From Bacteroidota bacterium (GTDB lineage Bacteria > Bacteroidota > Bacteroidia > UBA8524), in the NCBI GenBank assembly GCA_016124735.1, contig WGMZ01000012.1:1-62601 (forward strand): 62,601 nucleotides of DNA, written 5' to 3'. The translations under genes were made by a program, and so were the position numbers. The notes under the pieces were generated by a model. That model was not told the DNA's origin and ran no database searches. It was given only the letters and a program-made list of their open reading frames with translations. Below are positions 1 to 62,601 of this stretch, piece by piece. The stretch's first letter is position 1. Each line of letters opens with the position of its first letter.

Positions 1-147
1 AACTCTCACCGATAATCTAACCGAATTAAACAACTAAATTTGACCCAGTGAAACAGCATCAAAAACCTTCATTCAGGCACTTAACTTTAGCGGGTCAATT
101 TGGCGCGGAATAGGTGGGTCACTTTACGCGGAATATCCAGTTTAGCA
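1..147. mobile_element. End of an IS21-like insertion sequence (partial)
   Basis: Two imperfect direct repeats, at about 92-113 and 117-136, share the pattern GGGTCA-n-TTT-..-CGCGGAAT. Multiple terminal repeats of this kind are typical of IS21-family ends in Bacteroidota. A likely outer boundary is the CA at 146-147, since reading outwards-in gives TG as the terminal dinucleotide. A short open frame ends at 37 and could be the last codons of the element's second transposition gene, but it is too short to recognise. The assignment rests on pattern memory. The element body lies outside the window. Confidence 0.5.
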
Positions 148-166
148 TGGTCCACTAAATCCTTCA

Positions 167-1959
167 GTTGTGATTTGCTTTCAGTTCTTTGAATTCAGAG
201 ATTCGTGTCAACGATCAGTGATTTCTTTATTAATCCAGTCGGGTTGTGATTTGCTTTCAGTTCTTTGAATTCAGAGATTCGTGTCAACGGACTGGTATTT
301 GGAAAAATGGCAACGACAGTTGTGATTTGCTTTCAGTTCTTTGAATTCAGAGATTCGTGTCAACGTTGATTGATAGTGTTTTCATGGTTGTGTTGTTGTG
401 ATTTGCTTTCAGTTCTTTGAATTCAGAGATTCGTGTCAACGAGCCCCCAACAGATCACTACTCTGAAAGGGTTGTGATTTGCTTTCAGTTCTTTGAATTC
501 AGAGATTCGTGTCAACCTTGGAAAGCTTCAACGCCTGCTTCAGGCTGTTGTGATTTGCTTTCAGTTCTTTGAATTCAGAGATTCGTGTCAACAAAACTCA
601 ACATTATCGGCCAGTTTGGCGGTTGTGATTTGCTTTCAGTTCTTTGAATTCAGAGATTCGTGTCAACCTGGAATCACGTTGAACCTCGGAAGTATCTGTT
701 GTGATTTGCTTTCAGTTCTTTGAATTCAGAGATTCGTGTCAACTCAAGAACTGTTTGAACGCAGAGGAGCTTGGTTGTGATTTGCTTTCAGTTCTTTGAA
801 TTCAGAGATTCGTGTCAACTGCCAGGCGATTTTTTACAATCTTTTCCGAGTTGTGATTTGCTTTCAGTTCTTTGAATTCAGAGATTCGTGTCAACCTAAC
901 CAGCTTTCCTTTCCTGGTAGGTCCTGTTGTGATTTGCTTTCAGTTCTTTGAATTCAGAGATTCGTGTCAACTTCTGTTGTTTTCGGTGAAGGTAATTTGA
1001 TGTTGTGATTTGCTTTCAGTTCTTTGAATTCAGAGATTCGTGTCAACAAAACGCAATGCCGACCTCATAGCAAAACGGTTGTGATTTGCTTTCAGTTCTT
1101 TGAATTCAGAGATTCGTGTCAACTTCCAAACATATTTGAATTTGAATTTGATTGTTGTGATTTGCTTTCAGTTCTTTGAATTCAGAGATTCGTGTCAACT
1201 TCCTTCGGAATATTAGCCAATGCGCGAGTGTTGTGATTTGCTTTCAGTTCTTTGAATTCAGAGATTCGTGTCAACGTAATGCTTCGCGTTACCCGCTGCC
1301 TTTATGTTGTGATTTGCTTTCAGTTCTTTGAATTCAGAGATTCGTGTCAACGAATATGTAATGGCACTCGGTTTCGGATGTGTTGTGATTTGCTTTCAGT
1401 TCTTTGAATTCAGAGATTCGTGTCAACTTTTATTTCTTTCTTGGTGTAATCTTTCATGTTGTGATTTGCTTTCAGTTCTTTGAATTCAGAGATTCGTGTC
1501 AACGTGTGAATGGTTGTCTTTCTGGGGTGGGCTGTTGTGATTTGCTTTCAGTTCTTTGAATTCAGAGATTCGTGTCAACCTGGTGGCGGTGGAGCATATT
1601 TAATTATCTGTTGTGATTTGCTTTCAGTTCTTTGAATTCAGAGATTCGTGTCAACAATTTTCATTTTCTATGTTACTATTAGGTGGTTGTGATTTGCTTT
1701 CAGTTCTTTGAATTCAGAGATTCGTGTCAACTTAATAGCTCGGCTTCCTTCAGGAACTTGTGTTGTGATTTGCTTTCAGTTCTTTGAATTCAGAGATTCG
1801 TGTCAACCTTCTTTTTGTTTGCATTCGAATCCCTTATGTTGTGATTTGCTTTCAGTTCTTTGAATTCAGAGATTCGTGTCAACATGGGTAAAAGTAGTAG
1901 CCTATGCACACTGGTTGTGATTTGCTTTCAGTTCTTTGAATTCAGAGATTCGTGTCAAC
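167..1959 (+). CRISPR. Type II-C CRISPR array, 24 repeats, 23 spacers
   Basis: Twenty-four copies of a 46-bp repeat begin GTTGTGATTTGCTTTCAG and end ATTCGTGTCAAC. As far as can be read by eye they are all identical. Starts run from 167 in steps of 76 bp, with one exception: the sixth spacer (593-621) is 29 bp, while all others are 30 bp. The repeat has GTTG/CAAC ends and an internal TGAATTCA palindrome. The tracrRNA anti-repeat (7615-7631) is complementary to the 5' part of the repeat as written, so the crRNAs are read on the + strand and the leader side is the left. The array converges on the 3' end of cas2. No spacer target can be named from this sequence alone. Confidence 0.98.
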
Positions 1960-1984
1960 ATACCCCGGCACGAATCTCTGAATT
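1939..1984 (+). repeat. Array-terminal hairpin: inverted partial repeat
   Basis: The 16 bases at 1969-1984 (CACGAATCTCTGAATT) are an exact reverse complement of positions 26-41 of the last CRISPR repeat (1939-1954). With a 14-nt loop they would fold the 3' part of the last repeat into a 16-bp hairpin and leave its tracrRNA-binding 5' part free. There is no T-run after it on either strand, so it is not a standard intrinsic terminator. It may mark or protect the end of the pre-crRNA, or may be a decayed inverted repeat. Confidence 0.85.
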
Positions 1985-2051
1985 TCAAGGATTTACCTAT
2001 TGAATTAGGATAGAAAAAATGAAAGTCTGTCCTGGAGTTTGGGAATGTGAA

Positions 2052-3283
<1,232 letters not shown>

Positions 3284-3285
3284 GG

Positions 3286-6200
3286 TTAATCTTCTCCAAT
3301 TTTTACAATGTCGCCAATATGATTGATTCGGACTTTGACAATATTCTCTAATGGGGTTAAACTTTTAATTTGTTGATATGTAATTCCTTGCAGGAGCTTG
3401 TTGTCCTGCACAGATGTTTCTAAATGATGTCGAAATTTGAAATCTCTTATTGTATTGTTCCCGTATTGAACGATAGAAATCGTTTGCACTCGGAACAAAT
3501 TGGGACTGATTTGTTTGTTGTTTTTAGGATCGAGTAGATCCACTTCTTGTGGGTTGAAATCTGTCTTGTCATTAGGAAACACGAAATATTCGTTTTGCTT
3601 CATTGAGAACAGGAACTGCCATCCAATCCCTTTGTTATATTCTTTGTCAATTATCGGAAGTCCGGTATTTACCAATCGAACTGCATCGAAAAAAGAAACT
3701 ACTCTTTCCTGCAAGTTCCCGTCTGCATCAATGTAAATAGCTGCGTGGTGATTATTTCCTGTGCTCACAAAATCTACCGGAATAAGCTTGCCACTACTAT
3801 CAAGCAAATCATTTCCAAGGTGGTCTTTTTTGTAATGCAGTGGCTCTGCATTCTTCACGCCGCTAATCGTAACTCGTTTTATGGATATTCCTTTTTCTTT
3901 GTTGAGCCAAATGGGTTTTTTATCCAGATCAGAAAAGGCTTTTTTGGGGTCTCCTCCGAATTCATCAAGTCGGGCGGCTATTATCCGTTTAATTCCTGCA
4001 TCAAGTATTTTTTCTATGCTTTTTTTGTCTGGTACAAATTGTTTTGGCGTTGGATTGAATCCAACAATCTCCTTCCGAACGGAATAATCTTCTTCCAACC
4101 AAACCAGTTTTACTTTTTCAGGTAAAATTTCAGTTTTTGATTCGTTCAGATAAATGGGGTTTTTAGCCAGGGTGTTTTTTCCGGTAAAGGCTTTTTTGGG
4201 ATCATTTCCATGTTCATTTAGTCGATTTAGCAGTAATTCACGGTATAATGGATTTGATACCATATTTACAGTATTCATGTCGAATTTCGCACCCACCTTT
4301 TCCTCTTTAGTTTCATAATAATGGTACTTACCATAAACAGTTTCCTTGTGTAGTTGTCCCCTTGGTGTCAATTCAACCTTTGTTTTCTGCCCTTTGGAGG
4401 ATTTAATCCTGTTCATGTTTTTTGTTACCACCTTGTTTTTTGCCTTGTGCGAAACCAACACACTTTCCAAATGTATTTTGGCCTGTGCTCTAAAGTTGAA
4501 GAGGGGTGATTTAAACACTCGTTTTTTATTCCCGGTATCATCAGTAACCAGTTCAGTTTCTTTGGTTTCAATTGCAATGATGTTGCTATGCATTTTATGC
4601 TTTTCGTTTTTACGCGCATTCAGATAGTTCAGGTATTGAATATAGCTGGGTTTGGTAAATGCAATGGTCAGTGCATCCATCGCATGGTGCCGATGGTCGT
4701 TTCTCTTTGTCCAATCCACGATTTGTTCCTTCAGCGAACCGTCTTTTTTCTCTTTCATTTCAGTTAGACCCAATTCCCTGAATTTGGGAAGGTTCAGCTC
4801 TTTCATCACATTGACCAGCCCCCAATCGTCCCTTAGCCGGTCGGTTATACTTCCGGTGGTAGGTGTCACTACTCGGCAGATTTCGTAAAGCATATGCCGG
4901 GCTTTTTTTGCGATATATTGGCTATCTCGCAAGTCACGATCAATGAATCCGTCACCGATTTCACTTTCAGATTTGAGTAGTTTGAGATACTTGGCTTTAG
5001 AAATGCCTTCATCTTTACTTTTTTTACCTAATTCAAAAAGCTTTTCTATCCGATTGACATATTCAGACAGTTTTTCTCCTCCAAATTTCCCGTTGATGTA
5101 GTCAAATGCAGTCTGATTTCCTTTGTCCAAATTATCCTTTCTGAACGAAAGTGTTTTGTTGGAGAAACTATCGTCAAACAGTTTGGATTGCGGGATGATG
5201 TGTTCTATATCAATTTGTTTGCTAAAAACAATTTCACGGGGGATATAGGTGTTGGTATACAAATCTTTATAACCGTTACTTTTCAATTCATCATATAATC
5301 GATAGCGGGTTATGTCATTTCTCGTAGGATTTTTAATTCCAAATTCGGTTTTGAGTAGATTGACAATTTTCTCGTGAGCGATTTTTGCTGTATTGATGCT
5401 GGCAGTCATTTCAGCCCGTTCTTTGGCGTTTTTCTTAAGTTCACGAGCCAACTCGATTCGAATTTCATCAAAATGAAAATCCCGGCTTTTTCCTTCTGCT
5501 TCCAATTTGTCGTTTTCTTGATCTACCAAGGCATTGACCACATTCACCATTTGATTGAGTATTTTCTCAACAACGGGATTACGAAGGCTGTTTTTCTTGA
5601 GTAATTCCAGCCTTTCCTTCAGTGGACGGATTTCAATTTCTTCTTTGGTCAGAGATGCAGCAGAGTGTTTGTATCCGGCCAGTTCGCATGCCTCACTGTA
5701 TTTATTCTCACTGATATATGGATAGATTTTTCGCATCGCTTTGCTGCTGAGACTTCCATAATCATCGGAAAATGACACGTTAGCTAATATTTGAGCATGT
5801 GCTTTTTTGAACCCAAATTTCTTCTCAAGCAACTCATATAGTTTTTCATTTCCACTCGGGGAATCATCACCTTCATATGAATATAGCAAGTGCCAAAGCT
5901 GATAAGAGGCTTGCTGCTCAAAGGCTTTACCATCCATTTCTGCATTGAAGTTGAGTATTTCCGTGTTAATCTCAAGTGCTTCAAACACCCTTAAAACCAT
6001 ATCTTTGATTTCTGTTGAAGGAGCGTTTATATCGTCTAGTTCCACTTCGTCTTTATTGGATTTTACCTTGAGTAACTCCTTTACATCATAACCTTCCATT
6101 TCCAGAATTTTCAGGTATGCCTCATAGAGTGCTTTGTTGGTACGATTTCCTTCCAGATCACTATAGTTGTTAATTTCCCATGCTTTTGGCTTATCAGCAA

Positions 6201-7587
6201 CAAGTTCGAGAATCTTCCTTGGTTTCAAATTGCCTTTAATGTTCAATTCATCAAATAGCATTTGTTTTTCATTTAACTCAAGTTCCCGCTTAATATTCTC
6301 CTCTTTATTTTTAATTTCGACATTGCTCAACACCTGCCAAATTTTAAATTCCTGGAAAAGTGGGGAAGATTTCGGAGCTACCCGCATCCCGATTCTTTTT
6401 TTCGTTTTGTGTCCGCCTTTATCTAATTCAATTTCCTTGCTTTCAAATTCACAAAAACTAATCAAGCTTTTTTGAGATTTTAGTTTACGTTGGTAAAAAA
6501 TGATAATATCCCGGATTTCAGTTTTTAGATTGTCTGTCAATTCAGGATAGAATCCTGCTTGGAGTTGCCAAATTTTCTCAAATTCATCCAAGTAATCTTG
6601 TCTGTAAAACACCTGGTTTTTTAACCTAGTATGAGGATTTTGGCTGAGTTGGGCATACAAGTATTGGCCTATGGTTTGGTTGTTGAAATACAATTCTTTG
6701 CTTCGGTCACTAATTGCCCCTAAATAGCCGCTTGATTTATTCAGATCATTATTAATTTCAGTAATCACATAGGCCACTTCTTCTATTTCGAGAATCTGAG
6801 AAATGGCAACACTCCTCCATTTATAAGCCTTTAACTTTTTTTCTTCACGACTTCCTTTGTTTTCCGCGGTATTGAATTTAAAAGTATTCCAAAATGCGGA
6901 TGAAGTGGCTCGTTGACCTTTTCCTGATATTTCTTTCCTGAAATTATCTGTGAGGATTTCAGGGTAATGTTGTTTCTGGAAATCCCATACCTTGTCAAAC
7001 TCCGCCTGTAAATCAGAACGGTAAAAATCAGGAAGGTATTTTTTGCCTTCTTTTAGAAGGCGGTATGCCAATTGGCCGGGTGTAATTCCTTCCTCGTAAA
7101 GTTGTTTTGCCACTGCCATTCCATCTATGATTTGGCCCTCATCTTCATTTTTGGCTTTTCGACTACTCTTGTATCCCCTTTTTTTATTGATGGCCAGAAG
7201 AACACGAGCCAGTTCGGTTTTTTCTATTCGCTCAACCGCAGCAATTGATCGAAGTTGCCAATTTTGATGAGTAGTATTTTTTCCAATTTCAGTCAGAGGA
7301 GTTTCTTTATCAATAATCCCGTGTTCTATTAGGACTTCAACTAAGTTGTCTCTGCGAAGTTGGTAGCGGTCAAGGTTGCGTCTCATTCCGCGTTTTAGGG
7401 TCCTTTCTGCATTTATTGTGATTGTTTTTCCTTTTTCAAAATTGGTTTGCTCGTCAGTGCTGAGGGGATTTACCCGAACACCAATTTTATCTATTGAGGA
7501 GTTTAGAGGGTTATCACCTTCTATCACTTTAGCCCAACCTATACTAGTGGTCCCCAAATCCAGTCCCAATATTTTTTTTGTTGTCAT
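3286..7587 (-). CDS. cas9: CRISPR-associated endonuclease Cas9, large Bacteroidota II-C type
   Basis: A 1433-residue RNA-guided DNA endonuclease. RuvC-I is GLDLGTTSIGWA with D10. An arginine-rich bridge helix follows at about 60-85 (ERTLKRGMRRNLDRYQLRR). RuvC-II is IRIELARELKKN with E712. The HNH centre is DIEHIIPQS with H796, with N810 and N819 matching the Cas9 HNH asparagines. RuvC-III is HHAMDALTIAF with H968 and D971. All catalytic residues are present, so the enzyme should be a nuclease. The long C-terminal part (about 1000-1433) should hold the PAM-reading region. It contains a motif used twice, ending DPKKAF (about 1115-1150 and 1202-1233). First gene of the cas operon, divergent from the tracrRNA gene. 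The PAM is unknown. Confidence 0.98.
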   Translation of the reverse strand: MTTKKILGLDLGTTSIGWAKVIEGDNPLNSSIDKIGVRVNPLSTDEQTNFEKGKTITINAERTLKRGMRRNLDRYQLRRDNLVEVLIEHGIIDKETPLTEIGKNTTHQNWQLRSIAAVERIEKTELARVLLAINKKRGYKSSRKAKNEDEGQIIDGMAVAKQLYEEGITPGQLAYRLLKEGKKYLPDFYRSDLQAEFDKVWDFQKQHYPEILTDNFRKEISGKGQRATSSAFWNTFKFNTAENKGSREEKKLKAYKWRSVAISQILEIEEVAYVITEINNDLNKSSGYLGAISDRSKELYFNNQTIGQYLYAQLSQNPHTRLKNQVFYRQDYLDEFEKIWQLQAGFYPELTDNLKTEIRDIIIFYQRKLKSQKSLISFCEFESKEIELDKGGHKTKKRIGMRVAPKSSPLFQEFKIWQVLSNVEIKNKEENIKRELELNEKQMLFDELNIKGNLKPRKILELVADKPKAWEINNYSDLEGNRTNKALYEAYLKILEMEGYDVKELLKVKSNKDEVELDDINAPSTEIKDMVLRVFEALEINTEILNFNAEMDGKAFEQQASYQLWHLLYSYEGDDSPSGNEKLYELLEKKFGFKKAHAQILANVSFSDDYGSLSSKAMRKIYPYISENKYSEACELAGYKHSAASLTKEEIEIRPLKERLELLKKNSLRNPVVEKILNQMVNVVNALVDQENDKLEAEGKSRDFHFDEIRIELARELKKNAKERAEMTASINTAKIAHEKIVNLLKTEFGIKNPTRNDITRYRLYDELKSNGYKDLYTNTYIPREIVFSKQIDIEHIIPQSKLFDDSFSNKTLSFRKDNLDKGNQTAFDYINGKFGGEKLSEYVNRIEKLFELGKKSKDEGISKAKYLKLLKSESEIGDGFIDRDLRDSQYIAKKARHMLYEICRVVTPTTGSITDRLRDDWGLVNVMKELNLPKFRELGLTEMKEKKDGSLKEQIVDWTKRNDHRHHAMDALTIAFTKPSYIQYLNYLNARKNEKHKMHSNIIAIETKETELVTDDTGNKKRVFKSPLFNFRAQAKIHLESVLVSHKAKNKVVTKNMNRIKSSKGQKTKVELTPRGQLHKETVYGKYHYYETKEEKVGAKFDMNTVNMVSNPLYRELLLNRLNEHGNDPKKAFTGKNTLAKNPIYLNESKTEILPEKVKLVWLEEDYSVRKEIVGFNPTPKQFVPDKKSIEKILDAGIKRIIAARLDEFGGDPKKAFSDLDKKPIWLNKEKGISIKRVTISGVKNAEPLHYKKDHLGNDLLDSSGKLIPVDFVSTGNNHHAAIYIDADGNLQERVVSFFDAVRLVNTGLPIIDKEYNKGIGWQFLFSMKQNEYFVFPNDKTDFNPQEVDLLDPKNNKQISPNLFRVQTISIVQYGNNTIRDFKFRHHLETSVQDNKLLQGITYQQIKSLTPLENIVKVRINHIGDIVKIGED

Positions 7588-7611
7588 CTTCTAATTTCTT
7601 TTATACATTCG
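7581..7611 (+). promoter_or_regulatory. Predicted tracrRNA promoter
   Basis: A TTG at 7581-7583 and TACATTCG at 7604-7611 are 20 bp apart. They match the Bacteroidota -33 TTG and -7 TAnnTTTG pattern with one mismatch in the -7 box. Initiation a few bases downstream would start the RNA at about the first base of the anti-repeat. The -33 box lies inside the first codons of cas9 on the other strand. Confidence 0.5.
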
Positions 7612-7614
7612 TTT

Positions 7615-7683
7615 CTGAAAGCAAATCACAATAAGGATTATTCCGTTGTGAAAACATGTAAAGCGGCGCAAGTCGCTTTTTTT
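7615..7683 (+). ncRNA. tracrRNA of the II-C CRISPR-Cas9 system
   Basis: Bases 7615-7631 (CTGAAAGCAAATCACAA) are an exact reverse complement of the 5' part of the CRISPR repeat (positions 2-18). Next comes TAAGGATTATTCCGTT, which gives the usual short nexus hairpin after the anti-repeat. A terminator hairpin follows: 7661-7667 pairs with 7672-7678 around a GCAA tetraloop, then a T-run to 7683. The whole RNA would be about 69 nt. It lies in the leader of cas9, transcribed the opposite way. The 5' end is inferred from the promoter match. Confidence 0.93.
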
Positions 7684-8173
7684 ATTCCACAATATCATCT
7701 CCCGGATATCTACCCCGGTAAATATCTTCCTGATCGTCCGCTCGTTTGTCCGTTCGAACTTTTCCGGGTTTTTCATTTACAACTAAATCGGCCCAAATAC
7801 CGACGGAGATATTGTTGAAGGGCCGTTTATCCGTAAAGATGGCAGATAAGCGAATTCCTGCATCCAACAAATTGGCGAGTACAACATTTTCATAAGCTGG
7901 GATATAACCCAGCTTATGTTCCATTTCCCAATAAACTTCGATGGCAAAAGAATCATGTTTATGGTCAGGTATGCGCTTTAGTTCAGCAACGTCACCTACT
8001 TTTAATGTTTCAAAAACACGATTTAAATCATAATAATGTGTACCCCGCAGGTAGTTGTCATAAATTTTAATGGGCTTTGTGTAAAGGTTTGGCAGGCTCA
8101 AAGATTTTGGACCAGGCAGTATTAACCCGCTTGAGGCAAGGCCCAGGCCCTTGATGAAGTCACTTCTTCGCAT
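7682..8173 (-). CDS. HIRAN-domain protein with Tat-like signal
   Basis: A 163-residue protein. The N-terminus MRRSDFIKGLGLASSGLIL has a twin-arginine followed by a hydrophobic stretch, like a short Tat or anchored export signal. Residues of about 38-115 match the HIRAN pattern, with GTHYYD, GDVAELKRIPDHKHDSFAIEVY and KLGYIPAYENVVLANLL. HIRAN domains bind DNA ends or 3'-OH in helicases; stand-alone forms are of unknown role. The stop overlaps the last bases of the tracrRNA T-run on the other strand. The gene ends next to the CRISPR locus, but nothing in the sequence shows a joint function. Confidence 0.75.
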   Translation of the reverse strand: MRRSDFIKGLGLASSGLILPGPKSLSLPNLYTKPIKIYDNYLRGTHYYDLNRVFETLKVGDVAELKRIPDHKHDSFAIEVYWEMEHKLGYIPAYENVVLANLLDAGIRLSAIFTDKRPFNNISVGIWADLVVNEKPGKVRTDKRADDQEDIYRGRYPGDDIVE

Positions 8174-8255
8174 GGGAGATTGGTTGAATCGCCCTACTAT
8201 TTACGCAAAAATATGCGGGTATTCAATAAATGCATTTTAAAATCACGGCTGGGCG

Positions 8256-9467
8256 CTAAGTAACGTTACTGAGTTTTCCTCTCTCCCGGCGAAACATAAA
8301 CACATGGTACAACATGGCCACTGTAAAAGCAATGGACGAGGAAACCGGGGCAGCATCTACCTTAAAAACATCCATCAAAGCATAGAATGCCAGAATCATG
8401 ACCAGAAGATTAAGAAGAGAGCCTACAAAATTGACCCGGTTCATGCCGAGTCCGGCGAAATAGTGGGCATAAATATTCCCAAGGCTCATGCTTAAAATGG
8501 CCGGTGCCAAAAGCAGCAATAGATGATGGATTCCATGGAATTCCGGTCCGAACAACCAAACAAAGAAATGGTCGGGAAGGAGTATCAAAAAAATGACTCC
8601 AATTAAACTGATAATTAAACTGATGCCTCCGTATTGTTGGGTGAGTTTCAGATTGAAATTTTTATTATCGCTATTGGCAATGCGTGCAAATTGTACGGTG
8701 GAAATGCTCCGGGTAATCATCCATACCGATTCGGCCAGACTCAACGCGTTCGAGTAAACGCCCAATACGCTTTTCCCAAAGGATTTATCGATCAGGAAAT
8801 ACAGAATGCGGTAATTGAAAAATTGGGTCAGGTTGGCCAGTTGAATAAAAAGTCCATGACGAATAAAAGTGGACAAAAGGGTACTGTCCTTTTCAATGCT
8901 TGATTCTTTCCATTCAGGAATCAGATAGTAAATGGCAAGCAGAAGATTGATAAGCTGTGAAATGGCATAAGCCCATACAAAACTTTCAAATTCCACTTCC
9001 CAAAACAAAAATCCCAGAATAAGCAGTCCCGAGCTGAACATGGGATGGATTACCTGAAGGGTATTGTACGCCTGGGTGTTTTGCTTGCCAAGCATCAGGT
9101 TGGCCAAATTGTTCCACCAGGCAAAAAGCATGGCGCAAATTAAAATAGCCAAATAATAGCCATCGGGCATCATTCCGCTGAAGGCAAGAATTGTCCAGCA
9201 AAGAAGTGCGAACAGAGAACTCCACCAAAAGGAGATCTGCGTCAGTTGCCGCACAGAGTGCCGGGATGCCAGATAGACGAGCGAAGCACCACCCAGCCAG
9301 TTCGTGCAAAGATGAATCAGCGCGATGGAAGCAATAAAAAGACCATGGGTACCACGACCTTCACTTCCCAAATAACGGGAAATAAGGATTCCAATAAAGA
9401 GATTGAATAAAGCTGCCCCGAAACGGGTGAAAAATTGCCAGATGATATGTCGGTTGATGCCACTCAA
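8256..9467 (-). CDS. Wzx-like polysaccharide flippase (MATE/MOP superfamily)
   Basis: A 403-residue integral membrane protein with about 12 hydrophobic segments, starting with FGAALFNLFIGILISRYLGSEGRG, the hallmark N-terminal pattern of O-antigen and polysaccharide flippases. It would move lipid-linked glycans across the inner membrane. The start overlaps the end of the upstream glycosyltransferase by 4 bp, so the two are co-translated. The substrate cannot be told. No large polysaccharide cluster surrounds the pair. Confidence 0.85.
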   Translation of the reverse strand: MSGINRHIIWQFFTRFGAALFNLFIGILISRYLGSEGRGTHGLFIASIALIHLCTNWLGGASLVYLASRHSVRQLTQISFWWSSLFALLCWTILAFSGMMPDGYYLAILICAMLFAWWNNLANLMLGKQNTQAYNTLQVIHPMFSSGLLILGFLFWEVEFESFVWAYAISQLINLLLAIYYLIPEWKESSIEKDSTLLSTFIRHGLFIQLANLTQFFNYRILYFLIDKSFGKSVLGVYSNALSLAESVWMITRSISTVQFARIANSDNKNFNLKLTQQYGGISLIISLIGVIFLILLPDHFFVWLFGPEFHGIHHLLLLLAPAILSMSLGNIYAHYFAGLGMNRVNFVGSLLNLLVMILAFYALMDVFKVDAAPVSSSIAFTVAMLYHVFMFRRERGKLSNVT

Positions 9468-10624
9468 GCCAATGCCTCCTGATAAAGTTGGAAATAGGTT
9501 CGCCCCACCGTATCATAACTGTGATGGTCCTCAATATATTTTCTCAAAAGCTCTGGTTTCGGATGATTTTTTCCATCGGCCTGCGCTAAAATGGCCTGCG
9601 TCATGGCCGCTTCATCTCCAGGCTGAATCAGCACCCCGCGTTCATCTGAAAGTAAATCGGGTATGCCTCCAACTTTGGTAGCAATAACAGGCACTCCACA
9701 GCTAAAAGCTTCCAAAATCACCACCGGTTGGTTTTCGTAATTGCTGAACATCAGCAGACAGGCATTTTCATGAAAAACCCGAACCAAATCTTCGCCCTCG
9801 AGCAGTCCGGTAAAATCGGTATGGGCTGCCAGTCCTAATTCCATGGCATAGGCTTTCACTTCTTCAAAGTCAGGTCCATCTCCAACCAAAGTGAGAAAGA
9901 GGTCAGGTCTTTTTAAGCGTGCCTCACTGAAAGCCCGCAAGAGGCCTTTGGTGTTTTTTGCTGCTTCATCAAAACAGGTGACATGCAGGAAACGGTTATT
10001 CGGAGGTGGTTCGGGTTTTACCGTGAATTGTAAAATATCTACCACATTGCTAATTGCCTGATATCGGGAATTAAGAAAACCCATTTCCTGCATGGCTTCT
10101 CCCAATTGACTGTTCACCGGACAAACAGCAAATGCTTTTTTCACCGTTTGACGGGTCAGCCATTTTCTGAAACCACCTTTGAATTTATGGCGGTTTTTTA
10201 CCTGATACCGGGACCAATGTTCGGTAATCAGATAAGGAGCACCTCCGCTGATCCGGATAAGCCAGGGTAGAAAGCCCGAACGTGTCAGTACGTGAATATG
10301 GTTCAGATCAGCAGGCCCCTGGCGTGCAATGAGCATGCTATACCCTTTCAAGGTTCCGTACATGTAGTGGTACATGTCGAGCAATTTCCCAAGCTTCCCT
10401 TCATGTTTCCGGTAATATACCCTTTGAGTCGGGATGCCATCTTCTTCCTGGTAATCGAACTCAATCAGAGGTCCGGCTTTTCTTACTTCTCCAACTACCT
10501 GCAATACACTGACACGCACGTAGGGTAAAACCGAGAGAGCATGGCGCTTGATAAACAGTCCGGGCATCGGGTCGGAACGATGCGGATACCAGGCCGGAAA
10601 AAAAACAACATGGATTTTATCCAT
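9464..10624 (-). CDS. Family 4 glycosyltransferase
   Basis: A 386-residue GT-B enzyme. The N-terminal acceptor domain begins VVFFPAWYPHRSDPMPGLFIKRH. The C-terminal nucleotide-sugar domain carries the GT4 motif EAFSCGVPVIATKVGGIPDLL, with the conserved E-x7-E region degenerate. It probably adds a sugar from a nucleotide donor to a lipid-linked or surface glycan. It lies directly upstream of and overlaps the flippase gene. Donor and acceptor are unknown. The 0.77 kb upstream is the palindromic repeat block. Confidence 0.88.
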   Translation of the reverse strand: MDKIHVVFFPAWYPHRSDPMPGLFIKRHALSVLPYVRVSVLQVVGEVRKAGPLIEFDYQEEDGIPTQRVYYRKHEGKLGKLLDMYHYMYGTLKGYSMLIARQGPADLNHIHVLTRSGFLPWLIRISGGAPYLITEHWSRYQVKNRHKFKGGFRKWLTRQTVKKAFAVCPVNSQLGEAMQEMGFLNSRYQAISNVVDILQFTVKPEPPPNNRFLHVTCFDEAAKNTKGLLRAFSEARLKRPDLFLTLVGDGPDFEEVKAYAMELGLAAHTDFTGLLEGEDLVRVFHENACLLMFSNYENQPVVILEAFSCGVPVIATKVGGIPDLLSDERGVLIQPGDEAAMTQAILAQADGKNHPKPELLRKYIEDHHSYDTVGRTYFQLYQEALA

Positions 10625-10752
10625 AAGCCGGCAAAGTTAATTGCATCGTGCAAAGTGCCCAACTTACATTTTTAGAGATTTTAGAGATTTTAGAGGATTT
10701 AGAGTTTTTAGACTGCTTAGACAATCTGGACTTCTTGTACTTTCAAGATGAA

Positions 10753-11370
10753 TTATTCCGCGACAAAAAGATTGATTAGTGCTCAGGTCGTCCCGACCGG
10801 GCACATCTTTACCATCTCTTATACTCTTTTATTCCGCGACAAAAAGATTCATTAGTGCTCAGGTCGTCCCGACCGGGCACTTCTTTTCCATCTCTTATAC
10901 TCTTTTATTCCGCGACAAAAAGATTGATTAGTGCTCAGGTCGTCCCGACCGGGCACATCTTTACCATCTCTCGTACTCTGAACTCTTGTACTCTTGTACT
11001 TTTAAGATGAATTATTCCGCGACAAAAAGATTGATTAGTGCTCAGGCCGTCCCGACCGGGCACTTCTTTTCCATCTCTTATACTCTTTTATTCCGCGACA
11101 AAAAGATTGATTAGTGCTCAGGTCGTCCCGACCGGGCACATCTTTACCATCTCTCGTACTCTGCACTCTCGTACTCTGCACTCTTGTTCTCCGTACTCTT
11201 GTACTTTTAAGATGAATTATTCCGCGACAAAAAGATTCATTAGTGCTCAGGCCGTCCCGACCGGGCACTTCTTTTCCCTCTCTTATACTCTTTCATTCCG
11301 CGACAAAAAGATTGCCTAGTGCTCAGGTCGTCCCGACCGGGCACTTCTTTACCATCTCTTTTACTCTTGT
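10753..11370. repeat. Tandem palindromic repeat block, seven cores
   Basis: Seven copies of a unit starting TTATTCCGCGACAAAAAGATT occur at about 10753, 10829, 10905, 11012, 11088, 11217 and 11293. Spacing is 76 bp where copies are adjacent and 107 or 129 bp where pyrimidine-rich filler (repeats of ACTCTGCACTC/ACTCTTGTACT type) is inserted. Each unit carries a hairpin of the form GTGCTC-A-GGTCG-TCC-CGACC-GGGCAC; copies 4 and 6 have GGCCG in one arm, which introduces a mismatch. The block fills the 768 bp between the glycosyltransferase start and the copA stop. Open frames in it are products of the repeat and are not called. Confidence 0.9.
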
Positions 11371-11392
11371 ACTCAGTATTCTTCTACTTCAA

Positions 11393-13525
11393 CTACTTCT
11401 TCCAATTCAACCGAATCGAGTTTCCAACCACAACCACATCACTAAATGCCATAGACAATGCGCCAATCATAGGACTGAGCAGTCCCACAGCAGCAATAGG
11501 AATGGCCACTACATTGTATGCAAGGGCCCAGAAGAGGTTCTGTTTGATGGTACGGTAGGTGCTTTTGCCCAACTGAATGGCTTCAGTGACCTTGGATATA
11601 TGGCCTGAAAGCAAAATTACTTCCGCCGATTCCTTGGCAATATCCGTGGCTGAACCCAGGGAAATGCCGACGTCTGCCAGGCTTAATGCGGGTGCATCAT
11701 TGATGCCATCGCCTACCATAGCAGTGCTTTGTTCTGTCTTCAACATGCGAATATGCTCGAGCTTTTGCTCAGGACTTTGTCCGCTGAAGAATTCACTGAT
11801 GCCGGTTCTTTCCGCAACATAACGGCATTTCTTTTCATTGTCGCCGCTTATCATCACCGTTTTAATTCCCATTTTATTCAGGGTCATGATGGCCTCTCGG
11901 CTGCCTTCTTTCACCCGGTCTTCAATATCGAACCCAGCGACCACTTTTCCGCAATAGCTCAATAGAATGTCTTTGCCTTCACCTGTTTTATCCTCTCCGG
12001 TAACCCAGTAACCGCTTCCCAGTTTGAAGTCATTTCCACCCTGATCCACAGCATACAATCCCTTTCCCTTAACTTCCTCAAATTTCACATAGTCAAAAGG
12101 CATCATAAACCAATCGGGGTTTCCTTTTACAATGGCTTTAGCAATCGGGTGGGAACTTTTCTTTTCCATATGCAACACGATATTCTTCGCTACGGTTGCA
12201 TCGAAATCGTAAGTCTCAAAATTCTTCACTCTGAAATCTCCGGTGGTCAGTGTTCCGGTTTTGTCGAAAACAACCGTTTTTACCTTGGCTAATTTTTCAA
12301 TCGTATCGCCGCCTTTCAATAATACCCCCGCTTTGGCTCCTTTTCCTACGCCGACCATTACTGCTGTCGGGGTAGCCAATCCCATGGCGCAGGGACAGGA
12401 AATAACCAGGACGGCAACAGAGGCCATTAATGAGGAAGAGATACTGATATCGAACGCGAAACAGGAGAGCAGGAATGTGAGTAAAGCAATGCTAACCACC
12501 ACCGGCACAAATACCGATGAAACCCGATCGCCCAATTTTTGAATGGCTGGTTTTTTTGCCTGGGCGTCTTTAACAAGCTCAATGATACGCGACAAGGTCG
12601 AGTCTTTACCTGCTTTCTTTACCATGAACTGAATCGAACCGGAAACCACAATACTCCCCGAAATAACCGTTTCACCTTGCTCTTTAAAGACCGGTACACT
12701 TTCTCCGGTAATCAATGATTCATCCATCTCCGCATCTCCATCCACAATTTCTCCATCTGCCATAATTTGGTCGCCGCTATTGGCTTGAACCCGGTCTCCG
12801 GCAAGCAGATGATCGGCATCTACTTCTTCCACAACTTTCTCCTTGTTCAGATTGATTTTCACCAGACGAGCCTTCTTATGACTCATGGCTACCAAATCTT
12901 TCAGAGAGCCGGTAGTTTTCTGAACCGATCTTTCTTCAATCCAGTTTCCCAGCAATACCAGGGTAATGATTGTAGCGCCGGTTTCAAAAAACATGTATTG
13001 ATGCACCAGATGTGTACCGTAATTAATCGCCACACCCACGATGCTGTAGATGAAAGCGGCCGAAGAACCGATGAAGATGAGTACATCCATATTGGCTACT
13101 CCGTTTTTAACGGATGCCCAGGCACTTTTTCCAAAATAACTGGTGCCGATATACATGAGGGGCAGAGATAGAATAAATTGAAAAAGAGGGTTTTGCAAAA
13201 AGGCGACAAAGGGAAGGAACATATGCATTAGCAGAGGGAAAGTAAAAACAGCAGAAACAATGAGTTTCTTTTCCAGCTTACTGAGCCTTGCCTTTTTTCC
13301 TTCCTGATGTTGTGTGTATTCTCCTACAACCGTATATCCAAGCTGTTCAATGCCTTTTTTTAAATCGGCCATGCTTTTTTGTGCATTGTTCCGAAAACGA
13401 ACTTCGCGGGTGGCAAAATTTACCGAAATATCATCTCCTCCAATTTTTTTCAAGTACTTCTCAACCGACAAAGCACAGTTCGTGCAGGTCATTCCTTCTA
13501 CTTCTAATTCTGTTAATTCAGCCAT
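11393..13525 (-). CDS. copA: Copper-exporting P1B-type ATPase
   Basis: A 710-residue heavy-metal ATPase with one N-terminal metal-binding domain (GMTCTNCAL, CxxC). The membrane CPC motif is in ISCPCAMGLATP and the phosphorylated aspartate is D421 in DKTGTLT. It also has the SHP nucleotide-binding motif (KSSHPIAKA) and the hinge GDGINDAP. CPC together with a CxxC metal-binding domain indicates Cu(I) export from the cytoplasm. It stands alone here with no CueR, CopZ or Cus genes beside it. The 3' end abuts the palindromic repeat block. Confidence 0.93.
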   Translation of the reverse strand: MAELTELEVEGMTCTNCALSVEKYLKKIGGDDISVNFATREVRFRNNAQKSMADLKKGIEQLGYTVVGEYTQHQEGKKARLSKLEKKLIVSAVFTFPLLMHMFLPFVAFLQNPLFQFILSLPLMYIGTSYFGKSAWASVKNGVANMDVLIFIGSSAAFIYSIVGVAINYGTHLVHQYMFFETGATIITLVLLGNWIEERSVQKTTGSLKDLVAMSHKKARLVKINLNKEKVVEEVDADHLLAGDRVQANSGDQIMADGEIVDGDAEMDESLITGESVPVFKEQGETVISGSIVVSGSIQFMVKKAGKDSTLSRIIELVKDAQAKKPAIQKLGDRVSSVFVPVVVSIALLTFLLSCFAFDISISSSLMASVAVLVISCPCAMGLATPTAVMVGVGKGAKAGVLLKGGDTIEKLAKVKTVVFDKTGTLTTGDFRVKNFETYDFDATVAKNIVLHMEKKSSHPIAKAIVKGNPDWFMMPFDYVKFEEVKGKGLYAVDQGGNDFKLGSGYWVTGEDKTGEGKDILLSYCGKVVAGFDIEDRVKEGSREAIMTLNKMGIKTVMISGDNEKKCRYVAERTGISEFFSGQSPEQKLEHIRMLKTEQSTAMVGDGINDAPALSLADVGISLGSATDIAKESAEVILLSGHISKVTEAIQLGKSTYRTIKQNLFWALAYNVVAIPIAAVGLLSPMIGALSMAFSDVVVVGNSIRLNWKK

Positions 13526-13640
13526 GTTGAATGCTTTTCTATTTCAATCAAAGTAATTTATTCAAATTTCGTGCATTGTTGTGGGTTAAGACAGACTGAC
13601 AGTCGGATTATTTTTTTATTAAAATATCCGCAGAGGGTGT

Positions 13641-13672
13641 TTGGAAATTAGGAATAGCAAATCCTATCTTTG
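13641..13672 (+). promoter_or_regulatory. Bacteroidota-type promoter of tRNA-His
   Basis: TTG at 13641-13643 and TATCTTTG at 13665-13672, a perfect TAnnTTTG -7 box, are 21 bp apart. They lie 16 bp before the tRNA. Confidence 0.75.
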
Positions 13673-13688
13673 TGGACCTTTAAAAATG

Positions 13689-13762
13689 GTGGTCGTAGCT
13701 CAATTGGTTAGAGCGTCAGATTGTGGTTCTGAAGGTCGTGGGTTCGATTCCCATCGATCACC
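13689..13762 (+). tRNA. tRNA-His (anticodon GTG)
   Basis: A complete cloverleaf. The acceptor GTGGTCG pairs with CGATCAC, including one G-U pair. The anticodon loop is TTGTGGT with GTG, and the T arm is GTGGGTTCGATTCCCAT. The base before it (13688) is G and the discriminator is C, giving the extra G-1:C73 pair that defines histidine tRNAs. The CCA end is not fully encoded. Confidence 0.97.
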
Positions 13763-13763
13763 C

Positions 13764-13797
13764 AAAAATCCGGTCAGAAATGATCGGATTTTTTTTT
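13764..13797 (+). terminator. Intrinsic terminator of tRNA-His
   Basis: A 13-bp stem (13764-13776 with 13781-13793, one G-U pair) around a GAAA tetraloop is followed by a T-run to 13797. Confidence 0.85.
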
Positions 13798-13807
13798 ACC
13801 TGTCACA

Positions 13808-14980
13808 ATGAACCAGGAAAAATCTAGCCTCTTCAGTAATTCACGTTTTTTACAACTCTGCGCCGGTGCATTGCTTTTTTTCGTGAGTTTCAATATGGTA
13901 ATACCCGAACTTCCGGGATACCTCACCAAAATAGGAGGGGAAAGCTACCTCGGTTATATCATAGGTTTATTTACCATCACTGCGTTAATCTCCAGGCCAT
14001 TTAGCGGGAAACTTGCCGATAGAATCGGGCGTGTGCCTATTATCGTATTCGGCGCAGCCGTCAGTGCAATATGTGGATTGATGTATGTTTTTACCTCCGG
14101 CATTTTTGCCTTTTTGTTGCTACGACTGTTTCACGGATTTTCTACCGGTTTTACTCCAACCGGTACATCGGCCTATGTCGCCGATTTATTTCCAGGGAAC
14201 AGAAAAGGGGAAGCCTTAGGCTTATTGAGCCTGTCGGGTTCTTTGGGAATGGCGGTGGGACCTGCGTTGGGTAGCTTTATATACGCTAAATTTGGCTACG
14301 ATGCCCTTTTCGTATCATCTTCAATATCCGGATTTATCGCTGTCGCCTGGATGTTAGGACTCAAAGAAACATTAAATGGAAGGAAGAAATTCAAGGCGTC
14401 GATGCTGCTTATTGAGCCGGGTGAAATCATAGAACCCAGAGTATTTCCTCCTGCCCTGGTATTGCTGCTGTCGGTCATCTCATTCGGAACAATGATTACC
14501 TTGATTCCCGGTCGTTGCGAGGCCTTGGGAATGACCAATAAAGGAATGTTCTTTCTGGCTTTCACTCTGGCATCCATCACAGTGCGTTTTGGGGCAGGCA
14601 AAATTTCAGATCGGATCGGAAGGGAAAAAGTGTTGACTGTCAGCACAAGTTTACTTGCAATTTCAATGTCCATTCTTGCTTTTGCATCCAGTACCACCGG
14701 ACTGTACCTCGGAGCCATTTTGTTTGGTTTGGGAAATGGAATCAACAGCCCAACAGTTATGGCCTGGGCCATTGATCTTAGCAGGGAAAATCATGCAGGG
14801 AGAGCCATTTCAACGGTCTATATGGCACTGGAAGCAGGGATTGGAACAGGCGCTTTTGCTTCTGGCGCAGTCTATGCGCTGAACCCAGGCTATTTTCCGG
14901 TGATTTTTCTTTCTTCTACTTTTTTGTGTATCGCAGCATTGCTGTTCCTCATCCGAAGAATTGTCCTTCGTTCCCGTTAA
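13808..14980 (+). CDS. MFS transporter
   Basis: A 390-residue protein with about 12 hydrophobic helices. The MFS motif A appears after helix 2 (SGKLADRIGRVPIIV) and is echoed in the second half (GKISDRIGREKVLTV). A helix-5 motif region has GFTPTGTSAYVADLFPGNRKGEALG. This pattern is seen in drug/H+ antiporter-like carriers, but the substrate cannot be assigned. It starts 10 bp after the tRNA-His terminator and is followed by the subtilisin gene after 40 bp, so the two may share a transcript. Confidence 0.85.
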   Translation: MNQEKSSLFSNSRFLQLCAGALLFFVSFNMVIPELPGYLTKIGGESYLGYIIGLFTITALISRPFSGKLADRIGRVPIIVFGAAVSAICGLMYVFTSGIFAFLLLRLFHGFSTGFTPTGTSAYVADLFPGNRKGEALGLLSLSGSLGMAVGPALGSFIYAKFGYDALFVSSSISGFIAVAWMLGLKETLNGRKKFKASMLLIEPGEIIEPRVFPPALVLLLSVISFGTMITLIPGRCEALGMTNKGMFFLAFTLASITVRFGAGKISDRIGREKVLTVSTSLLAISMSILAFASSTTGLYLGAILFGLGNGINSPTVMAWAIDLSRENHAGRAISTVYMALEAGIGTGAFASGAVYALNPGYFPVIFLSSTFLCIAALLFLIRRIVLRSR

Positions 14981-15020
14981 CATCTTTTCACTTTTCCCTT
15001 GGGCGGTGTAACTTGCCTGT

Positions 15021-17198
15021 ATGAAACCAACCGCATTCTTTGCTCTTTTGTTGCTGAGCATTGTGGCTCAGGCACAGCTAAAATTTTCTCCCCAGGCGCG
15101 CATTTTTGAACAGGAACTTTCCAGCTATATCAATCAGGAAGACGGCTCATGGAAGCAGGTTCCTGCAGAGAAATTCATAGCGAAATACGATCTTTTGCAG
15201 ATGAAGGGGCAGTGGTTCCTGGGGGCATTGCTTTTGGTGGATCCGGATTTGGATGATTCGAGGCTTCAGCAGCTTGGAGTACAGATTGAAAGCAAAACGG
15301 GGGCAGTATGGGGTGTACGGGTTCCGCTGTCCTCTTTCTATTATTTGAAAAAAATACCGGGAATACGCTATGTAGAAGCTGGGAATTCTGTGAGTCCGGA
15401 ATTAGACAGAGCCCGGGCATCTACACGGGTGGATAGTGTTTATATGGGACTCGGCGATTTAAAAATGCCGTATACCGGTAAAGGAGTAATCATTGGAATC
15501 ATCGATTGGGGATTTGACTATACCCACCCGGTATTTTATGATACCACTCTTCAGAATTACCGGGTCATCAGTGCCTGGGATCAAAATAAGACCAGCGGAC
15601 CGGGTCCGGCAGCTTATTCTTTTGGCACCGAATACAAGGGCAAAGATGCGTTGCTTAAAGCGGGAGATGATACCGTATATGTGTTTGGTCCGATGTCGCA
15701 TGGAACCCATGTGGGTGGAATTGCAGGCGGTGGAGGGGATATGAGCTCCTACCGCGGTATGGCGCCTGAGGCAGAGTTCGTTTTTGTTTCTTTAAGAAGA
15801 GATGATGCTTCTTTCATTGCTGCCATCAATTATATCAGCTCGGTGGCCCGGGCAAAGGGAAAACCCTTTGTCATCAATATGAGTTTTGGAAATCACAGTG
15901 GCCCGCATGATGGAAGTACATTGCGCAACCAGGCGATGGATAGTTTGGTTTCTGGTATTGGCGTGATTGTAGTCGCCGCCGGAAATAATGGAGGAAATTA
16001 TTTTCATCTTTTAGATGATTTTCAAAGCCACGATACTTTGATAACCGAAGTGGTATCCGCTTCCGGACTCAGCGAATATTGGGGAGAATCGGTCAATATC
16101 TGGGCGGAGCCTGGCAGTCCGTTTAGTATTCAGTTGGAGCTTTGTGATGCCAATTACACACCCGTTTACCAAAGTAATTGGCTGACAAGTTCAGATAACC
16201 TCTCGTTCCGCGACACCTTATTCCAAAAGGATGGAGACACCTTACTCGTTCATTTGGTTTCCGATTCTGCCAACGTGCTCAACAATAAACCCAACCTTTT
16301 ATTTGAATCCAGAAACCTGGGTACTCTCAAACTGATTCTTCGCGTCAGCGGCACCGGAAAGACCCATCTTTGGCATGTGGCACAATTGGGTAACAGAGTT
16401 ACAAACTGGGGAGAATCCTTCCACTCGGGATATCCCGGAGCGGTGCAGGGCAACGATGATTATGGTGTGGCCGGACCTACCGGCGTTGGCAAGAAAGTAA
16501 TAACGGTTGCCTCCTATCTTTCGGAAGCGCATACCCCTTCCGGAGTGGAAACCTTGGGTTATATCAGCTCATACAGTAGTATTGGACCTACTGCAGATGA
16601 GCGAGCCAAACCGGATATTGCCGCACCTGGAGAAAACGTGGCTTCTGCAGTCAACTCCTTCGATCCAAATCCGGGTAAGGTGGTCGATACCAAAGATTTC
16701 AATGGCCGAACCTATAGCTTCGTTCGCTACTCTGGCACAAGCATGGCCTCTCCCGCAACGGTGGGAGTCGTTGCCTTGATGCTGCAAGCCAATCGCTTTC
16801 TTACAGCCTCAGATATCAAAGAAATTCTCAAAACCACCGCCCGACTGGATGCCAATACAGGGGTAATTGGTTCCAATGGAGATTTGCAATGGGGTTGGGG
16901 TAAGGTGGATGCGTATACGGCTGTGCGAGCTGCGGAACTGCGCTCAGGGAATGTTCATATAAAAGCGGATGCACCCTTTACAGCCTACCCAAATCCGCTC
17001 ATAGCATCGAACCTTACCATTGATGCGCAAAAGGACTGCGAACTGCGCGTCCTGGATCTGCAAGGAAGGGAGATGAAATGTGCCAGCATCCATTATGGAA
17101 ATCAACAAATCGATCTGAGCGGATTTGCGAGCGGCACGTATCTTTTAGAATGGCGCTCTGACACGGAAGTGGGCTTTGTTAAAGTGGTCGTTCAGTAA
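15021..17198 (+). CDS. Secreted S8 (subtilisin-like) peptidase with T9SS sorting domain
   Basis: A 725-residue exported peptidase. A signal peptide (about 1-19, ending VAQAQ) is followed by a prodomain. The S8 triad is D162 (GIIDWGFDYTHP), H227 (SHGTHVGGIAGG) and S574 (SGTSMASP). A large insert of about 200 residues (about 330-500) sits between the oxyanion region (VVAAGNNGG) and the serine. The last 75 residues (FTAYPNPLIASN... ending SGTYLLEW... VVVQ) are a type A T9SS C-terminal sorting domain, so the enzyme should pass the outer membrane and be attached to the cell surface or released. It probably degrades extracellular protein. Confidence 0.93.
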   Translation: MKPTAFFALLLLSIVAQAQLKFSPQARIFEQELSSYINQEDGSWKQVPAEKFIAKYDLLQMKGQWFLGALLLVDPDLDDSRLQQLGVQIESKTGAVWGVRVPLSSFYYLKKIPGIRYVEAGNSVSPELDRARASTRVDSVYMGLGDLKMPYTGKGVIIGIIDWGFDYTHPVFYDTTLQNYRVISAWDQNKTSGPGPAAYSFGTEYKGKDALLKAGDDTVYVFGPMSHGTHVGGIAGGGGDMSSYRGMAPEAEFVFVSLRRDDASFIAAINYISSVARAKGKPFVINMSFGNHSGPHDGSTLRNQAMDSLVSGIGVIVVAAGNNGGNYFHLLDDFQSHDTLITEVVSASGLSEYWGESVNIWAEPGSPFSIQLELCDANYTPVYQSNWLTSSDNLSFRDTLFQKDGDTLLVHLVSDSANVLNNKPNLLFESRNLGTLKLILRVSGTGKTHLWHVAQLGNRVTNWGESFHSGYPGAVQGNDDYGVAGPTGVGKKVITVASYLSEAHTPSGVETLGYISSYSSIGPTADERAKPDIAAPGENVASAVNSFDPNPGKVVDTKDFNGRTYSFVRYSGTSMASPATVGVVALMLQANRFLTASDIKEILKTTARLDANTGVIGSNGDLQWGWGKVDAYTAVRAAELRSGNVHIKADAPFTAYPNPLIASNLTIDAQKDCELRVLDLQGREMKCASIHYGNQQIDLSGFASGTYLLEWRSDTEVGFVKVVVQ

Positions 17199-17329
17199 TT
17201 ACTGGACCATGTGGCAGTCAGTTCGTTCTTGTCGTGAACTCTTTCTTCATTTTTGAAAGCCAATGTTTGGTTGAGGGTTTATGGTTTATTGGTTCATCTC
17301 TCTCGGTTGTTTCAAGAAGAGCAATCAAC

Positions 17330-17675
17330 TCTAAGCCTGCCGCTCAAAGCCTGTCGCCTGCCGCCATCTAATGCCTCGCTCTCTTTCTCCGCACTCCGCT
17401 CTCCGCTCTCACGAAGCGTCAAAGCCTGCAGCATCCCTTCGAACTCTTTCTCCGCACTCCGTTCTCGCGCAGCGTCAAAGCCTGAAGCATCCCTTCGAAC
17501 TCTTTCTCCGCACTACGATCTCGCGCAGCGTCAAAGCCTGTCGCCTGCCGCCATCTAACGCCTTGCTCTCGCTCTCTTTCTCCGCACTCCGCTCTCCGCT
17601 CTCACGAAGCGTCAAAGCCTGCAGCCTTCACTCTCGCTCTCTTTCTCCGCACTCCGCTCTCGCGCAGCGTCAAAC
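17330..17675. repeat. Low-complexity repeat block with GCGTCAAAGCCTG units
   Basis: Repeated pieces of the type CTTTCTCCGCACTCCGCTCT followed by CRCGMAGCGTCAAAGCCTG recur about five times. Single units are near 17385, 17447, 17500, 17577 and 17645, with some internal duplication. The last copy of GCGTCAAA contains the stop codon of the S46 peptidase (17670-17672). Together with the non-repetitive 17199-17330 it fills the 471 bp between two convergent peptidase genes. The + strand open frames in it are repeat artefacts. Confidence 0.8.
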
Positions 17676-19787
17676 GCCCATCTCTTTTAACAGGTGCTCT
17701 CCCTTGCCAAGTTGTTTCACAATGAGCAAAACATAGCGAATATCTACACCAATTGAACGGCTGTATTCCTCGTTCCAGGCAAAGTCGTTGATAGTGGCCG
17801 TATAAGCCCGGTCGAAATTGACACCCACCAAATTGCCTTCTGCATCCATGATTGGAGAGCCTGAGTTTCCACCTGTGGTGTCCAGGTTATATAGGAAACA
17901 AACGATGCTCATTGGGTCGGCAGTGGCCAGCAATTCCTGAATATAATCTTCAAGGAAATAGTCGCCACCGGTAGCTGCTTTTTGTAGCACGCCTTTTACG
18001 TGGGTAAAGGGTTGGTGCACTTCGGCATCGGCAGGGGAGTAGCCCCGGATATAGCCATAGGTAAAGCGCAAGGTGGAGTTGGCATCTGGTAAAAAGGTCG
18101 ACTTTTGATAAATCTGGCGGAGATCAATCATCTTCGGAATTAAGATGGACAGCTCATCCTGTCTCTTTGTCTCTGCCTGTTGAAAGGCTCTTAAGTGGTT
18201 CCATAAGTCGGTGGCAATTTCCATAAAAGGATCTTTTACTTTCAGCAGTTTGCCTGGCTTATCGGTAAGCATCTCTTTAAATTTAGTCGTATGACTGAAC
18301 AAACTTTTGTCGTAGTTATTGTCAACAAACTCACTGATTGCCTCTTTTATATCCTTTGCAGAGGCAAAGAGCTGGAGGGATGCCGGGCGTTGTGTTTCGG
18401 GTAACATTGCCCCGTATTCCAGCAGTTTTTTCAGAATTCGTTTTTCCAGCTCAGCATTTGAAATACTAGAATTCTTCAGTATTTCACCGCTTTTATCCGA
18501 TAGTTGGGTCCGAATGAAACTATCCTGTTCGGCCTTTTTTACATCTTTAAAGGCTTCTTGCAGCGAACCCACATAACCACTTGCGAACATCAGTCCGCTG
18601 GAACTGAAAACTTGTCCCAGCCAAAGGTCGCGCTGAGCGGTGGCAAGCTTTTCATTGTAAATTCTGGCTATGTCAGGGAAGAGATTGCCGTATTGCTCCT
18701 TCAGTTTGGGGTCGCGAGCCACCATGGCTTGCATGGCTTCGTCATCTCTTTGCCTGTCCTGAATAATGCTGGTTCTCTGCAAACCCTGCATTTTTCCTTT
18801 GTAGTTTTTGGTCACGTTGGCCAAGCGTTTAATCGGACTGGCAAATGCTATGGCCAGTGCCTTATCCTCTCGTCCGAGATCTTCCATCTGCTCAATACGG
18901 TAATCAAACCATTGCGAGATGAATGGCAATTGATATTTGTATTGGTACTCGAGGAATTGAGCCGGTTGATTGCGATAGGTTCTTCCCGGATAGCCCAGGA
19001 TGAAAACAAAGTCGTTTTCCTTAACCCCGTTTGGATTGATTTTTAAGAATTTCTTGGGAGTATAAGGGATATTGTCTTCTGCATACTCTGCTGGTTGTCC
19101 ATCTTTACCCACATAGGCCCGCATAAAGGAGAAGTCGCCCGTATGACGCGGCCATACCCAGTTGTCACTTTCTCCTCCAAACTCACCAACAGAACGTGGA
19201 GGAACATAAACCAGGCGAATGTCTTTTAATTCCTTGTAGCGGAAAAGGGTATAGCTTTTTCCCTGAAGCATCTCGGAAACTTCGATCAACAAATCGGGAT
19301 GTGCCTTTTCTTCCTGTTTTTGAACAAGCGCGATATTTTCACTCAGCTTCATGCTCCGCTGACTGGGATCACTAATCACCTCGAGCCCTTCCAATACGCG
19401 TGCAGAGATATCTTCATACGATTCTGTAATGCGCGCATGAATGGATGTTTTGATTTCCTTCGAACGCTCTCCGGCCATAAAACCTTCGGTGATATAGTCA
19501 TGTTCCGGGTCGCTGGCCGATGCTACGGCTCCAAAAGCACAATGATGATTGGTAATAATCAATCCTTCATTGGAAACGAAGGAACCGGTGCAACCGCCTA
19601 CGCGAACCAGAGCCTGAACCAGGCTGGTTCCGTCCGGATTATAAATCGCATTTAAGGGTATTTTGAGTCCGGCTTTTTGCAAATCCACCTTATGCAATTC
19701 GCTCAGAGGGAACATTCCTTCTTCCAGAGGACTGAAGGAAGAAAAACTCAGACATAAACCAGCCAGAAGCAGTCCTTTTTTAATCAT
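17670..19787 (-). CDS. S46 family dipeptidyl-peptidase, DPP11-like
   Basis: A 705-residue protein from the chosen start (MIKKGLLLAGLCLSFSSF, a signal peptide); upstream in-frame codons are not protein-like. The chymotrypsin-fold S46 catalytic residues show as H81/H82 in TNHHC and S642 in TGGNSGSPIMDAEG. The S46 N-terminus (GMFPLSELHKVDLQKAGLKI) is typical. The residue 18 positions after the catalytic serine is R660 (NFDRAYT). In the family an Arg at this place goes with DPP11-type release of dipeptides with Asp or Glu at P1, and Gly with DPP7. It acts in the periplasm on peptides. The start overlaps the end of the aminotransferase gene by 8 bp. Confidence 0.9.
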   Translation of the reverse strand: MIKKGLLLAGLCLSFSSFSPLEEGMFPLSELHKVDLQKAGLKIPLNAIYNPDGTSLVQALVRVGGCTGSFVSNEGLIITNHHCAFGAVASASDPEHDYITEGFMAGERSKEIKTSIHARITESYEDISARVLEGLEVISDPSQRSMKLSENIALVQKQEEKAHPDLLIEVSEMLQGKSYTLFRYKELKDIRLVYVPPRSVGEFGGESDNWVWPRHTGDFSFMRAYVGKDGQPAEYAEDNIPYTPKKFLKINPNGVKENDFVFILGYPGRTYRNQPAQFLEYQYKYQLPFISQWFDYRIEQMEDLGREDKALAIAFASPIKRLANVTKNYKGKMQGLQRTSIIQDRQRDDEAMQAMVARDPKLKEQYGNLFPDIARIYNEKLATAQRDLWLGQVFSSSGLMFASGYVGSLQEAFKDVKKAEQDSFIRTQLSDKSGEILKNSSISNAELEKRILKKLLEYGAMLPETQRPASLQLFASAKDIKEAISEFVDNNYDKSLFSHTTKFKEMLTDKPGKLLKVKDPFMEIATDLWNHLRAFQQAETKRQDELSILIPKMIDLRQIYQKSTFLPDANSTLRFTYGYIRGYSPADAEVHQPFTHVKGVLQKAATGGDYFLEDYIQELLATADPMSIVCFLYNLDTTGGNSGSPIMDAEGNLVGVNFDRAYTATINDFAWNEEYSRSIGVDIRYVLLIVKQLGKGEHLLKEMGV

Positions 19788-20628
19788 GTTGTATTTCTGT
19801 TTGTAATAAGTGTTGTATTTGAATTGCTTTCTCAGAGCCAAATGTTTTCCCATCGAATTTATCCACCCAGCGCAGACCACGCACGGCATTGCTTATCCAT
19901 ATTTCATCTGCATCTGCCAGGATTTTTTTCTCCAGCGGCACTTCAACTACTTCCATATCATGCTGGGGCAACAAGTGCATTAAATGATCGCGCATCACAC
20001 CGCAAATCCCTCCTTCCTCAAGGGGAGGGGTCATGATATTTCCATCCTTCACGACCCAAACATTTCCGGTATTGCTTTCACATATTCTGCCTTCCGTGTT
20101 CTGTATAAGTACCTCGTCCCAGGCTTGTGTCCGTCCTTTACGCGATGCCATCACATACAGCATGGATTGTCCTGATTTAAAGCCTGAAAATGGAGAATTG
20201 TGTTTGTAATCGTCTTCATATAGTCCCAAAACCACTCCTTTTTCCTGAAGGGAATAGGCAGGCTCATCCATTGGGATAACATCTATCAGATAGGAGCAGG
20301 AATCGCTTTTTGGTTGGTATGATATTCCTTCCTCATCCCGGAATAAAATCAGGCGGATACGTGCCGATTCAACCCTGTTTTCTTTAACGGTTTTTAAGAT
20401 TTCGTAGCGAAAAAAGTCTTCCGTCCACCAGGGGTAAAAGGTATATCCCAAAGCAGCAGCTGCGCGCAAAAGGCGCGCATAGTGGAGGTTCCAAAGCAGG
20501 ATGTTCCCATCAAACCGGATGGATTCAAAAACCGAATCACCATATAAAAAGGCACGGTTGGATGTGCCTATCAGTTTACCGGCCGAATAATATGTGCCGT
20601 TCAGGTTGATGGTTTTCTCCTTTTTCAT
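19780..20628 (-). CDS. Class IV aminotransferase (PabC/BCAT-like)
   Basis: A 282-residue PLP enzyme of fold type IV from the chosen start MKKEKTINLNGTYYSAG. The PLP lysine is probably K151 (FSGFKSGQSMLY), and E184 (RICESNTGN) matches the residue that contacts the pyridine nitrogen. In the family such proteins act as aminodeoxychorismate lyase, branched-chain or D-amino acid aminotransferases, and the sequence alone does not decide. The gene is directly upstream of the S46 peptidase and overlaps it by 8 bp. An in-frame extension upstream to about 20733 or further has no good start and was left out. Confidence 0.85.
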   Translation of the reverse strand: MKKEKTINLNGTYYSAGKLIGTSNRAFLYGDSVFESIRFDGNILLWNLHYARLLRAAAALGYTFYPWWTEDFFRYEILKTVKENRVESARIRLILFRDEEGISYQPKSDSCSYLIDVIPMDEPAYSLQEKGVVLGLYEDDYKHNSPFSGFKSGQSMLYVMASRKGRTQAWDEVLIQNTEGRICESNTGNVWVVKDGNIMTPPLEEGGICGVMRDHLMHLLPQHDMEVVEVPLEKKILADADEIWISNAVRGLRWVDKFDGKTFGSEKAIQIQHLLQTEIQHD

Positions 20629-20934
20629 GGAAGTATTCAAATATAGTAGATAGATGATAGACAAGGAGGCTTGGCGACAAAAAGACCATTGGTCCATGAT
20701 TGGTATTTTGTTTCTGCCATGCTTAGGAATCATCTTGGAGGCATTATTTCCAGCAAGCCAGTTACAAAAAGTATCGCTCAGGCCAACGGAGTCTGCCGAT
20801 GCCTTACCTTTGATCAGACCTAAAGATTCCCAATAACTGATGATTTCATCGATTCGCTTTTCTCCATCATGTATACTGCAAAATATTTCCCGAACTTTAA
20901 ATACTAAAGCAGTCGTTTCAATCGTACAGACAAT
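20629..20934. other. 306-bp divergent intergenic region
   Basis: This is the upstream region of both the aminotransferase (leftward) and the outer-membrane protein gene (rightward). On the - strand the aminotransferase frame stays open through nearly the whole stretch and reads protein-like (e.g. KRIDEIISYWESLG), with only an internal ATG at 20733. It could be a decayed gene fused in frame, or chance. No clear promoter, RNA or repeat was found. Confidence 0.4.
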
Positions 20935-21807
20935 ATGAAAAACCTATTTCTATCCATCGGACTTCTCGGCCTCAGCACGGGAGTCTTCGCCCAATTGCCC
21001 GCCTTAAAGCCAGGAGACGTCCAGGTATCAGTAGGACCTCAGGTTTATTCTGCAAACCGGGTAGGCAGCCTGACAGAATATCAAAACCTATTTAACGGTT
21101 CTTCTCTGTTGCCCGGTGATTTTAGTCAATATTCCAAGCAATCCTTCTTTAGCGTCAGTGGGTCAGGTTCCCTGTTTCTGGGAACAGGATGGTATTTTAG
21201 AAACAAGGACAAAACAGCCTATAAATCGAATATGACGCTGAGAACCGGCCTGACGTATTTTAGTAGTTACGGATTTAATAACAATTTAATTCAGACAAGC
21301 TCCACACCCTACGATACCCTGAAAGGGTCTAACGGAACAATGTATCCTGTTGATTCCACTTATAACCACTCCATTAGTTTTGGTTCTCAATCCCAGAATC
21401 TGGTCTTGGATGTGGCTATGATCTTTCGTACAACCTCTGCTAAAAGGTTTAGCCTCTATGGCGGACTGGGTGTTCAGGCAGGAGCCAGTTTCAATCGTAT
21501 TGCAACGCTTCGTTCGGATGAGTATTCCTATTTGAGCTTTGCCGATAATAGCGGCTTTTTGAGAAGCAACTCCAACGATTACCACGGAAAAAGTGAGACC
21601 AAAGAATTGAAAAGTTCCCTGGTCATGGGATTTTATGTACCCTTAGGAATGGACCTTCAATTGGGAAAGAAACGGGAATTTTGGAAGCAGCTCCATGTAT
21701 TTGGGGAAATGCGTCCGGGTATGATGGTAACTGGTCGGGTAAGCAATGGTTACGCGGTCAACCCCGGAATGAGTTTTCAACTCGGCGTGAAAGTAAAATT
21801 CCTTTAA
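20935..21807 (+). CDS. Putative outer-membrane beta-barrel protein
   Basis: A 290-residue protein with a signal peptide (MKNLFLSIGLLGLSTGVFAQ). The rest alternates aromatic and polar residues in short strands ending GMSFQLGVKVKFL, a hydrophobic strand with terminal aromatic-rich pattern like an outer-membrane barrel. No domain is recognised. The 3' end overlaps the convergent nupC gene by 4 bp. Confidence 0.6.
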   Translation: MKNLFLSIGLLGLSTGVFAQLPALKPGDVQVSVGPQVYSANRVGSLTEYQNLFNGSSLLPGDFSQYSKQSFFSVSGSGSLFLGTGWYFRNKDKTAYKSNMTLRTGLTYFSSYGFNNNLIQTSSTPYDTLKGSNGTMYPVDSTYNHSISFGSQSQNLVLDVAMIFRTTSAKRFSLYGGLGVQAGASFNRIATLRSDEYSYLSFADNSGFLRSNSNDYHGKSETKELKSSLVMGFYVPLGMDLQLGKKREFWKQLHVFGEMRPGMMVTGRVSNGYAVNPGMSFQLGVKVKFL

Positions 21808-23099
21808 GCAATCAGCATTCCGGCAATGGCACCCGTGAGCAGACATGCCAGGGTGCCCGCTATTAATGCCTTTACCCCCAGCTTCGAAAGCAGACCTTTC
21901 CGATTAGGAATAAGGGCCCCGATTCCTCCAATTTGTATTCCGATGGAGGTAAAATTGCTGAATCCACATAACACGTAGGTAGCGATTAGCATGGATTTTT
22001 CAGAATGAAATGCTGAAGCTTCTTTCAGTTCACCTAGACTTACATAGGCATAGAATTCATTCAGGATGGTTTTTTCGCCAATGAGCTGGCCAACCAACAC
22101 CGCATCATTCCAATCAACTCCAACGAGCCAGGCGATGGGGGCGCATACATATCCTACGACAAATTGGAAGCTAAGGCTGGTATACGCCGTATGCGAAGCA
22201 ATCCAATCATTCAACCCGGTAAGGGAACCAATCCATTCCATGGCGCCATTCCCCATATAGATCAGGGCAGTAAATACAAGTAGCATAGCGGCTACATTCA
22301 CCGCAAGCTTTAATCCATCGCTGGTACCGTTGGCCAAGGCCTCGAGACTATTGGAGCCCATTTTCTCTTTGCTTATTTTCATTTCAGAATTCACGGATTC
22401 TGTTTCCGGAATCATGAGCTTGGCCATTACCAGGGCGGCGGGTGCAGAAAGTACGGAAGCGGTGAGCAGATGCTTGGCAAATAAGCGCTGCTGTTCGGGA
22501 TCATCTCCTCCCAAAAAGCCGATATAAGAAGCCAATACTCCACCGGCAATGGTAGCCATGCCCCCAGTCATCAGTGCCATTATTTCTGAACGACTCATTC
22601 CATTCAGGTAAGGACGAATCAGGAGAGGAGCTTCCGTTTGACCTAAAAAGATATTCCCGGCTGCAGCCAAACTTTCTGCACCGGATAATTTCATCGTTTT
22701 TCGCATAATCCAGGCAATAGCATACACTACTTTTTGCAAAATTCCCCAGTAATAGAGCAATGCACTCAGGGCAGAGAAAAAGATGATGGTGGGCAATACG
22801 TGAAATGCAAAATTGACCAGGGAAGGACTTACATCTCCATTGGAAAATGATTTAAAGAGAAAATTCGTTCCGAATTGGGTATAGCCGATTATCGAAACAA
22901 AGAAATCACTCAGGTATTCGAAGGTAATACGAACAGAAGAGACTTTAAAGATGAATAGGGCGATAATTAACTGAATAACGATTCCCGGCACAACTACACC
23001 CCAGGAAACTTTCTTTCTGTTTTCACTTAAAAAATAGCCAATCGCAATCAATACCAGTATCCCGATGAGTCCACGCAGTATGGATTCGAACTGGACCAT
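21804..23099 (-). CDS. nupC: Concentrative nucleoside transporter (CNT/NupC family)
   Basis: A 431-residue membrane protein. It carries the CNT features LVYMGNGAMEWIG-like helices, the substrate-binding stretch GQTEAPLLIRPYLNGMSRSEI and the C-terminal CGFSNFTSIGIQIGGIGALIPNRK. It imports nucleosides with Na+ or H+. It is the last gene of a leftward operon (etfB, etfA, bifunctional nuclease, nupC) with 3 bp to the gene before. This resembles eukaryote-like CNTs with the NFTSIGIQIGG signature. Confidence 0.92.
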   Translation of the reverse strand: MVQFESILRGLIGILVLIAIGYFLSENRKKVSWGVVVPGIVIQLIIALFIFKVSSVRITFEYLSDFFVSIIGYTQFGTNFLFKSFSNGDVSPSLVNFAFHVLPTIIFFSALSALLYYWGILQKVVYAIAWIMRKTMKLSGAESLAAAGNIFLGQTEAPLLIRPYLNGMSRSEIMALMTGGMATIAGGVLASYIGFLGGDDPEQQRLFAKHLLTASVLSAPAALVMAKLMIPETESVNSEMKISKEKMGSNSLEALANGTSDGLKLAVNVAAMLLVFTALIYMGNGAMEWIGSLTGLNDWIASHTAYTSLSFQFVVGYVCAPIAWLVGVDWNDAVLVGQLIGEKTILNEFYAYVSLGELKEASAFHSEKSMLIATYVLCGFSNFTSIGIQIGGIGALIPNRKGLLSKLGVKALIAGTLACLLTGAIAGMLIA

Positions 23100-23102
23100 C
23101 GT

Positions 23103-23699
23103 TTATTTTCTGCGATTGATTTCATCCCTTATTCTCGCTGCTTTTGCGTAGTCTTCAATCTTTAAGGCATTGTCCAGCAAATCTTCCAAATCCTTCAGAC
23201 TCATGGATGGGTAATCATCCCCGGAACGGGGTGTGTTATGCTCAATTGATTCCGGCCTCTCAGCTTTCATCCCTTTTTCTGCCTCATTGCTTTCTTCTAT
23301 GGTAATGCCTGCACTTTCCATAATGCCGGAATTGGTATAAATCGGGCATTTAAAACGAACGGCAAGGGCAATAGCATCAGAGGTTCTGGCATCTATCTCG
23401 TAAGTTTTTCCATCTTGCTTGCAGAGGATTTTACTATAGAAAACACCTTCCTGCAAATTGTGGATATAGGCTTCAAGTACTTCGATTCCGAATGTTTTGC
23501 AAAAGGAGATGAACAAGTCGTGGGTCATCGGACGAAATGGAACAATTTTCTCAATTTCTATCGCAATGGCCTGTGCCTCGAAGCTTCCGATAATGATCGG
23601 TAATTTTCTCTCGCCCGTCTCTTCTCCGAGAATCAGGGTATACGACCCATGGGTTTGTCCGGATGTCAGGCCGACGATATCAAGGCGAATTTTGTTCAT
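23103..23699 (-). CDS. Bifunctional nuclease (DUF151) family protein with UVR motif
   Basis: A 198-residue protein. Residues 1-130 match the BFN/DUF151 fold (LGEETGERKLPIIIGSFEAQAIAIE, DARTSDAIALAVRFKCPIY). Related proteins have DNase and RNase activity. The last 40 residues (LKDLEDLLDNALKIEDYAKAARIRDEINRRK) form a UvrB/UvrC-type helical hairpin used for protein contacts. The gene lies 1 bp after etfA and 3 bp before nupC. Its cellular role in Bacteroidota is not established. Confidence 0.88.
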   Translation of the reverse strand: MNKIRLDIVGLTSGQTHGSYTLILGEETGERKLPIIIGSFEAQAIAIEIEKIVPFRPMTHDLFISFCKTFGIEVLEAYIHNLQEGVFYSKILCKQDGKTYEIDARTSDAIALAVRFKCPIYTNSGIMESAGITIEESNEAEKGMKAERPESIEHNTPRSGDDYPSMSLKDLEDLLDNALKIEDYAKAARIRDEINRRK

Positions 23700-23700
23700 C

Positions 23701-24666
23701 TTATTGCGCGGATTTCAGGACTTTTGCTGCTTCAATCAATTTAGGAACTACATCAAATGCATCGCCTACGATTCCGTAATCAGCAACCTTAAAAAATGGA
23801 GCTTCGGGATCTTTATTAATAACAACAATTACCTTACTGGAACTTACACCAGCTAAATGCTGGATAGCACCAGAAATTCCTATTGCAATATACAAGTTAG
23901 GTTTGATGGTTATACCTGTTTGGCCCACATGTTCTTCGTGTGGACGCCAATCCATATCGGCTACAGGCTTGGAACAAGCAGTTGCAGCCCCTAGCAGAGA
24001 AGCGAGTTCTTCGATCATTCCCCAATTCTCAGGACCTTTCATTCCACGCCCGGCAGAAACAACCAATTCAGCTTCCGTCAATGGGATTTTACCTTGTACC
24101 TTATCAATAGAACTGGATTTTACCTGGTAAGCGTTAGCGCCGATTGATGCGGCAAAATCGCTAACAGAAGCATGGCTGCCCCCTTCCTGGATGGCAAATG
24201 TATTTGGAGTAATAGCCAATACTTTTACTGCCCCATTTAGCGCAACATGACCAAATCCTTTTCCTGAAAATACACCGCGCTTCACGGAGAAACCATTGGC
24301 TGTGTCAGGAACACTGATTACGCCGGTCGCAATAGAGGCATCGAGCGCAACGGCAACAGCCGGAGCAATGGATTTTCCATTGTAATTATTAGAAACTATG
24401 ATTACTTCTGCATTCACTTCCTTCGCAGCAGAGGCAAGAACATCAGCCATGGCAGCCGGACGATCTTCCTGAATGGCAGATTTAAGAACTTTATTTGCTC
24501 CGTAGGTTCCGAGTGATGCAAGTACATCGTCGGAAGGCATTTGAGCGCTGGCACAAAGGGCAACTACTTCGCCTCCCTCAGCCACTTGTTTTCCGTAAGA
24601 TACCGCTTCGAAAACGGCTTTTTTGAAGTTTCCTTCAGATGATTCGGCAAATATGAGAACGTTCAT
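23701..24666 (-). CDS. etfA: Electron transfer flavoprotein, alpha subunit
   Basis: A 321-residue ETF alpha chain. The FAD-binding domain has GRGMKGPENWGMIEELA, RPHEEHVGQTGITIKPNLYIAIGISGAIQH and VVINKDPEAPFFKVADYGIVGD, the family signature. With EtfB it carries electrons from acyl-CoA dehydrogenases to the quinone pool through ETF dehydrogenase. It lies 26 bp downstream of etfB. Confidence 0.96.
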   Translation of the reverse strand: MNVLIFAESSEGNFKKAVFEAVSYGKQVAEGGEVVALCASAQMPSDDVLASLGTYGANKVLKSAIQEDRPAAMADVLASAAKEVNAEVIIVSNNYNGKSIAPAVAVALDASIATGVISVPDTANGFSVKRGVFSGKGFGHVALNGAVKVLAITPNTFAIQEGGSHASVSDFAASIGANAYQVKSSSIDKVQGKIPLTEAELVVSAGRGMKGPENWGMIEELASLLGAATACSKPVADMDWRPHEEHVGQTGITIKPNLYIAIGISGAIQHLAGVSSSKVIVVINKDPEAPFFKVADYGIVGDAFDVVPKLIEAAKVLKSAQ

Positions 24667-24692
24667 GTTCTGGAATGTTTTTTAAAGGATGA

Positions 24693-25430
24693 TTAAATGA
24701 CTTTCGCTTCGTTGTGAAGAATGGAGATGAGTTCAGCAGCATTGTCTGGCTCAATCAATTGAACAGCTCCTTTGGCCGGAGGCATTTCATAAGATTGATG
24801 CTGTCCTTTTGCACTGGCTCCACCAGGATCTACAACAGTAAGTGGCTTGGAACGGGCAGCCATAATCCCTCTCATGTTCGGGATACGTGGCTCGGTCAGG
24901 TCTTTCTGCGCACTGGCAACAAAGGGAAGCATTACCTGAACGGTTTCTTTTCCTCCGTCGATATCACGAACGGCAGTTGCCTCACCACCGTTAATATCCA
25001 ATTTACTGACCACATTCACAAAAGGAAGTCCCAAATGAGCGGCAAGCAAACCGCCTGTCATTCCACCATTGTAATCAATGGATTCACGACCGGTTAAAAT
25101 CAAGTCAAATTCTTTATCAGCAGCCCAATTCGCGATTTCTTTGGCAACAAGGGTCGCATCACTGGCTTCAGCATTGATACGAACGGCCTCATGTGCTCCA
25201 ATAGCCAGTGCCTTCCGGACGCTGGGTTCAGAATCTGCTAGTCCAACATGAATTACAGTCACAGTGCCACCTTGAGCTTCCGTAAGCTCCAGAGCCCGGG
25301 TAAGCGACATTTCGTCGTATGGGTTAATGATGTACTGAACACCAGCAGTATTGAACTTGGTGTTATTATCCGTAAAAGTTACTTTCGTCGTAGTGTCTGG
25401 AACGACACTCATGCACACTAAAATCTTCAT
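24693..25430 (-). CDS. etfB: Electron transfer flavoprotein, beta subunit
   Basis: A 245-residue ETF beta chain with the N-terminal AMP-site domain (MKILVCMSVVPDTTTKV), INPYDEMSLTRALEL and DLILTGRESIDYNGGMTGGLLAAHLGLPFVN. It is the first gene of the leftward operon and is divergent from the TPR gene across 53 bp, which should hold the promoters of both. Confidence 0.96.
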   Translation of the reverse strand: MKILVCMSVVPDTTTKVTFTDNNTKFNTAGVQYIINPYDEMSLTRALELTEAQGGTVTVIHVGLADSEPSVRKALAIGAHEAVRINAEASDATLVAKEIANWAADKEFDLILTGRESIDYNGGMTGGLLAAHLGLPFVNVVSKLDINGGEATAVRDIDGGKETVQVMLPFVASAQKDLTEPRIPNMRGIMAARSKPLTVVDPGGASAKGQHQSYEMPPAKGAVQLIEPDNAAELISILHNEAKVI

Positions 25431-25483
25431 TCAATAGAGGGTTAACGGGAGCGCGAAATTAGCAATTAAATCGCAGAAATAAA

Positions 25484-25810
25484 ATGGCCGAAACACGATT
25501 GGAACAGCTTTTAGCGCTTTTAAAAACAGAACCGGAAGACGCTTTTTTGAACCATGCATTGGCCATGGAATACCTCGGAATGGGAGAGGAGCAAAAGGCA
25601 ATCGAAACGATGGAAAAGGTGATTCATTTTCACCCCGACCATACCGGTACCTATTACCATTTGGGACATGCTTTGCTGAGAGCGAATAAGAGAGATGAGG
25701 CGCTGGCCGTCTGGCAACTCGGTATACAGAAATGCAAGGAACTTAAAAAGCAACATCATCTGGCCGAATTGCAAAGTGCCTATAATGAGGTGTTGTTTGA
25801 GGATGACTAA
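25484..25810 (+). CDS. Small tetratricopeptide-repeat protein
   Basis: A 108-residue protein made of about two and a half TPR units. Clear repeat residues are in FLNHALAMEYLGMGEEQKAIETMEKVI and TYYHLGHALLRANKRDEALAVWQLGI. It has no signal peptide and probably mediates protein contacts. It is followed after 66 bp by lpoB. Confidence 0.85.
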   Translation: MAETRLEQLLALLKTEPEDAFLNHALAMEYLGMGEEQKAIETMEKVIHFHPDHTGTYYHLGHALLRANKRDEALAVWQLGIQKCKELKKQHHLAELQSAYNEVLFEDD

Positions 25811-25876
25811 AAAAATATACACACTAACTGTCCTTTGGAATGGAATTTGGCACTCACTAAAAAAAACACTACAGCT

Positions 25877-26464
25877 ATGAAAAAACAAATTTTACCAACT
25901 TTATTACTTGCTTCAGTAATCCTTTTGGGCTCTTGTGCTCAGCGTCAGGTAACCCGAATCAGTCCCAATAAAAAAACAGATTTGAGTGGCCGTTGGAATG
26001 ACACGGATAATCGCATGGTTGCTCAGGACATGATCGAACAATCCATCGACGAAGTATGGCGGACGGATTTCGTCAAAACAAACAACCGCAAACCGGTGGT
26101 CATAGTCGGTCAGGTGAAAAACAATACCGCAGAGTTCATTGATCCTATTGCCATGATTAAGCAGATTGAAATGGCCTATGTGAATTCCGGAAAAGTTACA
26201 GTTGTTGCTACTGCAGATGAACGCAAAGCCATTCGGGAAGAAAGAGAAGACCAGCAAATTTTTGCTGATCCGGAAACCCGGAAAAAATGGGCCAAAGAAA
26301 AAGGGGCAGACTTCATGCTCAATGGGGTCATCCAATCGGTAACCGACCAATATGGCAAAACAAAAGTCGTGGCCTATCAGGTGAACTACGAGCTCATCAA
26401 TATCGAGACCAACGAAAAAGTATGGATTGGCGAATCCAAAATCAAAAAAGAAATTAAAAACTAA
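25877..26464 (+). CDS. lpoB: LpoB-like penicillin-binding protein activator lipoprotein
   Basis: A 195-residue lipoprotein from the start MKKQILPTLLLASVILLGSC, with the lipobox cysteine in LLGSC. The fold is that of LpoB/YcfM (VVIVGQVKNNTAEFIDP, GADFMLNGVIQS, VNYELINIETNEKVWIGESKIKK). In enterobacteria LpoB activates PBP1b from the outer membrane; the Bacteroidota protein is homologous but its partner is not known. It is followed after 11 bp by the COG3014 gene, a pairing common in genomes. Confidence 0.85.
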   Translation: MKKQILPTLLLASVILLGSCAQRQVTRISPNKKTDLSGRWNDTDNRMVAQDMIEQSIDEVWRTDFVKTNNRKPVVIVGQVKNNTAEFIDPIAMIKQIEMAYVNSGKVTVVATADERKAIREEREDQQIFADPETRKKWAKEKGADFMLNGVIQSVTDQYGKTKVVAYQVNYELINIETNEKVWIGESKIKKEIKN

Positions 26465-26475
26465 TCAGCAGGAGC

Positions 26476-27903
26476 ATGCTACGTCCCTTTAACCGGATTC
26501 GTTTCTGGGTTTGGATGGCAGTGTTCCTCTTGGCTTCCTGTTCTCAAATAACGCTCAAACAGGCTCAGCTTAACGAGGCCTTGTATACTGGCAATGTCCA
26601 GCAGGCATACGACATCATGAATAATCATGTCGACCGTTGGAAAAAGAACAGGAATGCATTGCTCTATTATTGGAACAAAGGAACCTTTGCCTGGATGCTC
26701 GGAAAATATGATGAGAGTTCGAAGCTCTTCATGGCTTCAGATTATTTTCTGGAAGACATGTATAAGAACTATGCGAACATGGCAGCCAGTCTTTTTATCA
26801 ATGATAAAATAAGGCAATATACCGGCGAAGACCACGAACGTATTCTTTTTCAGTACTACCAGATTCTGAATTTTATGCGTTTGGGCAATTTGGAAAATGC
26901 CCTGGTTCAGGCAAGGAGGTTGCAATTGGAGCTAAACAGGCTGGATGATCGTTACAAAGATCAAAAGGGAAATAAAAACACCCGTTATCAGGAAGATGCC
27001 TTTGCCTATATTTTAATAGGATTGGTTTATGAAGCGGCCCACGACGAGTCCAATGCTCTGGTGGCGTACAGGAATGCCTACCGAATTTATTCGGAATCAT
27101 ACAAAAGCAATTTCAACACAGAAATACCACGTCAGCTCTTGAAAGATCTGATGCGTCTGGCATATCGGAACGGCTACGACGAATACCTGAACCAAATAGA
27201 AAAAGAAACCGGAGTATCTTTCAACAAATCGTGGTTGAGAGATGAAGGAAATACAGTGGTATTTTGGAATAATGGACTAAGTCCGGTAAAACAGGAAGTA
27301 GCAGTCAACTTTACCATCGTTCGGAACGGAAACACCGGTTGGGTTACCTTTTATAATTCAAATTATGGCTTGTCCATTCCCGTCTATGTGGGCAATGAAA
27401 ATACACAGCAGGGCAGTGCATTTAATCAACTGCAATTCATTCGTGCCACCTTCCCAAAATATTTCAATAGAGGCAGTCGCTATTTTCAGGGTAGTTTAAT
27501 GGCCGACAGCCTTGCCCATCCACTTGAATTAGTTGAAAATGTAACGGCAATTGCTCAAAAAGAAATGCACGACCGCTTCCTGAAAGAAATTGGAAAGACG
27601 CTGTTACGACTTGCCTTGAAAAAAGTTTCAGAGGCACAAATGAGAAAGGAAAATCCGGAGGCAGGAGCAGTGGTTGGATTGGTTAATTTTGTGACCGAGC
27701 AGGCCGATACACGCTCCTGGGAATCTTTACCGGATCAAATTAGTTATACCCGTCTCAGCCTGCCGCCGGGCGAACATGAAGTAAGCCTCAGAACCTATTC
27801 ATCTCAGGATACCCTCAGCAATAGCATGCGTATTAAAGTGCCTCAGCGGGGCATGGTCTTTCAGGGATTTCATACCTTGCAGCCCCAATTGGCAATTAAC
27901 TGA
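26476..27903 (+). CDS. COG3014-family lipoprotein
   Basis: A 475-residue lipoprotein (lipobox cysteine in LLASCSQ). It has TPR-like helices at about 30-200 (GNVQQAYDIMNNHV, LGNLENALVQARRLQLELNRL) and a beta-rich C-terminal half. The size, the helical N-half and the place next to lpoB fit the COG3014 family, which has no proven function and may work with the PBP activator. The stop overlaps the start of the thioesterase by one base. Confidence 0.7.
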   Translation: MLRPFNRIRFWVWMAVFLLASCSQITLKQAQLNEALYTGNVQQAYDIMNNHVDRWKKNRNALLYYWNKGTFAWMLGKYDESSKLFMASDYFLEDMYKNYANMAASLFINDKIRQYTGEDHERILFQYYQILNFMRLGNLENALVQARRLQLELNRLDDRYKDQKGNKNTRYQEDAFAYILIGLVYEAAHDESNALVAYRNAYRIYSESYKSNFNTEIPRQLLKDLMRLAYRNGYDEYLNQIEKETGVSFNKSWLRDEGNTVVFWNNGLSPVKQEVAVNFTIVRNGNTGWVTFYNSNYGLSIPVYVGNENTQQGSAFNQLQFIRATFPKYFNRGSRYFQGSLMADSLAHPLELVENVTAIAQKEMHDRFLKEIGKTLLRLALKKVSEAQMRKENPEAGAVVGLVNFVTEQADTRSWESLPDQISYTRLSLPPGEHEVSLRTYSSQDTLSNSMRIKVPQRGMVFQGFHTLQPQLAIN

Positions 27904-28364
27904 TGGAAAAATTTGAAGTGAAAAATCCTGCATTTCGGGAGGCGATAAAAGAAAAACTCCGGAATCAGCATTTTATGCATCATCTGGGACTAAAACTCAC
28001 CCGCATAGAAGCAGGAGAGGTGGAAGCTCGTCTGGCATTCGGTAAAGAACTTCAGCAGCAAAATGGATTTTTACATGGTGGTGTAACAGCGACCCTTTGC
28101 GATGTTACCGCGGGGTTTGCCGCATTTACTTTGGTGGAAGAAGATGAAGTGGTGGTAACCGGTGATTTAAGGGTAAGCTATTTGAACCCGGGAACGGCTC
28201 CATCTATCTATTCCAAAGGCTGGGTAATCAAAACCGGAAAGCTCCTGCATTTCTGCGAAAGCGAAGTTTGGGGAGAATTTGAAGAAGGCACGCGCATTCT
28301 CATAGCCAAAGCCAGCGCGACCATGGTAACAATCAAATTGACGGCTTTGGACCGATCTGAATAG
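27903..28364 (+). CDS. PaaI-type hotdog thioesterase
   Basis: A 153-residue hotdog-fold protein. The core is NGFLHGGVTATLCDVTAGFAAFT, where HGG and the following Asp are the PaaI/4HBT-like active-site motif, and VTGDLRVSYLNPG is the matching strand. It hydrolyses acyl-CoA esters; the acyl group is unknown. Last gene of the TPR-lpoB-COG3014 operon, with translational coupling (ATGA-type overlap). Confidence 0.88.
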   Translation: MEKFEVKNPAFREAIKEKLRNQHFMHHLGLKLTRIEAGEVEARLAFGKELQQQNGFLHGGVTATLCDVTAGFAAFTLVEEDEVVVTGDLRVSYLNPGTAPSIYSKGWVIKTGKLLHFCESEVWGEFEEGTRILIAKASATMVTIKLTALDRSE

Positions 28365-28390
28365 AATTTGAAGAAAACTTTCTGGTATAA

Positions 28391-28421
28391 AAAAAAGGTT
28401 CCGATTTCCCGGAACCTTTTT
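28391..28421. terminator. Bidirectional terminator
   Basis: GGTTCCG (28397-28403) pairs with CGGAACC (28410-28416) around ATTTCC, flanked by an A-run and a T-run that also pair. It serves the thioesterase operon from the left and the T9SS protein gene from the right. Confidence 0.88.
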
Positions 28422-28441
28422 CCAATCAAGAATGATAAATA

Positions 28442-29692
28442 TTAGTTGGTCACAGTGATTTTACCTGAAATCACTTGTCCTTCTGCTTTAATGGTATAAA
28501 TGTAAACACCAGCGTTCAATCCGTCAGTGTTCACTTTTGCAATTTGCTGACCTGCTTCTACCACAGTGTTCATTGCAGTTTGTACTTTACGTCCTTGTAG
28601 ATCGAATACTTCTACAGTTACATCGCTGGAACGAGTAGTAGTAAATGCGATGCTAACATTTTGTCCGTTGCTTGGGTTAGGGAATACACGGGAAAGCCCC
28701 CCTTTGATCGGTGCCATACCCACGTTAGGTGAAGTAAGGTGAACAGATACATAGCAGTACTCGTTGTCGCCATTCCATGCATCGCCGGGAATAAATTCAT
28801 TTGCCCAGCCGCTTTGTGCGTCATATTTGTTCGATTTAACAATATCCAATGCGTGGTTGTATGAATCTTCTGCAGTTTTCGCTTCGTCGAATCCTCTCAA
28901 AATCTGAAACTCGTTCAGTTGATTTACCACTGGAGGATTGTCCCAGGTATGAGACAATGTATCACCCAGACTGTAAGAATAACCTGGGATATAACGGAAA
29001 GTAGCAGCAAAAAGTCCGTCACGTCCGATGCTTGCAGTAGAAGGCAAAGCCAATCCAAGATTGCTGTAACTACCCCAGCTTGTATCTGTATTTGTCAGGA
29101 GAACTCTCCATTCCTGTTTGGCATTGGCACCTTTGCCAGTATTGCGGTCGTATTTAATCCAGGCAGTTTTCTCGCCGCTTCCCTGGAATGTTCCTTTAAG
29201 GATAGCGTCATCATAGAAAACCTGAATTTCCAAAGTATCTACCACATCGGCAGGCTTACCACGAAAATAACGGTAAGCAATCATAAGCGAGTCAATATTG
29301 TAAGGGTTGTGTTCGCTCAATACATCGGTGTAATAGAAAGATTTAGGATCGAACATTTGTCCGGTATTATGACGACCAACATAAAGCAAAATGTTTCCGC
29401 CATTTCCATCGCCATAGGAAAGTTTTACGTTTGAGTCAGGCCAAATGTCAATATTGCTATAAAATTTATAGTTGATTGCACCGCCCTGAGTTGCATCGGA
29501 AGCGTCAATAAAATTGTACCAATCAGTCACTACAGTTTTTCCCTGCATGGTATGTACAGGAGTGTGTGCTGCATAATTGCTTGGATCAGTGCCTAACAAT
29601 GCCGGATCATGATCGATTTTTACTGGAGACTGGGCCATAGCTGATAGGGTGGCTGCTCCAACAAGAACTGCGAGTAAAAGTCTCTTTTTCAT
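28442..29692 (-). CDS. Secreted protein with T9SS type A sorting domain
   Basis: A 416-residue protein from the start MKKRLLLAVLVGAATLSAMAQ (signal peptide). The body (about 20-335) has no domain recognised here but is rich in Asp, Asn, Tyr and Gly and looks like a beta-sandwich. The C-terminal 80 residues (GGLSRVFPNPSNGQNVSIAF, VEVFDLQGRKV, LNAGVYIYTIKAEGQVISGKITVTN) form a T9SS sorting domain, so it should reach the cell surface. The substrate or role is unknown. A strong terminator follows. Confidence 0.85.
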   Translation of the reverse strand: MKKRLLLAVLVGAATLSAMAQSPVKIDHDPALLGTDPSNYAAHTPVHTMQGKTVVTDWYNFIDASDATQGGAINYKFYSNIDIWPDSNVKLSYGDGNGGNILLYVGRHNTGQMFDPKSFYYTDVLSEHNPYNIDSLMIAYRYFRGKPADVVDTLEIQVFYDDAILKGTFQGSGEKTAWIKYDRNTGKGANAKQEWRVLLTNTDTSWGSYSNLGLALPSTASIGRDGLFAATFRYIPGYSYSLGDTLSHTWDNPPVVNQLNEFQILRGFDEAKTAEDSYNHALDIVKSNKYDAQSGWANEFIPGDAWNGDNEYCYVSVHLTSPNVGMAPIKGGLSRVFPNPSNGQNVSIAFTTTRSSDVTVEVFDLQGRKVQTAMNTVVEAGQQIAKVNTDGLNAGVYIYTIKAEGQVISGKITVTN

Positions 29693-29872
29693 TTGTTCTG
29701 ATAGAATAAAATTTTTCAAAAATAGCAAGAATAAGGAGAATCACATAAAAGGTTATCAAATTGTTATGACCCTTCATTCTCTTCAGGATAGACAAAATGC
29801 TCTGAATGAAGCTGCACAAGATGGAATTTTTATTTTGAGGATTTTAATGGAACAGACCCTTTTTCCAATAGC

Positions 29873-30595
29873 CTATTTAATGTCCCCCTTCATCGGGCGA
29901 ATTAAAATTTCCTCCATGACAGATCGGGGCGACATGCGATAAGCCATCCACACGGCTTCGGCAACCTGTCCGGCATCCATAAAACGTTCCTCGGGTAATT
30001 CGCTGGCTTTCCACGAATCGGTATAGGTCGCGCCGGGTAAAATCGCGGTTACCGCAATATTTTCATCTTTCAACTCCTCCCGTAATACATTGTTCATACC
30101 CAACAAGGCGTATTTGCTAATGCAATAGCTTCCTCCATTCGAATAAGCCATGATACTTGCAGTAGAACACATGTTGAAAATATGGGCATGTTCCTGCGCG
30201 TGCATGTAAGGAAGCAGAGATCGTGTCAGGTAGTAGGCAGAGAATAAATTGGTGTGCATTACTTTTTCAAAAACTCCCTCTTCTTCATTTGTAATCTGTC
30301 CGGGAAGAAAAATTCCGGCATTGTTCACCAACACATCAATGGATTCAAATTCGAATGCCACCTGCTCGGCAAACCACTCTACAGCTTCTTTATCGCTCAT
30401 ATCGCAAGAAATGGCCAATACTTTTTGGTCATCTCGCAGAGATTCCAATTCGTTTTTAAATTGATTCAATACCTTGTTGTCTCTGGCGCAAAAAGCAACA
30501 TCAAAGCCTTCTTCGTAAAAGCGTTTCACTATGGCTCTGCCAATGCCTTTGCTGGCTCCACTCACCACAATATTTGGTCTTCTCGTCGTTTCCAT
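29873..30595 (-). CDS. SDR-family oxidoreductase
   Basis: A 240-residue classical short-chain dehydrogenase. The cofactor motif is SGASKGIGRAIVKRF. NNAG is in DVLVNNAGIFLPG. The catalytic Ser-Tyr-Lys set is S (CSTASIMAY), Y and K (YCISKYALLG). R in CARDNKVL suggests NADP(H). Substrate unknown. It is divergent from the MlaE permease gene with 57 bp between starts. Confidence 0.9.
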   Translation of the reverse strand: METTRRPNIVVSGASKGIGRAIVKRFYEEGFDVAFCARDNKVLNQFKNELESLRDDQKVLAISCDMSDKEAVEWFAEQVAFEFESIDVLVNNAGIFLPGQITNEEEGVFEKVMHTNLFSAYYLTRSLLPYMHAQEHAHIFNMCSTASIMAYSNGGSYCISKYALLGMNNVLREELKDENIAVTAILPGATYTDSWKASELPEERFMDAGQVAEAVWMAYRMSPRSVMEEILIRPMKGDIK

Positions 30596-30652
30596 ACTCT
30601 TTCAGGCTGCCGAAGTTATGAATTAAGACTTTATATTTACGGCCGAATCCAA

Positions 30653-31390
30653 ATGATGCTATTTTATCACTTCGGTCGCTACCTCATTTTTTTGGTGAGC
30701 ATGTTTTCCAAGCCGGAAAAATTGGGAATCTATCTCAGCCGGACTTTTAGTGAAATGGTAAGCATAGGCATCAATTCCCTGCCCATTGTTGCCATAATCG
30801 CTGTGTTTTCTGGTGGAGTAAGTACAATTCAGACTTCCTATCAATTGATAGCCAGTTGGATTTCAAAAACCATTATTGGATCCATCGTGAGCGATACCGT
30901 TATTCTGGAATTTGCTCCAACCATTACCTGCCTCGTTTTAGCAGGTAAGGTAGGTTCCAGTATTGCCTCGGAAATTGGAACCATGAAAGTTTCTGAACAG
31001 GTGGATGCGCTGGAGGTGATGGGTATTAACAGCGCAGGCTATCTGGCTTTGCCTAAAATTGTAGCCGGGGTAATTACTGTCCCTCTTCTGATTATTGCAG
31101 CGATGTTCCTCGGAATATGGGGCGGATTAATGGCCGGGGTTGCTACCGGAATCCTGCCAATTGAAATGTTTATGGAGGGAGCGCGTTCTTCTTTTAAAGA
31201 ATTCAATGTCTTTTTTGCTCTCATTAAAGCCACCAGTTTTGGGTTTATCATTACCAGTATTTCCAGTTTTCAGGGCTATTATACCGAAGGCGGCGCCCTG
31301 GAAGTAGGCAAATCCTCTACCAATGCGGTAGTTTACAGTTCGGTAATGATACTTTGTGCCGATTATGTAATTGCTCAACTCTTCCTATGA
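30653..31390 (+). CDS. MlaE-type ABC transporter permease
   Basis: A 245-residue membrane permease from the ATG at 30653. The frame is open further upstream, but that part is antisense to the SDR gene. MlaE signatures are visible: FSGGVSTIQTSYQL, EFAPTITCLVLAGKVGSSIASEIGTMKVSEQVDALEVMGI and YYTEGGALEVGKSSTNAVVYSSV. It works with the next gene in retrograde or anterograde phospholipid transport between the membranes. No MlaD (MCE) gene lies beside it in this window. Confidence 0.9.
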   Translation: MMLFYHFGRYLIFLVSMFSKPEKLGIYLSRTFSEMVSIGINSLPIVAIIAVFSGGVSTIQTSYQLIASWISKTIIGSIVSDTVILEFAPTITCLVLAGKVGSSIASEIGTMKVSEQVDALEVMGINSAGYLALPKIVAGVITVPLLIIAAMFLGIWGGLMAGVATGILPIEMFMEGARSSFKEFNVFFALIKATSFGFIITSISSFQGYYTEGGALEVGKSSTNAVVYSSVMILCADYVIAQLFL

Positions 31391-31393
31391 TCC

Positions 31394-32128
31394 ATGATTG
31401 AAATAAAAGAACTGAACAAATCTTTTGGCGACAAACATGTATTGAAAAACATCAATACTTCTTTCTATCCGGGAAATGTGAATGTGGTAATCGGCGCCAG
31501 TGGAAGCGGGAAGTCGGTTCTGATGAAATGCATGGTTGGACTGGTGATTCCCGATGAGGGAGAAATTCTTTACAATGGGCAGGACTTTGTTGATATTGAT
31601 TACAAAAAGAAAAAGGACATCCGGAAGCAAATAGGTATGCTCTTTCAGGGTTCTGCCTTGTTCGATTCGTTGAGCGTGGAGGAAAATATTGAGTTTCCTC
31701 TAAAAATGTTTAGCGACATGTCACAGGAAGAAAGACTGGATCGGGTGAATTTCTGTTTGCAAAGGGTCAAACTGGAAAATGCCAATAACCTGTTCCCCTC
31801 TGAAATATCTGGCGGGATGAAGAAACGGGTTGGCATTGCTCGTGCCATTGCATTGAACCCGAAATATTTGTTTTGCGATGAGCCTAACTCGGGACTTGAT
31901 CCGGTTACCTCGCGTGTTATCGATACCTTGATTGAAGAGCTTACCGAAGAATACAATATTACCACCATCATGAACTCGCACGACATGAAGACGCTCTTTG
32001 ATATAGGCGATCATGTTACCTTCATCTACAAAGGAGATTGCGCCTTTGCCGGAAATATTGAGGATTTCCGGAATAGCGACATGAAGGAGATTGAGGAGTT
32101 TCTTTCGGCCTCTTACTTCAAGCGTTAG
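31394..32128 (+). CDS. MlaF-type ABC transporter ATP-binding protein
   Basis: A 244-residue ABC ATPase with Walker A GASGSGKSVLMK, the signature SGGMKKRVGIARAIALNP, Walker B KYLFCDEPNSGLDP and the H-loop MNSHDM. The permissive SGGMKKR signature is typical of MlaF-like lipid transporters. It lies 3 bp after the permease gene and forms the transporter core with it. Confidence 0.93.
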   Translation: MIEIKELNKSFGDKHVLKNINTSFYPGNVNVVIGASGSGKSVLMKCMVGLVIPDEGEILYNGQDFVDIDYKKKKDIRKQIGMLFQGSALFDSLSVEENIEFPLKMFSDMSQEERLDRVNFCLQRVKLENANNLFPSEISGGMKKRVGIARAIALNPKYLFCDEPNSGLDPVTSRVIDTLIEELTEEYNITTIMNSHDMKTLFDIGDHVTFIYKGDCAFAGNIEDFRNSDMKEIEEFLSASYFKR

Positions 32129-32144
32129 GTCGTTCCCAAATCAA

Positions 32145-32759
32145 TCAGTAAAAGAGAACCCGTACACCAAATAATTCAATGCCAGCAATCCCGCCGGAAT
32201 TAACGGCGATCCCAGTGAAACATTCCAGGCTTAAATGGGGAATAAGATTGCCGGAATTGATGAAAAAACTGTTTCGAAAGGCCACATCAGGAAATTTGTA
32301 GCCATGACAGTAAATGGAGCCGGCTCCAATCCCGCGAACTTTTGTATACTCTTCAAGCGTTAGTCCTAGTCCGGTCATTACACCAAATCCCAAGCGCCCT
32401 TTGAATAGATATTTCTGCCATTTCCAGTAGTGCAACAGACTGTACAATTTGGTGTCATTAACATAATAGGAATCAGGGTCCATGAGATCACTGGATGAGG
32501 AAATGCCTGTTTCGTACTGAAGGCTGAATCCAAAGCGCGTAGCTTTATTTTTCCTGGTTCGCTCATAGCCGATTCCCATATGAAGTGGCGCGTTTTCAAT
32601 GGGCCCCATGTAGATGACATTCGCATCAACCCAATAGAAATTTCTCTGTTTAAAATAAGGATATTGCTTGAGGCGGCTCTGAGCCAGAACATCATTCGAA
32701 CCCATGATGATCAAAATGGCTGCCAGTACTAAGTGGAATTTTTGCCAGTTGACTGTCAT
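32145..32759 (-). CDS. Secreted hypothetical protein, barrel-like
   Basis: A 204-residue protein from the start MTVNWQKFHLVLAAILIIMG with a signal peptide ending VLAQS. Short amphipathic strands (FGFSLQYETGI, LGFGVMTGLGLTL, IELFGVRVLFY) and a terminal aromatic suggest an outer-membrane beta structure. No family recognised. It sits 10 bp after another small barrel-like gene, in tandem. Confidence 0.55.
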   Translation of the reverse strand: MTVNWQKFHLVLAAILIIMGSNDVLAQSRLKQYPYFKQRNFYWVDANVIYMGPIENAPLHMGIGYERTRKNKATRFGFSLQYETGISSSSDLMDPDSYYVNDTKLYSLLHYWKWQKYLFKGRLGFGVMTGLGLTLEEYTKVRGIGAGSIYCHGYKFPDVAFRNSFFINSGNLIPHLSLECFTGIAVNSGGIAGIELFGVRVLFY

Positions 32760-32769
32760 AGTGTGTTGG

Positions 32770-33297
32770 CTAATGATAAAAGGACAAAGCAAAACCCCCG
32801 TTGTATCCCTGAAATTGGTCTGAAGCGAGTATAATTCCTGAATGGAGCTGAAAGGCCCAGTGCTTCATCAATCTCCCGGTGCTGATATACCATTGAAACT
32901 CACCTGAAGGAAAAAAGTAATTCCTATTATTATAGCCATTAAAGAAGTGCTTGTTATAATAGATTCCGGGGCCCAGTCCAGCACCTAATTCGATTTTAAA
33001 TTTTTCAGATCGATGGTACACGGAAAATAATGTTTGAAGACCGTAGTTCCTTTCTTCCGTATAATCTCCTGGCATATCAGATGAGATGATCGTATGGCCA
33101 ATAATCATCTTTATGCTCTTTTTGATCCCCCACTTTTTTTCTTTGTACCAGGAATGCCCGATATTCAAATGGGTTGTGAGATTATAAAGTCCAAAACCCG
33201 GGCTGAGATTCATGGAATAATCAAAACTCCGGAGCGATTGTCCGTTTGCAGATACGATAAAAAGAAGAAATAAACCAAAGAGTATTCCCCTGATCAT
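32770..33297 (-). CDS. Secreted hypothetical protein, barrel-like
   Basis: A 175-residue protein with a signal peptide (MIRGILFGLFLLFIVSANGQ). The mature part alternates Tyr, Phe and Gly-rich strands (LSPGFGLYNLTTHLNIGHSW, KIELGAGLGPGIYY) and ends GGFALSFYH, like a small outer-membrane barrel. No family recognised. It lies 18 bp downstream of uvrA, so the pair may be read through from it. Confidence 0.55.
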   Translation of the reverse strand: MIRGILFGLFLLFIVSANGQSLRSFDYSMNLSPGFGLYNLTTHLNIGHSWYKEKKWGIKKSIKMIIGHTIISSDMPGDYTEERNYGLQTLFSVYHRSEKFKIELGAGLGPGIYYNKHFFNGYNNRNYFFPSGEFQWYISTGRLMKHWAFQLHSGIILASDQFQGYNGGFALSFYH

Positions 33298-33315
33298 AAG
33301 GGAAATTAAGATTTT

Positions 33316-36147
33316 TTACGGATGATTCAATTTTTTCTTTAGAAATGGAGCGGTAGCAGATTCCTCCACCTGAATCAGGTCTTCCGGAACTCCTTCAAAT
33401 AAAACCTTACCTCCGAATTCGCCACCTCCCGGTCCGAGATCGATAATCCAATCGGCGCTTTTGACGACATCCATATTGTGTTCTATCACCACCAAAGTAT
33501 GTCCTTGTTTGATAAGGGCGTCGAACGAAGCCAATAACTTTTTAATGTCGTGAAAATGCAAACCGGTGGTCGGTTCATCAAAAATGAAGAGAATTTTTTC
33601 TGAGCTACTTCCTTTGATAAGAAAAGAGGCCAGTTTAATGCGTTGCGCTTCTCCACCGCTGAGTGTACTCGAAGATTGTCCCAATGTGACATAACCTAGC
33701 CCGACATCGGCCAGCGATTGAAGTCGGTGTTGGATGGCTGAAACATCCTGAAAAAACACCAGGGCATCATCTACCGTCATCTCTAAAACATCTGCAATGT
33801 TTTTTCCTTTGTATTCTACTTCCAGCACTTCTTCTTTGAAACGCTTGCCATGACATACCTCACAAGGCAAATGCAGATCAGCCATAAACTGCATCTCCAC
33901 AATTGTTTCGCCTTCACCTTTGCAATTATCGCAGCGCCCTCCGTCCACATTGAAAGAAAAGTGTTGAGGTTTAAATGCTCGGGTTTTGGATAAATGCTGG
34001 GAAGCATACAACTCGCGGATGGCGTCGTAAGCTTTGATATATGTAACCGGGTTCGATCGGGAGGATTTACCAATCGGGTTTTGGTCCACCATTTCCACGC
34101 GCTCAATGCGTTTCAGGGCTCCTTCTAATTTATCGAAACTTCCGCTCTTGGTGCCCGTGTATTGCCCCAGATGTTTTTGAAGGGCAGGGTAGAGCACGCT
34201 TTTGATTAATGAGGTCTTTCCTGATCCACTCACCCCGGTAATGCAAGTCATTACCTGCAGCGGAATCTCCACGGAAACATTCTTCAGATTGTTCTCTCTT
34301 ACACCAACCAGATGAATGGACTCATTCCATTTCCTTCTTCTCGCCGGAAGGGCTATTTCTTCGCGACCATCCAGGTATTTTCCCGTCAGACTATCCGAGT
34401 GTTTCAGTGCCTCATGGTCTCCCTGAAAGACAAGTTCGCCACCCAGGCTTCCAGCCATCGGGCCAATATCCACTAACTCGTCGGCAGCCTCAATCACCTC
34501 CTCATCGTGCTCCACCACTATTAAAGTATTGCCAAGGTCGCGCAGGTTTCGCAAAACACTGATTAGCCGGTCGGTGTCCTTCGGATGAAGTCCGATGCTC
34601 GGTTCATCCAGAATATACATCGATCCTACCAGACTGCTGCCCAGGTTCGTGGCCAAACTGATACGCTGCGATTCTCCACCGGATAAGGTATTGCTCAGTC
34701 GGTTAAGTGTCAGGTAACCCAGTCCGACCTGTTCGAGAAAAAACAGTCGGCTTTGAATTTCTTTTAGAGGACGGTCCGCAATTTTAGCATCCTGTTCACT
34801 CAAATTGATTTTGGCAAAAGTTTCAGAAGCTCTGCTTACCGGCATTAACAGAATATCAGAAATGCTGAACAGAGGCCGATTTTTGGTGTCGCAGATTTTA
34901 ACATAATTGGCGTCACTTCGTAAACGGGTTCCTCTGCAATCCGGACAGGTGGTTTTGCCGCGGTATTTCGACAGCATGACCCGGTACTGAATCTTATAGG
35001 ATTTTTCCTCCAGATGTTTGAAGAAATCATGAATACCCGTAACACCTTTTGTTCCCTGCCAAAGGAGATCCTTTTCAGATTCACTTAAATCGTAGTAAGA
35101 ACGATGAATGGGGAAGTCGTGCATTACAGCTTTTCTCGCAAATTCGTGTTTGTAAGCCTGCATGGTTTCTCCACGCCAGGGGGCCACGGCTCCGTCGTAT
35201 ACACTCAGCGATTTGTCGGGAATCACCAAATCCTCGTCAATACCAATGACCGACCCAAATCCTTCGCAGGTAGGGCAGGCGCCGTATGGATTGTTAAAGC
35301 TGAAAAGATTTACGCTAGGTTCTTCGAAATGGATCCCATCCATCTCAAACAAATTGGAATAGGTGAATTGCCGTTCCGTTTCGTCTTGGATCAGCACAAT
35401 ACAAAATCCATGTCCTTCAAAAAAAGCAGTTTGCGCCGAATCAGCAATTCGGGATGCCAATTCATCATCCTCTTCTTCAATAAATAGCCGGTCGATTACT
35501 AATAACACATTTTTATTCGGAATGGATTTCAGCTTCTTTTTCTTTTCAGAAAGAAAATCATCAATCTTCCATAAGCTGCCTTCATAATAGAGGCGACTAT
35601 AACCTTTTTGAATTAGTAAAGGAAGTTCGGTGGCGAGTGATTTGCCCGATGGGAGCGGATTCATTATAAGTGCGGTAGTTCCTGGCTTCTCCTTTAAAAG
35701 ATCCTGAACCACGTCTTCCGGATTGTTTCGCTTTACCATCTTTCCGCTTACAGGCGAAAAGGTTTTCCCCGTTTTCGCAAAAAGCAATTTCAGGTAATCA
35801 TAAATTTCGGTAGAAGTAGCTACCGTAGAACGTGGATTTCGGGTATTTACCTTTTGTTCAATGGCAATGGCAGGAGCGATACCTTTAATATACTCAACCT
35901 CCGGTTTATTCATTTTCCCCATGAACTGCCGAACATAGGCACTGAGACTTTCTACATAACGGCGCTGTCCTTCGGCATACAGCGTATCAAAGACGAGCGA
36001 AGACTTTCCGGAACCTGAAACTCCCGTTACCACAGTCAGCTGATTTCTTTTGAGTGCCAAATCCACGTTCCTGAGATTGTGCATCCGGGCGCCTTTGATT
36101 AAGATAAACTTCTTGCTGTCTGTCGGAAATTCCTTTGTTTTAGCCAC
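33316..36147 (-). CDS. uvrA: Excinuclease ABC subunit A
   Basis: A 943-residue UvrA of normal length. It has two ABC cassettes, with Walker A GVSGSGKSSLVFDTLYAEGQ near the N-terminus and GVSGSGKTSLIKSVLYP in the second half, and two signatures, NTLSGGESQRISLA and STLSGGEAQRIKLA. Zinc-finger cysteines are in CPTCEGFG, CPDCRGTRL and CDNCKGEGE/CEVCHGKRF. It recognises DNA damage in nucleotide excision repair with UvrB. Confidence 0.98.
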   Translation of the reverse strand: MAKTKEFPTDSKKFILIKGARMHNLRNVDLALKRNQLTVVTGVSGSGKSSLVFDTLYAEGQRRYVESLSAYVRQFMGKMNKPEVEYIKGIAPAIAIEQKVNTRNPRSTVATSTEIYDYLKLLFAKTGKTFSPVSGKMVKRNNPEDVVQDLLKEKPGTTALIMNPLPSGKSLATELPLLIQKGYSRLYYEGSLWKIDDFLSEKKKKLKSIPNKNVLLVIDRLFIEEEDDELASRIADSAQTAFFEGHGFCIVLIQDETERQFTYSNLFEMDGIHFEEPSVNLFSFNNPYGACPTCEGFGSVIGIDEDLVIPDKSLSVYDGAVAPWRGETMQAYKHEFARKAVMHDFPIHRSYYDLSESEKDLLWQGTKGVTGIHDFFKHLEEKSYKIQYRVMLSKYRGKTTCPDCRGTRLRSDANYVKICDTKNRPLFSISDILLMPVSRASETFAKINLSEQDAKIADRPLKEIQSRLFFLEQVGLGYLTLNRLSNTLSGGESQRISLATNLGSSLVGSMYILDEPSIGLHPKDTDRLISVLRNLRDLGNTLIVVEHDEEVIEAADELVDIGPMAGSLGGELVFQGDHEALKHSDSLTGKYLDGREEIALPARRRKWNESIHLVGVRENNLKNVSVEIPLQVMTCITGVSGSGKTSLIKSVLYPALQKHLGQYTGTKSGSFDKLEGALKRIERVEMVDQNPIGKSSRSNPVTYIKAYDAIRELYASQHLSKTRAFKPQHFSFNVDGGRCDNCKGEGETIVEMQFMADLHLPCEVCHGKRFKEEVLEVEYKGKNIADVLEMTVDDALVFFQDVSAIQHRLQSLADVGLGYVTLGQSSSTLSGGEAQRIKLASFLIKGSSSEKILFIFDEPTTGLHFHDIKKLLASFDALIKQGHTLVVIEHNMDVVKSADWIIDLGPGGGEFGGKVLFEGVPEDLIQVEESATAPFLKKKLNHP

Positions 36148-36352
36148 GTCTGTTTAACAATGAGAATGCAAATCTGCCTCTTTTTATTGGAAAAAAAATT
36201 TCGGCATTCATTTGATTATTCAAAAATTTATTCATTAACTTTATAAAAGTTTTAAAAGACTGTTCTAACCAAACACAACGCGTATTCGATAAACCTCTAC
36301 CTGTCACGATTATTTATTCGCTTTAACACACGAGTATAAAAGGAGGTTTGAT

Positions 36353-36934
36353 ATGAAGATTACGCAAGTTAGCGACAAAGATTTGTTGCAGGCTTATTTA
36401 GCCGGAGATGAAAGTAGTTTGGAGCAGCTTATCATTAAGCATAAGCGCAAGATATTCACATCTATTTATTTAGTAGTCAACGACTCGTTTGTTGCCGAAG
36501 ATTTGTTTCAGGAGACCTTTATTAAGGTGATCCAAACCATTCGCGGGGGGCGTTACAAGGAAGAGGATAAGTTCATTCCCTGGGTGATGCGAATTGCTCG
36601 AAATATGGCAATTGACTATTACAGAAAATCGCGCAGGAATGTGATGGTAAATGGGGAAGATGGAGAAGAAATTCTTTCTCGAATTGAAATAATTGAAAAT
36701 AATCGGGAGGATCAACTGATCTTGAATCAAACGCAAAAAACCGTTCGGCAGCTTATCGCTCTTTTGCCGGAGGAACAACGTACTGTTTTGATACTCAGGC
36801 AATATGCGGATTTGAGCTTTAAGGAAATTGCGGAAATAACTCATGTGAGCATCAACACTGCTCTGGGTCGGATGCGTTATGCTTTGAATAATCTTAGAAA
36901 ATTGATTCTGGAAAAGGAGCTACATTTGCAATAA
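36353..36934 (+). CDS. ECF-type RNA polymerase sigma factor
   Basis: A 193-residue sigma factor of the extracytoplasmic function group. Region 2 is YLVVNDSFVAEDLFQETFIKVIQ... FIPWVMRIARNMAIDYYRKSRR. Region 4 is LPEEQRTVLILRQYADLSFKEIAEITHVSINTALGRMRYAL. An AAAGGAGG ribosome site lies 7-14 bp before the ATG. The 79-residue gene that follows after 45 bp takes the place where an anti-sigma factor is often found but lacks a zinc or membrane segment. Confidence 0.93.
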   Translation: MKITQVSDKDLLQAYLAGDESSLEQLIIKHKRKIFTSIYLVVNDSFVAEDLFQETFIKVIQTIRGGRYKEEDKFIPWVMRIARNMAIDYYRKSRRNVMVNGEDGEEILSRIEIIENNREDQLILNQTQKTVRQLIALLPEEQRTVLILRQYADLSFKEIAEITHVSINTALGRMRYALNNLRKLILEKELHLQ

Positions 36935-36979
36935 GCAAAGTTTATATTCGTTATCAGGATATAAACGGAACGAAATGCA

Positions 36980-37219
36980 ATGAATTTTACCATTAACGAG
37001 ACTGAAGTTCTTCGTTTTATCTACGGAGAATGCTCTTCAGCAGAGTCGAAAGCCATCGCTGAAGAGTTGAAAAAAAACCTGGCTTTACAGATCTATTACG
37101 ATCGGATGATGGAAACTAAACTGGAGCTCGACGCGATTGAGTTTGAGCCCAGTGAGATGACTGTCAACGAGGTCCTCGATTTTTCGGCATCGCATCACGA
37201 TAGCCTGGAACATCACTAA
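36980..37219 (+). CDS. Small protein downstream of the ECF sigma factor
   Basis: A 79-residue soluble acidic protein (NETEVLRFIYGECSSAESKAIAEEL). The first half looks like the helical N-terminal anti-sigma domain (LRFIYGE...ESKAIAEELKKN), which resembles the zinc-free anti-sigma or RsiW-like heads in Bacteroidota, but there is no membrane helix. The role as a regulator of the sigma factor is inferred from position only. Endonuclease III starts 21 bp later. Confidence 0.65.
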   Translation: MNFTINETEVLRFIYGECSSAESKAIAEELKKNLALQIYYDRMMETKLELDAIEFEPSEMTVNEVLDFSASHHDSLEHH

Positions 37220-37240
37220 GAAGATTGATTACTTTCGTAC

Positions 37241-37897
37241 GTGCTTAAAAAAGAACGCTACGAACGCTTTTTGAATTACCAGCTTAGTCACCACCCGGAA
37301 GTGGAGACGGAGTTGGTGTATTCAAATCCCTATGAATTGCTGGTGGCTGTGATACTGTCAGCCCAGTGCACCGATAAGCGGGTGAATATTGTAACACCAG
37401 CCATTTTCCGTGATTTCCCTACTCCGGAGGCCATGGCTGCCTCGAATTTCGATGCACTATTTCCATATATCAGGTCTATTTCTTATCCGAATAACAAAAC
37501 CAAACATCTTTTGGGCATGGCAAAAATGCTGGTGGAAGATTTTGATTCGCTTGTACCAGACACCGTGGAAAAGTTGCAAAAGCTCCCGGGTGTCGGACGA
37601 AAAACGGCAAATGTCATTGCTTCCGTTGTTTACAATCAACCGACCATGGCAGTTGATACCCACGTATTTAGGGTGGCAGCACGAATTGGGTTAACGACTT
37701 CCGCAAAGAACCCACTGCAAGCCGAAAAGCAATTGGTTCAGCATATTCCGGAAGATTTAATCCCTCGCGCTCATCATTGGCTTATACTGCACGGACGCTA
37801 TGTGTGCCTGGCCAGAAAACCAAAGTGCGAAATGTGTGGAATGACAGATATCTGTAAATACTTCGAGAAGAAGTTTGGGAAGAAAATAGTAGAATAG
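37241..37897 (+). CDS. nth: Endonuclease III
   Basis: A 218-residue DNA glycosylase and AP lyase with a GTG start. The helix-hairpin-helix is LPGVGRKTA (115-123), the catalytic lysine is K121 and the catalytic aspartate D139 (AVDTHVFRVA). The [4Fe-4S] cluster ligands are C189, C196, C199 and C205 (C-x6-C-x2-C-x5-C). It removes oxidised pyrimidines in base excision repair. Confidence 0.96.
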   Translation: MLKKERYERFLNYQLSHHPEVETELVYSNPYELLVAVILSAQCTDKRVNIVTPAIFRDFPTPEAMAASNFDALFPYIRSISYPNNKTKHLLGMAKMLVEDFDSLVPDTVEKLQKLPGVGRKTANVIASVVYNQPTMAVDTHVFRVAARIGLTTSAKNPLQAEKQLVQHIPEDLIPRAHHWLILHGRYVCLARKPKCEMCGMTDICKYFEKKFGKKIVE

Positions 37898-38021
37898 GTT
37901 TCAAATTTCAGGAAACAGGTTTCGAAGCCAAAATCGCAATTTCTCTCTTTAGAAATGAGGTTCTGTTTGAAGCACTAATAAATCCAATTCACATCTTACC
38001 CTAGCCAAATATTCTCTGAAT

Positions 38022-38756
38022 TTAACTTTGAAGTAAGGGACGTAAAATTTGCATTCCGGTTCGGCTAACCGGAACCTGCTGTCCGCTGCTCAAAATGGCC
38101 GTATAAGCCTGGCTTTCCCTTTGTTCAATCCGATCAATATGATTCAGGTTAATCAGATAGCCTCGATGTACCCTTACAAAGCGATCGGAAGGAAGGGATG
38201 ATTCGAAGTAACTTAAGGTTCTTTTTTTAGCAAAGGCACCTTGTTTGGTCCTTACAACCACATAATCATCGTCGGCTTCAATCACGATTATATCTTCGTA
38301 TGGCAACACATGAATCTTGTTCCCATTTTTAATAGCGACCCTTTCTGCCAAAGGATATTGCGTGCTCATTTGTTCTATAGCATTTTGATCCGGCCCTTTT
38401 TGGGGAACCCGATTTTTGTATTTGACAATGGCATGGTCGAACCGATCTTGTGAAAAAGGTTTTAGCAGATAATCTGCCGCATTTTGATCAAAAGCCTTCA
38501 TTGCGTATTCGTCGAATGCCGTGGTAAATATCACGGATGGGACTTCATCCAATAATTCAAGCATTTCGAAACCATTTAATTTTGGCATTTGAATATCGAG
38601 AAAAACCAGGTCAGGCTCATGTTCCTGAATTGCTTTGACGCCATCAAACCCGTTATGGCATTGAGTAATGACCTCAATATCGTCGTGTTGTTTGAGGTAT
38701 TCCTGTACCATGGCACAAGCCAATGGTTCGTCGTCGATGATGATGCATTTAATCAT
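38022..38756 (-). CDS. LytTR-family response regulator
   Basis: A 244-residue regulator. The receiver domain (1-115) has the acidic pair D8-D9, the phosphoacceptor D54 (VFLDIQMPKLNG) and K in LLKPFSQDRF. The C-terminal LytTR DNA-binding domain (about 140-240) includes ILVIEADDDYVVV-like strands and FVRVHRGYLINLNHIDRI. The start overlaps the end of the LytS-like kinase gene by 8 bp, so the two form a two-component pair. Target genes are unknown. Confidence 0.95.
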   Translation of the reverse strand: MIKCIIIDDEPLACAMVQEYLKQHDDIEVITQCHNGFDGVKAIQEHEPDLVFLDIQMPKLNGFEMLELLDEVPSVIFTTAFDEYAMKAFDQNAADYLLKPFSQDRFDHAIVKYKNRVPQKGPDQNAIEQMSTQYPLAERVAIKNGNKIHVLPYEDIIVIEADDDYVVVRTKQGAFAKKRTLSYFESSLPSDRFVRVHRGYLINLNHIDRIEQRESQAYTAILSSGQQVPVSRTGMQILRPLLQS

Positions 38757-39786
38757 GAGGCAAAGGAAATTTTAGGTGGGCCGTAAATACTTCTTTGTCG
38801 GTAGTTGTTTGAAGAAGGTCGTTGCGGGCAAATAGAAGGTATAAGCGGCGTTTTACGGCTGCCAGACCGAAGCCAGTTCCGCTTGGTGCGGCATTGGTCG
38901 GGTCAAAAGGGTTGCTGATTTCTATCAGAAGAAAATTTTCGGACTTTTCAGCTTTTACGCAAATACAGACTTCCCCAATGGTTCCATACAGTCCAAATTT
39001 AATGGCATTTTCCATGATCGGTTGCAATACCAGAGGAGGAACAGGCAGGTTTTTGCATGCCTCGTCCACATCAATTTCTGCAGTGAGGCGATGCCCGAAA
39101 CGAACTTGTTCAATTTCAAGATACAATTGAATGTATTCCAACTCTTCGCTCAGGGAAATAAACCGGCTTTCTTCTCTGCGCAAAGTACCTCTGAAAAAGT
39201 CTGACAATTGCAGAACCATTTTTCTGGCTTGTTGGGGTTGTACCCCAATCAATGCATTAATGGAATTCAGACTGTTGAACAAAAAATGAGGCTGTAGCTG
39301 TTGACGCAATTTATACAATTCCGCTTCTTTCACGGCTCTGTCGGCTTCCTCCTGTCGTTCGAGTTTGGCTTCCATTTCCTTGACACGAAAATAGAACCAG
39401 GTAACAGACAAACTGGCTCCCATCAGCAGAAATGTGAACATAAACCGCGGCCAGAAAAGGATTTCTTCTAAAAAAGAAATGTCAGGATCCGAGTAAATAA
39501 AGGGGTAAAATAACTCGGTAAAAACTGTAAATAAGATGCTTAGAAGAAAGGTACCGCTAACGATAAAAATTACGGCGTATCGTTCCGGATGATAATTTTC
39601 CAGCGTGACCACCAGGTAAAGTAAGATGATGCCCAAAAGAACCGTGCTTCCGAGACTATCGAAAAAGGCTCCGTTTTCGGGTAATCCTGAATGGACCAGC
39701 AATAAAAAAAGGATGCCCCCCAGCATGAGGAGACCTCCTAAAAAATAAATCCAGTTATTCCGATATAAGAGCGGATGACTGAACAT
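38749..39786 (-). CDS. LytS-like sensor histidine kinase
   Basis: A 345-residue membrane kinase. Four or so hydrophobic helices lie at about 12-32, 46-63, 70-92 and 110-132, then a short coiled coil. The His_kinase domain has LRQQLQPHFLFNSLNSINAL with H167 as the phosphoacceptor. The ATPase end has LVLQPIMENAIKFGLYG (N box) and GTGFGLAAVKRRL. It phosphorylates the overlapping LytTR regulator. The gene before it, 3 bp upstream, encodes a LiaF-like membrane protein. Confidence 0.93.
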   Translation of the reverse strand: MFSHPLLYRNNWIYFLGGLLMLGGILFLLLVHSGLPENGAFFDSLGSTVLLGIILLYLVVTLENYHPERYAVIFIVSGTFLLSILFTVFTELFYPFIYSDPDISFLEEILFWPRFMFTFLLMGASLSVTWFYFRVKEMEAKLERQEEADRAVKEAELYKLRQQLQPHFLFNSLNSINALIGVQPQQARKMVLQLSDFFRGTLRREESRFISLSEELEYIQLYLEIEQVRFGHRLTAEIDVDEACKNLPVPPLVLQPIMENAIKFGLYGTIGEVCICVKAEKSENFLLIEISNPFDPTNAAPSGTGFGLAAVKRRLYLLFARNDLLQTTTDKEVFTAHLKFPLPHD

Positions 39787-39789
39787 GCA

Positions 39790-40518
39790 TTAGTGGCTTT
39801 GAATTTCTACGCCGCCAAAGAGTACATTTCCTTTGAGGATGAGTGTTTTATCGGGCACAACCTGCAAGCCGGTATCCGGACGATTGTCTTCCACACCTGC
39901 AGCGATGGTGCTCATTTGCATTTTAACTTCCCAATTACTGGGTATGATTAGGTTGAGGCCACCGAAGGTGATAGATACATTCAACACTGCCTCTTTTTCA
40001 AAATCGGCATGACTCAGATTGATTTCAGAACCGCCAAAGACGATATTGATATTCCCTCCTTGAAAATTTTTACTGCTTACTCTTTTTTTAGATCCGCAAA
40101 ATACCGCGTCGATTCCCACCATGTCATTCACGTCTTCTTCTTCAAATCGGCCAGCGCATCGTTTTGCATTTTCTGTATCCCATGGGTTTTTGCGCGGGCG
40201 CAACAAAAAGACCAACCCGATTATCATCAAAACCACCGGCATGGTATAGTAGTGGTATTCGTAAGGAATCAGGTCATATTTTCTGAAAAGCCAGGCAGTA
40301 CCCAGCAATGTAATCAGGATTGGAGCGACTTTTCGGAACCTCGTTTTGATGGTGAAGATCAATCCAAGTATGATGGTCAATACCGGTCCGCTCACAGCCC
40401 ATGCAGGTAGGAGGTCAATCTTCATTCTATGTAGGAGCCAGATAAGGCCTGCCATTATCAGAATAAATCCAAAAAATCTGGCGCCCCGTTCTCTTTCCGG
40501 CTGCGTTTTCTTTCTCAT
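39790..40518 (-). CDS. LiaF/LiaI-like membrane protein
   Basis: A 242-residue protein from the chosen start MRKKTQPERERG. There are about four membrane helices between residues 15 and 110 (FFGFILIMAGLIWLLHRM, VLTIILGLIFTI, PVVLMIIGLVFLLRP), then a beta-rich C-terminal domain (VFGGSEINLSHADFEKEAVLNVSITFGGLNLIIP...GNVLFGGVEIQS) like the LiaF C-terminal sensor domain. In Firmicutes LiaF modulates a cell-envelope stress kinase. Here the gene heads an operon with a LytS-LytTR pair 3 bp downstream, so a similar role is likely. Confidence 0.8.
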   Translation of the reverse strand: MRKKTQPERERGARFFGFILIMAGLIWLLHRMKIDLLPAWAVSGPVLTIILGLIFTIKTRFRKVAPILITLLGTAWLFRKYDLIPYEYHYYTMPVVLMIIGLVFLLRPRKNPWDTENAKRCAGRFEEEDVNDMVGIDAVFCGSKKRVSSKNFQGGNINIVFGGSEINLSHADFEKEAVLNVSITFGGLNLIIPSNWEVKMQMSTIAAGVEDNRPDTGLQVVPDKTLILKGNVLFGGVEIQSH

Positions 40519-40627
40519 TTGTGCATTCTTTGAAACAAAGGTAAAATGCCGGGAAATAGAAAGATAAAATAATGGTTGAGGGGAATTCTTTGGTAGGTTA
40601 ACGGATATCCCGATATTCAAAAGAAAA

Positions 40628-40644
40628 CCCCTGAACCTCAGGGG
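40628..40644 (-). terminator. Terminator of dnaK
   Basis: CCCCTGA (40628-40634) pairs with TCAGGGG (40638-40644) around ACC. On the - strand it is followed by TTTTCTTTT. Confidence 0.8.
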
Positions 40645-40675
40645 AACAGGGGTTAATTATTGGTTTTAGAGGTGT

Positions 40676-42571
40676 TTACTTCACTTCTTCGAAGTCGACA
40701 TCCTGTACATCTTCTGTATTGGTATTGCTTTCCGCGTTTTGGTCGGTATTGCCTTCCGTACCTGCATTTTGTTGCGCGTTGTAGATGTCTTGAGAAGCGG
40801 CTTCCCAGGCTTTATTCATCTTTTCAATAGCGGCATCAATAAGGGTCAGGTCCTTTTGTTCAAAAGCAGTTTTCAATTCTGTCAGAGCGGCTTCAATTTC
40901 ACTTTTCTTATTCGCCGGAATTTTATCTCCATATTCTTTCAATTGTTTTTCAGTTTGGAAAATCAATTGGTCGGCAGCATTTACTTTTTCAGCCTGCTCT
41001 TTTGCTTGTTTATCTGCTTCAGCGTTGGCTTCCGCTTCACGCTTCATTTTTTCAATTTCCTCATCGCTCAATCCGGATGAAGCCTCGATACGTATTTTTT
41101 GCTCCTTGCCAGTGCCTTTGTCTTTTGCAGACACATGAAGAATTCCGTTGGCATCGATATCGAAGGTTACTTCCACTTGAGGAACTCCGCGAGGTGCAGG
41201 AGGAATATCAGCCAAATGGAATCTTCCGAGAGTACGGTTGTCTTTAGCCATTGGACGTTCTCCTTGTAACACATGTATCTCCACAGAAGGCTGATTGTCC
41301 GATGCAGTAGAGAAGACCTCGCTGCGTTTAGTCGGAATAGTTGTATTCGCGTCTATCAGGCGGGTCATCACATTGCCCATGGTTTCAATACCGAGCGACA
41401 ATGGAATTACGTCGAGAAGAAGTACATCTTTTACTTCTCCGGTCAAGACACCACCTTGAATAGCGGCACCTACTGCAACTACTTCGTCCGGATTTACTCC
41501 TTTAGAAGGCTCTTTGCCGAAGAATTTCTTCACAGCATCCTGGATGGCTGGAATCCGGGTGGATCCACCTACAAGAATTACCTCATCAATATCCGATACG
41601 CTCATGTTCGCATTTTTCAATGCGGATTTACATGGATCAATGGTCCGTTGAATCAGTTTGTCTGCCAATTGCTCAAATTTGGCGCGAGACAAAGTTTTTA
41701 CAAGGTGTTTGGGTACTCCGTCAACCGGCATGATATAAGGCAGGTTGATTTCGGTAGAGCTTGTGCTGGAAAGTTCAATTTTTGCTTTTTCAGCAGCCTC
41801 TTTCAGACGCTGCATTGCCATTGGATCTTTGCTCAGATCTGCTCCTTCGTCATTTTTAAATTCAGCAACCAGCCAATCGATGATTACGTTATCGAAGTCG
41901 TCTCCTCCAAGGTGAGTATCCCCGTCGGTTGATTTAACTTCAAATACACCGTCGCCAAGTTCAAGGATGGAAACGTCATGTGTTCCACCACCACAGTCGA
42001 ATACTACAATCTTCATATCGGAAGATTTCTTATCCAGTCCGTAAGCCAATGCAGCGGCGGTAGGTTCGTTAATAATACGTTTTACTGTAAGTCCGGCAAT
42101 TTCGCCAGCTTCTTTGGTAGCCTGACGCTGTGCATCGTTAAAGTAAGCGGGAACAGTAATCACTGCTTCGCTAACTTCCTGTCCGAGGTAATCTTCTGCA
42201 GTCTTCTTCATTTTCTGAAGAATCATCGCAGAAATTTCCTGTGGTGTGTACAGGCGTCCGTTGATGTCAACACGCGGTGTATTGTTATCGCCTTTTTCAA
42301 CTTTATAAGGCACGCGGGATACTTCCTCAGTTACCTGGTCGAAAGTATTACCCATGAATCTTTTAATCGAATAAATAGTGTTCTGTGGGTTTGTAATCGC
42401 CTGACGTTTTGCAGGGTCACCCACTTTTCTTTCTCCGTCTTTGATAAAAGCGACAACTGAAGGCGTGGTTCTTTTTCCTTCGCTGTTTGGAATTACAACC
42501 GGTTCATTACCTTCCATTACGGCAACGCATGAGTTGGTTGTTCCTAAATCGATTCCTATAATTTTTCCCAT
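40676..42571 (-). CDS. dnaK: Chaperone DnaK (Hsp70)
   Basis: A 631-residue Hsp70. The ATPase domain has [31 protein letters not shown] (with C and H where most have LGGGTFD) and [13 protein letters not shown]. The linker [15 protein letters not shown] precedes the substrate-binding domain, and the helical lid ends with an acidic tail ([12 protein letters not shown]). No grpE or dnaJ is adjacent. The upstream region has a cluster of TGACA-type palindromes (see that entry). Confidence 0.98.
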
Positions 42572-42597
42572 GATTATTTTTTGCTTTGCCCTATTAA

Positions 42598-42702
42598 GTC
42601 AATGGCTGTGCCAACGGAATTTTACTGACAGGATGTAGAAAGCGCGTCAGGTTTGACAGAAAACGGAACAATTCTCCCCGAACGGTTCCGACACTTTGTC
42701 AG
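42598..42702 (-). promoter_or_regulatory. Palindrome-rich dnaK upstream region with sigma-54-like box
   Basis: On the - strand TGGCAC (42613-42608) and TTGAC (42602-42598) are 5 bp apart, matching the spacing of a sigma-54 -24/-12 promoter with an imperfect -12 element (TTGAC instead of TTGCW). Further upstream lie two perfect dyads: GTCA-GGTT-TGAC at 42646-42657 and GACA-CTT-TGTC at 42690-42700. A half site CTGACAGG lies at 42625-42632. They could bind a heat-shock regulator. This is inference from pattern only. Confidence 0.4.
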
Positions 42703-43680
42703 TTAATCCACAAAGTGGAAAGGGGTAAGTGCCGGATTTGTTTTTAATTGATCACTTACCGATGACGAAAGCTTGGTGCTTGTCACTTTGAAAGAATTCC
42801 TGGAGGCAAAGATGCCAAAGCCCCCTTTGATATTGGTATAGTCGCTTTTCTTCTGAACCACACCGATACTCGAAGTACCATAAACGTCCATATAGGTCGA
42901 TAACTCCCGGTCAGCTGTCCAGTATTCGGTTTGCAAATATTTCCCTCTTCGAATAATCTCGGGGCCTTTTTGTTCCAGACGACTTGCCAGATAATTGTAA
43001 AACTCACTTCCCAGGAGACGCAATATAACACGATTGCCATCGCTAAATTTACCGGTAGTTATGGTCCATTGGATCGTATCCGTTACAGTCGTGCTCGTAT
43101 TCGTATTAATTTCATCGTAAATGAAGTTCATCCGTATTTCATACTGAATCGCATAAATCGGATCGGCGTCGAAACTTACAGTGAAGAGCTTATCGGGAAC
43201 AATGGTATAATAATCAATGGTGGATTCAACGGGTACCTTCGGGGTGGGATCGCCAATGAGATTGATGCTGGAATAGGCTACGTTTCCCGATATCGGGTTG
43301 GTAACGTTGACCTGATAGGTATGTCCGGTTTGCAATGGTACCGGTGCGGCATAGATATAATTTACAGCTTGTGTAAATGTTCCGGGATCCTTGTCCATAG
43401 AACTTTTGTTGAAATGAAAGACGCTACCATTGGTCAGGTCTTTTAGTTCAACATTCAGGGTATCAAAAAAGAGATTATCAGGTTCCTGGGCTAACTGGAT
43501 GGGACCTTCTGTTTGGCTGGCAAAACCTTTATTGACTTTAATATAGCTTATACTGTCGCTCTTGTTCAACAACGCATAAATAACAATAACTTCCTTTTGA
43601 TCTCCTATTATCTCCAGGTCATTCTTGCAGGATGACAAAAAGATACTGATAAAGGAAAGGGCCAAAAAGGCTTTTTTCAT
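42703..43680 (-). CDS. DUF4249-like lipoprotein
   Basis: A 325-residue lipoprotein (MKKAFLALSFISIFLSSCKN, lipobox SSC). Beta-rich body with VIVIYALLNKSDSISYIKVNKGF at the start and KGGFGIFASRNSFKVTS near the end, a layout seen in DUF4249 proteins of Bacteroidota. Those often lie beside TonB-dependent receptors, which is not the case here. Function unknown. Confidence 0.7.
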   Translation of the reverse strand: MKKAFLALSFISIFLSSCKNDLEIIGDQKEVIVIYALLNKSDSISYIKVNKGFASQTEGPIQLAQEPDNLFFDTLNVELKDLTNGSVFHFNKSSMDKDPGTFTQAVNYIYAAPVPLQTGHTYQVNVTNPISGNVAYSSINLIGDPTPKVPVESTIDYYTIVPDKLFTVSFDADPIYAIQYEIRMNFIYDEINTNTSTTVTDTIQWTITTGKFSDGNRVILRLLGSEFYNYLASRLEQKGPEIIRRGKYLQTEYWTADRELSTYMDVYGTSSIGVVQKKSDYTNIKGGFGIFASRNSFKVTSTKLSSSVSDQLKTNPALTPFHFVD

Positions 43681-43800
43681 AAGAGTGCAAATCTATTCTC
43701 TTACTCCGAAGGGAGCAATTTTTATCTTACTTTTGACGATTCAATTCACTATTAACGAGATTTTAATCCGGGAGTTGGAATTTCACAAAAAAAAATCCGC

Positions 43801-44886
43801 ATGATTTACCGCATTACCCTCGCACTGGCTTTTATTCTGTTTCTGGGCCTTCGTGTTGCAGAGTCTCCGGATCAATTGATTTGGACGGAACATTTTGATC
43901 ACGCCAGCACCAATTGGAGAACAAGTAATTCTCCAGATGAACTTTACCTCATTCAAGGCGGACAATATGTGCTGCAGAGAAAAAGCAGCAACGGTCCAAG
44001 TATCATCTTGCCTGAAGAAGGAGATCTGTATGGAGAGTCTCATACGGAAATGGAACTTACCCTCGATCCGAATCAGCCGGGATCATCTTTGGGAATGGTG
44101 TTTCTGGCAAAACCGAATGGTTCGTCTGCATATGTTCTTGAAATAAATGATGGCCGGGAATACCGGATTCGCAAAATAGAAGAGTCGGTGTTCAAAGAGC
44201 TAAGTGGAACGGCCAAAAGTGGAGGATGGGTGAAAGACAAGCAAATCGCCAAATCGGGAACGAAAAATCGTCTGGCAGCCACCTATGAATCCGGGGTTTT
44301 AAAATTTGAAATAAACGGAAAAGACATTTGGGTAAGCGATGTTTTTCATCCGGAAAAAGGAAAAGTTGGTATTTACGTAGGTCCCGCTTCCAAAGGTTCG
44401 GTACAGGAAATTCGTGTATATGTAAGCAGCGAAGAAGCGGGTCGTATTAAAAAAGACCGGGAAGACAATGACCCGGTGAGGGCTGAACTCACGGACATTA
44501 TCATCTCTCTTCGCACAACGATCAATGCACAAAATAAGGAGATTGATAGCTTGAATAAAATTAGTTCAAAACTGGAAGCTGAAGTGAGTAAATACGAAGC
44601 GAACCCGCGGAACATCAGGAAGCTTCAGGCGGAGATTAAAGAATTGAATAAGGAAAAAGCCACTCTGAACTGGAAGCTTACCAAGGCCAGTAGAGAAATA
44701 GCCAAATTGGAAAAGTTTCAGGAAAATATCCGTGCTAAACAGGGGGGAGACATTGTAATCAAATTGACCAATGCGTTGGGTGAAGAGCAGGAAAAGTCGC
44801 GTGGACTGGAAAAGGAAAATACAGAACTGAAAGCTCAAATTGCTGCTTTGGAAGTTGAGCTGAAGAAATACCTTAAAGATGAGTGA
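43801..44886 (+). CDS. Exported protein: LamG-like domain plus long coiled coil
   Basis: A 361-residue protein. A signal or anchor helix (about 4-18) is followed by a beta-sandwich of about 180 residues ([54 protein letters not shown]), which resembles a concanavalin-like or family-16-type fold. From about 220 to the end there is a charged coiled coil (e.g. [19 protein letters not shown]). No known name. It precedes panB with an 8-bp overlap, but a link to pantothenate synthesis is not expected. Confidence 0.7.
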
Positions 44887-45700
44887 GAATAAATATAAAG
44901 AGATCACACGGGTTACAACCCATGTGCTCCAGGAGATGAAAGAGCGGGGAGAGATCATCTCCATGTTAACGGCCTACGATTATTCAATGGCCAAAATTTT
45001 AGATGATGCAAAAATTGATGTGATATTGGTGGGCGACTCAGCATCCAATGTGATGGCTGGTCACATGACTACTTTGCCCATTACACTCGATCAGATGATT
45101 TACCATGCGTCTTCTGTAATTCGGGCTGTGTACAGAGCTCTGGTGGTCGTTGATTTACCATTCGGATCTTACCAGGGAAACTCCAAGGAAGCGTTGAACT
45201 CCGCAATCCGCATCATGAAAGAAGCCGGTGCACATGCGATAAAGATGGAAGGTGGTACAGAAATTATGGAATCCATCAAAAGAATTCTCTCCGCAGGAAT
45301 TCCGGTGATGGGCCACCTGGGATTGACTCCTCAATCCATCTATAAATTCGGAACCTTTGAAGTGCGGGCCCGCGAGGAAGCAGAAGCAGCCAAGCTTATT
45401 TCCGACGCAGAAGCACTGGCAGAGGCGGGTTGCTTTGCTATTGTTTTAGAAAAAATACCAGCCAAATTAGCAGAACAGGTGGCGAAAAAAGTAAAAGTTC
45501 CGGTTATCGGTATTGGCGCTGGCAGTGGGGTAGACGGACAAGTCCTGGTATTGCATGATTTGCTGGGAATTACCAAACAATTTAGTCCGAGATTTCTCCG
45601 CCGTTACATGAACCTCTATGATGGCATATTGGACGCAGTTTCCAGCTATATAGAAGACGTGAAGTTGAAAGACTTTCCCAATGAAAAAGAACAATACTGA
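44879..45700 (+). CDS. panB: 3-methyl-2-oxobutanoate hydroxymethyltransferase
   Basis: A 273-residue TIM-barrel enzyme of the first step to pantothenate. PanB motifs: [34 protein letters not shown] (with the Mg-binding D), [34 protein letters not shown] and [21 protein letters not shown]. It transfers a hydroxymethyl group from 5,10-methylene-THF to ketoisovalerate. The start overlaps the coiled-coil gene by 8 bp and the stop overlaps rluA-like by one base. Confidence 0.97.
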
Positions 45701-46395
45701 TGCAGGTATCTATAGTTGAACAGGTAGTCTTTGAAGACAATCATTTAATCGGGATAAATAAGCGCGCCGGACAACTGGTTCAGCCAGACAATGATTTTAC
45801 CGAAGAATCTCTTGAAGATTATGTCAAGGAGTATGTCCGGGTAAAATACAAAAAGCCGGGAGATGCTTTTTTGGGTGTGATACACCGTCTTGACAGACCC
45901 GTGAGCGGTTTGGTGCTCTTCGCCCGCACCTCCAAAGCGCTCGAGCGCATGAATAAACTTTTTTCTTCCAGGCAGATTGACAAGACCTATTATGCTCTGG
46001 TGCATGGAAAACCCAAAGAACCAGAGGGAAATTTGGTCCATTACCTGGTAAAAGATACCGACCGGAACATTACTCAGGCCTACAATAACAACAAGCGTGG
46101 AAATGGCGTTCGGGCAGAGCTCAATTACAAAGTGATTCGCATAGGTGGCGACTTTTGCTTATTGGAAGTTCATCCCCTCACCGGCCGGCCACATCAAATT
46201 CGGGTTCAATTGAGTAAAATAGGTCATCCGATTGTCGGGGACCTGAAATATGGTTCAGACAAAACGAATCCCGACCGGAGCATTTGTTTGCACGCCCTGG
46301 CACTTGAGTTTATACATCCGGTAAAAAAGGAGCCCATCAGAATTGAAGCTCCGATGGGCGATGATCATCTTATTTATCTGTATATAGATCAGTAA
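45700..46395 (+). CDS. RluA-family pseudouridine synthase
   Basis: A 231-residue synthase with the catalytic aspartate in VIHRLDRPVSGLVLFARTSKALERM and the C-terminal motif LTGRPHQIRVQLSKIGHPIVGDLKYG. No S4 domain is present, so it is a short RluA-type enzyme that modifies rRNA or tRNA; the exact target is unknown. Translationally coupled to panB. The last 7 bp overlap the convergent 410-aa gene. Confidence 0.92.
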   Translation: MQVSIVEQVVFEDNHLIGINKRAGQLVQPDNDFTEESLEDYVKEYVRVKYKKPGDAFLGVIHRLDRPVSGLVLFARTSKALERMNKLFSSRQIDKTYYALVHGKPKEPEGNLVHYLVKDTDRNITQAYNNNKRGNGVRAELNYKVIRIGGDFCLLEVHPLTGRPHQIRVQLSKIGHPIVGDLKYGSDKTNPDRSICLHALALEFIHPVKKEPIRIEAPMGDDHLIYLYIDQ

Positions 46396-47615
46396 TTAGG
46401 TTGTCGTGGTTTAACAGTCCCGGCCGGTGGAGCAGGGGTTGTTCCGGGCTTAGGCAATGAGGGCTTCACGGGTTGAGGTTTGGGCGCCGGAGGAGTTGGT
46501 CGTGGCTGCGGACGGGGAGTTGGAATAGGCATCGGTCTTGGAATAGGCAGGGGCACCACCACTGTAGGGTTGTTGTTTCTAGGTACACGGTAAATGGGTT
46601 GGTTCACTTTTCCTGTATTTCCTGGATTTGTTTGCAGCGCATGCTTTTTCAGATAGATCAATTCAGGTTCCTTTGTACTGTCTACTTTGTTTTCATCCAA
46701 ACATGGAGGAACCATTACTCCGTTTTCATCTGTTAATCCATAACTGATTCGTATCGCACCGCAGGTATTCATATCTGATATCATCATACCAACCTCTTGT
46801 TGCTGGTATTGATTTTTTACTGCAAGGGCGGCTGTGTTATCCGGAATGTCACCGAGGTTTTTCGCATACAGCAATACAATGTTTTCTCCGGGGATCAGTT
46901 GAACAGGAACAGCATAAGGTGCTTTGCTCAAGCGAAAATTCTGTAGTACCCAGCTACCATTCAAATAGAGACTTATGGTATCATTGTCCTCTACCCCGCA
47001 ATCCCAAACCAGGAGATCCACATTTTGGGTGCTGGAGCTGTAACAGTCTTGAATGACTACTTTTCTGTTGGGTTCTCCTGCATGCAGATGGATGCCCGTA
47101 TGGAGCAATGAATAAGAAGGCAATTGGAGGCTTGGATTAGATCGGATGGCTTTTGCTTCATCGTCGTCGTAGGATGGATATTCCTTCGGACAGGAATTGA
47201 ATACGCTGGTGATGCCCGGAGCTTTGTACATAATCTTCATGGTACCATTCACCTGCAGACCCGAATGCAGACTAACAGGATTTTGCCCTGCTACCTGAAT
47301 GGCTGCGGTATTATTGGGAATATCTCCAAGATTGATTGCAAAGACACTCAAGGCATTTTCGCCGGGTTGAAGCTGAAACTGAAATGTTTGACGGTCTTTT
47401 CTGAGTCGCAGGTTTTCGACTACCGGCTGACCATTTAATAGAATATTGATGCTGTCGTTGTCTTCGATACCAGCATCCCAAACCTGTATTTCCATTGTTG
47501 GGTTTTTCGTCTCATAGCAAGCTTGAACCTCAGTTTTTCGAACATCGGATCCGGCCAATGCTACCTGACTGGCCATCATGGAAATAAATAGCGAAAGTAA
47601 AATATGTCCTTTCAT
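46389..47615 (-). CDS. Secreted protein with duplicated domain and proline-rich tail
   Basis: A 408-residue protein from MKGHILLSLFISMMASQVALAG (signal peptide). It has two homologous modules, at about 30-130 and 190-290. Each has the pattern (V/L)WD-x-G-(I/V)-EDND-(S/T)-I-x-(I/L)-x-LNG, then a GEN strand and NLGDIPxNTAA. The last 70 residues are a proline-rich spacer (PRPMPIPTPRPQPRPTPP), like a wall- or membrane-spanning linker. The modules look like sugar-binding or structural beta-sandwiches; no name can be given. The 3' end overlaps the convergent pseudouridine synthase gene by 7 bp. Confidence 0.7.
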   Translation of the reverse strand: MKGHILLSLFISMMASQVALAGSDVRKTEVQACYETKNPTMEIQVWDAGIEDNDSINILLNGQPVVENLRLRKDRQTFQFQLQPGENALSVFAINLGDIPNNTAAIQVAGQNPVSLHSGLQVNGTMKIMYKAPGITSVFNSCPKEYPSYDDDEAKAIRSNPSLQLPSYSLLHTGIHLHAGEPNRKVVIQDCYSSSTQNVDLLVWDCGVEDNDTISLYLNGSWVLQNFRLSKAPYAVPVQLIPGENIVLLYAKNLGDIPDNTAALAVKNQYQQQEVGMMISDMNTCGAIRISYGLTDENGVMVPPCLDENKVDSTKEPELIYLKKHALQTNPGNTGKVNQPIYRVPRNNNPTVVVPLPIPRPMPIPTPRPQPRPTPPAPKPQPVKPSLPKPGTTPAPPAGTVKPRQPNY

Positions 47616-47731
47616 AAGCATCTTTTTTCATACATGTGCCAATTAACGTGCCAGTACATTCTGATACGGGTCACTTGGTGATTTGACGCTTGATGCCGTA
47701 ATTTGCGGCCTGTTATTTTTTGTCTTTTAGT

Positions 47732-49360
47732 ATGGCATACGGAATATTTAAAGTACCACAGGCACAAAACGAAGTGGTTAAATCATATGCTCCCGGATCG
47801 GCGGAGCGAAGGGAATTGAAGGCAGCTATAGCAGCAGCACGGTCGGAGGAAAGGGATATCCCCATGTTCATTGGAGGGAAGGAAGTTCGAACTGGAAATA
47901 CGGTACGTATTGCACCTCCACACGATCATCAACACACGCTGGGACATTATCACATGGGTGATGCATCGCATGTGAAGATTGCTATTGAGGCGGCTTTAAA
48001 TGCCCGTTCAAAATGGGCTGCCTTGCCTTGGGAGCAAAGAGCTTCTGTTTTTCTAAAAGCAGCTGAACTAATTGCTGGTCCTTACCGTGCAAGATTGAAT
48101 GCGGCAACCATGCTCGGACAGTCGAAAAACGCCTTCCAGGCAGAAATCGATTCTGCATGTGAGATCATTGATTTCCTGCGTTTCAATGTGCAGTATATGA
48201 CGGAGATATACGCGCACCAGCCGGATTCATCTCCGGGTGTTTGGAACCGCATGGAACATAGACCTTTGGAAGGTTTTGTTTTTGCCTTGACGCCATTTAA
48301 TTTTACGGCAATTGCCGGCAACTTACCTACTTCACCGGCCATGATGGGCAACGTAGTGGTTTGGAAGCCTGCCAATACTCAGATTTATTCAGCGAACGTG
48401 TTGATGGAAATATTCCGTGAAGCAGGTGTTCCTGATGGAGTCATCAATCTTGTATTTGTCGATGGTCCTTCAGCTGGAGATGTGATTTTCAATCATCCGG
48501 ATTTTGCAGGAATACATTTTACGGGTTCCACCGGAGTATTTCAGAATATTTGGAAAACAATCGGCAACAATATTCATAAATACAAAACCTATCCAAGGAT
48601 TGTCGGAGAAACTGGAGGCAAAGACTTTGTAATGGTACATTCGAGCGCCAATCCAAAGGTTGTTGCAACAGCCTTAAGCCGGGGAGCTTTTGAATACCAG
48701 GGCCAGAAATGTTCCGCCGCTTCCCGGGCCTATATTCCGGCTTCTTTATGGGATGAAGTAAAAGCCTATTTGAAGGAAGATTTAGCCAGCATGAAAATGG
48801 GTGCAACGGAAGATTTTACCAACTTCATAAACGCGGTGATTGATGAAAAAGCTTTCAATAAAATCAGTTCTTATATTGATCAGGCAAAGAAGGATGGGGT
48901 AGAGATTTTAGCCGGTGGCAATTTCGACAAGTCTCAGGGATATTTTATAGAACCAACGATTCTTGTTCCCAAACAGGCTGATTATATCACAATGTGTGAA
49001 GAAATATTTGGTCCGGTACTAAGCATCTTTGTATATGAAGACGAGCGGTACGAAGAGACATTGGAACTGGTAAATTCAACATCGGTATATGCCTTAACCG
49101 GTTCTATTATTTCGCAAGACAGATATGCGGCAAACCTGGCAACCCGAAAACTGGAAAACGCCGCGGGTAATTTCTACATCAACGATAAGCCGACCGGAGC
49201 AGTGGTGGGGCAGCAGCCCTTTGGTGGTGCTCGTGCATCCGGAACGAATGACAAGGCGGGCTCTATGCAGAATTTATTGCGCTGGGTTTCGGCCAGAACC
49301 ATTAAGGAAACCTTTATACCACCGACCGATTATCGCTATCCCTTCCTGCAGGAAGATTAA
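47732..49360 (+). CDS. pruA: L-glutamate gamma-semialdehyde dehydrogenase (P5C dehydrogenase)
   Basis: A 542-residue aldehyde dehydrogenase of the eukaryotic-type PruA group, starting MAYGIFKVPQAQNEVV; a TTG 12 bp earlier was rejected. The catalytic glutamate is in VGETGGKDFVMVH, and the cysteine in YQGQKCSAASRAYIP. The NAD-binding motif is VVWKPANTQIYSANVLMEIF. It oxidises glutamate semialdehyde to glutamate in proline catabolism. No proline dehydrogenase is adjacent. A strong terminator follows. Confidence 0.95.
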   Translation: MAYGIFKVPQAQNEVVKSYAPGSAERRELKAAIAAARSEERDIPMFIGGKEVRTGNTVRIAPPHDHQHTLGHYHMGDASHVKIAIEAALNARSKWAALPWEQRASVFLKAAELIAGPYRARLNAATMLGQSKNAFQAEIDSACEIIDFLRFNVQYMTEIYAHQPDSSPGVWNRMEHRPLEGFVFALTPFNFTAIAGNLPTSPAMMGNVVVWKPANTQIYSANVLMEIFREAGVPDGVINLVFVDGPSAGDVIFNHPDFAGIHFTGSTGVFQNIWKTIGNNIHKYKTYPRIVGETGGKDFVMVHSSANPKVVATALSRGAFEYQGQKCSAASRAYIPASLWDEVKAYLKEDLASMKMGATEDFTNFINAVIDEKAFNKISSYIDQAKKDGVEILAGGNFDKSQGYFIEPTILVPKQADYITMCEEIFGPVLSIFVYEDERYEETLELVNSTSVYALTGSIISQDRYAANLATRKLENAAGNFYINDKPTGAVVGQQPFGGARASGTNDKAGSMQNLLRWVSARTIKETFIPPTDYRYPFLQED

Positions 49361-49381
49361 TAAAAGAAAAAGCATAAAAAA

Positions 49382-49404
49382 AGCCCGGTATTACCGGGCT
49401 TTTT
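49382..49404. terminator. Bidirectional terminator of pruA and the cytochrome gene
   Basis: AGCCCGGT (49382-49389) pairs with ACCGGGCT (49393-49400) around ATT. An A-run before it and a T-run after it extend the stem, so it works in both directions. Confidence 0.9.
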
Positions 49405-49419
49405 AGGTTAATAAGCTTT

Positions 49420-50412
49420 TTATTTTAATGCGGTGGGTTTCTTTTCCAATTCAAATTTGACCACCTTATTGTCCACGGGTGTAACAGTGCGGAGGTATGC
49501 GTAAATGGCGCTTAGATCTTCGTCTTTCATTCCAGAATACATTACCCATGGCATAGGAGTTTGAAAATCTGTAGGTCCAATGGTCGCGGGCTCATAACCG
49601 TCGCGGTAAGCACGGAATCTATTCAAGAAATCTTCTTCTCCTAAATTACCAATTCCGGTAGCCGTATGTGGAGTCAGGTTGGCGGAACGCAGGATTCTTC
49701 CATTGCCCATATAGAACTCCATCCCACCGGCATAAGGCTCACCGACAAATTCACCTTTTACCTGTTTGGTATGGCAGTCGTAGCATCCGGAAGCATTTAT
49801 CATGTATTCACCGTAGGCTACTTTGTCATTTTTATCAGGGATGCTTTGATGTTCTGCCGGTTGAGGCATGGTGCGAACCACCAGGTTAAGAGGAAAGTCC
49901 AGTTGTCTGTCAATATTTTCCCTTTCAATAGGTTTGAGATTGCGGATGTAGGCAATTATAGAGTATACATCTTCCTGGTCCATTTTTCCATAATGCCGGT
50001 ATGGCATAAGGTCGAATAATGGAGTGCCATCTTTGCTAACACCGGAAGTAATTGCCCGGTAAATTTCTCCGTCTGTCCAATCTTTCAGACCAGCAGGAGT
50101 GATGTTTCTTGAAACCACATCGCCAGGGAATCCCATTTCGTGATTGAAATGCTCTCCGCCTGAACCCTTGGTCGTTTCATCCGGAGGGCCGGTAAACTTG
50201 TCCCACTCACGAATCGCGTGACAGTCCATACAAAGGCTCACGTGATTCGCCAGGTACTCTCCGCGAGCTAATCTTTCCGGAGTGTGTTCAATGGTAATTT
50301 CTGGAGCATCAGCCACTTTGGGAAATGCTACATGCAGATAGGTTAAACCGCCGCCGGCTAATACTGCAATAAACAGGACTAAATAGCCCAAAACTTTGAA
50401 TACTTTTTTCAT
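49420..50412 (-). CDS. Dihaem c-type cytochrome
   Basis: A 330-residue exported cytochrome with an N-terminal membrane helix (about 7-28) and two c-haem sites, CMDCH (C61, C64, H65) and CYDCH (C210, C213, H214). Methionines in PYRHYGKMDQ and MPWVMYSGMKDED may be axial ligands. It is probably an electron carrier in the periplasm or at the inner membrane, like the cytochromes linked to alcohol or sugar dehydrogenases. Partner unknown. Confidence 0.9.
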   Translation of the reverse strand: MKKVFKVLGYLVLFIAVLAGGGLTYLHVAFPKVADAPEITIEHTPERLARGEYLANHVSLCMDCHAIREWDKFTGPPDETTKGSGGEHFNHEMGFPGDVVSRNITPAGLKDWTDGEIYRAITSGVSKDGTPLFDLMPYRHYGKMDQEDVYSIIAYIRNLKPIERENIDRQLDFPLNLVVRTMPQPAEHQSIPDKNDKVAYGEYMINASGCYDCHTKQVKGEFVGEPYAGGMEFYMGNGRILRSANLTPHTATGIGNLGEEDFLNRFRAYRDGYEPATIGPTDFQTPMPWVMYSGMKDEDLSAIYAYLRTVTPVDNKVVKFELEKKPTALK

Positions 50413-50470
50413 GATTCGAATAGGTCTTAATCGAAATTACGTCAGGGATTGTATAAACCAATGGGAATTT

Positions 50471-53400
50471 TTACAATTCGATGACCTTGTTCAAAAGATT
50501 CTCAAATTTTTGCAGCGTAATTTTAAGGTGTTGTAGGTCAATGGGTTTTGGAATATAATCATCCATTCCATAGGATAGATATTTTTCCTTATCGCCCTCC
50601 ATAGCGTTGGCAGTCATCGCTACAATGAAAGGTTGCTTGATTTTTATAGTGCTTCGGATGATAGAGGTGGCTTCGGTTCCATCCATTTCAGGCATTTGAA
50701 TATCCATCAAAATGAGGTTGTAATCCTTTGTTTTTATCGCCGTGATCGCTTCTTTACCACTTGAAACAACATCAACGGAATACCCCAAACGATTGAGTAC
50801 CATGGTCGCTAGCTTTTGATTGAAGAGGTTATCTTCCGCCAGCAAGATTTTCAGTCTTTTTATTTTGGGGAGCTCTTCGTCTGAATCTGTCGTTTTTTTC
50901 GGGCTGACTCCGTTTTTAAATTCATTGGAGAGTAATCGGTTCACGGAATGCAACAGCAGAGTATGCTTTACCGGTTTGGAAATGGCTTCATTCAGATTGG
51001 GATTGTTTTTAATCTCAGGGTGCATCGTAAGAGAGCTGAGCATCAGAATGGGTTCTTCAAATCCCATTTTACGGATGCGCCTGGCCAACTCAAGTCCATC
51101 TAGATCGGGCATTGCATAATCTACGATGAACAAATCCGGATGATAACCTGTTTTTAGTGTTTCCAGCAGGGTGGTTGGCCTTAGGAAGATTCTTGGGTTT
51201 GCGCCCCAGCGTTTAAACTGGTGCTCCATGATTTTAACATTGGTTTCATTGTCATCTACCACACAAATGGGTCTTCCTTTGAGTTTGGAAAAATCCAGAT
51301 TTAAATCACCTTTTCCGGCAGGTTTCACGGGGATTTCAAAATAGAATTCGGAGCCTTTACCCACTTCACTTTCTACCCCTAGCTCACCCTTCATGGCCTG
51401 CACAAGGCGTGTTGAAATGGCAAGACCCAACCCAGTTCCTCCGTATTTACGCGTTGTTGAGCTATCAACCTGACTGAAAGCCTGAAACAACTTATCTCGT
51501 GCCTCTTGTGGTATACCAATGCCGGTGTCTTTCACTCCAAAGCGCACTCTGTTGGCTCCTTTTCCGGGCCTGACGGTAACGAGTATTTCTCCTTCATCCG
51601 TAAATTTAACAGCATTACTTGCCAGGTTGATAAGTATTTGCCGCAAACGAGTAACATCGCCTAAGATGGAATCGGGAACATTTTCATTGACTTCATATAA
51701 TAATTCGATTCCCTTTTCTGCTGCTTTGGTAGCAACCAGGTCAAAGGTTTCCCCAATGGTTTGTTCAATACTCAGTGGATATTCCTCCAGCTCCATGCTA
51801 CCGGCTTCTATCTTGGAGAAATCCAAAATATCATTGATAATGGCGAGAAGCGAGTCCCCGCTCATCTTAATGGTATTGACAAAGTCGCGTTGTTCTTCGT
51901 TCAATTCGGTAGTCTCCAGAAGAGAAGTCATTCCAAGAACACCATTGAGCGGTGTGCGTATTTCATGACTCATTGTAGCGAGGAAATCGGCTTTTGCACG
52001 CGCAGCCATTTCTGCGGAGTCTTTGGCTTTAATCAAAGCGCTTTGGTACTGAATTGCTTCCAAATCGCGTTCAATCCATTCGCCCATGGAACGCAGGAAG
52101 CTAATTTCACCATCGCGGAATTCCCTGTTTTTTTCCTTTTCACGGAAGAAGTTCAGACTGCCATAAACTTTTCCGTCGATATGAAGCAAGATCCCCAAAA
52201 AACAGCGCTGGCCGAATATTTCAAAAGCCTCTGAGCTTACATATTTGGTTTTCGAAATGTCATGAAACCCAAAGATATCCTGGTTCTCCAGAAGCAACTT
52301 GGTATAACTGGAATCCAGAATTCCGGAAAAACCTTTTTCGTAGGCACCGGATTCCGGGAAAATATTTTCTATCAGGAAGACATCGTTGTCAATGCGGTTA
52401 ATCAGCCCAAAATCCATGTTCAGATAACTGCAACCTATTTCCAATGTTTTTTGAAATCGCAGGTAGGGGTCGCTGATGTTGATGGCAGCATCATACATTT
52501 GTTTCAAAGCTTCCTCCTGCCTTTTCGCATCAATCTCCAATACTTTCCTTTTGGTGATATTTTTGGCATAAAGTGCTGCTCCCGATATACCCTGAAGCGA
52601 TTCAATGGGATTGATATAAATCTCATAATAAGCTTTTCCGGTAGGCCAGTCGAAAATGTATTCGGATTGGAACCGTTCGCCATTTAAGGCTTTTTTCGTC
52701 CAGAGAATCCATTGACTTCTGTCGGGTTCGGGAAACTTATCGTATGCCGGGACTCCTGGACGAGGATGACTACCAAAGGCCCTTGAGAATTCGGAATGGT
52801 AGAGTTCATTAAAAGTGATAAGATTTAAATCGTGATTCACTGACCAGACGAGATCATTTGTGTTCTCAATAATCGCCCGGAGATTCGATCGTTTTTCATC
52901 CAATTCATTTTGTGCCCTCTTCAGGGTATCGATATCGGCGTGTGTTCCGATCATTCTTGTGATATTTCCGTTTTCATCCGGAATTCCCTTCCCGCGACTC
53001 AGGACCCATTGATATTCATTCTTTTTATTGAGCATTCGGGTTTCCACCGAATATGTTTCCGCCTTGTGGTTTACATGATCGTTGATGGCTTTTTGGACCA
53101 TGGTTAAATCATCCGGATGCAAAAGATTGAAAAAAGTCGAAGGTTTTTGCTCCAGTTCATCCGGGGCATAGCCCAGCATGGTTAACCAACGATCCGAAAA
53201 ATATACTGTATCATGGGCAATATCCCAGTCCCAAATTCCATCCTGACTTCCCTGAATGGCAGATTCCATGCGCGCTTCGCTTATACGGAGACGTTCTTCC
53301 ACCCGTTTGGATTGTGTGATATCGATTAATGCACCAACAATTCTTTTTTCCCGTTGATCTTTTTGAGGCTGTAATACGGCACGGACATATTTTACCTGGG

Positions 53401-54820
53401 TAGAATCAGGTGTGATTCTGAATTCCGTCTCCACCTCTTCTCCGGAAATTGCATTTTGTAATGTTTCTTTCACTTTGGAAATATCGTCCGGATGAATCTT
53501 TGCCAGGACTTCTTCCAGACCCCGGGTAACCCCGGGTTCATTTTCCATGATTTTGCTGGCTGCTTCTGAGCCTTGAAATCGCATTTCCCCGTCTTCAAGA
53601 TAAAGTATAAAGCTTCCGGTATTTCCTATTTCCTGCGCCAATCGCAGGTTGTATTCGTTTTCTTCAATCAAATCATTCAAGCGGGTTTGCTCTTCCAGTT
53701 GAACACGAAGTTCTTCCTGACTGGCCTGCAATTCCTCTGTAAGCATTTGAAGTTCAGTTTCTTTCTCCAGAATCTCTGAAATATCCACCTGTATGCATGC
53801 AAAGGCTACCGTTTCTCCATGGCTTCCGATTACCGGAAAAAAACTGGCCTGAACAGGAATAAGTTCATTGGTTTCAAAATTTTTCAGATGCGTACGACCG
53901 TTCCAGATTTTTCCATTTCGCAATTTCGGAATAATCTCCCGGGCGTATAATCTGGCGGTGTCCATGTCGAGAACCTCCGTGATTCGTTTCTCTTTTAAAT
54001 CTTTCATCAGAGGAAGCCGCGTCATCTTCCGGCCTCCCTCATTGATATAAGAGATTCGAAACTGCTCGTCTGTCAGGCCTATGAAATTGACAGAGTTTTC
54101 TATTACCAGGCTATTGATAAGAACCTGAGAAGCCAACTCAGCTTTTTCCTGGTATGCTTCCTCGAGTCGGGCAATGTTTTCATTCAGGCTTTCCTGCTTG
54201 GAACGAAGTTCTTCATTCAGATTTACAAGCTCCTCGTTTTGTTTTTTATAGCCCAAAAGCAAAGGACGTACAACAAAAAATAGCTCAAGCAATAGCAATA
54301 AGCCGATTATTAGAAATACGCCCAGCTCGATACGCTTCAGAACACCTAATCTTCCCCGGCTTTCATACTGAATTTGCACCACCGAATGATCCATTGCTGA
54401 AAGGTATTCGTGCCCTTTCTGCATCAGGTTATTGACAGTCTCCCGGCTGGTATCACCTCCTGCCACCCGAAGCATTAATTCCTTCAGATCGAGGTATATA
54501 TGATCAACTTCCTGTAAGCTGGTTTGTCGATCTTCTGATTTAAGAATGTCTGATTGCTCTTCATTCATGATGTACTCATGATGATAAGCCCATGTGTTGA
54601 TTGACCGCATGGCCGAATCGCGGTAGTTAGTCTGGCCATCCCGAAATAAAAGCAGCTCTTTCAGCGCCTTTTCAGAAAGGGTTAACTGCTTGCCAGCCCT
54701 GTTTAGCAGAGAAGCATCATCATTTCTTTTTTGCAGCCAATATTGACTGAAAATTTGAAGCAGGATTAGCAACACGCCAATACTTGCCAGAGAAACGGTA
54801 TAGAGCTTGTTACGATTCAT
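50471..54820 (-). CDS. Hybrid sensor histidine kinase with PAS, GAF and two receiver domains
   Basis: A 1449-residue protein. Two membrane helices (about 8-28 and 165-185) flank a periplasmic four-helix sensor. A coiled coil (about 195-235) follows. Four PAS domains lie at about 240-350, 390-505, 515-635 and 645-755, the third ending in a PAC motif. A GAF domain lies at about 775-925. The HisKA H is H952 ([13 protein letters not shown]), and the ATPase has [10 protein letters not shown] (N box) and GGTGLGLAI. The first receiver has D1234 and the second D1373. There is no Hpt domain, so phosphate would go to an outside partner. It is divergent from the sigma-54 activator gene across 60 bp. Confidence 0.93.
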
Positions 54821-54880
54821 CCAGGATAAACTGCCAAAGTACTGAATTATCAGGTAAATTGCGCTTAGTTGAGTTAATTT

Positions 54881-56233
54881 ATGAGTAAAAGTAAAGGATG
54901 TATCTTAATTGTAGATGATGAAGATGATTTAAGAAGCTTAATGGCTAAGGTGCTGGAGCTGGAAGAATTTAAGGTATATACTGCAGCTACCCCCGCTCAG
55001 GCGATGCATATACTGGACAATAAAACGATCGAAGTAATCATCAGCGACGTGCGTCTGGAAGTGGCCAATGGCCTGGATTTAATTCCTGAATACAAAAAGC
55101 GCAAGCCCTTTGCTCAAATTATTATGCTCACTGCTTATGGGAATATTCCGGATGGTGTGAGTTCCATCAAACGCGGGGCATTTGATTACCTCACCAAAGG
55201 CGATGATAATATCCGGATTGTTCCGGTTGTTGAAAAGGCCATCGAGATGGCCCGGCTTTCCAATAAAATTTTCAAGCTCGATGCAATAGAGCCCAGCAAG
55301 GGATTTGATTCGGTAATTGGCGAGAGCAAAGCCTTGAAAAACGCCATCAAGCTAGCAACACGGGTGGCGGGAGCGGATTTAAGTGTTTTATTGACCGGCG
55401 AAACAGGAACCGGAAAGGAGGTTTTTGCCAATGCCATCCATCAGGCAAGCAAGCGATGCAAGAAGCCATTCATGGCACTCAACTGCTCTGCTCTGGGAAA
55501 AGAATTGCTTGAAAGCGAACTATTCGGACATGTGAAAGGAGCTTTTACCGGAGCTAACGGAGATAAAACAGGATTTTTCGAAGCGGCGAATGGAGGAACA
55601 TTATTTCTGGATGAGATCGGGGAGATGAGTCTGGATCTGCAGGCTAAATTGCTTCGCGTACTCGAAACTTCCATGTATTATATGGTGGGAAGCACCAAAG
55701 AAAAGAAAGCAGATGTGCGCATTATTGCAGCAACGAACCGTGATTTATTGGCTGAATCGGAAAAAGGCAATTTTCGACTCGATTTGTATTACCGCCTGAG
55801 CACTTTCGTAGTAAACCTTCCTCCATTGAATGAGCGGGGAGACGACGTGATCATCCTTGCGAAATACTTTGTTAAACAAGCCGCTGACCGGATGGATATG
55901 CCCGAACCCGAGCTGAGCAAAGAGCTGCAAACCGCATTGAAAGGACATGTATGGAAAGGAAATCTCAGGGAGTTAAAGAATGTGATGGAGCGAGCTTTGA
56001 TTCTGAGCGATGGGGAGGAAATGGGAAGCGAATTGCTCCCTCCGGAGTTTGGAGAACATGCATCTGAAAGAACCTTGGTTCGCCCTAACGCGCCGGTAGA
56101 CTTATCAAGTCTTGAAAAGGATCACATTTCCAACATGTTGGCCTTTACGGGCGGCAACAAAACCAAGACAGCCGAGATTTTGGGAATTGGTGTAGCTACA
56201 CTCTATCGAAAAATTCAGGAATACGGACTTTGA
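54881..56233 (+). CDS. Sigma-54-dependent response regulator (NtrC family)
   Basis: A 450-residue activator. The receiver domain (1-120) has D56 (IISDVRLE). The AAA+ domain has Walker [16 protein letters not shown], the sigma-54 contact loop GAFTGA ([21 protein letters not shown]), Walker [13 protein letters not shown] and the arginine-finger region [22 protein letters not shown]. The C-terminal Fis-type HTH is [25 protein letters not shown]. In Bacteroidota kdp loci a regulator of this kind comes before kdpFABC. Here a hybrid kinase is divergent and a HAMP kinase follows, so either may be its partner. Confidence 0.94.
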
Positions 56234-56416
56234 TCCTATCAATCTGAAAGAAGACTCTATCAAAATGATAGACTTCGATTTTTTGGCACAGTTGAGGGAT
56301 AATTGATTTTTTCCCTGTTTATGGGCCTGCCGAAAGATTCGATAAAGGAAGATTGGATTGGCATGTTTTTTCGAATTACTGAAGTGAACTAGCGAATGAG
56401 TTCTTACATACAGGGA

Positions 56417-56424
56417 TAGGTTTG
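56417..56424 (+). promoter_or_regulatory. TAnnTTTG -7 box before the structured RNA
   Basis: TAGGTTTG at 56417-56424 is a perfect match to the Bacteroidota -7 box. A -33 TTG is not present; ATG at 56396-56398, 18 bp upstream, is the nearest candidate. The box lies inside a long inverted repeat (AGTTCTTAC about 56399-56407 with GTAAGAACT about 56438-56446), which itself may be a structure. Confidence 0.35.
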
Positions 56425-56476
56425 GATAGGTTACCTAGTAAGAACTTCGAGTAGACCGCCTCGTTCAACTAAAATT

Positions 56477-56572
56477 AAAAAACAGGTTATCAGTCCTTTC
56501 GGTTGCAGGGAACCTTACCAAGGATTATAACTTTGACGTAAGCTTTTAATCCGGGCTGGTACCTGTTTTTTT
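56477..56572 (+). ncRNA. Candidate structured leader RNA with terminator
   Basis: A three-way junction can be drawn by hand. P1a pairs AAAAAACAGGT (56477-56487) with ACCTGTTTTTT (56561-56571). P1b pairs CAGTCC (56491-56496) with GGGCTG (56553-56558). P2 pairs GGTT (56501-56504) with AACC (56511-56514). P3 pairs GGATT (56522-56526) with AATCC (56548-56552), with an inner CTT/AAG stem around TGACGT. P1a runs directly into the T-run, so closing P1 would end transcription. This fits a riboswitch, attenuator or small RNA. It matches no class that I recognise. Confidence 0.5.
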
Positions 56573-56599
56573 ATTAATCACAGACTAATCCTTTGAATC

Positions 56600-56758
56600 A
56601 TGGTGAAGAAAGGCAAACAGTCGGCAAACCAAAAGCGAGTCACTTACACTCAACTCAACTGGGTGGAAGTGAAAATACCAGAGTCAATCGCCTCCTGGAT
56701 GCCTTCACCAATATTCAAAACGAGCAAACATAGATTGAACCCCTTCGCTCGACATTAA
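56600..56758 (+). CDS. Small ORF after the structured RNA
   Basis: A 52-codon ORF (MVKKGKQSANQKRVTYTQLN...), basic, without a membrane segment. It lies 28 bp after the predicted terminator. It may be a real small protein, but nothing is recognised. Confidence 0.25.
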   Translation: MVKKGKQSANQKRVTYTQLNWVEVKIPESIASWMPSPIFKTSKHRLNPFARH

Positions 56759-56780
56759 TCCTAAAAATGAACCAAAAATT

Positions 56781-56867
56781 ATGCAATGGAAAATCTGGTT
56801 TACGTTAACCGTTATCGTGGGCATGGCAGCTACAGTATTGCTGACATTGTTCTACCGTCGTGATTAA
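56781..56867 (+). CDS. 28-residue single-helix membrane peptide
   Basis: A very short ORF (MQWKIWFTLTVIVGMAATVL then a short tail ending FYRRD) encodes one hydrophobic helix with a positive C-terminus. It stops 24 bp before the HAMP kinase start. In size and place after a kdp-type activator it recalls KdpF, but the sequence does not match KdpF as I know it. Confidence 0.45.
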   Translation: MQWKIWFTLTVIVGMAATVLLTLFYRRD

Positions 56868-56891
56868 TCGAAATTCACGTAAATTGACCCC

Positions 56892-58736
56892 ATGAATTGG
56901 GGCTTATCCGACTTCAGTATTAAAACACGAATCCAGCTGGGAGTTTCTGCTTTCTTGCTGGTTATCGTGGTTTTAGGCTCCGCGAGTATTTACTATTTGC
57001 GTGAGATTCAGAAGAATGCAGAGTCCATTTTTACCAGAAACTATCAGCTGCTCGTAAAGAGTCAGCAACTGGATCAGTACGCCTATAAATTCCGGGTCGA
57101 CTGGCTCGATTTTTCGCGGGGCATCTTAAATAATAAAGATGCAATCGGAAAACTGTATGCGGGAATTTTTGAGATGGATTCCATTCTTATTTATCAAAAA
57201 CATCTATCACAAGGAGAAGTACAGCCTAAGATGATGGATTCTGTGCAGTTTGCCCTGGATCAGTTAAAGGGGGCATTTCGTCAAATCAGGTTTGTTGGAA
57301 GTTTCGATACAGCGGCGGTTACCCGAAAGGTATTTCATGATCTTGATCTGCTTTTAACCGTTAATGAGAGTCTAAGCGAAACGCTGAGGAACGACGTGCT
57401 TAGCCGATACAATAAAACCAAGTCGAGTGTGAATCAGGTTATTACCATCATGGTTGTATTGACAGTCAGTTTGTCGGGATTAGGCTTCATCATGCTATGG
57501 TTGATACCGGGCTATATTGTTGGTCCTTTGCATGAATTGGCCGAGAGGATTAATCGAATAGGCGACAAGGATTTCAGTCAGAGGATGAAAGGGCTCAATA
57601 AAAGCGATGAGTTTGGTGTACTGGCCCAGGCTTTTAACCGGATGGCCAATCAACTGAATGAATTTGAGCAGATGAACATTACGGAGTTGGTCAAAGAAAA
57701 GCAACGGATAGAAGCCATTATTGGTAACCTCAATGAAGCCATTGTGGTAACCGATGAACATAACCTCGTTATTTGGATCAATGAGCAAGCCGAGACCTTA
57801 TTTGGACTTCCGAGACTGTCGCTATTGGGAAAGGTTTTTAAAGATATTCGCCCATTGAATTTTAGCAAAGACGCCCTGATTTCTCAACCCAATGAGAAGG
57901 GTACCTCGTTGTTTAATTTTAGTGCACGCATTGGCGATCGAACCAAATATTTTCACAAGGAAGAAATTCGGGTAGGATCACTCTCAGCATCCGAAGCTAC
58001 CGAATCAGCAGGAAAGGTGATTATTTTTTATGATATCACGGACTTCCGGGAATTGGACATGGCAAAAACGAATTTCATGGCCACTTTATCGCATCAGTTC
58101 AAAACCCCTATTTCGGCTATGAATATCAGTTTGAACTTGCTGGACAATCCGAAAGTGGGTCAACTGAACGAAGAACAAAAAAACCTGATAGGCACCCTTC
58201 AGGCGCAAAATGAGCGCTTGCTGAACATGGTGAATGAACTTCTCGATCTCGGACAAATTGAGACGGGTAAAATCCGCCTCTTGAAAGAGGAGATTTCCGC
58301 ACAGGAATTGGTCAATCATAGTTTGAGTACCATACGGACTATTTTAGAGAACAAAGCACTCAATGTCGAATGTATTTACGAAGAAGATTTGCCGGACCTC
58401 GAAGTGGATTTGGAGAAAATCACCTGGGTTTTGAATAATCTCTTAACCAATGCGGCACGCTATTCTCCGGAAAAGGCACAAATTCATGTGGAAGTAAAAA
58501 AACAAAAGAAACAATTACTTTTTTCTGTTCGTGATGAAGGCCCGGGAATTGAAGAAGCGCTTCTATCCAGGATATTTGAAAAATATCAAAGAAATAAGTT
58601 CGATAAAAGCATGGGTACAGGACTGGGTTTGGCCATTGCAAGAGAAATTATTGAGGCCCATAAGGGTAAAATAAATGTAGAGAGCAAACTGGGGTATGGC
58701 AGCCGTTTCTATTTTACGCTCCCTTATTCGTCGTAG
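56892..58736 (+). CDS. HAMP-PAS sensor histidine kinase
   Basis: A 614-residue kinase. Membrane helices at about 13-33 and 184-206 enclose a four-helix periplasmic sensor. Then come HAMP (about 207-258), PAS (about 270-385) and HisKA with H401 (ATLSHQFKTPISAMN), followed by the ATPase ([45 protein letters not shown]). In many Bacteroidota kdp loci a HAMP kinase of this form follows the KdpD-like gene. The end overlaps convergent era by 13 bp. Confidence 0.93.
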   Translation: MNWGLSDFSIKTRIQLGVSAFLLVIVVLGSASIYYLREIQKNAESIFTRNYQLLVKSQQLDQYAYKFRVDWLDFSRGILNNKDAIGKLYAGIFEMDSILIYQKHLSQGEVQPKMMDSVQFALDQLKGAFRQIRFVGSFDTAAVTRKVFHDLDLLLTVNESLSETLRNDVLSRYNKTKSSVNQVITIMVVLTVSLSGLGFIMLWLIPGYIVGPLHELAERINRIGDKDFSQRMKGLNKSDEFGVLAQAFNRMANQLNEFEQMNITELVKEKQRIEAIIGNLNEAIVVTDEHNLVIWINEQAETLFGLPRLSLLGKVFKDIRPLNFSKDALISQPNEKGTSLFNFSARIGDRTKYFHKEEIRVGSLSASEATESAGKVIIFYDITDFRELDMAKTNFMATLSHQFKTPISAMNISLNLLDNPKVGQLNEEQKNLIGTLQAQNERLLNMVNELLDLGQIETGKIRLLKEEISAQELVNHSLSTIRTILENKALNVECIYEEDLPDLEVDLEKITWVLNNLLTNAARYSPEKAQIHVEVKKQKKQLLFSVRDEGPGIEEALLSRIFEKYQRNKFDKSMGTGLGLAIAREIIEAHKGKINVESKLGYGSRFYFTLPYSS

Positions 58737-59605
58737 CCAAATTCTTTCAAGAGTTTGTCGTCATTGCGCCAATTACTTTTTACTTTAACATAAAGCTCAA
58801 GAAATACCTGTTTACCGAAAAAATTCTCAAGTTCCTGCCGGGCAGCTGTCCCTGTGTTTTTCAATGCAACGCCTTTGTTGCCAATGAGTATCCCTTTTTG
58901 CGAATCGCGTTCTACCAGAATATCGGCCTTTATGCGCAGGAGTTTATCTGATTCTTTAAAACTGTTCACCACCACTTCGCAGGAATAAGGGATTTCTTTT
59001 TTATAGCGTTGGAAGATTTTTTCCCGAATAATCTCTGAGCTGAAAAAACGGTCATTTTTGTCGGTGTACTGGTCCTTATCAAAATACGCGGGGCTCTCGG
59101 GCAAGAGCGATATCAATAATTCTTTGAGCTCTTTGGTATTGAACTTATTGGCGGCGGAGATGGGGATGATGGTATCGGTAATCTTCTTTTCTTTCCATTC
59201 ATTTACCAGATTTAATACTTCTTCCTGACTGCGGGTATCTATTTTATTGATGAGCAGGATGAGGGGTTGTTTGATGCGTTTCAGTCTCTTCTCCACTTCT
59301 TCTCCCAGTTCTTTCTGTCCGGCTTCAATCATCAGGATAACCACATCACCATCGACGATGCTTTCGTCGACAAAATGCATCATGGAAGATTGTAATTTGT
59401 AGGCAGGGTCGATAATGCCGGGGGTATCGGAAAGGATCATTTGATAATCTTCTCCATTGATAATTCCAAAAATGCGGTGGCGGGTTGTTTGCGCTTTCGG
59501 CGTTGCAATGGCCATTTTATGCCCCATCATAGCATTGAGCAGGGTCGATTTTCCTACGTTCGGCTTTCCGATGATGCTGATGTACCCGGCGCGATGTTCT
59601 GACAT
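58724..59605 (-). CDS. era: GTPase Era
   Basis: A 293-residue GTPase with the G1 motif GKPNVGKST, G3 DTPG and G4 NKID. The C-terminal KH domain has ERDSQKGILIGNKGVALKNTGTAARQELENFFGKQVFLELYVKVK. It binds 16S rRNA during assembly of the small ribosomal subunit. It is divergent from the initiator tRNA, whose promoter -33 box lies close to the era start. Confidence 0.97.
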   Translation of the reverse strand: MSEHRAGYISIIGKPNVGKSTLLNAMMGHKMAIATPKAQTTRHRIFGIINGEDYQMILSDTPGIIDPAYKLQSSMMHFVDESIVDGDVVILMIEAGQKELGEEVEKRLKRIKQPLILLINKIDTRSQEEVLNLVNEWKEKKITDTIIPISAANKFNTKELKELLISLLPESPAYFDKDQYTDKNDRFFSSEIIREKIFQRYKKEIPYSCEVVVNSFKESDKLLRIKADILVERDSQKGILIGNKGVALKNTGTAARQELENFFGKQVFLELYVKVKSNWRNDDKLLKEFGYDE

Positions 59606-59621
59606 TTTTCTCTGTGATTAT

Positions 59622-59651
59622 TTGCACTGCAAAGAAAGAGCATTATATTTG
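59622..59651 (+). promoter_or_regulatory. Promoter of initiator tRNA-Met
   Basis: TTG at 59622-59624 and TATATTTG at 59644-59651, a perfect -7 box, are 19 bp apart. They lie 25 bp before the tRNA. Confidence 0.75.
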
Positions 59652-59676
59652 CACTCCCAAAAGGGAACAACGATAG

Positions 59677-59752
<76 letters not shown>

Positions 59753-59757
59753 CAAAT

Positions 59758-59789
59758 AAAAAAGGCTTTCAGAGATGAAAGCCTTTTTT
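59758..59789 (+). terminator. Terminator after tRNA-Met
   Basis: AAAAAAGGCTTTC (59758-59770) pairs with GAAAGCCTTTTTT (59777-59789) around AGAGAT. It lies just inside the islet, so it probably came with it. Confidence 0.88.
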
Positions 59790-60018
59790 ATTGGAGTGCA
59801 GAGTAAGAGAGCGGAGTGCGGATAATTCACTGTTTCTCTTTAAAGTTTTCGATGCATTGAGTCGATTGGCGAGTCGCCAACCGACCTTTATATTTCCGAT
59901 TGCAATACAAAAGCGATTCGGCGTCAGACTACGCCATGGTTTCGTCTGATGCAATCCCGCCCATTCGCTCGATTTATTTGGTCGACTAGCGCTCCGGCCT
60001 TCCGGGCGGAGCGCATAA
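59790..60018. repeat. Hairpin-rich segment of the islet
   Basis: It contains at least three short inverted repeats. They are TTGGCGA-G-TCGCCAA at 59866-59880, CAGAC..GTCTG around the GCGTCAGACTACGCC tract (about 59924-59950), and GCGCTCCG..CGGAGCGC at about 59989-60014. Its left edge has a motif (AGTGCAGAGT... GCGGAGTGCGG) that is the reverse complement of the pyrimidine-rich elements in the 11-kb and 17-kb repeat blocks. It may be a dispersed repeat. A 93-codon - strand frame across it is not called. Confidence 0.5.
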
Positions 60019-60099
60019 ATCCACTCGTTGGAAGACCGAATCAAAGACAAAGACAGGCTTATAGAATCACTTTACAAGCAAATTGACGGTAAGAAATAA
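60019..60099 (+). pseudogene. C-terminal gene remnant
   Basis: After a stop at 60016-60018 the frame reads IHSL then EDRIKDKDRLIESLYKQI and a short tail to a stop at 60097-60099. This coiled-coil end looks like the tail of an HTH repressor or similar, without its body. It is followed 28 bp later by a terminator. The body may have been lost with the islet's other genes. Confidence 0.4.
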
Positions 60100-60126
60100 T
60101 TACCGGCATTAATACAAAGGGGAGAG

Positions 60127-60150
60127 AAGCCCGGGCGAGAGTCCGGGCTT
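60127..60150 (+). terminator. Terminator after the gene remnant
   Basis: AAGCCCGG (60127-60134) pairs with CCGGGCTT (60143-60150) around an 8-nt loop, followed by TGTTGTT. It ends 19 bp before the orphan gene. Confidence 0.7.
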
Positions 60151-60169
60151 TGTTGTTAATTGCAGGATA

Positions 60170-61420
60170 ATGATGAATCATAACACCCGTTATTCAATTG
60201 GTAATATCACCATTAGTAAGAAAGATGTAAATGTTCTTGTCTTCAATGATAGCCCTGAATTAAACTCGATACTTCAAGAAAGTATGGATAGAGATTGTAT
60301 GTGTTCATATAATGGAATTCCGACGAGTCTTCACTTATATATGAAGGCTAGAGTAGACCAATATTTGGATTCAAAATTGAAGTCTTTAGTAAATATTCAC
60401 ACATCTCCAGGAGAATACAAAGAGAAGTTTACTTGGAATTGGAATCTTGAGTCAAATGAATTTACTATAAATAATATAAAGCCCTCCAAAGTGATTATAG
60501 AATACGATATTCAATATTCTGTAACTGACGAGGTTCAAGAAACTTATGACGGGGAAAATTCGGTGCTCGAGAATCGGTTGATTTGTTATTTTGATTTATT
60601 AGGGTTTAAAAACATTGTAAATCAAGTCGGAGTTAAAAGAGTTCACGCTCATTATTTGTCGTTGATTGAAAAAATTAAAGTACGAACAGAACAATTTGTA
60701 AGTCATGAAACTTCGCCTCATCCAATTGAAAGGTTTAAAGTCTTTTTTGATTCAATTGTTATTGTTTCTGGTCCAACAGATTCAGTTCAGTTGGTAAATA
60801 ATTTCATTTTTTCTTGTATAGAAACGCTTGAGGAGGGATTCTCAATGGGATTTCCAATGCGAGGAGCAATAACTAAAGGAGATTATATCGATCACAAGGA
60901 AAGCAATCTATTTGTAAGTGATAGCTTTAATAGTTTAACAACGATTGAACAAAGTCAAAATTGGTGCGGATGTATTATTTCTCCTGAAGCAGAGGAGTTT
61001 ATAAGCAAAAGCATTTATGGAGAACAATGGCCGACAAATGTTACAAGCGAGAATCCGCTAATTCGTTATTCAGTCCCCATTAAGGATAAATTTCAGAAGT
61101 TGAATCCAAAAGTTGAATTTTTATGCCTCAACTTTTCATATTTCCTGAGTGTGCATGAGAAGGAGTCTGGACTGAAACACATGGAGGGCGACAAAGATAA
61201 AATGGAGAATACCAGAGATTTTATTGATTATGTGGATTCTATTTACAAAGACCCAATCAAATTGGGCCTATACTATTTGAAAGTAATGAAATCCCAATCT
61301 GGATTTAGATATAAATATGTCAGTGAATATGGTCAGCGCATAATTTCTAATCCACCACAGATTGTTTCAATTGGAATCTTGCATAAAGGAGAGACTACTC
61401 CTTTTAAAATTGTGATTTAA
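60170..61420 (+). CDS. Orphan protein with class III nucleotidyl-cyclase-like core
   Basis: A 416-residue protein, visibly more AT-rich than its neighbours. Residues 1-125 match nothing I know. From 138 on, LICYFDLLGFKNIV puts D142 where class III cyclases have their first metal aspartate. KVFFDSIVIVS puts D194 at the second, and FPMRGAITKGDYI matches the strand-turn after it. Similar stand-alone proteins include cyclic-pyrimidine (Pycsar) type cyclases, but no membrane or TIR effector gene is next to it. Two Mets at the start (60170, 60173) leave the exact start open. It is the only full gene of the islet between the two tRNA-Met repeats. Confidence 0.65.
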   Translation: MMNHNTRYSIGNITISKKDVNVLVFNDSPELNSILQESMDRDCMCSYNGIPTSLHLYMKARVDQYLDSKLKSLVNIHTSPGEYKEKFTWNWNLESNEFTINNIKPSKVIIEYDIQYSVTDEVQETYDGENSVLENRLICYFDLLGFKNIVNQVGVKRVHAHYLSLIEKIKVRTEQFVSHETSPHPIERFKVFFDSIVIVSGPTDSVQLVNNFIFSCIETLEEGFSMGFPMRGAITKGDYIDHKESNLFVSDSFNSLTTIEQSQNWCGCIISPEAEEFISKSIYGEQWPTNVTSENPLIRYSVPIKDKFQKLNPKVEFLCLNFSYFLSVHEKESGLKHMEGDKDKMENTRDFIDYVDSIYKDPIKLGLYYLKVMKSQSGFRYKYVSEYGQRIISNPPQIVSIGILHKGETTPFKIVI

Positions 61421-61593
61421 ATCTCATGTTCTACAATTTGAAAGTGGATTCTTGAAAGACATTTGTAGTTTTACAAATATTAACAGCCTCCCAATAATCA
61501 CGGGAATGGAATAATCACAGAATTCATAAAATTTTGTGACTGAAAAATTTTGTATTTGATTGTATTTGAGGTAGAAGGATAAAAACCGTACCC
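61421..61593. other. AT-rich stretch at the right end of the islet
   Basis: No open frame, RNA or repeat is evident in these 173 bp. It is AT-rich like the orphan gene and runs up to the right attachment-type repeat. Confidence 0.5.
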
Positions 61594-61640
61594 GCTCATA
61601 ACCCGAAGGTCACAGGTTCGAGTCCTGTTCCCGCTACCAA
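61594..61640 (+). repeat. Attachment-type direct repeat, right copy (tRNA-Met fragment)
   Basis: An exact 47-bp copy of 59706-59752. It lacks the 5' half of the tRNA, so it is a tRNA fragment and not a gene. It is the original 3' end left behind when an element inserted. The strong terminator at 61644-61674 would be the tRNA's original one. Confidence 0.9.
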
Positions 61641-61643
61641 TAC

Positions 61644-61674
61644 CACAAAACCCGCTATTAGGGCGGGTTTTGTG
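61644..61674 (+). terminator. Terminator downstream of the tRNA-Met fragment
   Basis: CACAAAACCCGC (61644-61655) pairs perfectly with GCGGGTTTTGTG (61663-61674) around a 7-nt loop. Confidence 0.85.
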
Positions 61675-61808
61675 CTTCTACGGGTTTTGAGACCAAGTTT
61701 GCAAGGGGCTTTCAAATCTTCTTCAAATCCCCTGTTCATAGCTATCTTCGGAGATTTGATTAGGTTCGATATTCTTAAGATTTTATAAAATCTTTATGCT
61801 CTGCCATT

Positions 61809-61816
61809 TAGCTTTG
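61809..61816 (+). promoter_or_regulatory. -7 box of the KdpD-like gene
   Basis: TAGCTTTG, a perfect TAnnTTTG box, ends 13 bp before the TTG start, so the transcript would have a very short leader. A TTG -33 box is not seen at the right distance. Confidence 0.45.
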
Positions 61817-61829
61817 TGGCAAAATAATT

Positions 61830-62465
61830 TTGAGACTATTTAAGGTTAGAAAATACAGCATAACCAGCCAATTTGCGGTAAGTCTGGGCCTGATCACCGT
61901 TATTGCGGTCAGTTCTTACTTTTCCGTTGATGTGATAGGGTACCGGGTGGTCGCTTTGATACTTCTTATGGCTGTTTCCCTCTTGGCCATGCTGTTTGAT
62001 ATTTTCCCGGTGCTCGTTACGGCCGTTTTAAGTGCTCTAGTCTGGAATTATTTCTTTATTCCCCCAACTTTCACTTTTCATGTGGGGACTCCTGAGGACC
62101 TGCTGATGTTTCTGATGTATTTTATCATTGCACTAATCAATGTGGTCCTAACTAAAGAGATCCGAGAGTATGAAAAGAAGTCCCGGGACAAGGAGGAGCG
62201 CGAAAAGGCAATCCGTTTGTACAATACCGTGCTCAATTCACTCTCTCATGAATTGAGAACTCCTCTTTCAACGATTATCGGAGCAGTGGATACTATCCGA
62301 GATAATGAGGGTAGGTTAAGTCGGGAAAGTCGGGATGTACTATACGATGAAATCGAAGTGGCGCAATCCCGCCTGAATCGCCAGGTAGAGAATTTATTGA
62401 ATATGAGTCGTCTGGAAGCTGGTGTATTGCAACCCCATTACGATTGGTGCGATGTCAATGTGTAA
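61830..62465 (+). pseudogene. KdpD-type sensor kinase, cut by an IS3-family element
   Basis: A 211-codon frame with a TTG start. Four membrane helices between about 12 and 108 form the DUF4118 module of KdpD (with VWNYFFIPPTFTFHVG). A linker and the HisKA box NSLSHELRTPLSTI with H140 follow, and the frame reaches LNMSRLEAGVLQPHYDWCDV before stopping on the TAA of the inserted element. The ATPase domain is missing, so the kinase cannot work. In Bacteroidota this half of KdpD is often a separate protein. The rest of the gene, if kept, lies beyond the window. Confidence 0.85.
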
Positions 62466-62601
62466 GCTCCCCCTAAAATAGGACAGTTTAAAAATAGAGT
62501 ATATTTAAACTGTAAACAATGAAGAAGAGTAGATTTAGCCCGACACAGATTGTGTCTATTTTAAAAGAGTATGAATCAGGTGTTGATGCATCTGAGTTGA
62601 T
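62461..62601 (+). mobile_element. IS3-family insertion sequence, left end (partial)
   Basis: The sequence changes at 62461 with TGTAAGCTCCCCCTAAAATA, a terminal repeat starting with TG, directly followed by a transposase OrfA start. It interrupts the KdpD-like gene. The element continues past the window. Confidence 0.8.
62519..62601 (+). CDS. IS3-family transposase OrfA (N-terminal part)
   Basis: The reading frame MKKSRFSPTQIVSILKEYES continues to the end of the window. This is the start of the HTH_Tnp_1 (transposase 8) protein that binds the element ends. OrfB should follow with a frameshift outside the window. Confidence 0.85.
   Translation, partial: MKKSRFSPTQIVSILKEYESGVDASEL

What the first reader, a model, noticed from the sequence alone, without database searches (positions are those of the whole stretch)
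56399..56572. Unassigned structured RNA with a built-in terminator after a sigma-54 activator gene
The 96-nt element folds by hand into a three-way junction whose closing stem runs into a T-run, the layout of a transcription-terminating riboswitch. A second inverted repeat (9 bp, with a perfect -7 box in its loop) lies just upstream. The position in a kdp-like regulatory region hints at an ion or second-messenger signal. I do not recognise it as a known class.
Basis: partly seen in the sequence, partly recalled or inferred. Interest (0 to 1): 0.58.

Follow-up and report, generated by a model that had tools for sequence, protein, structure and literature searches.

The report
Sigma-54-driven RNA beside its activator gene
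Between two bacterial signalling genes lies a real, evolutionarily constrained RNA of about 190 bases that is probably switched on by the neighbouring activator protein, ends in its own stop signal, and appears able to base-pair with a second small RNA encoded elsewhere in the genome.

Summary
In detail: 56474-56577 folds far better than shuffles (z -4.7), the P1/P3 stems and the upstream stem are re-sequenced but preserved in relatives, and Rfam has no match. The riboswitch reading is not supported: I found no conserved competing antiterminator and no ligand evidence, and the region is not kdp-like. Best reading: a ~188-nt transcript (RNA1, ~56385-56572) from a sigma-54-type promoter (56359-56374), 95 bp downstream of paired TATCA-N3-TGATA sites, probably bound by the NtrC-type activator encoded just upstream. 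It carries a closed 5' domain, a linker and a terminator domain with an invariant GGUUGCAGGGAA core, and lies upstream of a 28-aa peptide and a histidine kinase. Following the promoter motif uncovered a second RNA (RNA2, between asnS and ppx, plus a paralogue) whose 39-nt 5' region pairs with the RNA1 linker and the peptide-kinase leader: the two best of 12,512 windows scanned, with the best site in the same leader region in 4 of 4 genomes. It works like CrcZ/NrsZ/GlmY/Qrr circuits; no homology to them was found. No transcript data exist, only four genomes carry it, and pairing is computed, not shown.

The parts
54881..56233 (+). NtrC-type response regulator / sigma-54 activator (EBP): receiver, Sigma54_activat with GAFTGA, Fis-type HTH
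   Evidence: Pfam; 83% and 70% identical orthologues in G001 and G004
56236..56250 (+). upstream activator-like site 2, CTATCAATCTGAAAG
   Evidence: one mismatch to CTATCANNNTGATAG; 21 nt before site 1
56257..56271 (+). upstream activator-like site 1, CTATCAAAATGATAG
   Evidence: present in 4 of 4 RNA1 loci at 95, 95, 96, 96 bp from the TGGCA box
56359..56374 (+). sigma-54-type promoter TGGCATGTTTTTTCGA (-24/-12; -12 is TTCG, not TTGC)
   Evidence: RpoN present
56385..56572 (+). RNA1: predicted transcript from +1 (24 nt after the GG) to the end of the U-run
   Evidence: inferred from promoter spacing; fold
56385..56389 (+). P0 5' strand (UGAAC), pairs with 56463-56467 (GUUCA)
   Evidence: MFE of G000 and G002 (UGAAC/GUUCA) and G001 (GAAC/GUUC):
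56399..56407 (+). 5' stem, 5' arm
56411..56433 (+). conserved loop CAGGGATAGGTTTGGATAGGTTA (four spaced GG runs)
   Evidence: identical in 2 of 3, one inserted A in G002; not in G004
56438..56446 (+). 5' stem, 3' arm
56455..56471 (+). linker ACCGCCTCGTTCAACTA: predicted RNA2 pairing site; includes the P0 3' strand
   Evidence: second best of 12,512 windows for RNA2; duplex; cofold
56477..56496 (+). P1 5' strand
56500..56519 (+). invariant core CGGTTGCAGGGAACCTTACC (P2 loop region)
   Evidence: GGTTGCAGGGAA also in G004
56522..56527 (+). P3 5' strand (pairs with 56547-56552)
   Evidence: 5 of 6 pairs changed on both sides
56547..56552 (+). P3 3' strand
56553..56572 (+). P1 3' strand and terminator U-run
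56740..56781 (+). predicted RNA2 pairing site in the leader of the 28-aa ORF, includes ATGAACCAAAAATTA at 56767-56781
   Evidence: best of 12,512 windows; duplex -39.0 kcal/mol
56781..56867 (+). 28-aa ORF, MQWKIWFTLTVIVGMAATVLLTLFYRRD, probable membrane peptide
   Evidence: 89%, 82% and 46% identical in G001, G002, G004
56892..58736 (+). sensor histidine kinase (HAMP, PAS, HisKA, HATPase_c)
   Evidence: Pfam; 73, 74, 57% identical orthologues

Best explanation
RNA1 is a transcribed, self-terminating structured RNA. Step 1 (inferred): the phosphorylated NtrC-type activator encoded at 54881-56233 binds the paired TATCA-N3-TGATA sites and opens the sigma-54 promoter at 56359-56374. Step 2 (inferred from sequence and covariation): transcription starts near 56385 and mostly stops at the P1 hairpin/U-run near 56572, giving a ~188-nt RNA with a closed 5' domain, an accessible linker and a conserved terminator domain; read-through would supply the mRNA of the 28-aa peptide and the histidine kinase. 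Step 3 (computed, not shown): a second small RNA from another locus (RNA2, with a sigma-54-type promoter motif) base-pairs with the RNA1 linker and with the peptide-kinase leader. RNA1 would then be both the leader of its own signalling operon and a decoy for RNA2, forming a feedback loop around the two-component system.
For: Covarying structure in 4 species and an independent model hit in G004, not used in building (E 3.5e-6). Conserved order activator-RNA1-(0 to 2 ORFs)-28-aa ORF-kinase-era in G000, G001, G004; G002's short contig shows the same order as far as it reaches. Constant 95-96 bp activator-site-to-promoter distance in 4 of 4. RpoN found in 4 of 5 family genomes. The 5' domain of the three genus members closes with a helix at or within 3 nt of the predicted +1. 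RNA2 conservation starts at its own predicted +1: 39 identical nt in three genomes of two genera. Unbiased duplex scan: the top two of 12,512 windows in the window are the peptide leader and the linker; G001 top two, G002 ranks 1 and 3, G004 rank 1 lie in the same leader region. Co-folding: RNA2 opens P0 and leaves the terminator intact, ddG -10.9, -11.0, -9.1 kcal/mol (G001's RNA2 was used for G002).
Against: No transcript, start-site or binding data. The -12 box is TTCG instead of TTGC, and the G004 promoter (GG-N9-GC) fits poorly. RNA2a also carries a -7-like box (TATATTTG in G001), so its promoter class is uncertain. In G004 the RNA2 site lies after the terminator, not in the linker. Duplex energies of -34 or lower occurred in 5 of 70,980 control windows, two of them the antisense of the RNA2 paralogue. 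TATCA-N3-TGATA genome-wide is only slightly above its control (8 vs 5 in G000). RNA2 was not looked for in G002.
Confidence: 0.6

Rival explanations
1. Purely cis: RNA1 is only the 5' leader of the peptide-kinase operon, a structured attenuator; there is no trans-acting small RNA function, and RNA2 simply regulates the leader.
For: In G001 only ~22 nt separate the U-run from the 28-aa ORF start, leaving no room for another promoter; RNA2 sites lie in the same leader region in 4 of 4 genomes.
Against: The intrinsic terminator is conserved in 4 of 4 and no alternative antiterminator is conserved; RNA2 pairing leaves P1 intact in co-folds.
Confidence: 0.25
2. A riboswitch or protein-responsive terminator: the invariant GGUUGCAGGGAA-N-UU core binds a small molecule or protein that stabilises P1.
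For: Aptamer-like pattern: re-sequenced helices around an invariant unpaired core; P1 is also the terminator stem.
Against: No Rfam match; no conserved competing structure; found in only four genomes; no CsrA in 5 genomes for a GGA-binding decoy role.
Confidence: 0.12
3. An ordinary terminator hairpin plus unrelated palindrome, conserved only by recent common ancestry.
For: Three of the four sequences are one genus; model R1 also gives weak hits to ordinary terminators in other families.
Against: Compensatory change in both P1 and P3, including a second genus at 57-70% protein identity; long invariant unpaired blocks.
Confidence: 0.03

Closest known systems
CrcZ (CbrAB, Pseudomonas)
   Same: RNA in the intergenic region just downstream of a sigma-54 activator gene, RpoN-dependent, activated by that response regulator (PMC8395346, passages read)
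   Different: No sequence or Rfam relation; CrcZ is 407 nt and an Hfq decoy; Hfq was not tested here
NrsZ (NtrBC, Pseudomonas aeruginosa)
   Same: Encoded in the ntrC-PA5126 intergenic region, RpoN/NtrC-dependent, ~226 nt full length (PMC8395346, passages read)
   Different: Base-pairs with rhlA mRNA; no sequence relation found; different phylum
GlmY with GlrK/QseG/GlrR (QseEGF), enterobacteria
   Same: sRNA gene linked to its kinase and sigma-54 activator; in P. mirabilis glmY-qseE-qseG-qseF form an operon with QseF sites upstream (PMC8745638, abstract and passages read)
   Different: Order differs, no GlmY sequence or Rfam match; GlmY is a decoy for RapZ (start of abstract of PMC7073468)
Qrr sRNAs under LuxO, Vibrio
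   Same: sRNAs activated by an NtrC-type regulator (table of PMC7602753); that they are sibling, sigma-54-dependent copies and feed back on their own circuit is recalled. Here RNA2a and RNA2b share a 5' region
   Different: No sequence relation; the regulator of RNA2 is unknown

Membership tests
Known RNA class (any Rfam family) | score at or above the family's gathering threshold | tested here: not met
   Searches (window; RNA2; relatives): only tRNAs reach threshold
Terminating riboswitch | conserved aptamer-like core enclosed by covarying helices | tested here: met
Terminating riboswitch | conserved mutually exclusive antiterminator | tested here: not met
Terminating riboswitch | ligand binding | not testable with these tools
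   needs in-line probing
Activator-adjacent sigma-54-dependent sRNA (CrcZ/NrsZ/GlmY-like architecture) | lies next to the gene of a sigma-54 activator | tested here: met
   same in G001, G002, G004
Activator-adjacent sigma-54-dependent sRNA (CrcZ/NrsZ/GlmY-like architecture) | -24/-12 promoter | tested here: inconclusive
   TGGCAY-N6-TTCG in 3 of 4 loci, 10 nt between GG and CG; G004 has GG-N9-GC. -12 is not the recalled consensus TTGC
Activator-adjacent sigma-54-dependent sRNA (CrcZ/NrsZ/GlmY-like architecture) | upstream activator sites at typical distance | tested here: met
   95, 95, 96, 96 bp in 4 of 4
Activator-adjacent sigma-54-dependent sRNA (CrcZ/NrsZ/GlmY-like architecture) | stable discrete transcript dependent on RpoN and the activator | not testable with these tools
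   needs RNA-seq or Northern in mutants
CsrB/RsmZ-type protein decoy | CsrA/RsmA present in the genome | tested here: not met
   0 of 5 genomes

The most novel reading that the evidence does not exclude
A two-RNA sigma-54 circuit in an uncultured Bacteroidota family: sibling small RNAs (RNA2a/b) pair with the leader of a two-component operon, while the operon's own activator drives a structured, terminated leader RNA (RNA1) whose linker soaks up RNA2, so that the kinase-activator pair controls its own translation through a decoy RNA with an unknown conserved core.
Probability: 0.3. Interest if true: 0.75.

Novelty: new variant of a known kind. Interest (0 to 1): 0.6.

Why it matters
Small-RNA regulation in Bacteroidota is thinly mapped, and the held-library searches named in the report listed no sigma-54-driven, activator-linked sRNA there. 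If right, this is an unnamed RNA family with its own activator, promoter class and antisense partner, found from genomes alone; it gives directly testable predictions (start at 56385, TTCG -12 box, RNA2 pairing at two sites).

Tried and rejected
Riboswitch with antiterminator: looked for alternative pairing of the P1 5' strand; none conserved. CsrA decoy for the GGA-rich loop: no CsrA. -7 promoter in the loop: no correctly spaced -33 TTG; a generic promoter scan found none (the same scan also did not flag the terminator, because its loop limit is 8 nt). Wider distribution: strict core pattern in 3 of 295 class genomes, all the same genus; model R1 in 295 class genomes gave the genus plus four weak hits that are ordinary hairpins or chance. 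That scan used strict filters and missed G004, which the fuller search finds, so absence from the class is not shown. Kinase scan of GTDB contigs returned only the same three relatives plus one distant kinase. Searching for the activator regulon by CTATCANNNTGATAG gave mostly coding-region chance hits but also a DUF4382 lipoprotein promoter. Hfq was not tested. Literature searches with no relevant hit: (68, 100 and 101 returned no paper at all); sigma-54 promoters are reported in Flavobacterium psychrophilum as 'typical -24/-12' (PMC9723704, passages), motif letters not seen.

Full report
Observation. The element at 56474-56577 folds at -33.7 kcal/mol against a shuffle mean of -19.2 (z -4.72, 0 of 200). 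The full predicted RNA1 gives z -2.28 (7 of 200); the relatives give z -3.38 (0 of 200, G001), -1.93 (8 of 200, G002) and -5.51 (0 of 200, G004). The upstream palindrome alone is not exceptional. Rfam has no match in the window or in five relative loci apart from tRNAs.

Relatives. Of 60 genomes searched with the intergenic DNA (own genome included), only the two same-genus genomes matched convincingly besides the window itself. A third relative, G004 of another genus, was found through the 28-aa ORF; its intergenic region holds the same core GGTTGCAGGGAACATT, the terminator stem and P3 with different sequence. G003, also in the family, has no kinase match at E 1e-60, only ~40% identical activator paralogues, and no convincing RNA hit.

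Structure. On the 4-sequence model alignment 14 of 28 pairs carry changes on both sides, 96.4% of cells pair, no shuffle of 500 reaches any measure, and sliding the partner drops pairing to 38-53%. P1 has 9 and P3 has 5 such pairs; P2 has none. The alignment was fitted to the structure, and three rows built the model. The G004 row did not, and it was found independently (E 3.5e-6 in a five-genome search). The 5' stem has runs of 10, 10 and 11 bp in the genus, with 6, 10 and 30 of 5000 shuffles as long.

Promoter. Upstream, TGGCAY-N6-TTCGAAT is shared by the three genus members. Matches to CTATCA-N3-TGATAG, perfect in G000 and G004 and with one mismatch in G001 and G002, lie 95, 95, 96 and 96 bp before TGGCA in the four loci, although the sequence between is hardly alignable with G004. 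The upstream protein is a response regulator with Sigma54_activat and Fis-type HTH, and RpoN is encoded in 4 of 5 family genomes (not found in the 80% complete G002). Of 25 TGGCAYRN4TTSSW sites in three genomes, none has TTGC. The same activator sites and a TGGCAAGGCTTTCG box precede a DUF4382 lipoprotein gene in G000; the corresponding place in G002, after the same ABC-transporter gene, has the same layout (107 and 109 bp), but the contig ends there before the downstream gene can be compared. So the activator may have a second target. Predicted starts at +24 from the GG put the closing helix P0 (UGAAC/GUUCA in G000 and G002, GAAC/GUUC in G001) at or within 3 nt of the RNA's 5' end.

A second RNA. 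Two of the TTCG sites lie between asnS and ppx, beside rpoN, in G000 and G004. Fetching the same place in G001 gave a third copy. From +2 on, 39 nt (AGGATTAGTAATTTTTGGTTCATAGTTGAGCGAAGGCGG) are identical in all three, followed by a hairpin whose sequence varies. G003 lacks it at that place (its whole genome was not searched for it). A paralogue in G000 (L111, minus strand) shares ~25 nt and ends in a clear terminator. The RNA2a promoters also contain a -7-like box, so their sigma factor is open.

Pairing. RNA2's 39 nt were scanned against every 50-nt window (step 10, both strands). In the 62.6-kb window the two best of 12,512 are 56741-56790 (-36.5) and 56451-56500 (-36.3), the 28-aa ORF leader and the RNA1 linker. 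In G001 (3,138 windows) the top two are the linker and the RNA1 3' end just before the ORF; in G002 (772) ranks 1 and 3 are leader and linker; in G004 (1,792) the top is just after the terminator. In 112 control loci lacking RNA1 and RNA2a, 5 of 70,980 windows reach -34, two of them the antisense of the RNA2 paralogue; 36 loci were left out of that control because they hold RNA1 or RNA2a. The linker sites in the genus share ancestry and are not independent; the leader sites differ in place and sequence. Co-folding breaks P0, forms about 17 bp with the linker and keeps the terminator.

Reading. Shown: a constrained structured RNA; its conserved place; the constant site spacing; the complementarity. 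Inferred: transcription by sigma-54, activation by the neighbour, termination in vivo, RNA2 expression, direction of regulation. Terminated RNA1 as a decoy and read-through as kinase mRNA are compatible. In G001 the kinase operon start is ~22 nt from the U-run, so its expression must pass RNA1 or start inside it.

Known parallels. CrcZ and NrsZ lie next to their activator genes and need RpoN (PMC8395346, passages); glmY is linked to qseEGF (PMC8745638, passages); LuxO-Qrr is listed in PMC7602753 (table passage). None matches in sequence: no Rfam family hit was found (that CrcZ, GlmY and Qrr are Rfam families is recalled). Library searches for a Bacteroidetes sigma-54 sRNA found none (one search listed general ncRNA surveys, of which only PMC9723704 was opened, passages only).

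Noticed in passing
L142 4644-4710 (G000:C34), L147 5037-5102 (G001:C49), L146 minus strand (G004:C74): RNA2a: ~65-nt RNA between asnS and ppx near rpoN, 39 nt identical from the predicted +2 in three genomes of two genera, followed by a varying hairpin; no Rfam match.
   Followed up: yes
L111, minus strand, around 1425-1516 (G000:C24): RNA2b: paralogue of RNA2a with the same ~25-nt 5' region, TGGCATAAAGATTGGA upstream and a strong terminator.
   Followed up: partly
L139/L141 (G000:C6, ~182940-183090) and L144 (G002:C164): DUF4382 lipoprotein gene (G000) preceded by the same TATCA-N3-TGATA site and a TGGCAAGGCTTTCG box; same layout after the same ABC-transporter gene in G002: probable second target of the activator.
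   Followed up: partly
sites in G000, G001, G004: 0 of 25 TGGCAYRN4TTSSW sites have TTGC at -12; TTCG recurs at conserved places, suggesting a lineage-specific -12 element of sigma-54 promoters.
   Followed up: partly
56601-56760: Short ORF in the window looks like the decayed remnant of a ~120-aa gene that is intact at the same place in G002 (L040 minus strand ~2932-2593).
   Followed up: no
56781-56867: 28-aa probable membrane peptide conserved with the kinase in four genomes (46-89% identity), no Pfam match.
   Followed up: partly
56279-56290: A further TTTTGGCAY motif follows the activator site in all four RNA1 loci and in G002:C164 but has no -12 partner; role unknown.
   Followed up: no
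L143 1862 (G000:C43): TGGCATACTTTTTCGT box ~80 nt before a secreted-protein gene; in F. psychrophilum sigma-54 promoters include gliding motility genes (PMC9723704, passages).
   Followed up: no
60170-61420: 416-aa protein with no Pfam match downstream of the tRNA at 59677-59748.
   Followed up: no
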